Source of the DNA: Monosiga brevicollis MX1
Lineage: Eukaryota; Opisthokonta; Choanoflagellata; Craspedida; Salpingoecidae
Length of the DNA stretch: 64,000 nucleotides
Assembly (NCBI RefSeq): GCF_000002865.3
Contig: NW_001865050.1
Location: 810,820-874,819 of the forward strand
Direction: 5' to 3'
The position numbers were made by a program, and so were the translations under genes. How positions within the stretch are numbered: the first letter of the stretch is position 1; every line of letters starts with the position of its first letter. The notes under the pieces were generated by a model, which saw only the letters and a list, made by a program, of their open reading frames with translations, ran no database searches and had not been told where the DNA came from. Shown piece by piece: positions 1 to 64,000 of this stretch.

Positions 1-489
1 TGCCAACCAACAAGGCGACGAGGGCAACAAGGCCTCGGACTGTGCTGTTATCATGTGAGTCTGATTTCTTTTGTAGTGATGACCAGGTGATGTGCGTGAT
101 GTATTTGCGACTGCGAGCCGACCAAGCTTTCTCAAGTGCTGAGATGAGCTCGATCCGTTCAACCTGGCAAAGGTGAATGACTGTCCATGACATGGTCTTC
201 CTGATTGATGACCGGGCGCTGGCCTCGCCACCCTCGAGTCACCGTTCAAATCCATCGAGAATGCTGCCTCACGTTCATAAATATCCATTCCTCTACAACC
301 ATCTATACCATCGAAAACACAACAGCCAAAAACCACCACACCTACAACAATAACCCCACCAACTCTAGCAACAAGTTTGCGTGTAGCTTTTACCGGATCT
401 ACAATAATTCAACAAATTTCTGCATTAACTTAGTTTTCTTTTTGGCCGGTTGCTAATCTGTTGCGAGAAAAAAAAAAATAAAATAAAAT
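1..489. other. Spacer / 5' flank of PPIP5K gene
   Basis: No convincing gene. Bases 2-53 are open in the frames I checked and end at a good splice donor (GTGAGT at 55), so the first 54 bases could be the tail of an exon of an upstream plus-strand gene, but they are too short to identify. The last 20 bases before the PPIP5K start codon are an A-rich run (about 468-488). The rest is AC-rich low-complexity sequence without recognisable domains. Confidence 0.3.
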
Positions 490-3400
490 ATGGCGTCGCC
501 ACGACGGAGCAAGGGTCAGGGGCGAAGCCGTAGCAATTCAGATGGCGCCGTCGTCCCTCCACTCAACCTACAGCCATCCATTGGTCGTTTGCTGGAGGAG
601 GCCCGCAATCGTCTACAGGTGCGGTCACGGTCGGCGTTGCTCGCTCGACTGAGCGTGGTCGTGGTCAGCCCGCCCGCGTTGGCGTGCAACTCACAAAGCG
701 TTTGTTGGTCCGATGCAGACGGACGGTGAGGATCCCAAAGTCCGCTCTTATGCTCATTCAGAGGTATGTCGCTTAGCCACACCGTTTCATCAGCTCCCGT
801 TTCTGGCTTGGGCGCGTGCCATGGCTTTTGCCATGCATCCCTCGGTCGTGCCTGACGAGCAACGGTGGCCTGGGTGTAGAATAACTCTGGGGACGCCACG
901 CCAGCCACCACACCAGTGTCGGCGGTTCCACAACATCACATGTTCAATGACACCTTCAACACACTCGAAGCCGTGGCCACCATGGCGGGCTCGGTGACCA
1001 GCCCACCCAGCGGCACGCCCAGCCCCGCACCTGGTGGCAGCCGACTCGAGCCACCGACCCCCGACGATCCACGTTCGCCCGTCAGTGGCAGTAATGATAA
1101 CAAGGCCATGCGGCCTCGCTCGCAGAGTGACCCGGCCGAGCATGACAAGAAGCCTGTGCTGGTACGCTCGCTCCTCCGCTCTAAACTGCATGTCATGAAA
1201 GTTCTTGCTTTGTTCGCAGGGTGCTGGCTTTTAATGTGTGCTTGCACATTCTCATCGTCGATGGCATTTGCCTGTCCCCGACCTCGAATGCTTGCAGGAC
1301 AATATTTGCTACGTCACTTCACTTGCAACTTGGGTTGATTCAGAGAAGGATGAGGCACCTGCAGCACAAGTGCCGGTTCGTGCAACACAGAGAGATATAG
1401 ATGTAGAGAGGGGGAGAAGGAGAGGTTGCGGTTGTGGACAATCTTTGGCCGTTGCGAGCTTTACCCTGCCCCGACCCTTGCTCATTGATGCCATTTTGCT
1501 GTGTCATCTTTGTGCAGGCCACGCCACCTTCTGGTCAGAACTCAAAAGATGGCAACAAGCTTCTCTCCCGGCGCTATACCTCGAGCACGGATGAATTTCG
1601 CTCCCCGCGCCGCCTTCATGATGGTGAGTGTGCACGTCCGAAGACCGTTGGCTTTGAAGCTCTTAGGGAGGACAATCTCTCATCCACATTGTGTCGAGCT
1701 GTTGCAGAAAGCGATCTTGCTGATGAGCGCCCGCTGCATCACGTGACACTGATGGTCATCGCTATGGAGAAGAAGGTTATGGCCAAGCCAATGCAGGTGT
1801 GTTTGTATGCCGTCGCCGGGATTCTGTGTGTTTGAGTGCGTGTGCGTGTTTGAGTGTGCGTGTGTGTGTGCGCGTGTGTGCTTGCTTTTTCCGGCCACCG
1901 GCACACTTTGCCGTTGTTGCTTCTCCTCATCTACGTGGGATGGAGGCATTTAGCGTTGTAGTTGAATTTCGTTTTGCTTTTTGCTTTTTGCTTTTTTTCT
2001 TTTTTCGTTTCTTACCCCTGTGCTCACTGGGCTCTGGTCGTGTCGGCGGCGGTGAGTTTGGCAGAACATTTTGAAGAACATGGCCGTGTATGCCGAGTTT
2101 CAAATCCTCGTCTTGTCAGAGTCACTTCTGATGAATGCGCCCGTGGAGCATTGGCCACTCTGCGATTGCCTTATCGCTTTTTACTCCTCCGGGTTTGTTG
2201 TCGCTTCATCGCTGCACGGCCATGAATCCGGTTCATAGCATTGTCCCCAGCGCCTCATTCTGTTGTCTTTGTCCGCTTCGCTCGGTGGTCGATTTGTGTC
2301 AACGTGCTGCCATAGATATCCGCTGAGCAAGGTGCAAGACTACGTCAAATTGCGCTCACCCTTTCTCCTCAATGATCTGGCCACACAGCATCTCCTGCTA
2401 GACCGCCAGTCTGTCTACGAGTGAGTTTGTTTTTTCCCTGATGGCCCCACTACTACTCCTCCTGCCCATGTTTGATTGTCACCGCATCGGCCTCGGCTCT
2501 TCTAGGATTTTGGAGGAGAATGGAATTCCCTCGCCTCCACACATGGTGCTGCGACGCAGCGCTGGTGACGTGGTCGTCGAGCGGGAGGATGCCATTGAGA
2601 TCAATGGCAAGGTCATGCCCAAGCCGTTTGTGATGAAGCCACTTGATGCCGAGAATCACAACGTACGCTCGAGCCATGCATTTTTGTCCGGGCCCCGGTA
2701 CCCAAGACATGAAGTGCTTCAATTTTGTTTACTCCAACATGACCATTGTAATTGCTTATTTGACGTGCTTTGGCTCTTCAGATCTATGTCTACTTTTCAC
2801 AGCATGATGGTGGCGGGGCGCAACACTTGTTTCGCAAGAAAAAAGATAAGGCCTCGGCCTTTTTGCCCGACTGTAACACGATTCCGGAAGAGGGGGATTT
2901 TATTTTTGAGCAATTTCTGCCCACGGGGGGCACCGATATCAAAGTAAGCGCTTGGACGGAGTTGCTGGGCGGCGCTTCAGAAATGCTCGTCATGCTGAGG
3001 TACTTGGGGTGTGACACACGCTCCGCTCACACTTCGACCCTAGGTTTACACTGTTGGCCCCAACTACGCGCACGCGGAGGGTCGTAAGGCCCCCGTCGTC
3101 GATGGCAAGGTTCTTCGGGATGCCAACGGCAAGGAAGTGCGTTGCCCGATCCTCCTGACGACTTTTGAAAAGGTACGGCCGCTTGGCCTGAAGCGTTAGT
3201 GTTGATTTAGATTGCAGGTCATCCGATGAAACTGGATTGGGTGTCTCAAGCATCTCTCGCGTCATGCGTTGTTTCTGTCAGGACATTGCGCGCCGCGTCA
3301 CGCAGGCTTTCAAGCAAAATGTCTGCGGCTTTGATCTGCTGCGCACCTCCGACAACAAGTCCTTTGTGTGCGACGTCAATGGCTGGTCGTTTGTCAAGCG

Positions 3401-6391
3401 ATCCCCGCACTACTATGTAGACTGCGCTCGCATTTTGCGTGAAATGATTCTGTCCGCAATCAGCCCTCTACTCCTCAACAAGAGCTACCCTGTGCCGTCG
3501 GTGGATTACACTTCGGATTCTACAGATTTGCTTGCTTTGCAATCTCCCCAACAACCGTTGCGCCGTGATGCACCCGAACTGCGGTGTGTCATCGCCGTCA
3601 TCCGTCATAGCGATCGCACGCCCAAGGAGAAGCTCAAAATGAACGTGACACACGTGGAGCTGCTCGAGGTGTTCAAGCGCTGGTCCCCTGAAGGCATGTC
3701 CGCGACCAAGGAAGTCAAGCTGAAGTCGCGCAAGCATTTGCAGGACGTTCTTCGGCGCGTGCAGAACCTGCTGCGCTGGGACCAGCGCTTGTCGGACGAG
3801 GAGAAGAGCAACCTCAAACAAATCGAGCACGTGTTGACACGCTGGCCCATCAGCGGCATCAACCGCAAGGTTCAGTTCAAGCCCACGTCTTACGTTCACA
3901 CACGCACTGGCAAACCCATCATTAACAAGGCCCAACTCATCGTCAAGTGGGGTGGCGAGGTCACACCCATGGGCTTGGATCAAGCGCAGAAAGCAGGAGT
4001 CCAGTTTCGTGAGACCATGTATCCATCCAGTGATCAGGACAATGGTCTGCTGCGCCTGCACAGCACCTACCGCCACGACCTCAAGTTGTACAGCTCTGAT
4101 GAAGGTCGTGTGCAGATGACTGCCGCGGCCTTTGCCAAGGGCCTGTTGCAACTTGATGGAGAGATCACTCCCATCTTGGTGAGCCTGGTTCGCAAGGATA
4201 ACGCCGTCAACGCGTTGCTGGACGATACCAAGCCCGCGCGCGCGCAGATGGATGAGGTTAAGAAAAAAGTTCACGGCACGCTGCTTGCCGATCAGTCGTG
4301 GCCCGAAGTGGCGGCCAAGATCGCACCGCTCAGTGCCATGAGCTACTCACAGCGCAAAGCCTTGCGCAAGCTCGACAACCCACACAAAGCCATGACACGA
4401 CTCTACAACTTGGTGGTCGACTTTGTGACGAGTCTCGGGGACCGCATCGAGCAAGATCCAAATGTCCGCGCCTATCAGGGCGAGCCCTTGGTGCTGCTGC
4501 GTCGGCGATGGGAGAAACTGCGCGATGAATTTTTTGACACAGCCAAGCAAAAAGTGAGTTTATTTTGATGTTAGCTCTGCACGTAGAAACTTCAGAAGCT
4601 TGGGCCAACAAGCTCCCATGGTCTGCTACCTTGCAGCACGCCAGGCGTTTTTAGTTGACCCCCGTTTTGCAATGGTTGGCCTGGCGTTTTTGTAGTTTGT
4701 GGTCTCCAAGATTCCTGACATCCACGACTCGATCAAATACCACCTGCAACACAACGCGCACTTTGGCATTGACCAGAGTAGCGAAATTTTGACGCTGTCA
4801 CAGGTTGGTTTGACGGGTTTAGGCATACTTCTTAAAGCGACTGCCTCCAACGTTGGAAGACTCCGGGCAGTCCAGTGATTGACGCGAGATTCTCATGCGA
4901 CCTGTGGCTCTTGCCCCTGCCAGCATTTGGCCAATGTTGTTGTGCCACAAGAGTACGGCGTGACCAACGAGGAGAAGCTTGGCATTGGTTATGCCATTGG
5001 TGAAGATCTCATGCGCAAGGTGCGTGCTTGTTGTCAAATGACCCAATCTGCTGGACCTGTGGCACCTGTGCTGCCGTTGCGTTCGATTAAGTCATGCAAT
5101 GGCTCCTTCCCGTGTAGATCGTGCACGATTTGCGAGTTTCGGCAGGCCAGGACGCCCAGCACGATGTCTTTCAGCATGAAGTCTCGCACCGCCTCAACTC
5201 TGGAGACAGCTTTATCAAAGTAAGTGTGACAAGCTCGTATTTGCGGGGGGAGGGGGGACAGAGAAGAGGGGCGTTGAGTCATAGGTGCGCCGTGCTGCCC
5301 CCTGCCTTTTTCGGCGCGACCTGATTGTATGCATGTCTGCGATGATGGTCCGCAGGTCCGCAGTCCCAATCGTCACGTGCGCACTCGGCTGTACTTCACG
5401 TCAGAGTCCCACATCCATGCCTTGGTAAACGTGTTGCGATGTGGCGACTACGGCCTCTTTAGTGCGGGGCCGACCCGCAAATACAGCTATTCCGACCTTG
5501 TTGAAGGTAATAAGACCTGTTTGATGCACATGGCTGAAAATTTGAATGAGAAAGTGGGGGGCACGAAAATAACAGTTGGGCGGCTTGAAATCATGTCGCC
5601 TTGCCTGGTCTGTTTGACTTCTTAGGTCAAAGCAAGGATGATCAAGCCGGTGCAACCGCCAATGGAGATGGTGATGCTGATCGTGATGAAGATTACCGCT
5701 CTCGCGCTGCCTCTGATCTGGCTTCGAGGTGAGCACGCTGTTGTTCAACTGCTTGCGATTGATTCCACGACCCTCATTCCGCACCGGTTTACTTCCGAAT
5801 GTAGATGGCAGCCACGCCTGCAAGCCAACACGGATGTGCCGCTCGTCTCCTCTCCAGAGGCTTGGCTGAGTGCCAAGGTACCTGCAGCAAATCCATGTCT
5901 TGGGGGTGTCTTGCTTGATTCTGAATTTTCTCGTCGCCAACCCCCTCCTTTTTCTTCCCCCTCCACGTTCATCCTGCCACATCCATCCGACGCAGGCTTA
6001 TATTTGCAAGCTTGAGGAGTTGGGCTACCTCACGCACATTGTGTGCCGGCTTTTTGAAAGACACGACATGGATGGCTCGGGTACGTGGGTTGTCGTTTGC
6101 AAGAGGCACCATGAGTGGCTTGCTCTTTCCTCTTTTTCTTGCTTTTATTTTGTCTGATCTGGGTGCATTGCAATGTTCCCCCCAGATCCCGCTCGTTTTT
6201 TTGTGGAATGGGCGCTGAGTCCAGGTTTGCGCAGCGTCGAAGATAGCGAGGCAAGTGCAGCCACCAATCATGATGTCGAATTGGCACCATTGCGAATTTT
6301 GCATACGGGCATGACGTTGGAGCAGGTGGAGCGCTTCTTCCAGAGTCTGCCATCTCGGGTGACGACGCCTACTGTGAGCGAATCAGCGTAA
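490..6391 (+). CDS. PPIP5K: PPIP5K / VIP1 diphosphoinositol pentakisphosphate kinase-phosphatase, many exons
   Basis: Bifunctional enzyme that phosphorylates InsP6/5-InsP7 to make inositol pyrophosphates and carries a histidine-phosphatase domain. Exons chained in phase: 490-618, 880-1161, 1518-1623, 1708-1796, 2065-about 2189, 2316-2420, from 2505, from about 2782, about 3045-3172, about 3282-4552, then short exons to the stop at 6389-6391. The disordered N-terminus (Ser/Pro/Arg-rich) is followed by the RimK/ATP-grasp kinase: a VMAKPM motif, [28 protein letters not shown] with IYVYF in the next exon, then [10 protein letters not shown] joined to [15 protein letters not shown], and [10 protein letters not shown]. 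The phosphatase core has RHSDRTP (about 3604-3624), where human enzymes have RHGDRTP. The later exon [14 protein letters not shown] matches the conserved C-terminal half. All family landmarks are present, so the gene looks intact. Neighbour on the opposite strand is convergent. Family assignment is very secure; some small C-terminal exon edges are approximate. Confidence 0.95.
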
Positions 6392-6959
6392 TGTGTGATT
6401 TCCCTTCTTGTTACCTGTTTGGCTACCGCAAGAGTATTTCGCGCGCCTCTGTTTTCTGGTGTCTTGGTGCTTTCTTTTTTGTCATTGCGGTGTTATTGTG
6501 CCGGTATCCGCCACCACGAGTTGATGTTGATGCGATCGACCACCTTTAGTCTTCCGAAGCGATTTTGATTGAAGGTTGGTTGTCCTTATTGGCTCATGTG
6601 CCAAGAACGACACCAGTAAAATGACAGAACGACATCACATTGCGGCTTTGTATGCCATGTGGTTTCAAACGTGGTACGGAGCTTCTGTGAAGGTGGAGGG
6701 CGGCGGCCCCGTTGACGTGTATGTTCATATGTACCGAGCAGGCTCAGCCTGCATGGGGCATCAATTGGCATTTGAAAGGCCAAAGTCAATCAGTGCTTCT
6801 GCGGCGTGCTGAGAAGCTTGCCTTCCAGCCATGGGGCAAGGTGCTCATGCAAAAGGGGAAGATAGCGGCGATTCATATGAAAGCCATCACCAATGTCGTA
6901 GGTGTCACTGCGGGGCATTGTGGCACAGTTCAAACCATGCGTGAAGCCGTGCGGACACG
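6392..6959. other. Convergent intergenic spacer
   Basis: Holds the 3' ends of the PPIP5K gene (+) and the SGNH-like gene (-). Open frames here (for example 6576-6812) have no recognisable motifs, so I see no gene. Confidence 0.4.
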
Positions 6960-8381
6960 TCAGGCAGGAACACAGGTTAATTTCGTGAGCAGGTCGCTGA
7001 ACAAATGGTCAACGTACCATAGTGCATGTCCCGAGGAGTCTAACAAAGATGAGAAAAAGTCGAGAACAGCAATGCCGGGGATGGACTGCACACGTTGTGC
7101 CAGGCTATCATTCCATTGTTGGATGACATGATGCAAACGACGGCCGTCGGGGCTACTGTGGCTGGGGGGGATGGGGCGCACGGGGTGGAGCAGAATCTGG
7201 CGCCATCCATGCTGGCATTGAAGGTCTTGCAAGCCGGCAACAAAGCCTTGGAGGGTGGCGGCAATGGCCGATTCCAAGTCTGGATATTTTGGGGGCCGAT
7301 GCGGACCGAAGTGCTTGGGCGAGGCCACGATGGTGCCATCTTCTCGAAGATCGATTTCACCGGCACTTACAATGACAATGCTGTCAGCAGGAATTGAGGC
7401 GGCAGCCGCCAGCAACGTCGCACGATGGATTGAGGGGCGGGGCAGGTTGGGCGTGAAGTGCCACGCCTTCACACCCATGGCCAGGCGCGGGTGCATGACC
7501 ACATGACCAGGCGGACAAACAGGAACGCTCGTCCAGGCCATGGGCAAGATATGGGAGTCACCCAAGAGATAGAGGGCTTTGGTGGCCAACTCCGTTTTGG
7601 GCCAAGGTAAGAGGCGCGCGAGACACACGGCGTAGCGAACTTCGGCGCTGTATTGGCGGATGAGCTGCGCCCTGTGTTGATCAAGCAGATGGGCAATGGC
7701 GGGCGCCATGTGCTGGGCAGCAGCCGGGGCCGTCACGCTTTGCAGGACAAAGGCATGCAATAGCATGCCTTGGTGATATTTGTTGGGTTCGGCGGACGAG
7801 GCAGCGTCCATCACGGGCTGCCACCACTCTCGTACATGCAGAAGCTTCAATGTGGGTGAGCCCTCGGCGTCATTCCCGCGGGCATCACCGGGTGGCCACG
7901 ATGATGGGAAAAGCCGCTCGGTGGCACCTCGCTGGATGGCCAAAGCTGTGCGATTCTGGCCCTGGTTGTGCAAGAGCCTTGACAAGTGATACAGCCAACC
8001 GCAGACCTCGAGCTGCGTCAGAACAAGGGAGCGTGGCTGAGTATCTGTAGGTCTGACCAAGATTGTCTGGAAAGCAGCCGCCCGCAATGCAGTGCAGATA
8101 TGGACGATGCCAACACCGGCATCCCCTCCAGCTTCGGCTGCTACTTTGCCTAACAAAAAGTGGGATTTGGCAAGTCCCACAGGAGAAAGCGTGGCAGCTT
8201 CTTGAGCAGCGGCCTCCGCCAAGGCCCGTGTAAGGTCTGGCCGCCGGCGCTCCTCTCGCCAGGCTGCATACAGGAGGCGCTCCCAAGCGGGCGCCGAGGC
8301 ATCACGCCGGCTCGGTATCGCCAGCCGCGCCGCTGCAATAACGCTGGCCAACTCATCATGCTCGACAGCAGCCTGAGCCAT
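6960..8381 (-). CDS. SGNH/GDSL hydrolase-like protein with helical N-terminal domain
   Basis: Single uninterrupted frame of about 473 codons. I take the ATG at 8381 (start MAQAAVEHDEL); the frame also runs five codons further to a GTG at 8396. Residues 1-270 are Ala/Leu-rich and helical, with a TPR-like look (repeated small-residue helices), but no motif is certain. The C-terminal part has an SGNH-like block I, LLGDSHILPMAW, and a second block, IVSAGEIDLRED, that resembles the GEID variant of the conserved strand-turn. Near the end WYVDHLFSD could hold the Asp/His pair. If the assignment is right, this is an esterase or glycan deacetylase-like fold. No signal peptide or membrane segment is seen, so a cytosolic place is likely. 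It lies 433 bases downstream of the pecanex stop on the same strand; a GT microsatellite sits just upstream. Intronless, unlike most neighbours. Substrate is unknown. Confidence 0.6.
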   Translation of the reverse strand: MAQAAVEHDELASVIAAARLAIPSRRDASAPAWERLLYAAWREERRRPDLTRALAEAAAQEAATLSPVGLAKSHFLLGKVAAEAGGDAGVGIVHICTALRAAAFQTILVRPTDTQPRSLVLTQLEVCGWLYHLSRLLHNQGQNRTALAIQRGATERLFPSSWPPGDARGNDAEGSPTLKLLHVREWWQPVMDAASSAEPNKYHQGMLLHAFVLQSVTAPAAAQHMAPAIAHLLDQHRAQLIRQYSAEVRYAVCLARLLPWPKTELATKALYLLGDSHILPMAWTSVPVCPPGHVVMHPRLAMGVKAWHFTPNLPRPSIHRATLLAAAASIPADSIVIVSAGEIDLREDGTIVASPKHFGPHRPPKYPDLESAIAATLQGFVAGLQDLQCQHGWRQILLHPVRPIPPSHSSPDGRRLHHVIQQWNDSLAQRVQSIPGIAVLDFFSSLLDSSGHALWYVDHLFSDLLTKLTCVPA

Positions 8382-8475
8382 CACACTCGCGCCCACTCAA
8401 GATGGCAGTGAGCTGGCCTCGACCGGCGGATCAAATCAGGTACTTTTGGTGCTAAAAATGCGCGAAAGAGATTCA

Positions 8476-8478
<3 letters not shown>

Positions 8479-8539
<61 letters not shown>
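8479..8539. repeat. (GT)n microsatellite, about 61 bp
   Basis: Uninterrupted GT dinucleotide tract about 100 bp upstream of the SGNH-like gene start, in the spacer between it and the pecanex stop. A/AAAAC-rich sequence follows it. Confidence 0.95.
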
Positions 8540-8540
<1 letters not shown>

Positions 8541-8726
8541 CGAACAAAACAAAAAAAAAAAGCAAACAAAAAAAAGCCACCTCTTAAAGTTGAGCGATTA
8601 ACGTTAACGTTCTTGATCTGGCAAAAAGACCGGACCACAAGAAGGCGAAACGCAAAGAGAGAGGGTTGGTCAGATTTGTTAGATTCGATTTGCTCCACAT
8701 GTCGGTGTCTCTTTGACCAGCAACGG

Positions 8727-8732
8727 TTTATT
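8727..8732 (-). terminator. Candidate poly(A) signal of pecanex gene
   Basis: AATAAA on the minus strand, 83 bases downstream of the pecanex stop codon. Position and sequence are canonical for a cleavage/polyadenylation hexamer; a coincidental match is possible. Confidence 0.45.
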
Positions 8733-8814
8733 CATTTCTTTTCTCTTGAACGACAAGGTGTCAAAAGGCGATGGATGAGGCAGAGGGCCAGCCGCCGGCT
8801 CACATTCATCTCTT

Positions 8815-11800
8815 CTACACGTCCACGGCATCGTCAACCATGTCAATGTCCAAGTGGGTCATTGTCGAGGACTGCAGCTGCTCTGTCATGGCTACATCAA
8901 TCACCGTCTCGATTTCAGTCTCTTGGTCAGAGGCCGCCTCCTGGAACAGCACCTCAGAGTCAGCCTCGGATGTGCGGCCCTCGTGGTGAGGACCATTGTG
9001 AGAAGTTGTTTGCTCTGGTCCCATGGTCGTGGCAGTCTCTTGAACACTGCTTTGATGTGGGCGTGCAGGCCGATGGTCGCTGGCTCTTGAACCGATGCTC
9101 GGTCCACCGAGATCCCCACCACCACTGCCAAAAGCGAACATGGCTGCAAAGCGCTGCTGAAGCCACCGCGCCGTCTGCACAAACCAAGCGACGGGGTCTG
9201 GTAGATCGGGCTTCTGCGTGTAGCTGGTCACGATTGGGCTGACAAAGATGGGGTAGCCCACGGGTTGATCATTTGATTGCGAGATCATATTGCGCAACAC
9301 ACAGATGCAGTTTTGAATCGAGCCGCGCTCGAGGGCAGGGTTGCGCAGGAAGAGCACCTCCTGCTGCTGTGCCGCCCAGAGGCCACGCACGCACTCGCGA
9401 TTGACCTTGAACAGCTTGTAGCTCCGATAACGCCCCGTCAAAGACACAATGAAGAACTCGCGGTTGTAGGAGGAGTCGTCCAGGTTATAGCGCAGCGATA
9501 AGAGCGACGGAAAGTCAGACATGACTGAGTGGCGCCACGAGCGATCAGCTTCGTTGCAAATGACTGTTCGCATCATGCTCTTGCGATCATCGTAATCCTG
9601 GATTGACTCAAACAGCGTGGTCATGTCTTCATATTCAGCTGGGTCCAAAAAGTGGTCTTGGTGTAAACGCAGCGCCATCCGCGCACTGCGATACACAAGC
9701 CGTGGCACAGCCTCAGGCACAGCCAGCTCCAACCAACGGTCTTGAACACCCGACGGCTTTAAAAGTCCGGAAAACAGAGCGTGGTAGCCATGCAAAAAGG
9801 CATCCGACTGGGCGCGTAGTTGCTGCATCTTGCGCAGCATTGTCCGCCGAGCCAGGAGTGACAAAGCAAAACACAGGCGAACCGTATCGTGTTCAATGGT
9901 CAACGTGGCGGCCGACTCCGCCGAATCTAATACGCTCACATCATCAGCCGCGTCCGTGCGCGCCTGCTCTAGGCAATGCTTCAGCCAATCACCGTAGTGT
10001 TCGTAGAAACGCTGCAGACTCATACCACGCTTGCGTGCGTCATAGTCTTCGTGATACTGTATCACGAACAGCGGGTCCCAGTTGACGAAATCTGGGTGAT
10101 ACTCTTTGAGGACCGCCTGCACCTCAGGTGAGGCCAAGAGGCGACAGGTCAGTTCGGCATCTGTGGCCATGTAGTACACGATTGCGCGCGACAGCATGTC
10201 AAAGAGTACGCGGCAGAGCTCGTAGGACCCAAACATGCTGCTTGCTGGATTCAAACTGATTGAATAGCCCTTGAGTACGTACATGGGGGAGACGGCCTCC
10301 CAAGCGTAGGTTTGTTGGCGCAAGATGGCACGGCACGAGAGCCACGGCAACCGCGTGCACGGGCGGCAGCGCTGGCACAGGTCACGGTCGTCATTGGGAT
10401 CACGGTCCAGCGCCTCGAGCTCACGCGACTGGCAGTAGGTGCCAGCAAATTCGAGGCCGCGAATTTGAAACGCCACAAATCCATCACCTCGCTCGATGAT
10501 ATGCACAAAGATGGTCATGCGATTATCTAGGTCACACATGAGAAAAACGTCGCCGGCCGACACGACACCCCAACGACCCTCTTGGATGTCACGTGCAAGC
10601 TGCAATCGAAGCTTGAGCAGTACGTGTTGGTAAAAAATGCCGTTGAGCTCGTTGGCAGGCACGTCCAACATTCGGCCGCGAGAATCATAGCGCAGGGTGG
10701 CTTGCTCCAGTGCAGATGTTCGGTAATCTTTTTCCCAAAAGCGGATTGGGCGAAAGTAGGACACCAGGAAGATGGCCGACCCCATCACAGGGTAAAGTGG
10801 CGCCGACACGAGTGCCGCAATGCCCGACTGCACCACCATGACAATGAGATGAGGGAGGGCAAGAGGCCAGGTAAAGGCATGCAAGCCTGATCCCAGGACA
10901 TCGTGCATGTGGTACACTCCATTGTAGGTCAGAAGGAATCGCAACTTCAAGAGCCACTCGTAGCCCTTGGCAAGCAGAAAATGCACGACAAAGAGATCCA
11001 CAACAGGCGTCTCCGATAGTGATACGTCATACGCACTCGCCAGCTCAACTGCAGCCATGGCAACATATACCAGGGACAGGTCGCCGCTGCGCAGACGCAG
11101 AGCCTTGTGCCCGCCCAGGGCCAGCAAAAGGCTGCCCACGGGGGTACCCCATCGATCAACAAGAACTTCAGCTGAGTCGTTGATAAAGGCCAAGATGGCC
11201 AGCGGCAGCAGCACGTGCAGCAAGCTGCGGTTTAGCCAAAACTCAAGCTGCTCAACCCAGGACGCGACAGGGCGCTTGGGATTGAGAATTGTGCCAGCCT
11301 CACGGTTGGTCAGGAGCGGCTGTTTTCGGAATCCAAACGGAAAAGCGGCTCGGAGCTGATGCAGCACGTAGTAAAGAAGGAAACTCACACCACAGCAAAC
11401 GGCAGTGGCCGAATGGCGCAGGTGGGGTTGTGCTGCCGCAAACAAGCCCGTAAGCACAATGAGCAGCCAAATGAGCAGCTGCGCTGTGGCGCACAAAGCG
11501 TCCCACGCGGCGCGGCGCTGAAAAAGTCGCCTCTGCGAGTTCTCGAAGGTGCTCATAAAGCTCGGCGTGTTGCTTTCTGCTACGCCCGGAGCACGGTCTG
11601 CATCCGGCTCGACATGAGGATCGACGCTGCGGGGCACATCGAAAGGGGCACCCTCGCTGGTGCTATCAAGAGCGGTGGTGTTGGTCGTTGTCGTGGCCGC
11701 TAGCAGGGTAGACCCAGGCTCAATGGTTTCAGACATTGTGCTGTTGGCATTGCTTGGTGAGCGAGTCTTGCCTCGAGAAGCAGCACGCTCAAAGAAAAGC

Positions 11801-13135
11801 AGAAGGCCGTCAGACTGTAACCGACCGAGCCAAAAGGAAGTACCAACGGCAACACCACACGCCAAAGCAAAGACAGCTTGCCGAGTCATGGTGCTGTCGG
11901 CATCAGCCATCACTGCCGCACCATAAAATGATGCCCACGAAACACCCACGGCCACAGAAGAGAGAAGCACGCGAGACGCGGCCGCGGCTAGGTTAATGGT
12001 GCCCGTTCCGCCAAAAACATGGAGCTCGAGCTGCTCACATAGGTGGTGCAGCGCCGTGCTCCAGATGGGGAGAACGCCAAAGAGAAACATGGCAGGGCTG
12101 GCGAGAATGCACACAAGCACAAAGTCGCGCACTAGTCCAATCAGTTGAGGATCATGCACTGCGATACCATAAAAGTCACGGTCACTGAGCTGCCCGCCAG
12201 CATGTGCGTCCAAGATCAGGGCCGTTGAACTCAAGGCAATAAAGTAGAGAGGCCGGGAAAAGGCTGTTGATCGTTGCCCCACGGATGATGCGCTGGCATC
12301 GGGTTGCACGCTACGCAGTAAAGAGTACATGGCCGATGCTGCGACGCCAAAGAGAACCGTGCGGCCAAGGTCGTGATATAAGCGACCTAGCTCCAAGGAC
12401 AGGTAGACGACAGCAAGCACCAGCATGGGAATGATCACGATCATCCGACGCGATGTATACTTGTCAATGACCTGCTCAAGTGTCGCACGGCTCAAGCTAG
12501 CCGGCCCAATGGGCCTTCCAAACAGTCTAGGATGGTTTGTTGCTTTCGGTTGTGCAGGTGCTTCCACGCTTGGTGAGGCTTCGGGCGCGGTAGCTTCCAC
12601 GGCTTGAGCACTCGGTGGCAGTGTGGCAGCCAACTCTGGAGCGTCCTCTTCCGTTGGCACGGGTGTAATATCCTCAGCTGCCTCGCGGGCTGCGTCTAGT
12701 GCTTGAACAGGCATACGACTTGCAGAGTCAGCCTCCCAGGTCGTCAGATCGCCATCTAGAGACTCGGTGGCATCTGGAAGTCCGGGTTCCTGAGTTTGGG
12801 GCGAGGAAGTCGCCATCCAATCATTGTGCCGGCGTTCGACCCGGTTCAACGAGGCTGCCAACGACTCTGGGCGACGGCGGCGAACGTGTCGTCGTCGACG
12901 GCGACTGATAGTCAGCTCAGGTGTGTCCCCGTGAAAAGGTAGAACAACCTCCCGATTATCTACCGAGTTGCCATCACCGGCCATCGCGGTGGTGGATGTG
13001 GCGTCAGCTTCGGGCTCAATGTCTTGCGTTGAGGCACCACGTTGTGAAGCAGCGGCCGAATCCGCGTCATTTTGAAGGGTAGATCCCGAGGATATGTCCC
13101 CATCAAATGCCGTCGTGCCTGCAACAGTGTTCGAG
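8815..13135 (-). CDS. PCNX: Pecanex homologue, large 3' exon (transmembrane and conserved C-terminal domain)
   Basis: One exon of 4,321 bases that begins at the acceptor TTTGCAG (exon base 13135) and ends at the stop 8815-8817. It encodes roughly the last 1,440 residues of an about 2,363-residue protein; human PCNX1 is about the same length. After an acidic/Arg-rich stretch come many hydrophobic membrane segments, starting near a motif SLLRSVQPDASA and SRPLYF that match the pecanex family closely. The conserved cytosolic pecanex C-terminal domain follows (PIRFWEKDYRT, FVAFQIRGLEFAGTYCQ with RELEA, YNREFFIVS, RYRSYKLFK, SNDQPVGYPIFVSPI). Pecanex proteins are multi-pass ER/secretory membrane proteins linked to Notch signalling in flies; the molecular activity is not well defined. 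An ATG at 12984 lies inside this exon, but the frame stays open upstream to the splice site and joins the previous exon in phase, so I do not treat it as the start. Confidence 0.93.
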
Positions 13136-13486
13136 CTGCAAAGGTGCGATGCACATTACAATAAGGAAGCATGGCCAGGGCACGATGGCATGGGCTGTCT
13201 GAACTGCACCAGGAAGTGCCACAAGCAATACCCGGCATATCCATCGCCATAATGGTTCCCTACGTACCCAGCACGGGCCGACGAAGTGCCGGCAGCGAGC
13301 ATCTCCGATGGCTCGTGGGCGACAAAAGAATCATCGACAGGGGTTGCCTCACCCAGCCTGTGAGGTCACACACCGTGTCGCCATCAAGACGACGACAACG
13401 GCCGGGTTAGGAACAAGCTAACAAACAACAAGCAAACATGCAATAATGATGATAAAGCAAACGTGAGGTGCGCCAGAGGAGCTTAC

Positions 13487-13860
13487 TCTTGTGAGGAAGG
13501 TGCGGGAAACAGCTCGTGGAAATGGGCTTCAGACGTGCCGTGCTCAAGCAGACACGCTTTGCAGAGATCAAAGTCACACCCATTGCAACGATAACGTTCT
13601 TCTCCTTCCAGCTCACGCGAGCGCCGTCGACAGCCGTTGCAGATCCATCTTTGGAGCCGCAAGAAAATGCCACATCGGGATCGCGCCGAGGACCACGACA
13701 GGTTAGCATGCTCGCCGATGGTCAACAAGACAAGAATGCCATGTGGTTTGATGCAGAAAGTAGCATGTACCTGGAGTTGATGCTGCTGGCATCTACAAGA
13801 GGGTGCTCGTGCAGACTGACGAAGAAGCGTGGCTGCGGTTCGCGACGTAAGGAGCGCCGT
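13487..13860 (-). other. ZZ/DC1-like zinc finger encoded in pecanex exons
   Basis: Across exons 13860-13771 and 13648-13487 the frame reads a His-x-His-Pro-Leu lead (HEHPL), then WICNGC, and after an Arg/Glu-rich loop RYRCNGCDFDLCKACLLEH with HFHEL beyond. Spacing C-x2-C ... C-x2-C-x4-C-x2-C followed by His residues is that of ZZ and DC1 cross-brace fingers. It lies between the acidic region and the main membrane block. No metazoan pecanex that I know of carries one. Confidence 0.7.
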
Positions 13861-14054
13861 CTGTCAAGAAAACGCACGCTCATGAGATCAGGAGCGCAGA
13901 GCATCTCAAAGCAAAAGAGCCGCGGAGGACGAGTTGGCATTGAAGTGTTGGGAAGTCGGGACAATACACGCTCAGTTCCCATGGCCCAGAAACCAGAGCA
14001 AAGCAAAGCAGCACACGGCAATGACGCGATAAAGGCAGAAGCTCATGAAAAGGT

Positions 14055-14117
<63 letters not shown>

Positions 14118-17100
14118 AACATATGGGTTCAACCGTACATGGCTAATGTGACTCGCTCCACACTGCCGCTCAGCGACCCAGCAAGGTCGACGAGAGATTC
14201 CGCTCGGCTACGTGTTCCCCGCACGCTCCGCACTGAGCCACGCCGTGTGGTTGAACGGCGACGACGAACCGTGGCCACATCTGCTGAAGCGCTGCGTGCG
14301 TGCGGATCCTCAACTCGGCGGGCCCGTGGCACATCACTAGCGGTCCATACCTGTGACCCAGCGCTTTCAGCAGCAGCAGCAGTTAACGCTGTCGACAAAG
14401 CCATCGGGGAAGGAGCCGTGTGCACTGCAGTCGCATTGTCTTCCAAATCAGAGGGCTCCGGTGACATGTTCACAGGTGTGTAGACGCCGTCCATGATAAC
14501 AGGCGGTGCGACGGCAAAGTTGAGCTCACGACGCAAGCGTGAAGGCTCGCGAAAGGAGCGGCTTAGTCGTGGTTCTTCAGTCTGGCGACGCGATAAGACG
14601 GGTTGGCGTGCAGATCGGGTACGCCGCACACTTGGACTCGTGCTACCCGCTTCGCTGGCACCCGCCTTGGCTGGGCCCGTGATGGGGGGCACTGGAGCAG
14701 AACTTGGATCGGAAAGAGGGACATCTGTAAGAGTTGAGGCCGCAACCGACGGCTCGGCCGACGCAGTTTCGCCCTCAAGGGCAGCAATAGTGCGCTCCAA
14801 CTCATCATGATAGTCGGCATCCAAAAAAGGAGCGCCGCCTGGTGCGTGTGATCGCGCTGGCGCGCCTGGATGAGGCCCAGGGCCATGCAATAGTTCGTTG
14901 CTGCTCCAAGATGTAGAGCTCCCATCACTGTCATCGTCATCGTTGCTGGACAGATCAAAATCCGAGTCCTCATCTGCAGCCCTTGACGCGATGGTTGTTG
15001 GTGCTGGAATGTCCGCAACGTCCTCTCGGGAGCCGTAAATGTCCTCGGCAGTTGAAGGGTTTACAAACATGGCTGCACGCTCAGTTGCTGGGCCATCCTC
15101 GCCATCCTCGCCATTAGCTTCGTTCTCGTCATCGCCAGCATCGCGGCGTGTACGTTGCCAACCTGCCAGGTGTGGTCGAGGCGGTCGGCGTGGAGGAACG
15201 GCACGATTTTCGGCTTCGACAAGCGTCTGCAGGTTGCGAATGACCTCAATGCATGCTCCAACGTTGAAACGTGTTCCGTGAGTGATTTGCGATTGGATCT
15301 GCAGGGTAACAGGTAAGCGAGTCGAGTGAGGCCGGCAACTGGTGCCAAGAAAAGGTCAAAGCGCGGAACAGAAGCCGTTTCGGAGAAGAATACAAACAAA
15401 CAATGTCATGACCCAATGTCCAGTGCATCAAGCTGCTTACCCTTTCGACGGTCTCTGTTACATTGAGGTACAGTTGGCGCGGATCAACCAACTCGTTGCG
15501 GCGCAACCTGCCGAATTTGAAGTTCAGACATGAACACGCAATCGGTTTTTCGTGAGCACAATGGGCAGGTGACAAACTCGAAAGGAGCAGGAAACGAAAC
15601 AAAGCAAAACATTCCTGACCCCGCCCCCCTTATCGCACACGCGCACTTTTCCCTAGCTAGCCGCTTTCATGCCATGGGACTGCACACTCGAGGCGCGTAC
15701 AAGGTCAAAGCTCGGCTCAAAAGATCATCCAGTGCTTCAAAGTCCATGGCCATGGCTTCAAAAGCCGGATCCTCAGCTGCAAATCAGATATCGATTCGTC
15801 AATGCAACTGGGGGTATGTGACAAAGAACGAATGCAAGCGTGCAGAGGCGTTGCTGGGGGTGTGCACGGACCCTGGAGCAGGCGGAAGGTGCTGGCATTT
15901 TGCCGATATATGGTCCGAGCTCGCTCGCAAGCCGCAATGAGATGGTTGATGCAGGCACCACGGTAGAACTGCCATTGACATGTTAGCATGAGCACTGTAG
16001 GCACGAGTGCACCGTTCGATTGGATGGCACGGGGGACGTACAATTGCAGCATCGTGCGCTGGCATGTCTGCCGCCACGTTCAAGGTGGCAAGATCCATGG
16101 ATCCTAGACACCAAGAAGAGACCACGGTCAGCACGGAGGATGTGGCAAACCTTGTCGAGCCACCATGTGGTGCAGGGTTTGCCCGCCTACTTACGGCCCA
16201 TGTAGTCTTGAAATCGACGTGCAAGCTCGGCATTGGAGCTCGCATTCTGCAGAAACTGCCCAATCCGGCCTGGAACCATATATTGATGTCGAAGGCTGGG
16301 GCGTGCTGGAAGAGGTGGGGGCGCGTCATCCTGGCTTTGTGGGTCTATTGCCGCCGGCTCAGGCGGCGACGGCCGCGGCATCGTCTCAGGACGCCCGAGA
16401 TTATCCAGCTAACATTCAAATGCTCATGAGTTCTTGGGCAAAGCCTTTTTCTTATCCCCATGAGCAAGTGACAAGGGCGCAGGTCGGTCAAGCCAATGAA
16501 AGTACGAAACAGTACCAAAGGATCAGTGTTGAGAAGCGGTCTGAGCGTTATGCTCTCATTGCGCAAGGCCGTGGCCAACACATGCCTGAGCCTAACGGTG
16601 AGGTACAAACATGCGTAGTGATGAGGTGACGGCAGCTACAGTGGTGCCACGGATCTAGCAGGGCTGAGCTTCAAGACTTGCGTGCGACAGTCGACGCCGC
16701 CGACATGATATTGCTGAAACCTCAAGTGTACAATGACGTGGGTACAGCGATCATTCTCCAGTCTACGTCAAGTTAGGTGGGTCAGGCAAGGGGTATCAAT
16801 GCCAGCATGTATGTTGCTGGGCTTGCACTAAAGGCGGTGTGCCGAGCTCGGCCAAAGTCAAATCAACGGGTGACGAGATTGGTTGCCAAGCGCCAAAAAT
16901 CGCCATACTTGATGGAGAGGACGTCGTCGGGATGAACTTCACTGGAACGAAATGCAAACCAGCCTGGTCCAGGTTTGGCGCGCAAAAGACGCTCCATGTG
17001 GCGTCGGCCCATCGCACCGAGCTTCCAGCTGCCAAAAAGATGTTTGGCACGATTGAAATGAGCAAGAGACGTGACAGAGAAGCGTTGCATTGCCTCGGCG

Positions 17101-18084
17101 AACGAACGTGCGATGGGGCTTGTCTTGGACAACAAAGAGTGCGCGACAGCTTTGAGTACGTACAGCTCTTCATCGCGGCCTGGAATCGTGGTTTTTAGGA
17201 ACAGGCCATTGGTCATGTTGTTGAGCCGGACAGTCAGCGTTTGATCTTCCTTGTCGAAAACGGGATCCAACTCCAGGTGTGGAATTAAATCCAAAGCTGG
17301 GGCCAAGGTGATGGGGAGGGATTGTGCGGAACTGCTCAGAGGGGAAGCCTCTTGCTCATGGTCAGCCTCATCTAGAATCTACAAGGGGCATCAACGGGAG
17401 GGGGGGGGGGGGGGGGGAANNNNNNNNNNNNNNNNNNNNNNNNNNNNNNNNNNNNNNNNNNNNNNNNNNNNNNNNNNNNNNNNNNNNNNNNNNNNNNNNN
17501 NNNNNNNNNNNNNNNNNNNNNNNNNNNNNNNNNNNNNNNNNNNNNNNNNNNNNNNNNNNNTGGGGGGGGGGAGGGAGGTGGTAGTGGCGTGAGATGGGGA
17601 AGCGTACGAAAAGACAAGGGAAGCATGGGCATGAAGTGCAGGCCATAGCTGTAAACGCAAGGATCTGGCTAACAAATACTCAAAGTCGGGCCTCGGCTGC
17701 TTCAAGAACATGTCAAGCAAGCGACACACCTGGTGAAGACGATAGGAGATGAGATGCGCGGCGGCAAAGGCCAACGCAAAAGCAATGGCGGTCGCGCATT
17801 TGGCGACGACCGACACCCGTCCGTCATAAACCTGCATAGCAATGGAGATTGGGTTGAGAGAATGTGCATGTCGAGGGTGACGGTCAGCGGTGGAAGCTGT
17901 GTCAATCGCGGGCCAGCTCACGAACCAAAGCGAGGGCAAGGGGAATGCAGCAGAGGGCGATCCAAGTGTAGACGTGCAGAACGTTGATAAAGCGATGGGC
18001 CGAGCGCTCGAGGCGTAAGCCACCAAACAAAGATGGCCAAAAGCCTTGGGAGAAGAAAACGGCGACTTCGTCGCCATCTGCCAT
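13487..18084 (-). CDS. PCNX: Pecanex homologue, 5' exons (N-terminal membrane segments, SH2-like region, acidic region, zinc finger)
   Basis: Twelve exons that join in phase to the large exon: 18084-17926, 17831-17730, 17378-16909, 16762-16651, 16408-16195, 16103-16042, 15968-15872, 15776-15701, 15507-15441, 15298-14139, 13860-13771, 13648-13487. The start ATG at 18084 opens the pecanex N-terminal signature (QGFWPSLFGGLRLERSAHRF, then INVLHVYTW and two hydrophobic helices, ending YRLHQ), which aligns with the human QGVWxxLxGG...YRLH start. Then follow a STAT-like linker/SH2 region, a Pro-rich segment, a helical region with two GACI motifs, an acidic Ser/Asp-rich region (around 14900-15000) and a ZZ/DC1-like zinc finger. 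Every splice join keeps frame, and donors are mostly GTACGN, GTAAGN or GTGTGT; GTTCGT (17925), GTCCGT (15871), GTATGG (16908) and GTGGCA (16650) are weaker. The second intron contains the assembly gap. The alternative is a separate gene between pecanex exons; phase continuity argues against it. Confidence 0.75.
14056..14114. repeat. (CA)n microsatellite in pecanex intron
   Basis: Uninterrupted CA tract of about 59 bases just inside the intron that follows the donor at 14138 (minus-strand gene). Confidence 0.95.
16651..17105 (-). other. SH2-like domain with STAT-type linker inside the pecanex gene
   Basis: Split by the 16763-16908 intron. A helix (around SFAEAMQRF) precedes a Trp (17027) and the pattern WKLGAMGRR, then LLRAKPGPGWFAFRSSE, the SH2 beta-B strand with its phosphotyrosine-binding Arg (codon at 16949-16947) in FAFR where the family has FLVR or FLLR. 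After the intron THVIVHLRF and YHVGG fit beta-D and beta-F. The helix plus W-x-x-G-x-x-G lead-in is the STAT linker/SH2 style. Seen: spacing, Arg, hydrophobic pattern. Inferred: SH2 fold. Confidence 0.6.
17400..17571. other. Assembly gap (Ns 17420-17560) flanked by poly-G
   Basis: 141 unknown bases flanked on both sides by G homopolymer runs (C on the minus strand). It lies in the second intron of the pecanex gene, between the donor at 17729 and the acceptor before 17378, so coding sequence is probably unaffected. A sequencing stop at a long G/C homopolymer is the likely cause. Confidence 0.95.
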
Positions 18085-18971
18085 GGCGATGGTTCGCGCA
18101 GCTCAAGGTCTCGACACGAGTGAAGGCTGACACGTCAGTCAATGCTGAGACGCCCCGGACAGGGCGACGCGGCTCAGCGCGGGTGGCTCTGTTTCCCCGT
18201 GCACATGATCTGCATTGGAAACGGCAGGCTGCTCAGCTGGCTTGATGGGCTTGCTACTGGTGCGACCAAGTATACGCGGTGCGACACGGCGCTGCTATCA
18301 GAGAGGACAAACAGGCTGTGTGCTGGTGGAAGGCTCAGCTTTGTGCTTGCAAGGGCAGCAATGCGCGAAGCAAGTCGTGCCGGATATTGGCCCCGTCTGC
18401 TTGTCAATGCATGCAAACAGAACACCGATATCAGCATTTTGTGAGCGAGCAAAGGAATAAGCCAGGTACGGTCCCGCGCCGCGCTGCGCAGGCAACAGCA
18501 GGTTGCAGTCGCATCATCAAAAGGCCAACGTCACAAAGTCACGTCGTCTGTGCCCCCTTGGCCCCCGATTGACCTCGACAGCGGCTTTCCTTCCGTCCCT
18601 TCTCGTCCAGCACCAAGCTGCACCACGCCCTCGTCGCTGCTCACCGGACAGCACCCCCAAATGCCCATCAACGGCCAGACTTGACCCTCTCCAACCACGT
18701 TCCAGTGACCGTGGGCGCTGCCCTTTCATTCCATTCTGCGGTCACGACTCACCTCTTGCCCAAATTTGGCTTGAACAGAACAACATGCAGCATATATCGT
18801 AGATAATGACGATGTCTACGGGCGAGCAAAGCAACAACAAGCTGAAACAAATGAGAAGAAGATGTAGTCCAATATAGGGTTTGTGAAGACACCAACAGCT
18901 GGTATGGGTATTGTCAGATAATATTGTCAGATTACGACTGTCGCATAACGACATCCCACCCACCAGCCGTG
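18085..18971. other. Divergent spacer between pecanex (-) and methionine aminopeptidase (+)
   Basis: About 890 bases that should hold both promoters and 5' untranslated regions. Open frames here have no recognisable motif. The only structured feature I see is the ATTGTCAGA doublet close to the aminopeptidase start. Confidence 0.4.
18909..18932 (+). promoter_or_regulatory. ATTGTCAGA doublet, candidate promoter element
   Basis: Two copies of ATTGTCAGA (18910-18918, 18923-18931), 40 bases upstream of the methionine aminopeptidase ATG. The same word recurs in doublets at 37788-37812 and 41972-41993, the latter just 17 bases before another start codon. Function is inferred only from position. Confidence 0.3.
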
Positions 18972-20454
18972 ATGGCGGCAGTGTGGAACCGGAGCGGTCG
19001 GGCGGCTTTGGCAGCGCGGTGCAGGGGCGGGGTGTGGTTGGGCTTGAGCGCGGTGTGCGCTGGACTGGCGCGGAGGGAAATGCGAACGAGCGAGGTGCTG
19101 CGGCGTGGGGGTATCTCAACTTTGTTTCAGCGGCGACGCCAAACGCCTCACAACCTGCCTTATCAGCTGGTTACCAAGGCGCACGCACCGGGGGACGGCG
19201 ATATCTTGGCAGTGCCGGAGCACATAGCTCGTCCGCCCTACATTGTCGACCCAAACGTGGCCCTACCGGACGTGTTTCACGATGACGTGCCCATCTTACC
19301 AGCGGCGGATCGCCCGGCACTGCGGGCCGCGGGGCGCCTCGCAGGCCAGACGATGGCGCATGCGTGTGCCTTGGCCGTGCCGGGCTGTAGCACGGCTGAG
19401 CTCAATGCGCAGGTGCACGCCTTCATCGTGGGACACGATGCCTATCCATCCACCGTCAACTACATGGCCTTCCCAGCGGCCACTTGCACAAGCGTTAACA
19501 ACTGCATCGTGCACGGCATTCCTGCACACAACGTCGTCCTACAGGAGGGCGACCTTATCAGCATTGACATTACCGTCTACTTTCAGGGCCACCATGGTAC
19601 GAACGGGCCTGGCTCAACACGTCAGCCCCGCCCCACCCATGCCGCCTCAGCTTGCCGCGCCACTGTCCTTCTTTATTCTCTCAGTTGATTGCACCCCTTC
19701 AGAAAAATAAAAAGAACTCACTTTTGACGTGCGGTGCACGCTGTAGGCGATCTGTGTCGAACGGTCCTCGTGGGGGCTGCGCAGGATGATGTGGCTCCTC
19801 GCTTAGTACAAACGGCCCGAGAAGCCTGCGAAGCTGGCATCGCTGCTTGTGGTCCAGGTCAAGAGTACGTACTGCCACCCTCATCAAAGTAGAACCCCCC
19901 GCTCCGCGTGTCACCCATACCTTGACTGTGCCCTTATCCCTCGGGCCGACGCCAACGTAGGTATTCGGACATTGCGCGTGCCATTGAGACCCATGTCGAG
20001 AAACAAGGCTTCTTTGTAAGCCCGTACTTTACAGGCCACGGTATCGGCAAGCACTTTCATCAAGCCCCTGGTGTAAGATTTCTGGTCGCCATGTACAAAG
20101 GCACCTGACTTGCGTCTCGGCCTCTCAGCACCCTACCCTTCGCCCAACACTTGATAGATCCACCATGAGACACAAGTTGACTCGGCTAGCGACCTCCGCA
20201 TGCTGCCCGGCCACGTTTTCACGATTGAGCCCATCATTCACGAGACGTCAAACGTTGAGTTTGAGATTCTTTCGGATAATTGGACTGCCCTTACGATGGA
20301 CGGCAGTCGCACGTCCCAATTCGAGCAAACCATCATGATAACCGAAACGGTAGGCAAGGGTCCTATCGCGATGGCGATGGCAGCAACGCAAGCGCTGGTT
20401 GATGTAGCACGCTTGAATCTCATGTCGCGCCCTGCGTCCATCGGCATGTCTTAG
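18972..20454 (+). CDS. METAP1D: Type I methionine aminopeptidase, mitochondrial type (MAP1D-like)
   Basis: Removes the initiator methionine; dinuclear metal enzyme. The ATG at 18972 opens an Arg/Ala-rich, acid-free N-terminus (MAAVWNRSGRAALAARC...) typical of a mitochondrial presequence, about 55-60 residues. The catalytic domain has all expected ligands and the substrate His: NNCIVHGIP (His), SIDITVYFQGHHGDLCRTV (two Asp, the second reached across an intron), GHGIGKHFHQAPG (His), FTIEPI (Glu) and SQFEQTIMIT (Glu). Exons: 18972-about 19597, about 19746-19859, about 19961-20070 and a last exon from about 20158 to the stop at 20452-20454; GT-AG introns. No zinc-finger N-domain, which separates it from cytosolic MetAP1. 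The ATTGTCAGA doublet lies 40 bases upstream and an AATAAA follows the stop by 26 bases. Identification is secure; targeting is inferred. Confidence 0.93.
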
Positions 20455-20794
20455 GGCGTCGAAGTGTTGACCGCTTTTGAATAAATACCAAGAACGGCCG
20501 GTGGTTTCTTTGAAGCGCCCTGTTGATTTTTTCTTATTCCAAAGCCACTGCTCGTGTGTTTGACCAAACCCGACATGTAACCAAATACGGCTGGCATTTG
20601 TGTATTGACCTTGGTGCGAGTCGCGGCAACCGTGCACGGGCAATGGACAGCAATTTTTCACGTCTATTCTTGATCACTCGTGGAACCTTATGCGATTGAT
20701 CGCTGCTACGTATGGCAGTTTTGGTGGCTCACACGCGTGATGGCCAGGGTGGAAAGTGTTTCCCCACGCAATGCCAACTCAATGGAGGCAGGCT
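20455..20794. other. Convergent 3' spacer
   Basis: About 340 bases between the stop codons of the aminopeptidase (+) and N-acetylneuraminate lyase (-). Apart from the poly(A) hexamer I see nothing in it. Confidence 0.4.
20480..20485 (+). terminator. Candidate poly(A) signal of methionine aminopeptidase gene
   Basis: AATAAA 26 bases after the stop codon on the plus strand. Confidence 0.45.
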
Positions 20795-22789
20795 TTACAT
20801 AGCAGGCGGAACCTGATCGAAAAAGCCTACGGCTTGGAGGTCCGCTTGCAACGCAGGCCAGTTGGACTCATCAAAGTTGGTTGCAGGCAGGCGGCACGGT
20901 CCAAGATCAACGTTGGCAATGCGACGGTAGACGGCACGCTCCGCAGAGCCACCGCCATACTTGCTAAAGACCGCCATGGCCTGGGTATCACGACGGCCAG
21001 TTAGTCAAGGATGTGAAGGCAACTTGGCCCTCAGTCAGGAGGGACACGGGGCGATACAACCACAGCGTACCGAATATTTCCAGGCTTGTTCCGTCTGAGC
21101 CGCCGTGATGTTGCCCCTGAGCGAGTGAATCCATACGATTGCAATGGCCCAAAGCGTGAGACGTTTGCAAACAGCAGGCCAGGCCGCCCAGCTTGGAGTT
21201 GTCAATCATGTCTGGGTTGGCTCATGCCCCAGAGGCATTTTCGTTTCGTACCGAACAAAGTGCTGGTGCATGCGGAGATAGGTAGGTGCGAAAAAGTCTT
21301 CAGCCAGGACGGTGCCACGGCCAATGCCTGTGGGACAGCAGCCACACCATCGTTCATGTGAGAGGAGTCCGAGCTGCTGAACACAGGGAGGCCGAGAGAA
21401 ATCAATGTGCGATTATGAGGCGGTGAGAACGGGACATACCCAGGCCAAAGGACTGCAGCTTGGGCTCGGGGGCAAACATGAGGACGTGGGAGTTGTTGTA
21501 GCTCTGGACAATGTTGTACCAGTCCAGGGTATCGCTGTCGACGTACTTGATGCCAAGAAGAGCCTGTGGTGGTCATTTGAAGCAGATGATGAGCAAGCAT
21601 GGATGACAGGCAGCATACAAACAGTCTTTGTCAAGGGAGAGTTGCGATGCGATGCAACGCACTGGCAAGCTTTGCTCGGCTTGGGAAATGAGATCCTGCA
21701 TCTTAACGCTGTAGCCGGTTGATCCAGGAATGTGATAGCTAAGGAAGAAGACAGTCGGTCAGTCAGTCAGTCGGTCAGTCAGTCAGTCAAACCGGTGGGT
21801 GGCAACCATCTTGCCTTCTGAAGGCACTCTTTTGTGGATCAAGAGAGCACCCCAACATTGTCAAGGCGCGGGCGCAGGCAGCTACTGACTAGTAGAGGGG
21901 AAGGGGATAGGCAGCCTCGACGATGGGCTTGAAGAATTCAATCAGTTCCGAGATGGAGCCCGGGTTCTGGTAGTAGGGGGGAACAGAGGCCACGGCATCG
22001 GCACCCACGGAGAGCGCATGCTTGGCCATGGTCACGGCATCGGCAAGTACGGTCGTGCCCACGTGGGCAATCACGTAAAGGCCATAAGGCTTGGCAGCCT
22101 CGACCCAAGCCTCATTGATTTTCTTCAAGCAGAGCGACCATATCATTCATGATGAGGCCACACGCAACTTTGGCACGTGTCAGATTTTGGCCCAGCAAAA
22201 CGTACCATGCGCTCTTCGACGGTGAGCGTGTAGAACTGCCCCATGCCACCACAGGTCCAGATGACCGTGACGCCGTATTCGGAAGCACGCTTGGCCAAGG
22301 AAGGGATCGCCGAGATGTTCAACGACCTAGATGCCCGGGGAAAACAATCGGGTTTCCATGTCAGGCTATGAATCACGACATCGGAGATGGAAAAAAAAGA
22401 AAAAAACAAACAAACAAACATGCAAGTCGGAGAAAATACAGCAGGCGTTATTGGTCTAACCAGGAACCGTCATCCAAAAAAGGGGTGAGGGGAGCATGAA
22501 GCACAGCCATGGGGGGCACTTGATTCAAAGCCTGTGCACGCCACGTCGAGTTCCAACGTTCCTGCACGCGCACCTGCAACAACGCGGCATCGAGTTTTAC
22601 CTTGTCAGCACCAAACTTCCCCAGCAAACACCCCTCATTGCTGCATTGCACCTTCACCCACACCCCTTTACCACTCCGCAAAGTGATCTGGGAACATGAT
22701 CTCACCTGCACAACATCCGCTTGTGCCCCGGCGACCAAGCCGACCAGGGCCAACGCAAGGCAAGCAGCGATGGCGGTGTGACTCATCAT
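20795..22789 (-). CDS. NPL: N-acetylneuraminate lyase (NPL) with N-terminal signal peptide
   Basis: Class I aldolase of the DHDPS/NAL family that splits sialic acid to N-acetylmannosamine and pyruvate. Exon 1 from the ATG at 22789 (a second ATG follows at 22786) encodes a signal peptide, AIAACLALALVGLVAGAQA. The next exons carry PPMAVLHAPLTPF, then GGMGQFYTLTVEER (the family's GTTGE region, altered here), then GADAVASVPPYYQNPGS. A splice join gives LPLYYYHIPGSTGY, matching human NPL YYYHIPALTG with the catalytic Tyr. The Schiff-base Lys is in LLGIKYVDSDTLDW (human GLKFSDTDLLDF). The last exon (about 20977-20797) has SKYGGGSAERAVYR and LGPCRLPATNFDE, the usual C-terminus. Human NPL is cytosolic, so a secretory or vacuolar form is notable. 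Some exon edges in the middle are approximate. Confidence 0.88.
21757..21790. repeat. (GTCA)n short tandem repeat in NPL intron
   Basis: About eight copies of GTCA/GGTCA, with one GGTC variant, lying in the intron immediately 5' on the plus strand to the YHIPGSTG exon. Confidence 0.85.
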
Positions 22790-23273
22790 CTTCTTGTTGA
22801 TGATAAAAAAAAACGCAACAGAAACTTGATATTTTGCGACATTTACTGGTATTCATTTTACCTTTATATATGGTTAGAAGGTATAAAAGCCAATGATGAT
22901 CTACAAAAAACACCGCTACTAACACTAAGCGAGATCCCAATGTCAACAAAATGTGAAAACTGTTGTTGTGGACAGTTGTTCTTTATTTCAGAGCCACTTG
23001 TTTCCACACGTGTCAGACGCATTTACCCAAAAATAAATTAGGAGTGGCAACAGAATTCGCGGACATGCAGGCAAGCCCACTCCTGGGACTAGTGGGGCAT
23101 GGGCCGCATGGAGATTGGGGTTCGGGACAGGCTCAGGGATTGAGGGCTGGACCAGTGCCAATCAGGCTTCAAGAGAAAGTTGCAACACGGCTCTTCATAC
23201 GCGACGACGATAAGGCATGTCCGCAAACACACAGTGTGTCCCCCAATCCTTCGGTGTCCAAAGGAAGAAAGAG

Positions 23274-23332
23274 AGCAGCAGCAGCAGCAGGAGAAGAAGA
23301 AGAAGAAGAAGACGAAGAAGAAGAAGAAGAGC
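23274..23332. repeat. GCA/GAA trinucleotide repeat
   Basis: A run of GCA units followed by GAA units, some interrupted (GAC, GGA). Repeat-encoded Ala/Glu/Lys frames here are not considered coding. Confidence 0.85.
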
Positions 23333-23667
23333 AGGAGGGGATCCGACGGACAGGGATGCGCGAGCATGAAAATAAAATTTTAAATAATATTATTCGAAAA
23401 GGTGACAGATTGGCGCTCGAAAACCCGATTGCTGACCCTTAGGGCTGGTAGCCATTCAATGACCAGAAAAACAAGCTCTTGAAAATGAAAGTGAGACGCA
23501 TGAAATCACAGGGCCAGCTCGCGATCCGTAAACCCGTGTACTCTTCTTTGACTTCGGAAGGATGGATGGTGTCGGATCGGGCGCGCGATGCCAGTCAACT
23601 GAACAGCAGTCATAGACAAAACAAAAACCAAACAAACACCAAACGCACCAATCGTGTGTGCGAGAGA

Positions 23668-23668
<1 letters not shown>

Positions 23669-23714
<46 letters not shown>
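23669..23714. repeat. (TG)n microsatellite
   Basis: Uninterrupted TG tract about 340 bases upstream of the kinase start. A second, impure TG/CG tract follows at about 23832-23872. Confidence 0.95.
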
Positions 23715-23715
<1 letters not shown>

Positions 23716-24049
23716 CAGATGCTCACCCTACCGACTTTATCAACACAAAAGGCCGAAGACGTTTGGTGCTTTGTGATGGTGTGTGTTCAGGTAAGATGCT
23801 GGAGCCGTTCTCTTTTGCTTCACCTGCGCCTTGTGTGTGTGTGTGTGTGTGTGCGCGTGCGTGTGTGTGCTCGCCTTGTGGCTTTGCCGCTGTGAAGGCG
23901 GCTGAGCGTCGAACGCCAATGTGTATTTGCGCAGGCGTATGGTTCACCAGTGCTGGGCTCGGGGGCTTGAGGGTCTCCGACACGGTGTGCGACAGTCGAA
24001 TGAGGGTGATGAGGCTGGCAGCGTACAGTTTGGACGTTGACCGGTCAAC

Positions 24050-25474
24050 ATGGCCCAATCTTCGGGCGTGTTGCTTCACAACCGCTACTGGCTCTGCGAG
24101 GTGCTTGGTCTCGGCGCCACAGCCCTTGTTCGCAAGGCCCTCGACATGAATTGCAGTACTGTTGTGGCGCTCAAGTTTTTTCATCGCGGTTGTGAGCACA
24201 GTTACGCTCGTGAGCTGGCAGCCCTGCAGGAGCTCACGGATGCCCCCCACGTTGCACGTTTGCTGGATCACTTTTCCACTTCTTCAGGCCAATACGTTCT
24301 GGTATTGACCTTTATGCCCGGTGGTTCTTTGTACGACCGAATCCGTCCGTCTACCACGGCTCTCATAACCATGGCTGACATTCGGCGGTGGTTACATCAG
24401 CTGTGCCTGGCTGCTCTGCAGTTTGAGCAGCGTCAACTCGTGCATGGTGACATTAAACCCGAAAACTGCCTCATTGATGAACAGGGCAACCTTGTGCTAC
24501 ACGATCTTGGCACAACGGTGGCCCGCCACTCACAATGCGCCGCAGAGACGCCAGGAACCCACCTATACCTGGCTCCCGAAGCCCTCGCCTGCTCACACAA
24601 TAACAGCGCTCAAGATGCTTGGGCGATAGGCTTGGTCTTGTATGCATCGCTGTTTGCCGATCTTCCATGGCCACGTGCCGACAACGGCTGCCCATCCTTT
24701 TATAACTACCGGATGACGGGCCGGCTTCCACTCAGCGATGCACAAATGACCATGATGAGCCCGGCGCTGCGGCCAGTGCTATGGCACCTGCTTGCTCCAG
24801 ATCCAGAGCAACGCATGTCCTTGCAAGCTGCCGCCGCCTTCTTTGCAGCCGATTGCAATTGGTTTGCACCCACCTCTCTCTCGGGCGTCATGGTGGCCAT
24901 GCAGCCCTCTCGTCGTGTCTTGGTTCAACAAAGCGACGATGCCCCTCAGGAGCGTCATGCAAGCCTGGGTACCCACGCAACAAGGGCGTCTTCAATTGCG
25001 AGTCCCCCAGACTCGCCCGCTTTGACCATGGAGCCACGGCACCCAGCCTTAGCCCGTGTTCAAGCCCTCAGCGCGCAAAGGTCGGCCAGCACGCTAAGTT
25101 CGACCGCACAGCCAATACCTGGCCTTCCCGTATGGTCCTGGAGTGATGCGCCTCCTGACAAAGCCTCCCACAATACGCTCAATGGGTCTGAACCAGTCGA
25201 GAGGATAAAGCCGCCCCCGCAAACTGATGCACAACCCTTGTTGAAGCGCACAGTCTCCAGCTTGAGTTGTGCACATTCCACTTCACCCCAAGAAGTACAC
25301 CTTGGATGCGAACCCACACCTGAACTTGATCTCAAACAGGAACCAGAACAACCCCTAAAACACCTTCTTGAACCACAGTCTGAGCCCAAGCCCAAATTCA
25401 AACTTGAAGCTGAGCCTGAACCCCACTCAGCCACTTGGTCGGCCTTACGAAAACTGAGTGGGGATCCAGAATGA
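24050..25474 (+). CDS. Divergent protein kinase with Glu/Pro-rich tail
   Basis: Single exon, 474 codons, ATG at 24050. Residues about 12-275 are a eukaryotic protein kinase domain: LGLGATALVRKA as the glycine loop, VALKFF with the catalytic Lys, HGDIKPEN as the catalytic loop (HGD for HRD; catalytic Asp, Lys and Asn kept) and HDLGTT where most kinases have DFG (the metal-binding Asp is kept). APE is seen as LAPEAL, and an Arg-containing PEQRMS motif ends the domain. The lone HGD is reminiscent of several small divergent kinase groups; I could not place the subfamily. The rest (about residues 300-474) is low-complexity Ser/Pro/Gln-rich, ending in repeated E-P units (QEPEQPL, AEPEPH). No signal peptide or membrane helix. 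Probably active, since all catalytic residues are present. Confidence 0.88.
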   Translation: MAQSSGVLLHNRYWLCEVLGLGATALVRKALDMNCSTVVALKFFHRGCEHSYARELAALQELTDAPHVARLLDHFSTSSGQYVLVLTFMPGGSLYDRIRPSTTALITMADIRRWLHQLCLAALQFEQRQLVHGDIKPENCLIDEQGNLVLHDLGTTVARHSQCAAETPGTHLYLAPEALACSHNNSAQDAWAIGLVLYASLFADLPWPRADNGCPSFYNYRMTGRLPLSDAQMTMMSPALRPVLWHLLAPDPEQRMSLQAAAAFFAADCNWFAPTSLSGVMVAMQPSRRVLVQQSDDAPQERHASLGTHATRASSIASPPDSPALTMEPRHPALARVQALSAQRSASTLSSTAQPIPGLPVWSWSDAPPDKASHNTLNGSEPVERIKPPPQTDAQPLLKRTVSSLSCAHSTSPQEVHLGCEPTPELDLKQEPEQPLKHLLEPQSEPKPKFKLEAEPEPHSATWSALRKLSGDPE

Positions 25475-25843
25475 TCTTGATCTTCCGTCTCTTTGGCTCG
25501 AGGTCGAAGGCATTTCCCATGCTCGCACCCCACGTACTTAGTCCAGTATCTATTCAACATAGCTATCTCAGGTCCCTGTCATTTTACTTGTGTGTTCAAA
25601 GGCAATATGCCTGGCCTTCCAGTGTTTAACCTGTGCTTTACTTCTCCTCACTGAGGATATAATCGAAAAAAGCGAGAAATGATTGGTTTGAGCACAATCC
25701 TCAACTCCTTGGCGCGACGGCAGACCTGCTGCTGCCACCCCTCGTCCCCCAGAAGTACAAATCGAGAAGAGACAAACGCGAGTCAAAGAGGTGTGCGGAA
25801 CACAAAACACCAACTAATCTAAAAGACACTCGCTCTGTGTCAC
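25475..25843. other. Convergent 3' spacer
   Basis: About 370 bases between the kinase (+) and GH55-like (-) stops. Nothing recognisable. Confidence 0.35.
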
Positions 25844-28669
25844 TTAGGCGTCGAGGTTGACGGTCATGGTTGAGCAGAAGGTGCTATTGTACGTGGCGGG
25901 GACGGTCGTGACGCCCGACAGCATGTTCGTGACTCCGTAGACGTTGTGCGCAAAAAAGTCAACTTGGCTTGCAGCATCCACTTGAACAATGTCTTGCTGC
26001 ACGCCATAAAACCAACTACTCCAGCACATGTCGACACCATGAGCATCGGCCACCAGAAAGGCCAAGTGCCTTCCGCGTGGGCATTTCGAGATGGATAAGG
26101 GCCAAAAGTGCACATACCTGTAATAGCCAGTACCATACATGGAAATGTTCTTGCTGTTGCCAATTGTCAAGGCCCAACTAGTTGGGGGGCCCTGTCAAGA
26201 CATTGCAGTGTGCTTCGGTGAGACAAGAGACACTGTTGAATGGCGCAGGCTCGTCGTTACGCCCGTGGCCCTTCCGCAGACCTGATCCTGCTGCCTTTTA
26301 TCAAATGCGCGCACCCTTGCATACCTGCCAGTATGGCGTCTCAGTTTGGGTAACCACGGCCACAACATGGCTCGAGTCGGTGATGTTGTAATTGTATTGC
26401 GCATTGTGTTCGACGGCCGTGCCGTACATTGTGAGGTCTTGCGCACCCTCCAACAGCAGGCCGCCTTGCACCACGGCTGTGACATTGGTGTTGGAATCGA
26501 TGTTGTGGTCTGCGGTCCAAAGCCAAGAGTTTTCCAAGTAGCCCCCGGCACCGGGGGTCACGTGCATCAGCATGCTGGCGTTGAAGTACACACGGGCATG
26601 AACATCGTGCATGGTGCTGGCGGCGTCGGCATTCCACTCGAGCAAGATGCAACCCAGCGCGTTATTAAGCAGGCTCAGCGTAAGATCAGCAAGCAGAACG
26701 CGATCGCCCGTTTGAAGCATGGGTTGAGGGTTGCTTGGGTCGGCAAAGGCACTTCCAGTGCCATCAGCTGACAAAATTGACAGGGCTTCCCCCACCAGGC
26801 CACTGCCTGATGGAATGGTCACTGTACTTGTGATACGGTAGTTTCCATACGGCAAGAACACAATCTTGCCGGTGTTCAAGGCCGTTTGCAACGCTATGGT
26901 GTCGTCGGTCTGGCCATCACCTTTGGCGCCGTAGTCATAAGCACTGACTACGGCGTTGTCGGCCACCACAGGCAGAGCCCGCTTCACCAACGGCCCACTG
27001 GGTGCTGGAAGACTGCCAGTGGTTGCAGCCATCAACTGAGAGGCATTGTAAAGGGAGCCCTGGAACCAGCGATCAATGTGACCCGAGCCAGACACTGCCG
27101 GCATGGCCTGAGTCAAACTTTGAATCTGATTGTAGGCAAAATTCTGCAGCACCATGCCGCGCAAAGCCGAGGGATAGTCGGTGACGATTGCGGTCCCAAC
27201 ATTGGAGAAGGTTGAGTCGATCAAGACAAAGCTACCCGCTGAGGCACCTTGGAAGGTGAGTCCCACCGGTGAGTTGTTGATGGTGAGGTCTACCAGGGTG
27301 AATACCCAGTCCCAGCTGAGTTGAAAGCCGACTTGCGCCGCATTGTTGACAGTGATGCTCCGCAGCGACCATTGCTGGCCACCTGGTGAACGGAAACAAC
27401 AACAACAGCAACAACAACAGGAAAGAGCCGTGAGATGAAAAACGACGGCACCGCACAGCTTGGACGGGAGCAATCACTAAAAACAAAAACATCCAAGTTG
27501 ATTGGCGACAAGACACTACGAGCACGAATGGATGGGACGCACCAACGCTAGCACCAATTTGGCCGCCATTGATTACCAAATCTCCGATGAACCCTCCGCC
27601 GCCACTTTCGACAAAGAGGCCCATGTGCCCATTATTCACATTGACAGTGACGTTTCGGATGGAGGTACCTGCTCAGGGAAGCATGGATCACGCGGCCGTG
27701 TTGAACAAAAAATAGGAAATGAGGTGCAGGTGCACTTTGCGGATGATCCTGAGCAGACGATGCGACTCACCTTGGGCAACAGCCCAATGAATGCCCACAG
27801 CGTTGGGATTGCCATCGCCAATGTCGATGATTACATTTTGCAGCTTATGATAAAAGTTGCTCACGTGTGAACCTTGGTTAAAGTTGGTCGCCGTCACCAC
27901 ATAGGCTTCTACAAACAAGACAAAATCGAACAGAAGAAACAGTGAGGCTGCCTGGGTCAATCGGCCAGCTGGACGCAAACTATATGATATAAGACTATAT
28001 GATATATAAATATGACTCAAAAACGTACGGCTCATGGTTGTGGAGGAGTTTGCCAGTCGAATGGTGGGCGGGCAGCGCCAATTGCCAACGAGGTGGGTGT
28101 AAAAGTACATGGCCAGCGTGTCATGTACGACATAGGTGCCAGGGGGCAAGTAGACCACCAAGGGCGTCTGTGCACGATTCGCCCACCGGAGCAGGATCAC
28201 AAGGGCAAGGGGTGGCGAGTGAGCAAACATGGATGCTTGTTCTCCGTCGCAAGCCCAGATCGCATGTCCATGTTCGAGCGCATGCGGCGGCGGCAGAGAA
28301 AGCAGGCCCTACGCCAACGCACCCAACCAAAACGTTTTGGTCGGAGCGTGGCAGCGGCCAGCCTCGTGGCGCCCACACACAGCTGAAATTCGGGTAAAAC
28401 CCGTCTGTTCCTACCTTCAAGGTAAAGGGTGTGCTGCGGCCCTCTGTTAGAACACGCTGCAGCGCCGCCGTGTCATCGGTCACGCCATCGCCCGCGGCGC
28501 CGTAGTCCTTGGCATTGCGGAAGGCCGACCCGTGTTCAGCAACATCGTACCAGGTCACACATTCGTCGTCGCCCACGTGAGACGCTTGTGGTACACTCCC
28601 GCAAGCCCGCGTGGCCAGCCCAAGCGCCAACACAAGCACTATCATAAACCCCAAACCCCTCTGTGCCAT
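25844..28669 (-). CDS. Secreted GH55-like exo-beta-1,3-glucanase (two pectate-lyase-type beta-helices)
   Basis: ATG at 28669 starts a signal peptide (MAQRGLGFMIVLVLALGLAT...). Two copies of the family entry motif are present: KDYGAAGDGVTDDTAALQ in the first domain (about 28520) and YDYGAKGDGQTDDTIALQ in the second (about 26910). The first helix continues with VYLPPGTYVVHDT and NAVGIHWAVAQ, the second with LPYGNYRI, GSGLVGEA, TMHDVHARVYF and several NxT/NxS sites. Two pectate-lyase-type beta-helices with this motif in tandem are the GH55 architecture, best known from fungi and actinobacteria, acting on laminarin/beta-1,3-glucan. Six or seven exons; the largest is about 27382-26327, the last about 25844-26036. 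Gene starts head-to-head with RACGAP1, 334 bases apart. Domain family is firm; the exact substrate is inferred. Confidence 0.85.
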
Positions 28670-29003
28670 CTTGTCCAGTGGTGTCGCTGCCCTTTTGAGG
28701 CTCGCCTCGCTCCGCGAAAGATAAGACAGCAACACAAGAGAAAAGAAGAAAAGAAATAGAAAAAAAGAAAGGAGAGCCACATCAAAATAATAAAATAAAG
28801 GTACCACGTGTAAAACAAGAAAGAACTGTGTACATGTCAGACAAAAACTCGTTGTTGTGGCCAAGATTTCCCGCCCAAATTTGAAAAGCAGGATCGTCAG
28901 AGAAGGTGTTTGTTGCTGTTATTTTTTTTGGGGGGGGGAAGGGTACTCACGCTTGATCTCACGCTTGACACGACCTTGGGTTGCTTCCCGGACGACTGGT
29001 GTC
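28670..29003. promoter_or_regulatory. Head-to-head promoter region (GH55-like / RACGAP1)
   Basis: 334 bases separate two divergent start codons. It is A/G-rich on the plus strand with an A-rich run near 28738-28798 and a G run at 28928-28938. No TATA box that I would trust. Confidence 0.4.
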
Positions 29004-32000
29004 ATGGCCGTCAAGGGCATCCAGCTGCTTCAGCGCTTTGAGCACGTTACCGGTGCACGACAGCGGTATCTCTCCGAAGTGCAGCGTCGTGAAGAAGTGC
29101 TGGGCGACATCCTCAATCGCCTGGGCGTGAGTCTGCCTGCGACTTGGCCCTGTCTCCTGCGCGACCAAGAGAAAGACTTGCGCCAACAGGTTTCCCAGGC
29201 CTAATCTTCGCCCCGCTCTCCTGCCACTTAGGTTGATGAAGAGGAGACCTCGGAGCAATTTCTGGCCCAGTTTCAGAAGTTGCAGGATGATGTGGCGGCG
29301 GAGTCAGCGCGCTGCACTCGAGCCACGCAACGCATTGCGGCTCTGCAAGACGAGAATGAAGACATGAAGCACGAAGTGCGCATGCTCGTGGACCGCCGTC
29401 TCCTGGCCGAGCAGCAACACCAGGAACTCCTTGCCATTCTTCAGGATGTGTACCAGACCATCAAGATGGACGAGGGCGCAGACGCTCATCTGACGGAGAA
29501 CATCACCACGAGCTTTGTCCAGCTTGAACGCTCTTCCCGCAACTTTCAGGAGCGCCGCAACTCTCACTTGCACACCCAACGCCTTTCTCAACTCGTTGAG
29601 ATTGATACAGACGATGACTACACCCGCCCCGGCACACCAGAATCCAGTGCCGCGACACCTACCGGCGGCACCCGCTGCCCTCACTCGCCTCAGCCGGCAC
29701 AGCGCTACAATCTCATCACCTCCTCTGTTGTTCCACGCGACCTCTCGGAGCCTCCGAGCGACGAGGAGCCGGAAATCGAGGACGACCGTGCAGACAACGC
29801 CTTGTCTCACGCGCCACTCCAAGTGCGGAGTCTCGACTTTTCCGAACCAGATCACGTTGATGCCCCGCACGCGCGCCGCCGCCCACCGCAACGCCGACCC
29901 TCAACCATCAGCACGCGCACGCTCACGGCTGCCTCCTCGTCAGCCTCTCTGTGCTCGGTTCAAACCCTGTGTGCCGCTCCGTCAGCCCCACTTTCACCGG
30001 AGAAGCCCGTGTCATCAAGCCGAACCAAACACTCTGGCGAGCACCGTGAGGAACCCGACATCAACGCCACGGTGGACGAGACCATTGAAGCTAGCACGCT
30101 GGAGGATGGCCCTCAGGCTCGACCCATTCAATTGAAAAATCTGGCACCAGAACACGTGGAGGAGCACTACCGCGCCCGCCAGCGCCGCCGCACTCGCCTG
30201 CACGACGTTGTCAAGCACAAGTGCCCAGGCCGCAAGCGCACCTGTGACCAGTGCCATACCAAAATGTCCCGTGGAGGGGAGCACTTTCGTTGCCAACAAT
30301 GCGCGTCGCACTTCTGTGGAGCTTGCCAACGCATTGGCGTACGTTGCTCAAGTTGTGCCCATGGCCTCGGTCTCGCCTCCTTTCTAATGATTCTCTGCCC
30401 GCGCATTTGGCTCATAGATTGCAGCCACGTGCGTACCTCCCCCATACTGGGATACCAAGGCGGCGAAGAAACGTGCTCCTGTACCTTTTGGACGCAACCT
30501 TGAGGTACGCCCCTGATTTTCCAGATTGGCTTGCCACATGCACAACGTCGATTCAAACTCAATGCTAAACGTGTGGTGGCAAACTGTGTCCTGCGATGCA
30601 GAACGACATTTTTGAGGGCTTGCAATACGGCCGCAATCGCCTGTTGATGCCCAACCTCATCTTTCAATGCATCAAGGAGCTGGATATCCGCGTGCCTCGC
30701 GTAAGTGGAGGGAATATCCCTCTCGGCAATTTCTTGAGTGCAACTCACTGCTTTTCACTTGGCACACACAGCTCAAGGACACGGCGGAAGGCATTTTTCG
30801 CAAGCCTGGCTCCGAATCAAGTGTGCAGCGCCTCTTTGCGGCCTACGCAGACGGTGGCAACCCGTGGCTGCGAGACGAAGACGTGGATGATGTATGATGC
30901 GCTGGAACTCACTTAATTTGCTTGCCCGACAAACCTTCCCGAAATGCACACCTTGTTGCTGTCATTGCCAATGCATCCCCTTCTTATCTTCGTTTGTCCG
31001 TGGCGGCGCGATCACCCAGGTGGCTTCCACGCTCAAGGCATATCTCAAGGGTTTGGACGAGCCCCTGCTGACGTTTCAGTACTACGAACAATTCATAGCC
31101 TTGGGGCGCCGTATGTCAGCGCTCGGGACATTGCCGGCGCGTTGATGACTCTGCCGTCCTTGGCTGACTTTCATACTGTGTGTGGACTTGTAGAGTACCA
31201 AAACGAGGGCTTTGAGGCCGTTCAAGGCCCGCTTGAGACGTTGGTCGGCCAACTACCGGCGTTGCACTTTTTCTCGCTGTGGTATCTCATGCGACTCCTC
31301 CATCGCTTCTGCAAGCACGCGCACAATACGAAGATGGGCCCGAGCCAATACGGCGTTTGCTTTGGGCCCACCCTCCTGCGCGCCCAACGTCCCGAGCAGG
31401 AAGCTCTTGACATTGCCTCGGGTGCCACGGCCAAGGTTTGCCTATCGGAATGCAGCCGGCTTTATACGGATCGGCACTAGCGTATATTTTAGGCTCCTGT
31501 TTTCATGAGCTAATGTGTGATGCAAATCTGCTCATCCTGCCTTTCTAGGTCATCGAGGCTCTCATCCTGCTGCCCAAGCGAGCCTGGCAGCGCTTGCATG
31601 AAGAGGTAGACCTTTGTACCTGTGTGTGCATTTGTGGCTGTCTTACGTTGATCCGAGAGAAAGGCATTCGTAGTCTATCCACACGACCGAGCACTCACGT
31701 GAGATATCTGTTGTCTGCGTTTGCCTCTGCAGTTTCTGAATCGCAGCCAGCTGGCATTGGACATCAGCCCCGTACCGACGAAAAAGGTGAGCCTTCACCT
31801 TGTGCCGGCTCTGGGCTGAGGATGGAAGTGCATCTGTTGCAACCTCGCCTTGCTTCTCACTTGCGTCCTCTTCCATTATTGGGACACACAGCGCCCGTAA
31901 TTGCAACTCCTGGAGAATACGAGAGACTGCCGTTACCGCCTGGTCCTCTGCGCACAGACTCAATGTCATGTCAAAAAAAAAGTTCCATTGCCCATATTAT

Positions 32001-32097
32001 GAAGATTTCTTCTTTCGCCCCCCGCAAAATTGACGCCACCACACCATCTTCCTCGCCCCCATGTCGACCCGTCCAAAACCACCGACTCTCGCGTTGA
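29004..32097 (+). CDS. RACGAP1: RACGAP1 / MgcRacGAP / CYK-4 homologue (coiled coil, C1, RhoGAP)
   Basis: Centralspindlin GTPase-activating subunit for cytokinesis. ATG at 29004. The N-terminus is helical, then a coiled coil (VDEEETSEQFLAQF to about 29530), a long disordered Ser/Pro region, then a C1 zinc finger: HDVVKHKCPGRKRTCDQCHT, HFRCQQCASHFCGAC. The RhoGAP domain is spread over several exons: PNLIFQCIKELDIRVPR, AEGIFRKPGSESSVQRLF (arginine finger in GIFR), TLKAYLKGLDEPLLTFQYYE, and KMGPSQYGVCFGPTLLR. The last exons give VIEALILLPKRAWQRL and PVIATPGEYERLP, paralleling the human RACGAP1 tail (VVERLLSLPLEYW, GPVTTPEHQLL). Stop at 32095-32097. The domain order and tail match RACGAP1 rather than other RhoGAPs. 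Exon edges in 29130-29235 are uncertain. Confidence 0.92.
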
Positions 32098-32162
32098 CAG
32101 CCACAGCCACAAACTCGTCGTCACCCTCCTCAAAAGATGTTTGCATCAAAAAAAATTTCAAA

Positions 32163-32250
32163 TGTGTGTGTGTCACTTTGTGTGAATGAGTGAGTGTGTG
32201 TGTGTGTGTGTGTCACTTTGTGTGAATGTGTGTGTGTGTGTGTGTGTGTG
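32163..32250. repeat. (TG)n tracts with a duplicated 20-bp unit
   Basis: The unit TGTGTGTCACTTTGTGTGAATG occurs twice (about 32166-32187 and 32206-32228), each followed by TG. It ends about 110 bases before the start of the next gene, in its likely promoter/5' UTR. Confidence 0.85.
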
Positions 32251-32359
32251 TTTGTCACCAGTTTTGTCATCATTTTTGTCATCATTTTTGTGTCTGTTGA
32301 TGTTTTCCTACATAGCAAAACATCAGCCTACTGTAAAGCGCCCGCGAGGGAGAGGCAGG

Positions 32360-35300
32360 ATGGCGGGGCGATCGGGGGTGCAGCGGGGTCACAGCGCTTG
32401 CGTGCTGGGACTGGCTGTTTACGTGGCGTTGCTCTCTTGTACACGCGGTAGTCTGACACTGACGACACCCAGCTCGCTGCTGGTGCTCAACACTGATGGC
32501 AGCATCGCCGACCTCCGGGCTCGCACGGCCAACCCGGGCAATTGGAGTTTTGTTCTCGATGCACATCGGCCCATCTTTACTTTCCTGGCGTCGGGCGTCG
32601 AACCAACGGGACCCACAAGTAACATATCGGCACGAGACTGCAAGGCCTGGCCGCCCGAACTTGTCAATGCCACGCAAGCCAGAGTGCGCTTCCTGTGTCC
32701 CTCCACGCTTGTACCTGCAGCTGCGTTCGACATCACTGTCTCCGTCCAGGCTGATCAAGAGCGCGATCAGGTGGGTAGGACAATTCAACTGCTACCTCAT
32801 AAATACCCGGTCGGGCTGCTCTGCAAGCCATCCCCTGCTCCTCGTCGCGCCTTGACTCAGTTTGTGGCCGTGTTCTGTCTCTGCGACATCTAGTTCCTTT
32901 TTGGTCTGGAACTCAACATCAATGCCACCAATGCCTCAGTGGTCCTCAGTGCCCTCGAGTTTCCCCTCTTGACCATGGCTGCCATCCGTGACGAGATGTT
33001 GCTGTCTGAGGACAACATTGTTATGCCTTATGCTGGCGGAACGCGCAACAACATGCCGGGTACGACTCGCATGCTTTGGACCATATACCGGGAACGATGT
33101 GCCTGTTGCTTAGGAATTGCGCCTGACCGTCCTGTATACAGGCATTGCTAGTGAGGCCCAATCTCAGATGTATCCAGGCTACGCCTCCTTTCAATTCTGG
33201 GCTCGGTAAGTGCCGGATTGAGTGGTTTCTCCACACAGGGTGCTTGGATGCAATTTGACCTAGGTCCGGTTTCAAAGCCCTAAAGCCTCATCGCTTTGTG
33301 ATTTTACATGTTAGTTATGATACCAAAGCGGGGCTTTATATGGCCACCGAGGACACAAACGGCAAGGCACGATTCTGATTCAGGCCAAGGTTTAGAGCCA
33401 ACTTCCTCATGCCCCCTCATTTCTTGCTCTGCCCGATAGGTCAAAGAGTTTGTCTACACCAGTGCTGCTCATGACTCGATCAACATAACCGTTCGCCATC
33501 ATCGCCCATGGATCCCTTTTGATGCAGCCACGCCCTTTTTGCCTTACCAAACGGCACTCCGCACGTTTTCTGGGGATTGGATGACAGCTGCTACATTGTA
33601 CAAGGCCTGGGCAGGCCAGCAATGGTGGACTCGCACCCCTTTGACGAGGCGTACAGATATCCCCTCCTTTCTCCTCAATGGCACGGGCGTCTGGATAAGT
33701 GGTATCAATTCGCAGTCAGGTTTTAATCCCAACCGGTTTGGCCCTCATCTTGAGCAATTGCCAGCCTACATTGCCGCACTTCGTGCTCGCAGCGGCTTTC
33801 GTCATGTCGTTCATGTACCCTATGGGTATGTTCTACGGAATGTCGCATCAAAAGAAGCAGCAAAAGACCAAGAGATGGAGACCGGCCATCAAAATGCAGC
33901 TTGCTACCTTCTGTCTCACTCGACTCTGTGGGTGAGCTCGCTAGGTGGGAGCACGACGGAACGTGGGCTGGAATTGATTACCTGCCCCCGCAACCATCCG
34001 CAGACGCTTGGCAAAACGCAACGCAGCAACTCCTGGCTCAGGTGGGGACGTGCAGCAAAAAGGGACTTGAAATGCCTTTGCAAGCCCAAGGCAGTCGCCT
34101 CAAACGGGCGTTATCAGCCTCATCAGTGCCCCTGCAACCGCACGCGCCCCTTGACACGTGCGATCCAGGGAGATCAAGTCGCCTTCTTGGTTTCTGGATT
34201 TTGGTGGGTGGTTCGGCGTCAACAGAGCTCCAATGGACCAGCATTCAACCACACGACGCAAATGCTGGCGCACCAGAGCATGCTTGTTCGCAACAACGAT
34301 CAAACTTGTGCGTAGCCCACTGATGGACGCCCAGACGTGTCGCGCCGGCTCTTGCCTGGCATCTGCTAGATGACTTTTGCTACCTCTGACATCCGTCTCG
34401 CACTCTTCTTACTTTGATTTCATGGCCCGTGGGCCATAACATGGGATTGGAAAGGGCAGTGGCGGCAGTGGATGCCTACAACGAGCCCGAGGGGCCACAG
34501 GGCTGGCGAGGATACTCCACGCGCCTTTGCCACGGATCGCGTGAGGCCCAAACGGTGCTTGGCGCCATCTTCCACCAGGTGAGACGGGAGTTGACCGGCC
34601 CAAAGCATCGGTGCGGTGCCGGAGAAAGTCTATGCCACCTCTGATGTCAGCTCACTCTCTCTATCTTGCTGGACGCGCATGCCGTAAACAGGTCAGTGCT
34701 CTCAACGTTTCGTTAATATCATTTGATCAAGAAATAGGGGGTGGCGCACGCTACCCCTGCTACGCCAACAATCACGGGCATGCCCTGGGGTGGGGCCCCT
34801 GGATGTATCACGAATTTGCCCAACTTGTCCAGGAAATCAAGGCCAATGCGACACACCAAGGTAGAGTTTCGCTTGCAAAGCAGTTCCCGCGCACGAGTTC
34901 TCAAGTGCGGATGGACTGCCTGCGCAGGTCAAACCATAGGCATCATGACGGAACAAGTCTCCGAGCTGACGATACCATTGATGGCCACTTACTGGTCTCG
35001 ACAGTTTGCGCAACAGCACTATTTCTTTTTCCGAGGGTATGGTGAGCCCATCTTCAATTTTTTGTATCATGAGTTTGTCACTACGATTGGTGCAGCCGAG
35101 GTCCAAGGACAAGGCGAAGTGGCCCAGTACCGCAGCGTTGTGCTACGCCGAGCGGTCATCGGCGACTGCGTGGCACGAGGCATGTTGCAAGGGCCTTTTG
35201 ATAGCGACGTCAGCCTGGCACCTGTACCGGGCTCCTTCAGTCAAAATATCAGCATGCTCTTTTTCAACATTTCGGCCACCTACAGCCACTACGCTGAGTA

Positions 35301-35682
35301 TGTGACGTTGGGACAGATGGTGCGGCCCCCAATCAGTCGCAACCCCGTTGATCTCACGACCACTTTGGTGTGGAAGCGGGGCAACGGCTCATTCGTTCGG
35401 GAGGCTGTCAACACTTCTGCACTGCGCCTGGGTGCCTTCATGGCGCCTGAAGGAACTGTGGGCATACTGATTGTCAATATTGATGACGTGACGCATTCAG
35501 TTACGTTGGATATTACCCAGACCTGGAAGCCACCGCCCAACGCAACAGTGATGATATACGATGAGCAGTGTCGCCCCATGGGTACAGCAAAGGTGGAACA
35601 GAGCGGCAGCACTGTGCAGTTGGTGGTGCCAGGTCTTCGTTTGCGTTTCCTCGCGCTTTCGCCACCGTCATGTGCACAATGA
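32360..35682 (+). CDS. Secreted glycosidase-like protein, DUF6259-like
   Basis: ATG at 32360 opens a signal peptide (CVLGLAVYVALLSCTRG). The protein resembles DUF6259-type putative glycoside hydrolases: an N-terminal beta-rich domain (SLLVLNTDGSIADLRARTA), a middle part FSGDWMTAATLYKAWAGQQW followed by GTGVWISGINSQSGFN, and catalytic-barrel-like segments ELARWEHDGTWAGIDYLPPQ, VSLISFDQEIGGGARYPC, then a C-terminal beta-sandwich (TTLVWKRGNGSFVREAVNTS, VGILIVNIDDVTHSVTLDIT). Many NxS/NxT sites agree with secretion. About ten exons; the last is about 34920-35682. The Asp/Glu pair DQEIGGG may be part of the active site, but I cannot assign catalytic residues. Tandem with RACGAP1, convergent with the PRELI gene 158 bases away. 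Family assignment is moderate, secretion strong. Confidence 0.7.
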
Positions 35683-35840
35683 CACTGGTCGTGAATGAAG
35701 AGTAGTGGCATCAAGAATTGATGGTGCTGGACGCTATCTGCAAGAGTGGGCTTCGCGTAGCTGATGTTTAGAAAGGGAGATCGATTAAAAGGCTTGGTTG
35801 AGTCGGGAGGTATTGACACAACAAGAGGCACGCGCATAAA

Positions 35841-37239
35841 CTAAACGGGGGTGGCTGAGGGAGCCTCGGACTGGCAAAGCCAATCGACGTTGACGCGACC
35901 CTCAGGGGTGTACATTTCGTTGCCGACAACAGTGTTGAGCATGCTTTGATTGCTGCGGCCAGCGGTCATCTCACTGGACAAGCCTGAATCGAGCCAACGA
36001 GCGGAGTCGAGCGTGTCCGCTGGTGCGGCCTGCTGTGCCCGAACGATGTCGCGCCCTAAAGATGGTTCAAGCAGTATTGGTGAGGAAAGGACCATCAAAA
36101 AGCGACATCGTTCAGGCGGAGTGGGTTTGGAATGGAAGAGTGGGGCGCATGAGCATGGACAAGCGCACCATTGCGTTCAGAGCGAGTGAGTGGAATTTCC
36201 TGCTCCTCGTAGGTTTTTCGATACTAAAAAAAAAAAAAAAAAAAACCGCATGAGGCGGGACAACATTGATGGTTTTGTGCTGCGGACCAAGGCCACGCAA
36301 GCCGGGAAGGACGGCAGGACAGGGCATACTTGATCAATGTAGCGTTTGTCCAATTGCCGTCCCCGCTTCAAAGCCTTGTAGTAGAGTCGGCTGATAAAGG
36401 TCTCAAATTTGGGAACTACCCATGATTTAGAGTGGATGTCCCAGGTGGTGTGATAAGTCAGAACGCATTTATTGGGATTTTCTGGATGCTCCTTCATGAC
36501 CATGTGCTCGGTGGTCTGGCACAGGCAAACATCCCAATCGAGGTTACAGAGGAGGCCGTGAGTGAACGGGTGCAAGAGCTGGCACGGTTTGTCTCCACAC
36601 CTTTTCAGAAAAGAAAGAGGGGTTGACACGATAAAACAAGCAAACGTATTGCGCACGTCAAGCGGACTTGCATGCCATAGAAGCGTCCAAACGCACCGAA
36701 AGAAGGCTTTGCAACGAGGCATTGTGACCTTTAACGTCGAGGCGACGGTTTTTGCGATCCATGATGGTACGGAATTCATACCAAAAGTCCTGTGGCCCCG
36801 ACATGCACCCCATCGTGAGAAGGAAGTGACCCGCTTGGACGAACAGCGTGTTAGAGACTTTGGCGCCCAACAGACATTCTGGCAGGCTTTGGTGCTCACC
36901 GTGTCATCGGATAAGAAGCGCATGATCCATTGGGGCAAGGGCATGCTTACTTGCACGCTTCGCCTGCGAGCGGCGAGGCATGAGCTGGACGACTGGAAGG
37001 ACTTGGCGCAACGAGTCGAGTCGAGTCCCGCGACACAAGTCATGTGCAGTTGGGAGCCGGACTACTGCATACCGGAATTTGGTGAGCTCGAGGTCGAGGT
37101 CGACTTCCCATTCATCAAAGTCACAACGGAGGATTTCCTTGTATTCGGGCGAGGGAACCGCCCAGGATTTGCGGTCGTAGGCCAACAGAGCAAGCTCCCA
37201 TGGTGCGTCCACCTCGAACTCATACTCGACAATCTTCAT
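35841..37239 (-). CDS. PRELI/MSF1 domain protein
   Basis: Intermembrane-space phospholipid transfer family (Ups/PRELI/SLMO). ATG at 37239 begins MKIVEYEFEVDAPWELALLA, the usual PRELI start (short hydrophobic strand then W). Following exons contain YEFRTIMDRKNRRLDVKGHN, which mirrors the human SLMO motif of an end-charged EKTMELKSTN strand, then TTEHMVMKEHPENPNKCVLT and KFETFISRLYYKALKRGRQL with a Lys/Arg-rich C-terminal helix. The last exon (36062 or so to 35843) encodes an unrelated tail. The donor after TKFR (about 37076) and the inner exon limits are uncertain. Neighbours: convergent with the DUF6259-like gene, and an 770-base repeat-rich spacer upstream. Role in cardiolipin/PA or PS transfer is inferred from family. 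Confidence 0.8.
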
Positions 37240-38011
37240 CGCGCAAGGTTGAGGTACACCTTTCGACTAGTGTCGACGACTGGTGCTGGGTGCATTCGAG
37301 CAGCAACCCCGTATAGTGATGGCTGTATGCTGGGCGCGCCAGTGGCCTTTCAAACAGCAGAAGATGTTGTATGGAGCGCCAACAACAGCCGTGGGTCGGA
37401 ACCGCCAACAGCCAAGGTGAGGGAGAGGACGCGCTGGTGTCGGAGGTCGACGAGCCAGCTCCCAGCTGAAGAAGATGAAGGTGCACGTCCTGAATCTCGG
37501 AGTCCACACGCGAGCGAGCCAACAACACCAGCAGCCAACCAACAGCCAATCAACAGCTACCTGATCATCAGCACAAGCATCAACAGTCTTGAGCGCCAGT
37601 CAAGTCCACACACAGAGAGCGCGCGCGAGAGAGAGCGCGAGAGAGAGAGAGCGCGCGAGAGAGAGCGCGAGAGAGAGAGAGAGAGAGAGAAAATGCTCGA
37701 GTCTTGTTGTGACGACTTCGTCATCATCATCGCCATCACACACGTCTCTCTGGCTGATGCTGGAGGAGGCTGTGGTGGCAATGTCAGATTGTCAGATACG
37801 TGTATTGTCAGATGATTCTTCGTTCGTTCGTTCGTTCTTTTCAGGAGAGGAGGAGGCGTGTGCAGATCTGAGCAGGAGCTGAATTGGTGTTGATGCGTGA
37901 GGGGAAGGTCATAACGAGCAGGCCTGACGGGCGTTAGAACGCTACAATGGCGCGTGTGCGGCATGCCGCACGCACACACACATGCACACACATGGTTTTG
38001 CCTGGGGCAAG
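37240..38011. other. Spacer between PRELI gene and PH-like gene
   Basis: About 770 bases with the GA repeat, an ATTGTCAGA doublet (37788-37812), a GTTC quadruplet (37822-37839) and a short CA tract (37965-37995). No gene seen. Confidence 0.4.
37613..37690. repeat. GA/GCGC-rich tandem repeat
   Basis: Two near-perfect copies of a roughly 30-base unit (GCGCGCGAGAGAGAGCGCGA then GA repeats) followed by a GA tract. Lies in the spacer upstream of the PRELI gene; open frames through it encode only Arg/Glu/Ala and are not genes. Confidence 0.9.
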
Positions 38012-40945
38012 TTAATCGTCCAGGGGGTCTTCGCGGGCATCCTTGCCCGCCTTGATGGTTTTGAAGGGTGCGACAAGAGCATCCTTGCGTCCGCCGCCAG
38101 ACTGCTTGGAGGCAGTGTAGCCAAAGTAGACGGACGTGGTAAAGGAGGGAATGCCGACACCCAAGCCGTCGGCATTGAGCGACACCATGTCGACATGGGC
38201 TCGACGCTCCCGCAAGGAAGCCGCAGCAACCGGCACGCGGGCAATGCCACGCAGCACACCCCGCACATTGCGCGCAATCAAATTGACAGAGGCGCGGGTC
38301 TCATCCTTGGGAGCCTGGGCCTCGGTCCGCTTGGCTGCCTCAAGCTTCTTCTCCAGGTGCTCAATCAACTTGGTGTGCGGCTTCTCTTGCAGACGCAGAG
38401 AGGCTCCAAACTGCGTACCGTACGTTATGGTGGCAAACTCCTTGCAGAATTCCAGCGGCAGGTCGATGATGCTGCCCTCCACCTACATCATCACGCATAC
38501 CCGTCAGTAAGGACACGTCGTGCCAATACATCAGAGCATCCCAAACGACCGGTTCTCCTGCTTGGTGACCCACATCGCGGAGACCCCACGCACCTTCTCA
38601 ATATCGCCGAGTACCAGGGTGATGGGTGACACGGCCACGTCCAGGGCCTCCTGGGCCACTGCATCCACGCCTGACACAATGGCGCCCACTACTTTGGCCG
38701 CAGCCTTGCCCGTGGCCAGCACCGCTCGCCGCGTGGCTTCGCCGACGCTCTTGACGGCATTGGTTGTGGAACGCAATAAACTGCTCGACGGCTCCAACAC
38801 AAAGTCATCGTAGCGGGTGGTCAGCTCGCTCGAGGGCGCTGCCTCCTCACTCTTGGTCGCTTCGGGCTGGGATTGAGGCAAGGAGAGCAAGCGCTCGTGG
38901 CCATCCATCGGCTTTTCGGGATCAATCTTTTGCAAATACGCGGTCACCGTCATGGATGGCACAGCCAACCCAATGCCAGAAATGGCTAGACGCAACATGA
39001 CAGGGTGCGCCGTGTCACCGGTGGCGTTGGTAGCCAAACGGTGTGCGCGTGCCATCATGCCCAGCAGGCTACGCTGAAAGGTTGACAGTTTGCTTGCGTC
39101 GAATTCCTTGTCGTCCAGCTCATCCAGGAGCACCACGGTCATGCTTACACCAATATAGGTACCAATGGTAATGCCGAGCCAGCCCCCGTGTCCGGCGATG
39201 GTGCCCACACGCAAGCCAGTGCCATCAAGGTAGTCACGAAACTCGTGTAGCTCGTGCACCAGCGTACGCAACACGGGGCGTGCCAGCGATGAAAATGGAT
39301 GGCAAAGCGCATGAAGAATGTCCTTGGTTCCATCGACTATGCGTTCCCATAGCGTGCGCCCTTCGTGCTCTTCTTGTTGCAGCCGCTCCGGGTTGGTTGC
39401 ACCCCATTTCCCTGCGTGGCGGCCTGCAGAGGCAGGCGCCGTAGCCACATGAGCCGAGAAAAGACGCGCAGACAATTGGCGACGGTAAAGCAGGCGGACA
39501 GAGACAAGGCGTTTTGATCTCGACACTTTTGTGCACAATGGTTCAAGCAAAGGCAGCGCAGAGGCGCCGAACAGAACGTACCGTCTGCAAGGGTCAACCC
39601 TACGGTAATCGCGGGAATGTCGAGGCCAAAGCCGGTTGCCGAGATATTGACCAGCACCAACTCCATGGACTCATCCTCGATCTGCTCCAGCATGTCATTG
39701 CCACGATCAAGACAGGCCAGGAGGGCTCGCTGGAACAGGCTGTGCTTTTGCTCATCGATAACTTCTTGTGGAGCCGGGCGCTCTTTTCGAGGTTGAGGCT
39801 TGAGGGTGATGCTGAGCCCGAGGGAGGTTCCATACGTCACGCCGAGGTAGCCCCAAGTGTTGAGGCGATACCCCAAAACGTTGAAGGTGGACTCGAGCTC
39901 CTTGACCTCCTTCACACCGCGCTCGAGCATGCTTTGGAACTGCGCCTCGTCGGCCTGCAGAACGCTGGCCGCCCCTGCTGCCGCGGCGTCCTCGCTGGGC
40001 GCCACGGGCAAGGCATTGGCATCGACAAGGCGGAGTTCTTGTCGCACAGCGGTCTTGAGGAGCTCCTCGTTGTGTTCCGTTTGCCCTTGCAGCTGTCGTA
40101 GCGAGCAACGTCAAGAAGCGAGAACATGGAATGATTCATTCAAGACGATGGGTGAGCGGCTTGGCCGGCGCGGCGCCCGTCCAACCCAGGAGAGTAGAGA
40201 GTAGAAGAAGCCATGGCAAAGCAAACAAACACGTGGGAAGCAAGCACCCGTTGCTCACCTCCGTGAAGGCGTCATTGTGCTGGGCAAGGGGATCAGACAA
40301 CGTCGGCGTCGCGGGGGCTGATGACGCGCCTTGAGGTGGTGGTACCGCTGCCATCTTGTTCTTGATCGTCTTGCGCTGGCTCCGATCTGGGCTCCGAATC
40401 GGGCGAGGCTTGTACCTCTCGACGACTTTGCCTTTGTTCGCTCAACTCGACAGTTTGCGGGGCTGGTTCGGGTTCGGGGCAAGAACCGTCCTACATGTCA
40501 AGCGATGCACAGCCAGGAGCACGAATGAGCCATTCAGCAAGTGACGGACGTAGCCGGTTACGCCATGCAAGCGCCCATTGCGCACCTGGCACTGTTGGTA
40601 GTATTTCAGCAAGCGATCACGCCAAGCTGTGGCTGATTCGCCTTCGGTGGCAAGAAATTGGTAGTGCCGATCGTGACCTACGCGAACAACGAAGCGCTGC
40701 TCGGGCAATTGTGTGGGCTTGTAGTAGATGTCGCTAGGAATCTCGTTGCCCAGGAGCACCTTGATGGGCTGACCGTGGGTCGGGAGGTCCTTGGAGAGGC
40801 GCCCTGACCGCACGTGGCGTAACACGATGTGGTGCGGCAAGAGTTGGACGCGGCGCTCACGCGCGTTGACGCCAAAGCAGCTGTGACTGCAGTACCACAC
40901 TTGGCCTTGCGTTGACGTCAGTTCACGCCGATGTCGCGAAGACAT
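38012..40945 (-). CDS. PH-like N-terminal domain with three tandem copies of an unrecognised domain
   Basis: ATG at 40945. Exon 1 encodes a PH-like fold (strands around IVLRHVRSGRLSKD and QRFVVRVGHDRHYQFLATEG, with the closing helix TAWRDRLLKYYQQ). A linker then leads into three related domains, each with a Gly/aromatic first part and a hydrophobic second strand pair: repeat 1 (about 39590-39880) GYLGVTYGTSLGLSITL ... ISATGFGLDIPAITVGLTL; repeat 2 (about 38930-39230) GWLGITIGTYIGVSMTV ... ISGIGLAVPSMTVTAYLQ; repeat 3 (about 38100-38460) ATITYGTQFGASLRL ... LNADGLGVGIPSFTTSVYF. I recognise no family for the repeat. The alternation suggests a beta-rich, membrane-associated unit. Helical Ala-rich stretches separate repeats. 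Exon joins: 40945..about 40560, about 40440-40260, about 40100-39592, about 39422-38550 and 38480-38012; the last join is approximate. Not a known gene to me. Confidence 0.75.
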
Positions 40946-41730
40946 GCTGTGCGCAAATTGATCGTTGGTTTAAAGGGGGTGGCAGCACAGATTGGAGGCC
41001 CATGTAGGGGCGATGAGTTGACTTTGGAAGTGACAGAAGGTTGTGATTCGATAAATAAGTCTTGTTGGTGACAAGCAGTCGGAAGCGTCAAAAGAAAATG
41101 TCCTCATGCGGAGGGCTGGCACACTCAACAAGCGGGAGGAACATACCGTGTGGCCGGATTGAGGTGGCGGAAGGAGCAGATGCACACACACGAGTGGCAG
41201 TGCGCGCTGCACGACGTGTGATGGGAACGAAATGTTGGGCGTATTCGTGGATGATTGGTGATCGTTCGACAGATGTGTACGCGCGAGGGGTAAGGGTAAA
41301 GGCGAGATGGCGAGATTGTGAGAAAGTTGTGACGGTATACGGGCATACGATGAGCCTGGATGGCGGACGATCGAATCATGCGGGCATCGGCAGAGCAGCA
41401 GGTGCGCAGATGCGGGGGGGGGTAGGGCTCGCGGACCTTGCGGAAGATTTGGTTGAAGAAGAAAAATACCAACACAAGGACGACGTTGACCCTTTTGATT
41501 CCTAGTCACCGTGACGGGAGGCGATCCGCACGCAGAGCGCGCATGAGTGAAACAGAGCCGTGATCACACGCCCGCGATTGCAATCGCGTCTGGAGGCTTT
41601 GCGCACTCGAAAACAATGATTGAAGACTGAAGCGATATGATGAGGAGGCGTGCCGAGGCGTTGCAACAGTTGATGGGATATGGCGGGAAGCAGGCAGAGC
41701 GGTTCAAGGGCAAAGGACCACGCACGCTCT

Positions 41731-41732
41731 CA

Positions 41733-41782
<50 letters not shown>
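41731..41782. repeat. (CACTCT)n hexamer repeat
   Basis: About eight uninterrupted copies of CACTCT (equivalently TCACTC), ending in CAGTGACC. Confidence 0.9.
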
Positions 41783-41971
41783 GTGACCCCTGGCGCTGCC
41801 GTTTGTCCCGTCACTTCCAGGCTTCACACTAGCTACGAGATCCGTTACCTTTTCAGCACAAGCTCACACTTTGTTGATTAACAAAACTACATCAAGTACC
41901 TAGTTATCTGCACCAAGTCCTTGGAAGCTGCATGTGCAAGCGTCATAATGGTCCGATTGTCATCATATTGT

Positions 41972-41993
41972 GTTGTCAGACGATATTGTCAGA
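41972..41993 (+). promoter_or_regulatory. GTTGTCAGA/ATTGTCAGA doublet, candidate promoter element
   Basis: Two copies (41972-41980, 41985-41993), 16 bases upstream of the ATG at 42010. Same word as upstream of the methionine aminopeptidase. Confidence 0.35.
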
Positions 41994-42009
41994 CGTTTAC
42001 TGAGGCAAG

Positions 42010-43793
42010 ATGACGGCGGTGGCGCTGGCGCTGGCAGAGGGCTGGCTGGTGTGTCAGCCGGCCGTGTTCGTCGGGGTGGTGACGTTGCTCGTCTTGATCT
42101 TGAGCGCGGCTGGCTTGGTGGCTCTCCAGAATATGCATGAAGGTGGGTGGGTATGCCTTTGTTGATCGCAAGGCACTGGCAGGTCTTGAGTGTTGGTGGT
42201 GTTCCTCGTTTCCTTGCTCACCTGCTCGCACCACAGGGCTTCCACCGGGCAAGTCATGGCTCGAGCGAACGCTGCTGGCAGCAAGCCCCCGGCGGTTATG
42301 GCGATTGTTCTTCATGATCTTGAGCTGGCTTCAAATGATTGAGGTCAGGCCTGCGCCTGCAATCCAACCCGCGTGTGAGACAGGCAGAGTCCTTTGCGGA
42401 GCTCAGATGCTGCCGCCTTGTTCGCAGTACATTCCCATCATGCTCGAGTGGAACTACTATTATCGACGTGCTGATGCGGCAACTGTACGCAAGGCAAGTC
42501 CAGAACTTTGGCCCTCTTGGAACCATGTTGATACCCGGTCCTTCCTCGTTGACCCTTGTCCGTGCTTACGTGCGTGTGCTTGGACCGGTTGCACGACAAC
42601 AGGACGTGCCATTTGGCCGCCATGGAAGTCACATGGATATTTTTTCCCCCACTGCAGATGCTCCAGCGCAAAAGCAAAAGGCAATTTTGTTTTTTTAGTA
42701 CGTTGCTATCTCCCAACGCGCTGGCGCGACCTTGGTCCATGCCTCATCGCCGTGCCGGGACTCTCCAATCTCGCTTCGCTGCCAGTGGTGGGGCTTGGTC
42801 CTCGGGTGACAAGGCCATGTATGGCTTGATCGGCCGCGAGGCATCGGCCAAGGGTGTTTTGGCGGCCGTAGCCAACTATGCATATTGGCCACAAGGGACC
42901 ATGCACCACATGCTACAAGACCTCGTTGATGCCGTTCAGGCTGTCCGTCGCCTCGGTGTCACCCAGGTCAGCTGGCGTGCACAACATAATGCCTATCTTG
43001 AGAACTTGGCTGCCGGGTGTGGCCGTCACACGCGCGGTTTCTTTGCTGGCACTTCTGACTGGGTTGATGCTGTGAGCACCATGAAAGAGTCATGATCTTG
43101 ATCCTGCTATCATGCTTGACAGATTTGCTTGATGGGACACTCCGCCGGTGCACATCTGTGCACTTTGCTACCGCTGCGTTTGGCGCGTGAGCTGGCTTTC
43201 AGGGCAACTGGAAGTGGTGATGCCGACTCAGTATTAGCAGAATACTCTGCAGAAGAGCTGCGCCAGAGTTTCGAGGCGCTTCGGTATGTTTGGGCGTGGC
43301 CTGGCTGATCTGGAACTCGAGTCGAGCTTCTTTTTTTTTTTTTTTCTGACAGCTGCCAACCCTGCCTCTCTTTCCTGCCGACAGGGCGGTGGTGGGCTAT
43401 GGGGGAGTTTACAATATTCCGATGCACTTTGCTCACGAGGCGTCCCGTGGCGTCGAGTATGTCTCAAAGATGCGCCGATCTGTGGCGGGCGAGGCACGCG
43501 ACCTGATCCTGTACTCGCCTTCCCTGTTGGCTCGTGAGCTTACCCTCGACCAGATGACTATGTCTGCACGGTGGCCCCACTATTTCCTCATGCATGGCCA
43601 GCTGGATGACGTGGTGCCGTGTCGTTCGGCTGTGGAGTTTGCAGAACGAATGCGCTTACTTGGAGCTGTCGTTGACGCACAATACGTTCACGGCGGACAC
43701 TCTGAGCTGGTCATCTCCCTCATGAGCCCGCGTTGGCGCCTTTACACTGCGACCCACAGCCTCCTCAACGACGCACTCGGTTGTCTCTCTTGA
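42010..43793 (+). CDS. Membrane-anchored alpha/beta hydrolase, isoprenylcysteine-methylesterase-like
   Basis: ATG at 42010 starts a short exon with a transmembrane helix (VGVVTLLVLILSAAGLVAL), then LPPGKSWLERTLL, a second hydrophobic segment, and PFGRHGSHMDIFSP. A splice join produces AILFFYGGAWSSGDKAMYG (oxyanion-hole HGG is YGG here), followed by ANYAYWPQGTMHHMLQDLVD. The nucleophile elbow is GHSAGAHLCTLL (Ser, at about 43141), then GGVYNIPMHF, the acid in HGQLDDVVPCR and the catalytic His in HGGHSELVIS; the triad is complete. ICME enzymes hydrolyse the methyl ester of prenylated proteins in ER/Golgi membranes, and this order of motifs fits, though kynurenine-formamidase-like esterases share it. 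Exons: 42010-42142, about 42238-42341, about 42600-42699, about 42786-42966, about 43124-43284, 43384-43793. Start chosen as it gives the membrane anchor. Confidence 0.85.
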
Positions 43794-44217
43794 GCACGTC
43801 TGTTCAATGGCGCCTTTGCGCCTTGAATCTCTCAAATTAAAGCCTCGGTTCACCAACACCGTAAAACACCCCAAACCTTTGGCGCACGGTCCCAAGAGTC
43901 TCGGCACAATTGGCAACTCTCACCACGATTGTATCCCTGGACCATTGCTGAATAAGACACGCATCCCCCTCCCTTATATCACAGCTGACAAGGACCACCT
44001 TCCTTCTCTCTCAAACTCTCTCTCTCCCTCCCTCTCAAACTCTCTCTCGACTCTCGAACTCGCTCAAACTTTCTCTCACTCTCTAACACGCTCTAACTTT
44101 CTCTCTAACGAACTCTCTCTCTCAAACTCTCTCAAACACACACACACTCACACATACACTCTCTCTCTCTCTCATTTCTCCCTCTATTTGTTTTTGACAT
44201 CCAGACACAACGAAGGC
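43794..44217. other. Spacer and 5' UTR of beta-helix gene, pyrimidine-rich
   Basis: 424 bases between two same-strand genes. From about 44005 to 44190 it is CTCTCT/CTCAAA pyrimidine-rich repeat. A plus-strand frame is open from 43807 through the repeat into the beta-helix gene, but its peptide is repeat-encoded Ser/Leu/Asn, so I take the start at 44218. Confidence 0.6.
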
Positions 44218-46461
44218 ATGATGGCAGTGTCACGCTTTCCGTGTCGGGTCAGGAATGTGTGCAGGGGGTTGTCTTTGCTCGTGGGTCTGGTGGTAGCACT
44301 GTTGGTCAATGCGAGAGGGACGGCTGCTTGGAGCGTCACATGCCGAGATCAGGCTTGTTTGCAGACTGCCGTTCGAAATGCATCCGCTTTTCGCGGCGCT
44401 GAAAACATCACGGTGACAGTGATGGGACCTGTGACGCTCACCAGCTCGCTGCAATTGGGCGCGAGACCTGAGCACACGGGAACCCTGATCTTCCGCGGCA
44501 ATGAAAGCCAAGGGAAACCGGGTGCGTTCGAGGGGGGTCATGTGGTGACGGCAGCCTGGCATCCCGTGCAACTGCTGGGCATTGACCTCTGGGCCGCCCG
44601 CGCCCCCGCGTCCCTGCAGTTGGGGGACAATCAGACGCGGTGGCGCGCAGCTCGCCAGTTGTACATTGATGGCCAACGCTACTCCCGCACCCGCTCGCCC
44701 CCAGATGCGGTTGGTCTGACCATCACCAACGCCACGGGTGACGCTGCAGGCTATGCCACCACCTCCACGGTGCCCCTGGCTTGGCCCGATCCAGCGGCCG
44801 TAGAGCTAGTGTCGGACCACACGTGGGTTCAGCACCGCTGTTTGGTGGCCAACACAAGCAACCTCACAGCCGTGTCTTTGTCTACCAGTGCGCCCTGCAC
44901 CGCCAATTGGAGCATGCCTGTTCTGGGCGCCTCGCCTGGAAGCTCACTAAAGCAGGTGCCTCTCACGTCATACCAAGCCTGCCAGCAAGCATGTTGCCAA
45001 CTGGGTGCGGCCTGCAAGGCCGTCGACTTTCGGCCAGGCTCCTGCTATCTTCTGGATCGTACTTACGATGGCAACTACAGTCCGCATGGTGCCTCCAAGC
45101 TGGCGAACATGAACCCGGCCAATGTTCCCGTCATGCGTTCGCGCATCAACATGGCCCAGCCCTGCTTCACAGACGTGCAGAATAATGGTCAATACAGTAT
45201 GACGCTCCCCAGCTTTCTGGAGAACACAGCCAACTTCACAGGCCCTGGCCAGTGGTTTTACGATCAAGGAAAGGGCATCGTTTATGTCTGGCCCCTGGCT
45301 GAGCACGTGCAGATCAACTCCTCCTGCGTGGTCCTGGGTGGGCTTGATGTGCTCGTGAATTTGCATGGTGCGGAGCGCGTGGAGTTGACCAATTTGACCT
45401 TGGCCTATAGCTCATGGTTGCGGCCCTCCACCGGCAACGGCTTTGTTGAGCGCTACGGCACCATTTTTTTTGCCAATGGCACCAACTTGGCCATGCCACC
45501 TGCCGCCCTGCAAGCCGCCTTCGTGTCAGACCTGAACATTGAAGAGTGTAGCTTCTTACATCTCGGGTCGTGGGCCATGGCGGTGGGACAAGCCGTCAAG
45601 CGCATCCGTATCAGCCAGAATCTGTTTTACGACGTTTCCGGGGGCAGCTTGGTTCTAGGGGCGCTCAATGGGACACATGAGACTGATCCTCAGCTACAGA
45701 CGGCGGAGATCGTCGTGGCAGACAACGTCATTCAGAACATGTCGGTCGAATACAAGGGAGCGCCCGGCTTGCATAGCTTCTGCCTCCGTGACTCGATCAT
45801 CGAGCACAACCGGATCGATACTGTGGGGTACTCGGGCATATCCTACAACTGGCCTCTGCGCCAAGGCCCGACGCTAGGCCCCAATGCCACCGATCCAAGT
45901 CTCGGCTTTACGCGCAACAACGCCATTCGTAACAACGATATTGCCCGCTTCATGACCTATATGATGGATGGAGGTAAGAGAGGGCAGTGAGCAGAGAGGG
46001 CAAACCCACAGACAGGAGATTAAGAAAAAGTATCACCGCGCCTGCTCACGGGTTGTATGTGCGGGGGCGGGTTAGGTGGTATCCACACCATTGGACGCAC
46101 TGTCAACACGACATTGTCCGGCAACTACTTTCATGACATGGGGGCTGGAGCACCTGGTTGGCACTCGGTTGAAGCACAGAGTGTAATCTACATTGACAAT
46201 TGGAGCTGCGGTTACGCCATCACAAACAACGTGCTGGAGCATTGCAACGCGACCAAGCAGGGCTACTACTTTTTCCAGGGCCCTTCCGAGGGCACCGCGC
46301 ATGACAATGTTGTCGACGGCCTTTACCTTCGAGATGCTGGAAGCATCAACCCCAACACGCCTGGCATGCCGTGCAACTGCAGCAACGTCCACGACGTCGT
46401 TGGCCCTTGGCCTGCCACGGCCGCGGCCATCATTGCCGCGGCGGGGCCCCGGCGACCGTAA
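44218..46461 (+). CDS. Secreted right-handed beta-helix protein with inserted PAN-like domain (GH141-like)
   Basis: ATG at 44218 (a second ATG at 44221) begins a signal peptide: LSLLVGLVVALLVNARGTAA. The body is a right-handed beta-helix: ELTNLTLAYSSW, NLFYDVSGGSLVL, IVVADNVIQNMS, NRIDTVGYSGISYNW, NNAIRNNDIARF, then in a second exon (from about 46076) HTIGRTVNTTLSGNYFHDMG and ITNNVLEHCNAT. The order GPGQWFYDQGKGIVYVWPL before the helix is the signature of GH141-like (fucosidase/xylanase) proteins. Between, about residues 240-300, a Cys-rich insert (SYQACQQACCQLGAACK...CYLLDRTY) resembles a PAN/Apple domain. Many N-glycosylation sites. One intron (donor at about 45974). It could act on plant or bacterial polysaccharides; no catalytic residue can be named. 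Stop 46459-46461. Confidence 0.78.
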
Positions 46462-47059
46462 GAGTAAGCAGGATGTTTTTAATTCTTTGTACAAAAATTT
46501 ATTGCGTGAAAGTCAAGGCACGACCCTAGGTGTGGGATGGAGTAGTTTTCGCGTGGTGGTCTTCGTGCTGGAAATACTCAATTAAGAACGCCCCTCCAGG
46601 GGGCAGGAAAACCAAGGAACTCAAATACCAATGCTGATAATTTGATACCCGCAAGACAAGCAGAGCCAAAAACAAAAGAGGGGGGATTGCGCTGGGCCCG
46701 GGCCCATCATTGGCCAAAGCGCTTGAACATGGAAGGGAAGGCGAGGGGAAGACCGGACATTGAAGATATTTACAAAGACCAGTCTTGGGCCACTGCTTCG
46801 TTCGAGGCGCTGGAAGCAAGAAGGGAGGCTTCGCCTCCCACTCGCGTACAAGAGACATTCAAAACAACATGGGGCTAAACAAGACGAAGAAAGAGGAAAA
46901 GAAGTGGAAATCTACCTGAACGACCAAGATTGAGTCACGGGCCATCGACCACACAAGAAAGATGATGGAGGGGCTGGGTTTGCTGGCGGCACACAAATCC
47001 CGTCGCGTACACGCGCGCCCAGGAGGGACGCAGCTAACGTGGCTTGGACGACACAGTGA
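46462..47059. other. Convergent 3' spacer
   Basis: About 600 bases between the beta-helix (+) and Prdx6 (-) genes. Open frames lack motifs. I see no gene. Confidence 0.4.
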
Positions 47060-48957
47060 TCAGAGTTCGGGTTGTGGGGTGAAATACATGTATTCTTTGC
47101 CAGAGGGCATTTCTTGCACTGATACGCCCTGAGAAGAGATGATGGACGGCACATGCCCATGAGCTGTGGCACAGGCAGAGGAAAGGCAGAGGAAGAAATG
47201 CCTGTGCAAGCAGAAATGGAAGAGCGCTCGGCCGTGCATCTGAAGAGCAAGTGTTCAAACCTTGGGGTAGACTGTCCCGAATTCCTCGGGTGTGACGTCG
47301 GGTCGGGTCATGACCTCTTGGCCATATTGCCAGTCCATGGGGATGCACACCTGCCGAGCGGGGGCAATGAACAAAATGTTCGAGAGCAGATGAGGTGATA
47401 CGTTGGTAAGCACAGCGCGTCGCATCGCGTCTTTCAACACGGGCAGCGCTGGTCGTCCCAGCCCAAAAAAGCAACTGTTGTTTTTCTGTTCCATGAACTG
47501 TTTACGTACACGGCGGTACTCGATGAGCTGAAGACCATCAATGATCCGCAAGAGCTGTTGGGCGCCGAGAGTCGCGAGCGGATTGAGAGGGGTCGAGCGA
47601 CAGGCATTCTAGCGGCTAGGAGCAAGGACGGACCTCGTCGCAAGTGCGGCCCAGGGGGCCGGGATAGGTGGCGATAAACTTAATGTGGCGATCAGGATCA
47701 ATGAGGAAAGTGCCGCGGGCGCTGAGAGGAATGCCAAAACCGTCCTTGAAGTCGTCATCCAGGATGCCCAGGCGAACGCTCAGCTCGCGCTTTTCATCGG
47801 CAATAATGGGGAAGGGCAGCTCATCACCGTCCAGACCAGCCTGTGCCTGCAAAAAAAGAGGCCGGGGGATGCGTGAGGCAAAGACGAAGGGTTGGGCATT
47901 GCCAGATGCGAGGCGGACATGAAGCCAACGTCACAGGACAGGATGGCCATCATCCCTACCATCACGTCCTTCTCCCATTCGAGGTGACGATCAACAGGGT
48001 CACACGAAAGGCAAATGATCTACCAAAGGGGGCGGCGCATGAGTCAAAAGGAACTTTGAAAAAAGAAGAGTGAGGTGCAAGGAATTTGGTGAGGGTGGTA
48101 CCTTGCAGTTTCGCTTTTCAAACTCGTCGTAGCGAGCTGCCAGCGTGCCTAGCTCGCTTGTACACACTGGCGTAAAATCTGCCAACACAAAAGGCATGCA
48201 TGAGCACAGCGAGTACCCAGGCACGGCTTCATGTGCACAGTGGGGCCACGAGAGGAACATACCACCTGGATGGCTCAAAAACAGAGCCCAGCTATGGAAT
48301 TGGCCAGCGTGACGGTTTGTCAAAAATTCATCAGACCAGTATCGGACGAGAGCGCGAAAGACAAGTCTGAGTGAGACACCACGCTCAAGACAGGTGCTAG
48401 CTAGAGTGAGAGCAAGGTAAGGGTGATAGGGGTTCACCAAGAAGTAGAACCAGACGCACCCATCGCCAATGTAGTCATGGCAGCGCAGCGTGCCTCGCGT
48501 CGAGGTGCACTCAAAGTTGGGAAAGATGTCCCCTGGGAAGACGGGACACGGGCAGTAGCACGTTGTTAAGTACAAGGCGGACGCACACCCACGCGGGGGA
48601 TAGAAGAGTGAAGGAAGCCCCAAGACGGTATATCAAATCACTCAAGGAACAAGACGAGAAAGCAGCCAGAGGCCACCGCCACCGCCACCCGCAGGCCCGC
48701 GGCTGCCGAACTCAACCCCCCCACCCCGAGCAACTCAGGGGTCAGGTCAGGATCATCCCTCCCCCCAGAACCTTTTTTTTTTTCCTGACGAACGACAGCG
48801 GTCACCAGGGCTATGGCCACCCCTATCCGTCCCGTCCCGGCCACCGTCACCGGCCCATTCCCCTCCCTCACTGCCCCCAGCCACGCTTGCTCTCCATATT
48901 CCCATGGCGCTGCCATTTCCCCGCGCGGAAGAAGACGGACGTACCAAGGTTCGGCAT
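47060..48957 (-). CDS. PRDX6: 1-Cys peroxiredoxin (Prdx6-type)
   Basis: Thiol peroxidase that reduces hydroperoxides. Exon 1 is tiny: ATG at 48957 encodes MPNL plus one base, then a donor GTACGT. In-phase joins give MPNLGDIFPNFECTSTRGTL, HDYIGDGWALFLSHP, DFTPVCTSELGTL with the peroxidatic Cys (codon about 48163-48161 in PVCT), then LPFPIIADEKRELSVRLGI, a short GIPLSARGTFLIDPDRH, ILRIIDGLQL and later IPMDWQYGQEVMTRPDVT. The last exon reads EMPSGKEYMYFTPQPEL and stops at 47062-47060; human PRDX6 ends ELPSGKKYLRYTPQP. Single Cys and C-terminal domain of Prdx6 type. No signal peptide. All catalytic residues seen; gene is intact with about seven or eight exons. Confidence 0.94.
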
Positions 48958-49541
48958 GATGTCACTCTGAGAGAACAAAAGACACCCTTATTGGCGGGCT
49001 CTTGTTACCAAATGAAAGATGACAGCAAAACCAATCACAAGGGAAGAGATGGGGTGGTGACAGGGTGTGACAGGCAGGGACTGGGGGTTATGGCATTGGG
49101 TGCAGCAGAGACGGGTTGGGGGTGGGGTTTCGTCGTAAGCTGAATACAAAGCAGCGGACAGAGATTTGTGCGGAGAGCAGATAGAGCCAAGAGAAGATTC
49201 ATGCCAGGCCATTGAAAACAGAGACACAACAGACTGTCAACACCGGTGTGAGAATGTCAGCCAAAAGTTGTTGGGGGTTGCTGCTGTTGGCGCCAAACGA
49301 AGGAGGTGTGGGTAAGGACGTCAGTCTGACGTAAGCTTTGGGCAACTGTGCACCAGGTGATACTTTTGCAGATCGCCATATGGGATTCGGCTGGGTGTAT
49401 GGGATGGGCATCGCAGGACAAGCGGGGATGGGGGGATGGCCTTGGCCTCGAACTGGCCTGCTGCGTTGTGCACGCTCGCTCGACGGGGCTCAGCTGGTCT
49501 TGACAAAGGCATGTGAAAATGCAAAAAGTCTGCTAAGGAAC
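48958..49541. other. Spacer between Prdx6 and DUF4091 genes
   Basis: About 580 bases between two minus-strand genes, so it holds the DUF4091 3' end and the Prdx6 promoter. No gene recognised. Confidence 0.4.
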
Positions 49542-52500
49542 TTTAAGCGCTTCCGGGGGTTATGTTTCCAAATTGCGCCAACAATTGCTCTCGTACGCCG
49601 AGGACCTCGGCCACAGACTGCAGGGTGGTCCAGCGCGCGAGTGAGCGTCTGAACGAGCCCTCGTCTGGTGCGTGAATGCAAGCAGCGACTCGTTTGTGGC
49701 ACGCACCGAGTTAAAGTCGGTTGGGCCCCGCACAATGGTGCGCAAGCTTGCCAGAGTGTCCTTGTTCTGCTGGAAAAACTCCCAGTCTTCAAGCCCATCC
49801 CGCAAAGCCGCCAAGCGCATACTGCGCAACGGTCCCGCCTCTCCTGGATACCTACATTCGAAAGAGTGGAGAAGGGATGTTGGCATGGTTAAGTGAGGTG
49901 CTTGGCCCTTGCACTTGCTCCCCGCCCCCACCAAGCGGCCGCTGGGACTCGCCCCGACGCACATGAAATAACCGTCTCCGTTGGCAAAGATGTCTGTTCG
50001 AGGGCTCCAGATGTAGTTGGCGGCCGGGAAGTCGGTGAACGCTGTCCCATTATTTTGATTCATGGGCTATTTGATGTTCCGTGCGAGAATGCAGCACAAC
50101 AGAGTGACACGCTGCACCTCGGCCCACTGCCCTCGTCGTTTTGAGTGCATAAGACGACCAGCCCCCTTTCTCGCCCGCACGCACACCCACACCCACACAC
50201 CTTGTTGACAGTGCCCGGGTAGGGCCGCCACAAGTCGACGGCATAATCTAAGCACAGATGTGCGCCCGATCAGGCCAATGCTCGTCTCTCTCACGCCCCC
50301 TCCCCCGCGCACTGCACTGCTTATGAGCAAGAGACGACGTACACAGCCAACCCGTCGGTGCTTGGTACTCCAGCTCGTTGGCGGCTGCCAACCACATGAG
50401 TAGTCGCGCCTCCACCAGGTCATGCTCGATAAAGGTATTCAGATAGCCGGATGACGACGGCTCGATGCAGTGGTACTGCCACTGTTGCTTGCCCGCCGCC
50501 ACCCAGGCTTTCGCTGCCGAAGCCTCAAAGTACTCGTACTGCAGCACCCACACATCCACGGGGAGATCCACCGGCATCGGTTTCCAGTTCAACGCTACAA
50601 GGCATCATCAGCCTGTCAGAGATGGGACTTCTGGGCTAGCTCCCCAGGCTAAACGGCACCACAACTCTCAGAACGTACTGGCGACGAGTGGCAGGTCAGG
50701 AAATTGCGCCTTGATGGCGCCGTACATTTTGCGAATCTCGGGCTCGCACGACGCCGGACTTTCATCCCAACCGTAAATATAGGCCGGGTCGGCGGCTCCT
50801 GCGGCGCGCAATTCATTCAAAAGGCTTTCGATGTCTGCCAACGCCCGCTGCACATCCGCGTCTGTCACCGAAGGGCAATCACCCTTCAGCTTGATGTGAT
50901 ATCCAGTTTCCTGGGGCACGCCTGACACTTGAAAACACAAAAAAAAAACAAAGCCGTGACAAACCAATCTGTCAGCCCACGCCGTCTGCTCGTCCATGTT
51001 ACCCTGGCCATTTGAAGCCTGTCACGCTGTGCCCACCCACGCTCATGATTGATGTTCAGGACGGCATAATGGCGGACGCCTCGATCCTTGAGGTAGGCAA
51101 AGTCGGAAAAGTTGCGTGACCTGCATTCCACGTGTGCAGAACAGATGGCATGGCAGCACATGAACCGTGGCGACTGATTGGTGGTGCAGGCAGCCTTGAG
51201 GGCCGCAGCAGGGTAAGAGGCCGTTGGTCACACCGCACGTACTGATAAATCGAATCGGGAGGCATGCGATGCTCAAGAAGCATGTCATACCAAGGCCCCC
51301 GAGTCCAATTGCTATAATAAGGCGCAAAGTACTAACGGCATGGACCAGCGGTCAGCAATGATGCCATCAAAGCCTAGATGGCGCACGAGGCTCAAGCAAG
51401 AGTGATCATTGCAGACATGGCGGCTGGGCACAAACCGCATCAGACCAAGTCCCAGACCATGCGGTGCCGATACGAGATGCATTGAGCGCGGGCACTGCCG
51501 CATCGACCACCTGCGAACCAATAGCAGGCACGTCTATCAAAGCCCGAGTACGCTCGCTTGACGCAACGAACCCCTGCCCCTCCATTGTTTCTTGCAAGGA
51601 AGAAGCTGCAAAAATGGCAGCGTACGATGATGGGCAATGTCGCGGTCCAGGACTCGTTGCCAGCTCGACCTTGCAATTGGACGGAATAGCTATCTGTGCA
51701 CCATGGATGGATAAAGCCAACCAAGTGAGACCCATGAGCAAGTCGCTGCACCTCTCTCTCTCCCTCTGTCTCCCTCTCTTTCCCCTCTCGCCCGATAGAA
51801 AAGGCTCCACGAGCTTTCGTGACAATGGCATCTTCTTTCTTTTCAGAGCAGAAAGAATGCCTCGGATTGCAATGCCGGGCAAGAGAGCGACTGACCGGCC
51901 GGGGTCGCCAGACTAGTGCGCGCCTCTACCCAAAAGGCCTGCAAGAAGCCTGCACGAACCGGAATGCTTCGTTTCAATAAAAAAACCGCCTGGATGAGAT
52001 CGATGCGCACCAGAGTGCGTGCAACCATGATGACCGCAACGAGCAGGCGATCTGGACACAGGTGAACGAATCTGGGTCATGCACGCGAGCTCGGGCTGAG
52101 CCTTGTGGATTGAAAACGAAATCAAATCAACGACGAAGATACGCACCTGCCATTGTCTAGAGGCAAGAGGGGATCGGAACGCCAGCCTCCACCCGATGGG
52201 GAGTAGCGGGACGTGTGATTCGTAAAGATCCACCCGACTGCTGATACAGAGACGCTCAGATCGGTTGCGGACGAGCTCGTGGCTTGCAAGGCAACCTCTC
52301 GTGAAGAGTTGGAAGGGTCCACAAGAACAAGAATGGCCTCGGCTTCGTTGCGCAGCATTGAAAGCGAGGCCGGCTCGCTTTGTCCAGCCAGGTAGCTGCA
52401 GTTCCACCCGGGCTTCAAATGCACCATCCCGGGCAAATAGCACACCTTCGGAACCGACAGCACGCAGCCAGATTCAACTGAGAACGCGCCAACCCTACGA

Positions 52501-52695
52501 ATGCGAGCAGAAACGCGAGAGGCCGGGGGTGGGCGTTGGTGCTTCTTTCCATCCACCCACCTGCACCGACGAGGCACCCACGCTCCCGGCAGCCATCAGC
52601 CACCACACCACCAATGCAACCCTCAACCCCTGCCCAATCACTCCCACCCCAGCCAGCTTCTTCCTCCCACCGCCATCCGCATGAGCCCCCGCCAT
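49542..52695 (-). CDS. Secreted DUF4091 glycosidase-like protein
   Basis: ATG at 52695 opens a hydrophobic N-terminus (LRVALVVWWLMAAGSVGASS), read as a signal peptide. The next exon gives PKVCYLPGMVHLKPGWNC and a beta-sandwich. Further exons contain YAVLNINHERGWAQR, DPAYIYGWDESPASCEPEI and VWVLQYEYFEASAAKAWVAA, then the hallmark DUF4091 C-terminal block MRLAALRDGLEDWEFFQQNK. The last exon probably reads SFRRSLARWTTLQSVAEVLG ending at 49544-49542. In DUF4091 proteins the central TIM-barrel acidic patch (here YGWDES) is thought to be glycosidase-like, but the substrate is unknown. Middle exons (52140-50990) are poorly resolved. It is the left half of a head-to-head pair with PTRH2, 243 bases apart. 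Confidence 0.7.
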
Positions 52696-52734
52696 CTTGG
52701 CGGATCAGGACCGAGTAGTAAAATACTTTTTTTC

Positions 52735-52738
<4 letters not shown>

Positions 52739-52766
<28 letters not shown>

Positions 52767-52780
52767 CTGTGTCTGTGTCT

Positions 52781-52863
<83 letters not shown>

Positions 52864-52899
52864 TGTGTGTCTGTGTGTGTGTCTGTGTGTCTGTGTGTG
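52739..52899. repeat. Long (TG)n microsatellite with CTGTGT variants in a divergent promoter
   Basis: About 160 bases of TG with TCTG interruptions, filling most of the 243 bases between the DUF4091 start (52695, -) and PTRH2 start (52939, +). Potential Z-DNA former. Frames through it are repeat-encoded. Confidence 0.9.
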
Positions 52900-52938
52900 A
52901 TTCAAATATTTTCCCACACACACACAGACAGAGACGAG

Positions 52939-54235
52939 ATGGCAGCGGTCATGTCGATGCCGCTTTCGTCCACAACTGGGCAGGTGCTACTGGGGCTGGG
53001 GCTGGTGGTCAGCTTCTGGCTTGGGTATAGCCGTGGGCGGAGTGATGAAGAGCAGCGACACCAGACACCTGTTGTCGAGGATGCACAGGAGACCACCAAA
53101 CACCGACCGATCGGTACGCACGGCGGTCGCTAACGCTGCTTGTGAGGAGTTTGCCAACGGCGGCGCTTTGAGCATTGACCCTGATTGACCAACCTCTTCA
53201 CGCATTCCCGATGCATCTCCTCTTGTAGCTGCAGCCGAGGATGAGGAGTGCAAACTGATTCTTGGCGTGCGCTCCGATCTCAAGATGCAAAAGGGCAAGG
53301 TGCGAGCTGCCGCCCATCCTTGCAAGCAAAAGGGCCGCATAACAAGCGCAAGTGTCACTTTTGCCTTGCCAATTAGGTCGCCGCGCAATGTGCGCACGCA
53401 GCTGTTGCTGCCTACGAAGACCTTGCCGAGACCAACCCCGAGGCAAGTCCACCGCTACATGACACGTGACACAAGCTTCCGAGTATCACCTCCGAGACCG
53501 GCCTGCAGAAACCGCCATTCGCCCCGCGCGTATAGCCTGGCACACCCGTCCCACACACCACACACACACAAGACATGATGCCCTGCATGACACTGATACG
53601 TGGCGTGCATGCATTCGTGCGCGCGTAGTTGCTTGAGCATTGGCTCACCTCGGGCCAGGCTAAAATCACCGTCAAAGTGCCCGACGAGGCCGAAATGTTC
53701 GTTGCACATTATTGTCATCCCATCGCTGGCCTGTCTCGCTCTTTCTCGCCGAGGGGAATCAAACCCTCACAGAAGACCTGCCAACCTGCGATTCTTTTGC
53801 CGGGCCACACGTGAAATGACAGGACTGCGCTCTTACGTAAAGCCCGTGAGCTGGGCATCGCGGCCAATGTCATCCGCGTATGGTGCTTTGCCCCGTCTCT
53901 TCGCCAGTTGCTGCCCCTCCCTCCCACCTCTCAAGAGATGTCTCTGATACCTGACCTATATCCCTCCTTGGCCGCCCGCGTTCTGGTAATGCAATGCAGG
54001 ATGCAGGCCGGACACAAATCCCAGCAGGCTCAAAGACGGTCATTGCCTTGGGCCCAGGTAAAGCGAAAGCAAACCAAGACTGCATACCTTTGCCTCGTGC
54101 GGGATACTACTCCTACAGTTGTCCTTCTCACTAACATCATATGTATTGAATTTCTGCCCACTCCTACCCCAACCTCTGCGAATAGCCCCTGTGGATCTAC
54201 TTGATACCATCTCCGGCCACCTGAAGCTATATTAG
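52939..54235 (+). CDS. PTRH2: Peptidyl-tRNA hydrolase 2 with N-terminal membrane anchor
   Basis: Releases stalled peptides from tRNA. ATG at 52939. Exon 1 has a transmembrane helix (GQVLLGLGLVVSFWLGYSRG), as in human PTRH2/Bit1, which sits in the mitochondrial outer membrane. In-phase exons then give EECKLILGVRSDLKMQKGK, VAAQCAHAAVAAYEDLAETN (conserved His in the H-A-A-V-A-A-Y motif), LLEHWLTSGQAKITVKVPDE, LRKARELGIAANVIR, DAGRTQIPAGSKTVIALGPA, and VDLLDTISGHLKLY at the C-terminus; human ends GHLKLY. Stop 54233-54235. About seven exons. Identification is secure. Expression may share the TG-rich spacer upstream with the divergent DUF4091 gene. Confidence 0.94.
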
Positions 54236-54763
54236 AAGCACAGTGCCACTCATATCCACCCAAACCTTCAGATCCGTACACATCGGGAAGTGTACTCAGA
54301 TCATGCTCTGAAAACGGCTCTTTCGAAATGCCCTTTATGCCATGCTTCACAACTCGACGACAGTGGACATCACTAAAACTAGATTTCAATTGAACGTGTC
54401 AATTGTACCGAGTGCAAGCGCTACCGCAGGCATGAAGCAGGGGACGCCTGAATACTCGCACAATCGACACACGCGGCAAAATATAATCACACGTACGCAT
54501 TTAAAAGAACGATTCACATACACAACCAGCAAGGATGGAACAACTATAACCCCAACAGGCGCAAGTGCTGTGTTTGGAATGCATGACGGTTGGACAGCCA
54601 GTAATGGCTGCATACACACGACATGCATTTATCACACTGGCGTCATGATAAATAATGGCGTCAACGCTCCGAGCACTTGACCCGGTGTGGGGCTCTAACC
54701 AAAAGTAACTACGAGCACGACGATGCGCAAGTCGCCGACAAGAATTTGTGGGCATGAACGTGT
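54236..54763. other. Convergent 3' spacer
   Basis: About 530 bases, unusually AT-rich for this window, between the PTRH2 (+) and metalloprotease (-) stops. A plus-strand frame (54342-54680) has no motif; no gene seen. Confidence 0.4.
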
Positions 54764-57700
54764 TTAAGAACGCACGCACGAGTTGACCACCGACTCGGTA
54801 GAGCTATACAGCTCGTAACCTTGCTTCCGCTCGTTGCGCAGTCGCACAACGAAGCGATCGCCACTCGAAACGCTGTCGGCCCAAAACTGGGTGCAAGCCA
54901 CCTCGTCGCGGCCGGCAGGTACGGACGTATCGGCGATCAACACCTTGCCATACGCAGTATCTTGTCGCAAGCCCACAGCCATAACCTTGTCCGTGTCCCA
55001 CGTACGCTTGTAGCAGAACTGGAAAAGGTGGCCGTTGGGACAGTCGACATTAAAGCGCACCACGACATCTTCATCCGATGAACGACCCGAAGCCAAGAGT
55101 TGATCAGAGCAACTACACTCCTTCAACTCTGGGCGCTTCGTTGTCGTTGTGGTTGTCGTCGTCGTGGTTGTCGTAGTGGTGGAAGTGGTAGACTCAACCT
55201 TGTTGTTACCTTGACTTTCGGCACAAGGTGTTTCGTACTCGAAAGACAGCGTGTACTTTTGAGCACGGCCGTCAAGGTTGAGAACGCGCACAAGCACGTA
55301 ACTGTCGCTGCCGCCACTATTGCTAAGCTTGACAATCTCGTTATCGGTCTTGGAGTTTGCATAAGCCAGCAGCTGGAACGTGGAAGGGTTGTACACGGCA
55401 ACATCCAAATTGCCATCGTCGTTCTTGAAGGAATTGACGATGGACATGCTGGCGCCGGCACAGACCTTGACCAGATACAAGTCGTGCGAGTCGCACATCT
55501 TCAAATCGTAGCTGCGGGACGTGTCGAGCCATTGCGCGTCCTGCACCTGGTTGTTGGGTTCCATCTCGTCGTCAGTGGCGCACAAGTCAGATGATTGCTT
55601 GCTGGCAGTAGTCGTGGTAGTAGTGGTTGTGGTTGTGGTGGTCGTGGTAGTCGTCGTTGTGGTGGTCGGCTCGATGCAGTCACCATACGTCTGAATCAAA
55701 ACGCTGTACGAAACGGAGTTTTGACCAACCATATCGCTGTGGTGCACCGAGAAGGTAACGGTACTCGCATCAGAGCGACCCGTATCCGCGTCAATGGCCA
55801 GAAAATTGTACGAGCCGGTGCCGAGATCGGCATCAACGAGAACGCCATTCAGATAGCCTGACACGTCAAGATCACCGGCAAGCGTATCAAAGGTCATGGC
55901 CAGCGAAGCCGTCTTGCCAGGACACAAGGACAGGGTGTACATGTCCACATCGCGCTGACACACGACAAAACCGTTGCCGAACAAGAAGTCACCCACGGGT
56001 GTGGCTGACTCCAGGTCGTCGTTGGGCTCGTTGCTGTCATTGTCACACGAAGCCGTAGCTTGAGTGGTAGTGGATGTGGTGGATTTGGTGGTCGTGGTAG
56101 AAGTGGTGGTGGTGGGTGGCTCGGCACTACCACCACTGGGCACGGTCACCTCAATGGTGTACTGACCCAAACTGCCGTAGTCGCTGGGATAAAACTCGGG
56201 ATCGCCAACGCCATCCAAGAATACGAAATATCGGCCTTGAGGCAGGGTCTTGACGAGGCCAGCAGAGGTGTATCCCGTTGGATCGCTCACGCCGAGCGTC
56301 TTGTCATTGCTGTTACGCAACTCAATCTTGATATCCAGATTGTTGCCAGCACTGCGACTGGACGCGTACCAGGGCTTGGCGTCAATTACAACCTGGCCCT
56401 TGGCCGGGTTATAGAAGGACCAAACATCAACATCGTCTGCCGCCGTAATGATGCCCTTGGCAATACGCGTATTTCCATTGACTGACATCTGGGCGGCGGT
56501 GCTGATAGACTCGCCCGCCTCGTCGGCCACCAACTCCAACTTCTCGAGGATGATGTCAACGTCATCTTCATCGTTGGCGCTGTTGGCCACACCGTTCAAT
56601 CCCTTGGACCATTGAGTGACCGATTTGCCATACGGGGCGCCCATGATGGGACCCCAGGAGGTTGCCAGACCGTCGGCACCGATGCCACTGAAATAACCTT
56701 CACCGGTGCGACGATCATGGGACAAGCCCAGGGTGTGGCCCACCTCGTGCGACGCGGCATCGGCCACAAGATCATTGATGCCTCCGCCCAAGTTATCGTA
56801 GTATACTGAACAAAGACAAGCCAATCAAAAACATGGTGAGGCAATTGCAGCGTGCACTGTAGACCTCACAACCCGGGCAGGATCAAGCATCAACTTGGGA
56901 GCATGACAGATAGGACCACTTACCAAGGGCAGGGGAATAGTGCGGCTGGAAGGATGAGCGCCCAAACACGTTGACGTAGGCGACACCACCGGCATTCATG
57001 GCATGAGGCATGAGTGCCCCGTTGCTCTGATACTTGCGGGTAATCACGACGTGACAAACACGGTCGTGCATGGTGGCGGGCTCTTCAGTCGTGATGTCAA
57101 CGTTAAAAGGCGAGTAGTCCTCAACCATGCGCGCCCAAATTTGGGCGATTTGCTCAGACTCTTCGGCGCTAAAGGTCGCAGGGTCCGAGTTGTACAAATT
57201 GTAGGGTTGAGCCTCAAAAAAGCCCCAGCCGCGACTCGTTGCAGGGTTGGTATGACCATCAAAGTCCAAGTAAATGACGTTGCTGCTGCCAGGACGGCTG
57301 TGATAAATAGGCAGACCTAAACACGACGACACGCCGGGCATGAGCGTCGCGGAGAACTCTGCCTGCAGACGACGAGAGATCGACTAGAGATGCTGCATGC
57401 ATCAAGACTGTCGTCAACAGTCACAAAGGCGACACGACTGCAACACATAAACTCACCAGCAGAAGTGAAACGGGAAGGAGCCAGATCAGACAGTGCGCGG
57501 CGGGTGCGACCCGAGTCTACGTGCTCATCCATGTGATCCTCGTAAATGGTCGAATTCTCCTCGGAGAGATCGTCCACGAAGAGCAGGAAACCATCCTGGG
57601 TGATCTGCATGGTGGGCACGTCCTCAACACTGACGGCCACCTTCTTGAGGGTGCGCTTGACCTCGGCCTTTGCGGCGCGAGACAAGCTCTTGAAATGCTG

Positions 57701-57832
57701 CCATTGTGCAGCAGAGAGATGTTCTTGTAGATTGGAGTAGGTCACGCGCGTGTTCGAGCCGGCAACGGGCGAGGCCACAAGGGCCACGGCCACAAGAGCC
57801 AGCACCAACACGATGACGCTATGTAGCTTCAT
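54764..57832 (-). CDS. Secreted metzincin-like zinc metalloprotease with PPC-type domains and Thr-rich linkers
   Basis: ATG at 57832 starts a signal peptide: HSVIVLVLALVAVALVASPV. A propeptide-like region (to about 57450) ends near RTRRA, a possible furin site. The catalytic domain has VIYLDFDGHTNPATSRGWGF, DVCHVVITRK-like strands and the zinc motif HEVGHTLGLSHDRRT (HExxHxxGxxHD, metzincin type) at about 56745. C-terminal of it, three beta-sandwich modules with NEPND/MEPNN openings (bacterial pre-peptidase C-terminal, PPC type) are separated by poly-Thr linkers (around 56060-56100, 55620-55670, 55140-55190), likely O-glycosylated. The final Cys-rich module ends at the stop 54764-54766. Three exons in the N-terminal part, then one exon of about 2,050 bases. 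The architecture is typical of bacterial secreted proteases; the Thr linkers are a eukaryote-like addition. Confidence 0.88.
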
Positions 57833-60197
57833 TCTCGTAGAAGCCAGAACGATGCACACAAAGAAGTTCCAAACGCGAATTCAAGTAGAGCAGAATAGCG
57901 TGAGGCGCCGACGGCTCAGATCAGAAGTTCCAAGCACGGCAGCGCACAAAGCAGAAGCTTGACAGTAGTCAAACGTCGAAGCAGTAATTTCAAGTTGAAA
58001 GATCGGTAAGCAGGTTTGGTTGTAGATGAATCAGCGTTCGCCGGGGAAAGGTCCGGGAAAAATGCCACTCCCGACTCGTGCGTGTTGACTTGAGATTGGG
58101 CCGGTGTCCGGGATTGAACGGACGAGCGAGCGAGGTGGACGATCAACGGGCACACTCGACTTGACGAGAAGGTGAACAGGGTATGAACGCTCTGCTGCAT
58201 GCGATCGTGCCTCGGTGGATCGGGACCTCGACAGCTGTGCGCGCGAGTCGGATGCCCGTGTGATGACGAGCGAATGAATGGGAGAGAGATCCCAACGCTT
58301 CGGAAAAACCTCGGGGCGAACCAGACGAACGTGCCGGACCGTAGGCTCGCGCGGCGACTTTGACAGCCACTCGACGTGAAAATAAGCGCTCGACGTACAC
58401 AGAAAGCCACCTGTCGTTGCACTCAGGCAGCAGCCAAGGCAACAATTGTTGTGGGTGTGCTTGTTGGCTAGTCCCTGAGTGTGTGATGCCGCGTCAAAGA
58501 AGCTTGTGGACGCGTGATGTGGCCAATTGAACCGTCATGGCCCCTCAAAGGTGGGGGGCTGGCTTTACCGTCCCAGAATCATTCCCTTCCCCCTACGCAA
58601 CGATCCCATTTGCACAGCGTCGACCTTGGCTGAACGTGCGTGCATGCAACCCGTGCTGTGCTGACAGCTGTGGATACGGCTGGTGGCAGGACAAGATGGA
58701 GGAGCAGCTTGGCAAACGGTGGCCCACCTGCAGGCACCCAGCTCCGCCCACTGCGTGCCTTGTCCGCATCCTTTTGCATGCATGCACTTGATTAAATTGC
58801 ATGTATGCATTCCGTACCCTTTGATGAGGAGAAGATGGTGATGGAGGAGGAGGAAGAAGATGGTGATGATGGAGGAGGAAGAAGTTGATGAAGAAGAAGA
58901 TGATGAAGCGAAGGAAGTGGCAGTGGGGGAAGAGACGCAAAAAAACGCTGGTGATGATCACATTACTGAGATAGCTGATCCTCCCATCCCCCGCCCCCCA
59001 CCCCCAACATGGCATACGAGCAGATGTTGTGATGACGGCTCAAGATTTGCCTGCTCGGTTGGAGAAAGTCAATGGGATTCGAGAGGAAGGAGCACGCCCG
59101 GGTTCTTCAAGAGTGGTGCGGACAGACGGACACGTCAAACAATTGATAAACGGTTCGTGCCCCGCGAGTGATGGCGTTGGAGCACCGGGCTTGTCAAACG
59201 AGTAGCATGATATGAATTGACCTGATTGATATAAAGCCTGGTATCGTTCGTTTTGAGCAAACAAACTCTAGCCCCCGCTTGCTCAACATTCAGCCAGCAT
59301 TGAAACGTCAGTGCACGACACTTGAAGCGAAGTGGAGGGAAGAAAAACGACGACGGTTGGTGGAGGAGAAACCCCGACCAGCGAAAGCTTCCTCCTCAAC
59401 AGTAAACCACACTGGCGGATACCGCACACAACCCTATAAGGGCCCTGGTGATGATACGTGATAGGGCAAACGCGACTTGAACGCCCATTCGCCAAGCCCA
59501 GTCCACACACACCCACACAAGTAGAGCAAAAAAAAAAAGAACATTTGAACTTAAAAAATTGAAAACCCTAAGAGAAGAGCTAGTACGCGGTAATGCTGAC
59601 ACATTGCACATTGCACGGCCACCAGACGGAATGAGATGAATGACTCTCATACCCTCAACGCAATCTGGGTAAAAAATGGCATAGCAAACCACATGCATTG
59701 CCAGAACATAAAGTACGGGCGAAGAAATCAAGATACTGTGAATAGCGTAAAAGTAAAACAAATGAGCGCCAGAGAAGCTGCGCCGAGGCGATAAAAAAAA
59801 AAAAAGGGACGCAAATTCAAAAACAAAAACTATCACCACAAAACTAAGAATAGAACCCCCGGGCCATGGCCCGCACATCTGAAAACACAAGTTACAATGA
59901 TGAAGAACAAGCAGAAAGAAGTACACGACCGAGTTCCACCATAGAGTGACGTCCAAAGTCATTGCACAGGTCGCACGCGTTGAGTGTCCGTAAGGTCCTG
60001 AACCAGCCACGCACAGGAACATTGATCTCCATCACCAATTCCACCTTCACGTTCAGATTCATAAGCATGTTTGTATGGATAACCACCATAGTCACATGTC
60101 ACGACACGTTTGTTTCCGGCGGGAGCAAACCATGCACCAATGCGAAAAGAAACCACAGCAGGTGCCAGTGGCTTGAATCGGTTGTGCGGCCTCGCCG
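57833..60197. other. Long spacer upstream of metalloprotease, without recognisable gene
   Basis: 2.36 kb that begins with the metalloprotease 5' flank and ends at the zinc-finger gene stop. 58830-58930 is a GAGGAA/GATGAA-rich stretch. Minus-strand frames near 58143-58445 and 59396-60022 encode hydrophobic or Ser/Arg peptides with no family resemblance; the latter is A/T-rich 3'-UTR-like DNA of the zinc-finger gene. Confidence 0.4.
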
Positions 60198-62435
60198 CTA
60201 CGAAGTCACCGAGCCGGTTGTGACCGGGAAATGTTGGCCACCAGACATGGTGGGCAGCATGCTCTGCGCCATTAGAGACCACAAGGACATGTTGGCCATG
60301 GAAGATAGGTTATGCACATCCAAAACGCCGCTGTTACCCATTGATGCCGATGGAACAATCGCGGGAGTACTGCCACCGCCAAGGTTCATCCAAGCCACAT
60401 TGTCAGGCAAACTACCAGGCAAGGACGTCACAGGCAGGGAGTGGGAAGAAGGGCGGTGCTGTTGTGCTTGTGACTGCTGAGATGTAGGCACTTGTCGTGC
60501 CTGTACCCGCTGCACTGGCTGGGCATCAATGGCGTGCTCGGCGGCCGCGAGAGCATCCGAGGGTCTCTTGGGCGGTTCGCTCTCTGCATGGCCCTGGATA
60601 CCTGAAACACTTGCGGGGACCGTATCGACAGCCGCATCATTGGGAGCAGCTGGGCCCGGCTGCTCATGGCTGGCCGTGCTCGCGGCTGCCGCGGCAGCTA
60701 ACGCGGTGGAGGTGGAAAACATGGGCCAACCCATGCCGGCAGGAGCCGCGCCTTGGGCCATGGAACTCGCGCCACCGTTCAGTCTATGCATGGCCAATGC
60801 ATTGTGCTGAAGACTTAGCCACATCTGTTGATGAAGCCACAACGCCTGGGGTGTGTACATGGGGCCGAGCGGCGCCCCTGCCACGATGGGCATCCCTGGC
60901 AAGACCGATGTTAGGCCAAGCATGGCTTGCTGCAAACCCGTGGCCTTGTTCGCGTTTGCCTCGACTGCCGCTGCCGCCGACCCTCCCAAGCCAAAGTGGG
61001 AGTGAGAGGCGCTGTGTGCGTGGGCCTGCGGTGTCAGGGAAGGCGAGGCGCGGCGAACCGCACTGTTTTGTGTATGTGTCCGTTTGGTCACATGTCGAAT
61101 TGGGTCCTCATTCTCCCGCATGGCCTCCTTGGCAACCAGCAATGCAATGGTTCGCTCGGCTCGCTGCTTGCTATCACTTGCACTGAAGCGACTCGCATAT
61201 GATGCTTCAAGCTGAGGCGCAAGTGGTTCGAGAGCCGTAGCGATACCTTTCCTATGCACCTGCACGCCGCGATGACCCGCGTGTCGCTGATGGCGACGCA
61301 GACTATAAACCTGTGGCAAGCCGAGACATGACAGCAGTTAGAGAGTTTGGTCACCCAGGGAGGAAAGCAGGGGGACAGGTACAGGTAAAAAAAAAAAGCT
61401 CGTCACAAACCCACACCTCACACGCGAGAGCAGGTGTAAATGATGTACTTGAACAACAGGACCGGGGCCACTTGCCTGACGATATTTACGGTTACACCGT
61501 TGGCACTCGTAGGGCCGGCAATTGCTGTGTGCGAGGAGATGGTGTTTCAAATGATCAAGACGCTCAAAGGCCCGCCCACAGCTTGCCAGTGGACAGACAA
61601 GCTCAAAGTTTGTCTCCTCGAGATCAGTCAGAGGCAAGTCATCATCGTCTTGAAAATCGTCGCCGCCGTCTTCGGCCCCACCTTGGTCGTCAGAGTCGGA
61701 GCCATTTGGGGATTGTGCTTGGCTGGCCTTAAAGTCACGCTTGTACTTGTCACCAGTGCTTGGCAACGAGTTAGTTTGAGGTGCGGCTCGCTTGGGCTGC
61801 TTGGAGGGAAGGCCAGTTGTCGGAGCAGTAGACTTTGAGCAGGTCGCCGAATCGATGTGTGGCATGGCCGAGGCAGCGCGTTTAGCAGTGCTGGACGACG
61901 CCTTGGTGGTTTTGCCAGGCAGACCGGATCCTGACTTGCCAGGATCCGCAACGAGAGTTTCTTGCGTGGCCGTCGGCACGGCCTTGCACTCACGTGCTAC
62001 CTCTGGTTTTTCAGAGGCAGATGCTTTGTCTCGGGAGCGCGATTTGGCTTGCTCTTTGACTCGGTGACTGATGACAGCCGGGGTCGTTGAGGTCGGCACC
62101 ATACTCTTGGCCGCTTCAGTTGACGCTTGATCCTGGCAGCGCTGATGCGCTGCCTTGACCTTGGACTTGGCCTTGGCATTGACTTTGGCCTTGACCTTCG
62201 ATGCGTTCTTGGGTTGGTCGCGAGTTCGATCCTTAGACGTGGGCGCGACCTTGGATTTGATTTTGGGTTTGGAAAGGGATGAGTTGCTGGCAATCTTGTG
62301 CGTTGTCGAGTCACTGCCTAAAGGCTGGCTGTCGGAACTTGAAGCAGGTTCTGGTTCGGTCGAGTTTGCTGCCGCATATGCTGCTGCCAAAGCCAGTGTA
62401 GCCAGCTTTGGCTGCTCAGTGGAAGACTCAGACAT
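60198..62435 (-). CDS. C2H2 zinc-finger protein, low-complexity flanks
   Basis: ATG at 62435 (MSESSTEQPKLATLAL). Residues 1-250 are Ser/Lys-rich and repetitive (KVKAKVNAKAKSKVKAA), then an acidic patch, then a pair of C2H2 fingers: CPLASCGRAFERLDHLKHHL with H-x3-H, and CQRCNRKYRQ|VYSLRRHQRHAGH, whose second finger is cut by an intron. The last exon (61319-60198) is Ala/Gln/Met-rich, with hydrophobic patches (MYTPQALWLHQQMWLSLQ), and low-complexity tail ending at the TAG at 60200-60198. The intron has a non-canonical GC donor (CAG|GCAAGT). Likely nuclear and DNA-binding, but two fingers alone give no target. No family beyond C2H2 recognised. Confidence 0.8.
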
Positions 62436-63276
62436 GATCAAGCATTGCGCATGCGCTCACGGGCAAGATGGCGTTCGAGTCGACGGGATGCTTTGCTCCA
62501 GTCGATCAGGCGCTTCTAGATACAGACAGGTGACAGCAGCGTCAGCTTAGCCAATGATCAATGCAAAATAGTTGATGTCATGCACACCGTCTCAGCTGTT
62601 AAAGGCTTCTTCTGATATTAAGCACTGATATTAAGCACAGCCCAAAGGCATGCAAATTCAGGTGGGAGAATCAAGTAAGGCAGAGCACTCACAATGCAAC
62701 ACGGGACGAGAATGTTTGCAAGTGCCAAGATTTTAGTCGAGCGGGGGGATTGGCTGAAGAAACGTCGCTGAGCCGAATCAGGTGATGATCAATCTTATGT
62801 GAGAAAGTTGAACAGAACAAGGCGTGGCAACGCGACCGGTCTACATGGAAGCTATTGGCGTACAAAGTGGCCGCAATGACGCGTCGAGTCCACCGGGCAA
62901 CAAGATCGAGCATCAACTATGAAACGAACCATAACACATCCGAGCGCATCAGAGCAGTAGGCAGGGGTTAATGGAGCGAACACTGCGGCATGAAGGAATC
63001 AAAAGGGAAGATGCAAGAGAGACAGCAGCAGCAGCAGGAGGAGGAGGAGGCGGAGGAAGGGGAGGCGGAGGGGGAGGAGGGAATCACACAAACAAGCCTC
63101 CACACGCCGGTACGCAGACCAGGAAAATTGCCAAGAAGAAAGAAAACGGTGTGTTAGGGTTCTGTGGTGGTGGGGAGTGCATGAGGTGGGAAGAAGCGGT
63201 GGGATCTGCACAACACATCAAACATGGGGCAGGGTTGACTATCGAGGCGGATGCAAACCGGCAACATGGCTTGCCG

Positions 63277-63330
<54 letters not shown>

Positions 63331-64000
63331 CAAGGACGACTACGACATCAACAACAACGACGACCACGACAACCAGCACGACGAGGAAAAGCGGAGTGCA
63401 TCCTCGACAAGCCACGACTCACGGCACAACCGGGTATGTTTGCTCGCCAAGTACCGACTAACAGACCCAATGGGAGGGAGTGTTCGTGGCCGGTGAGGCC
63501 GGTGTATGTTGAATGGGGAACCACGTACATAGTGGGCTCTCAAGAACAAACAATGCACCGAAAGAACGTGGGCATGGTGACTCCACGCAAAACGGAATCT
63601 GAACAGTGCAACTGGGTGTATGTGGTTTTGCTTCATGGTTTGGTTTGCGTGATGAGAGGCGGGATGATTGAATGATGTGAATGATGTGAATGATGTGAAT
63701 GTGTGTGTGTGTGTATGTATGGCGGTACAGCCGCCGCACTCACCTGGGAGAAAAGGGTAGGGGAATCAAGGAAGGGGATTGCAAACAGAACCCGAGGCCT
63801 GTACGTCTGGGCAAGCGAGCAATTTGCCTGTGAGTTGGTCACTCTCTGATCAAACAGACGGGCAAGATCAAGAGGGTCTCTCGCAAGTGGCAGCGGGGAT
63901 GGTTGATCACATGAAAACCAAAAAAGAGAGGGCGTGTGGTGGAGAGGTTACAATAGGAGGTGGTGGAGACGAATAGCCGGTGCGATCGGGGTCCGGACGC
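62436..64000. other. Terminal spacer
   Basis: Upstream of the zinc-finger gene. Contains a GGA/GGC trinucleotide tract (63027-63080), the CA repeat below, and an AATGATGTG tandem (63669-63698). The plus-strand frame 62971-63675 is repeat-encoded and I do not call it. A gene edge beyond the window end cannot be excluded. Confidence 0.4.
63278..63327. repeat. (CA)n microsatellite
   Basis: Uninterrupted CA tract of about 50 bases, followed by ACGAC/AACAAC imperfect triplets. Confidence 0.95.

What the first reader, a model, noticed from the sequence alone, without database searches (positions are those of the whole stretch)
13487..18084. Pecanex gene with an embedded STAT-like SH2 domain and a ZZ/DC1 zinc finger
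Thirteen exons chain in phase from a pecanex N-terminus (QGFW...YRLHQ) to the pecanex transmembrane block. In between lie a linker plus SH2-like segment with an intact FAFR Arg and, later, a C-x2-C...C-x2-C-x4-C-x2-C finger. Animal pecanex proteins have a disordered region there. A pTyr-binding domain on a multi-pass membrane protein would tie pecanex to tyrosine-kinase signalling in a choanoflagellate.
Basis: partly seen in the sequence, partly recalled or inferred. Interest (0 to 1): 0.82.

Follow-up and report, generated by a model that had tools for sequence, protein, structure and literature searches.

The report
Pecanex gene carrying an SH2 domain
A choanoflagellate-like genome appears to carry a pecanex membrane-protein gene into which an SH2 phosphotyrosine-binding domain and a DC1 zinc finger have been built, which would link pecanex to tyrosine-phosphorylation signalling if one transcript joins them.

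Summary
The observation largely holds. On the minus strand a 14-exon GT-AG chain (18084 to 8815) gives one 2393-residue frame ending in Pecanex_C (E 8.6e-74). The SH2 is real: spliced across 16909|16762 it scores 30.1 bits on a profile of 41 of this genome's own SH2 domains, against at most 8.3 in 5000 shuffles and 7.1 in 12,862 random splice joins. The 60 PDB rows shown of 102 are all SH2 proteins, SHP2 first. Phosphotyrosine-pocket residues are intact. Two labels change: no STAT affinity was seen, and the finger is DC1 (C1_2, above cut-off) rather than ZZ (below). Weak points: the SH2 is below Pfam's cut-off, its last helix is missing or degenerate, the exon 4-5 junction is poorly supported, a 141-base gap lies between exons 2 and 3, the pecanex N-terminus is recognised from memory only, and a split into two genes at the 14130 stop is not excluded. 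No relative outside this genome could be examined. Best reading: a pecanex whose roughly 1,100-residue loop gained SH2 and DC1 modules, plausibly recruiting phosphotyrosine proteins to pecanex membranes; a new combination of known parts.

The parts
17926..18084 (-). exon 1: start codon, pecanex-like N-terminus (QGFW motif) and TM1
   Evidence: coding 0.18 bits/codon; hydropathy; pecanex motif recalled
17730..17831 (-). exon 2: TM2, ends ...YRLHQ
   Evidence: found exactly at all four settings of the crude gene finder
17420..17560 (.). 141-base assembly gap in intron 2, the only N run in the window
16909..17378 (-). exon 3: linker and first part of SH2 (SH2 Trp at residue 205, base 17027 downwards)
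16651..16762 (-). exon 4: rest of the recognisable SH2 (THVIVHL...YHVGG); its end at 16651 is uncertain
   Evidence: acceptor 16762 best; donor -3.9 bits
16195..16408 (-). exon 5: proline-rich stretch, then probable helical segment; its start is uncertain
16042..16103 (-). exon 6: probable helical segment
15872..15968 (-). exon 7: probable helical segment
15701..15776 (-). exon 8: probable helical segment
15441..15507 (-). exon 9: probable helical segment
14139..15298 (-). exon 10: end of the helical segment, then low-complexity acidic and basic loop; donor 14139 not chosen by the crude gene finder
13771..13860 (-). exon 11: first part of DC1 (C1_2) finger, HxH
13487..13648 (-). exon 12: rest of DC1 finger, CxxC...CxxCx4CxxC
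13268..13357 (-). exon 13: low-complexity loop
8815..13135 (-). exon 14: end of loop, ten hydropathy peaks (the last three overlap), Pecanex_C domain, stop codon
8727..8732 (-). AATAAA, the only AATAAA/ATTAAA on the minus strand from 18100 to 8601

Best explanation
A single pecanex gene of a choanoflagellate (probably Monosiga brevicollis; name recalled) encodes a multi-pass membrane protein of about 2393 residues. Its roughly 1,100-residue loop between TM2 and TM3 carries an SH2 domain, an uncharacterised, probably helical segment, and a DC1 zinc finger. Shown: open frame, SH2 homology with pocket residues, DC1 homology, Pecanex_C. Inferred: one transcript, a cytosolic loop, phosphotyrosine binding. 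Most likely mechanism: the SH2 binds tyrosine-phosphorylated client proteins, or pecanex's own loop tyrosines (DIYGSRE, DADYHDE, DGVYTPV), so that pecanex assembly or cargo handling at the ER or secretory membrane comes to depend on tyrosine phosphorylation, with the DC1 finger as a second docking or structural module.
For: In-phase 14-exon GT-AG chain, no internal stop. SH2 similarity across the exon 3/4 junction: the 60 PDB rows shown of 102 are all SH2 proteins; best chain SHP2, whole-sequence E 2.9e-5 summed over its two SH2 domains (best single stretch i-E 0.031), best chain with one SH2 domain E 0.0014. Genome-SH2 profile 30.1 bits against nulls of 8.3 and 7.1. The one non-self match in the whole genome is a known SH2 place, 40% identical over query residues 115-181, though at E 0.46. 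Pocket residues R alphaA2, R betaB5, S betaB7, H betaD4 present (33, 39, 28, 35 of 41 genome SH2s share them; residue names recalled). DC1 30.1 bits, cut-off 26; Pecanex_C E 8.6e-74. Exon 3 begins right after an in-frame stop and its first ATG is codon 55, so it needs an upstream exon. The only poly(A)-like hexamer follows the pecanex stop. No gap lies between the SH2 exons and the pecanex TM block.
Against: SH2 below Pfam's cut-off: 19.5 bits alone, 16.3 in 281 residues, cut-off 21. Last helix missing or degenerate. Exon 4 donor -3.9 bits; ranked by splice plus coding score, the best of 45 direct exon 4-5 models is 16732|16246, which would cut the SH2 after THVI, and the model used here (16651|16408) is not among the 12 direct models printed. 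Exons 4, 5, 12 have slightly negative coding scores. A crude unsupervised gene finder missed the exon 3 donor, exon 4 and exon 12, ended exon 10 at 14270 instead of 14139 at all four settings, merged with neighbours at three settings and split the locus at the other. 9% of 5734 open random windows reach the coding score of exon 3's first 52 codons. Exon 2/3 spans a gap. Pecanex N-terminus recognised from memory only. Topology untested.
Confidence: 0.68

Rival explanations
1. Two adjacent genes: gene A (pecanex-like N-terminus, SH2, helical segment, low-complexity tail) stops at 14130, and gene B (DC1 finger plus pecanex TM block and C-terminus) starts at an ATG between 13982 and 13883.
For: An in-frame stop follows exon 10 directly. 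Four in-frame ATGs precede exon 11 with neutral to mildly positive coding score (-0.04 to 0.19 bits/codon). The crude gene finder never used donor 14139. One of its settings split the locus, though elsewhere, between 16863 and 16279.
Against: A phase-2 donor (AT|GTACGG, 1.2 bits) and a good acceptor (4.1 bits) join exons 10 and 11 in frame (the splice matrices come from the finder's own predictions). No AATAAA/ATTAAA near 14130. Pecanex proteins are single polypeptides with both N-terminus and TM block (recalled).
Confidence: 0.17
2. The SH2 exons belong to a separate small gene between pecanex exons 2 and 5.
For: Exon 4-5 joining is ambiguous; a gap separates exons 2 and 3.
Against: Exon 3 opens right after an in-frame stop at its acceptor and its first ATG is codon 55, so it is not a first exon; the nearest upstream exon fits in phase.
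Confidence: 0.08
3. The SH2 is a decaying or truncated remnant that does not bind phosphotyrosine (compatible with either gene structure).
For: Missing or degenerate last helix; below Pfam cut-off; weak exon 4 coding score; the best-scoring exon 4-5 model would cut the domain after THVI.
Against: All four pocket residues kept and no stop or frameshift in the domain.
Confidence: 0.22

Closest known systems
Pecanex family (Pecanex_C, PF05041; Drosophila pcx, mammalian PCNX1-4)
   Same: Pecanex_C E 8.6e-74; twelve hydropathy peaks in all, three of them overlapping; long loop after two N-terminal TMs (family comparison recalled)
SH2 domains, nearest SHP2 (PTPN11) C-terminal SH2
   Same: Core from alphaA to betaD/E with W, R alphaA2, G.F..R.S, LS and H betaD4
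   Different: Last helix missing or degenerate; on a multi-pass membrane protein instead of a phosphatase
DC1 / C1_2 zinc fingers (PF03107)
   Same: 30.1 bits over positions 2-47 of 48, above cut-off 26
   Different: Set in a pecanex loop; elsewhere in this genome two single-exon places pass the cut-off
Transmembrane SH2 proteins of choanoflagellates (cadherin-SH2 gene model 11339, passage of PMC3082566; Choanoeca perplexa protocadherin-SH2, passage of PMC6040629)
   Same: SH2 on a membrane protein (passages seen)
   Different: Adhesion-type proteins, not the multi-pass pecanex

Membership tests
SH2 domain | Sequence similarity to the SH2 family beyond chance | tested here: met
   genome-SH2 profile 30.1 bits against 8.3 and 7.1 in nulls; PDB: SHP2 E 2.9e-5 over two SH2 domains, 0.0014 for a chain with one
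SH2 domain | Pfam PF00017 gathering score (21 bits) | tested here: not met
   19.5 bits alone, 16.3 in the 281-residue N-terminus, 12.4 for exon 3 alone. A detection threshold, not a structural feature; I therefore call it a divergent SH2.
SH2 domain | Phosphotyrosine pocket: R alphaA2, R betaB5, S betaB7, H betaD4 | tested here: met
   alignment with 41 genome SH2s; residue names recalled
SH2 domain | C-terminal part with helix alphaB | tested here: inconclusive
   profile match ends at position 65; no splice choice restores the helix convincingly
STAT | STAT linker/SH2 affinity | tested here: not met
   no STAT model reported at E <= 10; none among the 60 rows shown of 102; linker search gave no STAT
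Pecanex | Pecanex_C domain | tested here: met
   E 8.6e-74, 248.3 bits, cut-off 27
Pecanex | N-terminal two-TM region with QGxW and YRLH motifs | tested here: inconclusive
   two hydropathy peaks; motif identity recalled, no pecanex N-terminus available to align
DC1 (C1_2) | Pfam PF03107 gathering score | tested here: met
   30.1 bits, cut-off 26, for the spliced 95-residue piece
ZZ zinc finger | Pfam PF00569 gathering score | tested here: not met
   16.8 and 16.2 bits, cut-off 21.4

The most novel reading that the evidence does not exclude
Pecanex, which Drosophila needs for Notch signalling and which is thought to reside in the ER, is in this unicellular relative of animals a direct phosphotyrosine effector: its loop SH2 docks tyrosine-phosphorylated receptors or pecanex's own loop, so that tyrosine kinases control pecanex in the secretory pathway.
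Probability: 0.3. Interest if true: 0.7.

Novelty: new variant of a known kind. Interest (0 to 1): 0.5.

Why it matters
The biochemical role of pecanex is unclear. A review section read here (PMC9645253, section 7) reports ER enlargement on its loss in Drosophila, evidence suggesting that it is ER-resident, and a role upstream of Notch cleavage, with the mechanism still open. A natural fusion of pecanex to a phosphotyrosine-reading domain would point to partners and make a regulatory hypothesis testable. The SH2 lies under Pfam's cut-off and is split by an intron, so a standard domain scan could miss it. The caution is that unusual domain combinations, including SH2 on membrane proteins, are already reported for choanoflagellates (passages of PMC3082566 and PMC6040629).

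Tried and rejected
STAT affinity rejected. ZZ as the best finger label rejected in favour of DC1. Completing the SH2 with another downstream exon: 513 donor/acceptor choices raised the score to at most 34.5 bits (30.1 for the domain used), by peptides without a clear alphaB, and I treat that as chance; among 799 longer models the best was 32.5. Unsupervised gene finding was too crude to decide. The helical segment matched no Pfam family at E <= 10, one PDB chain at E 0.37 (NDUFA13), and no non-self place in the genome better than E 1.63. The diverged second pecanex on C53 matches only residues 2069-2258 convincingly in 20 kb; the pecanex-like N-terminus finds only itself in the genome, and no SH2 match is listed in that 20 kb. 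Viral contigs held no relative of the pecanex C-terminal region: 6 pattern matches, none confirmed. Literature in the open PMC library: pecanex+SH2 gave 11 papers, 10 listed (listing and abstract starts seen; titles unrelated); pecanex+choanoflagellate gave 1, a ctenophore genome (listing only); pecanex alone gave 83, 25 listed. Most subscription papers are not in the library, so absence from print is not claimed.
Full report
Where it is. The window is G000:C45:810820-874819 of a 39.47 Mb genome in 57 contigs with 114 single-exon SH2 matches at E <= 0.001, a lower bound. That fits the choanoflagellate Monosiga brevicollis, but the name is recalled, not given. The SH2 of this finding is not among those 114. 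The window's only N run is 17420-17560.

Gene model. On the minus strand I find 14 exons: 18084-17926, 17831-17730, 17378-16909, 16762-16651, 16408-16195, 16103-16042, 15968-15872, 15776-15701, 15507-15441, 15298-14139, 13860-13771, 13648-13487, 13357-13268 and 13135-8815. All 13 introns are GT-AG (73-351 bases, the longest holding the gap), and the product is 2393 residues with no internal stop. Coding scores, from a codon table of 29 long ORFs (23,860 codons), are positive for 11 of 14 exons and slightly negative for exons 4, 5 and 12 (-0.02, -0.02, -0.09 bits/codon). Junctions were chosen with phase in mind, so phase is not independent proof.

Independent junction tests. I built a profile from 41 SH2 domains of this genome (33 places plus the eight loci L001-L008, chosen mostly for full length from the 114; two of the 41 are identical; L001 was mis-oriented and corrected). 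Exon 3's part alone scores 16.8 bits and the spliced domain 30.1; the best of 5000 shuffles scores 8.3 (4607 reported). Among 66 two-exon candidates 16909|16762 is best at 29.5; the next different pair reaches 22.5. As a genomic null, 12,862 sampled of 85,658 possible joins in window 1-8000, window 18201-64000 and 20 kb of C53 gave at most 7.1 bits. For the finger, C1_2 rises from 20.7 bits (exon 12) to 30.1 when exon 11 and the first residues of exon 13 are added; the cut-off is 26.

Results of the crude gene finder. It was trained on its own predictions (422 introns in the last round) and run at four settings. Exons 2 and 6 came out exactly at all four, exons 8, 9 and 13 at three, exon 1 and exon 11 at one each; the starts of exons 3, 10 and 14 came out at all four. 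Against the model: the exon 3 donor, exon 4 and exon 12 were missed at all four, exon 5 was shortened, exon 7 was lost or shrunk to one base, exon 10 ended at 14270 at all four, exon 14 was cut by extra introns, and the gene was merged with neighbours at three settings and split between 16863 and 16279 at the other.

What the SH2 is. Against PDB sequences 102 distinct chains match at E <= 10. The 60 shown are all SH2 proteins: SHP2, Src, CrkL, Grb2, Crk, HSH2D, SHP1 and Nck1; no STAT is among them. The best E, 2.9e-5 for SHP2, sums its two SH2 domains; the best single stretch has i-E 0.031, and the best chain with one SH2 domain E 0.0014. The only non-self match in the genome is the SH2 place on C48, 40% identical but at E 0.46. 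Pfam SH2 is below its cut-off of 21: 19.5 bits alone, 16.3 in context. The pocket residues R alphaA2, R betaB5, S betaB7 and H betaD4 are kept; 33, 39, 28 and 35 of 41 genome SH2s share them (residue names recalled). The end of the domain is weak. The profile match stops at position 65. Exon 4's donor scores -3.9 bits. 513 alternatives reached at most 34.5 bits without a clear last helix. Ranked by splice plus coding score, the best of 45 direct exon 4-5 models is 16732|16246, which would cut the domain after THVI, and 16651|16408 is not among the 12 direct models printed. I keep 16762-16651 because the profile score rises to its end, but the exon 4-5 junction is open.

Is it part of pecanex? 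For: exon 3 starts straight after an in-frame stop and its first ATG is codon 55, so it needs an upstream exon, and exon 2 fits in phase. No gap lies between the SH2 exons and the pecanex TM block. The only AATAAA/ATTAAA on the minus strand from 18100 to 8601 is at 8732, after the pecanex stop. A divergent M24 peptidase gene lies upstream on the plus strand, which bounds the gene there. Against: exons 1-2 lie across the gap and their pecanex identity is recalled; a split at the 14130 stop remains possible, because in-frame ATGs precede exon 11 with neutral coding score. The coding score of exon 3's first 52 codons is reached by 9% of 5734 open random windows of the same window, coding stretches included.

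Anatomy and function. Hydropathy gives two peaks at residues 35-53 and 59-77 and ten from 1185 on, the last three overlapping. The loop between holds the SH2 (Trp at 205), an unmatched segment of about 330-490 that I judge helical by eye, low-complexity stretches and the DC1 finger (HEHPL at 857). Pecanex_C follows the TM block (E 8.6e-74). In Drosophila, pecanex is suggested to be ER-resident and to act upstream of Notch cleavage (PMC9645253, section 7 read). I infer a cytosolic loop whose SH2 binds phosphotyrosine on clients or on loop tyrosines such as DIYGSRE, DADYHDE and DGVYTPV (listed). No binding or topology was tested.

Novelty. The open-library searches pecanex+SH2, pecanex+choanoflagellate and pecanex alone listed no paper that by title or abstract start describes such a fusion (10 of 11, 1 of 1 and 25 of 83 papers listed). 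SH2 on membrane proteins and odd kinase domain combinations are already reported in choanoflagellates (passages of PMC3082566, and PMC6040629). This is therefore a new combination of known modules.

Noticed in passing
L010; G000:C53:138484-138927 (minus): A second, strongly diverged pecanex-like gene (Pecanex_C 84.6 bits) without recognisable N-terminus or SH2 match.
   Followed up: partly
window 18855-20451 (+): M24 metallopeptidase (methionine-aminopeptidase-like) gene, divergent from the pecanex gene; first ORF 53.4 bits, a second piece at 20158-20451 below cut-off.
   Followed up: partly
window 24041-25471 (+): Protein kinase ORF (Pkinase 120.1 bits).
   Followed up: no
window 3192-4565 (+): Histidine phosphatase (branch 2) ORF, 119 bits.
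   Followed up: no
window about 14057-14118 and 8478-8540: Long (GT)n/(CA)n runs, one in the intron between exons 10 and 11 and one about 300 bases beyond the pecanex stop.
   Followed up: no
window about 15200-16300 (minus): Probably helical segment between SH2 and low-complexity loop that matches no Pfam family and no convincing PDB chain.
   Followed up: partly
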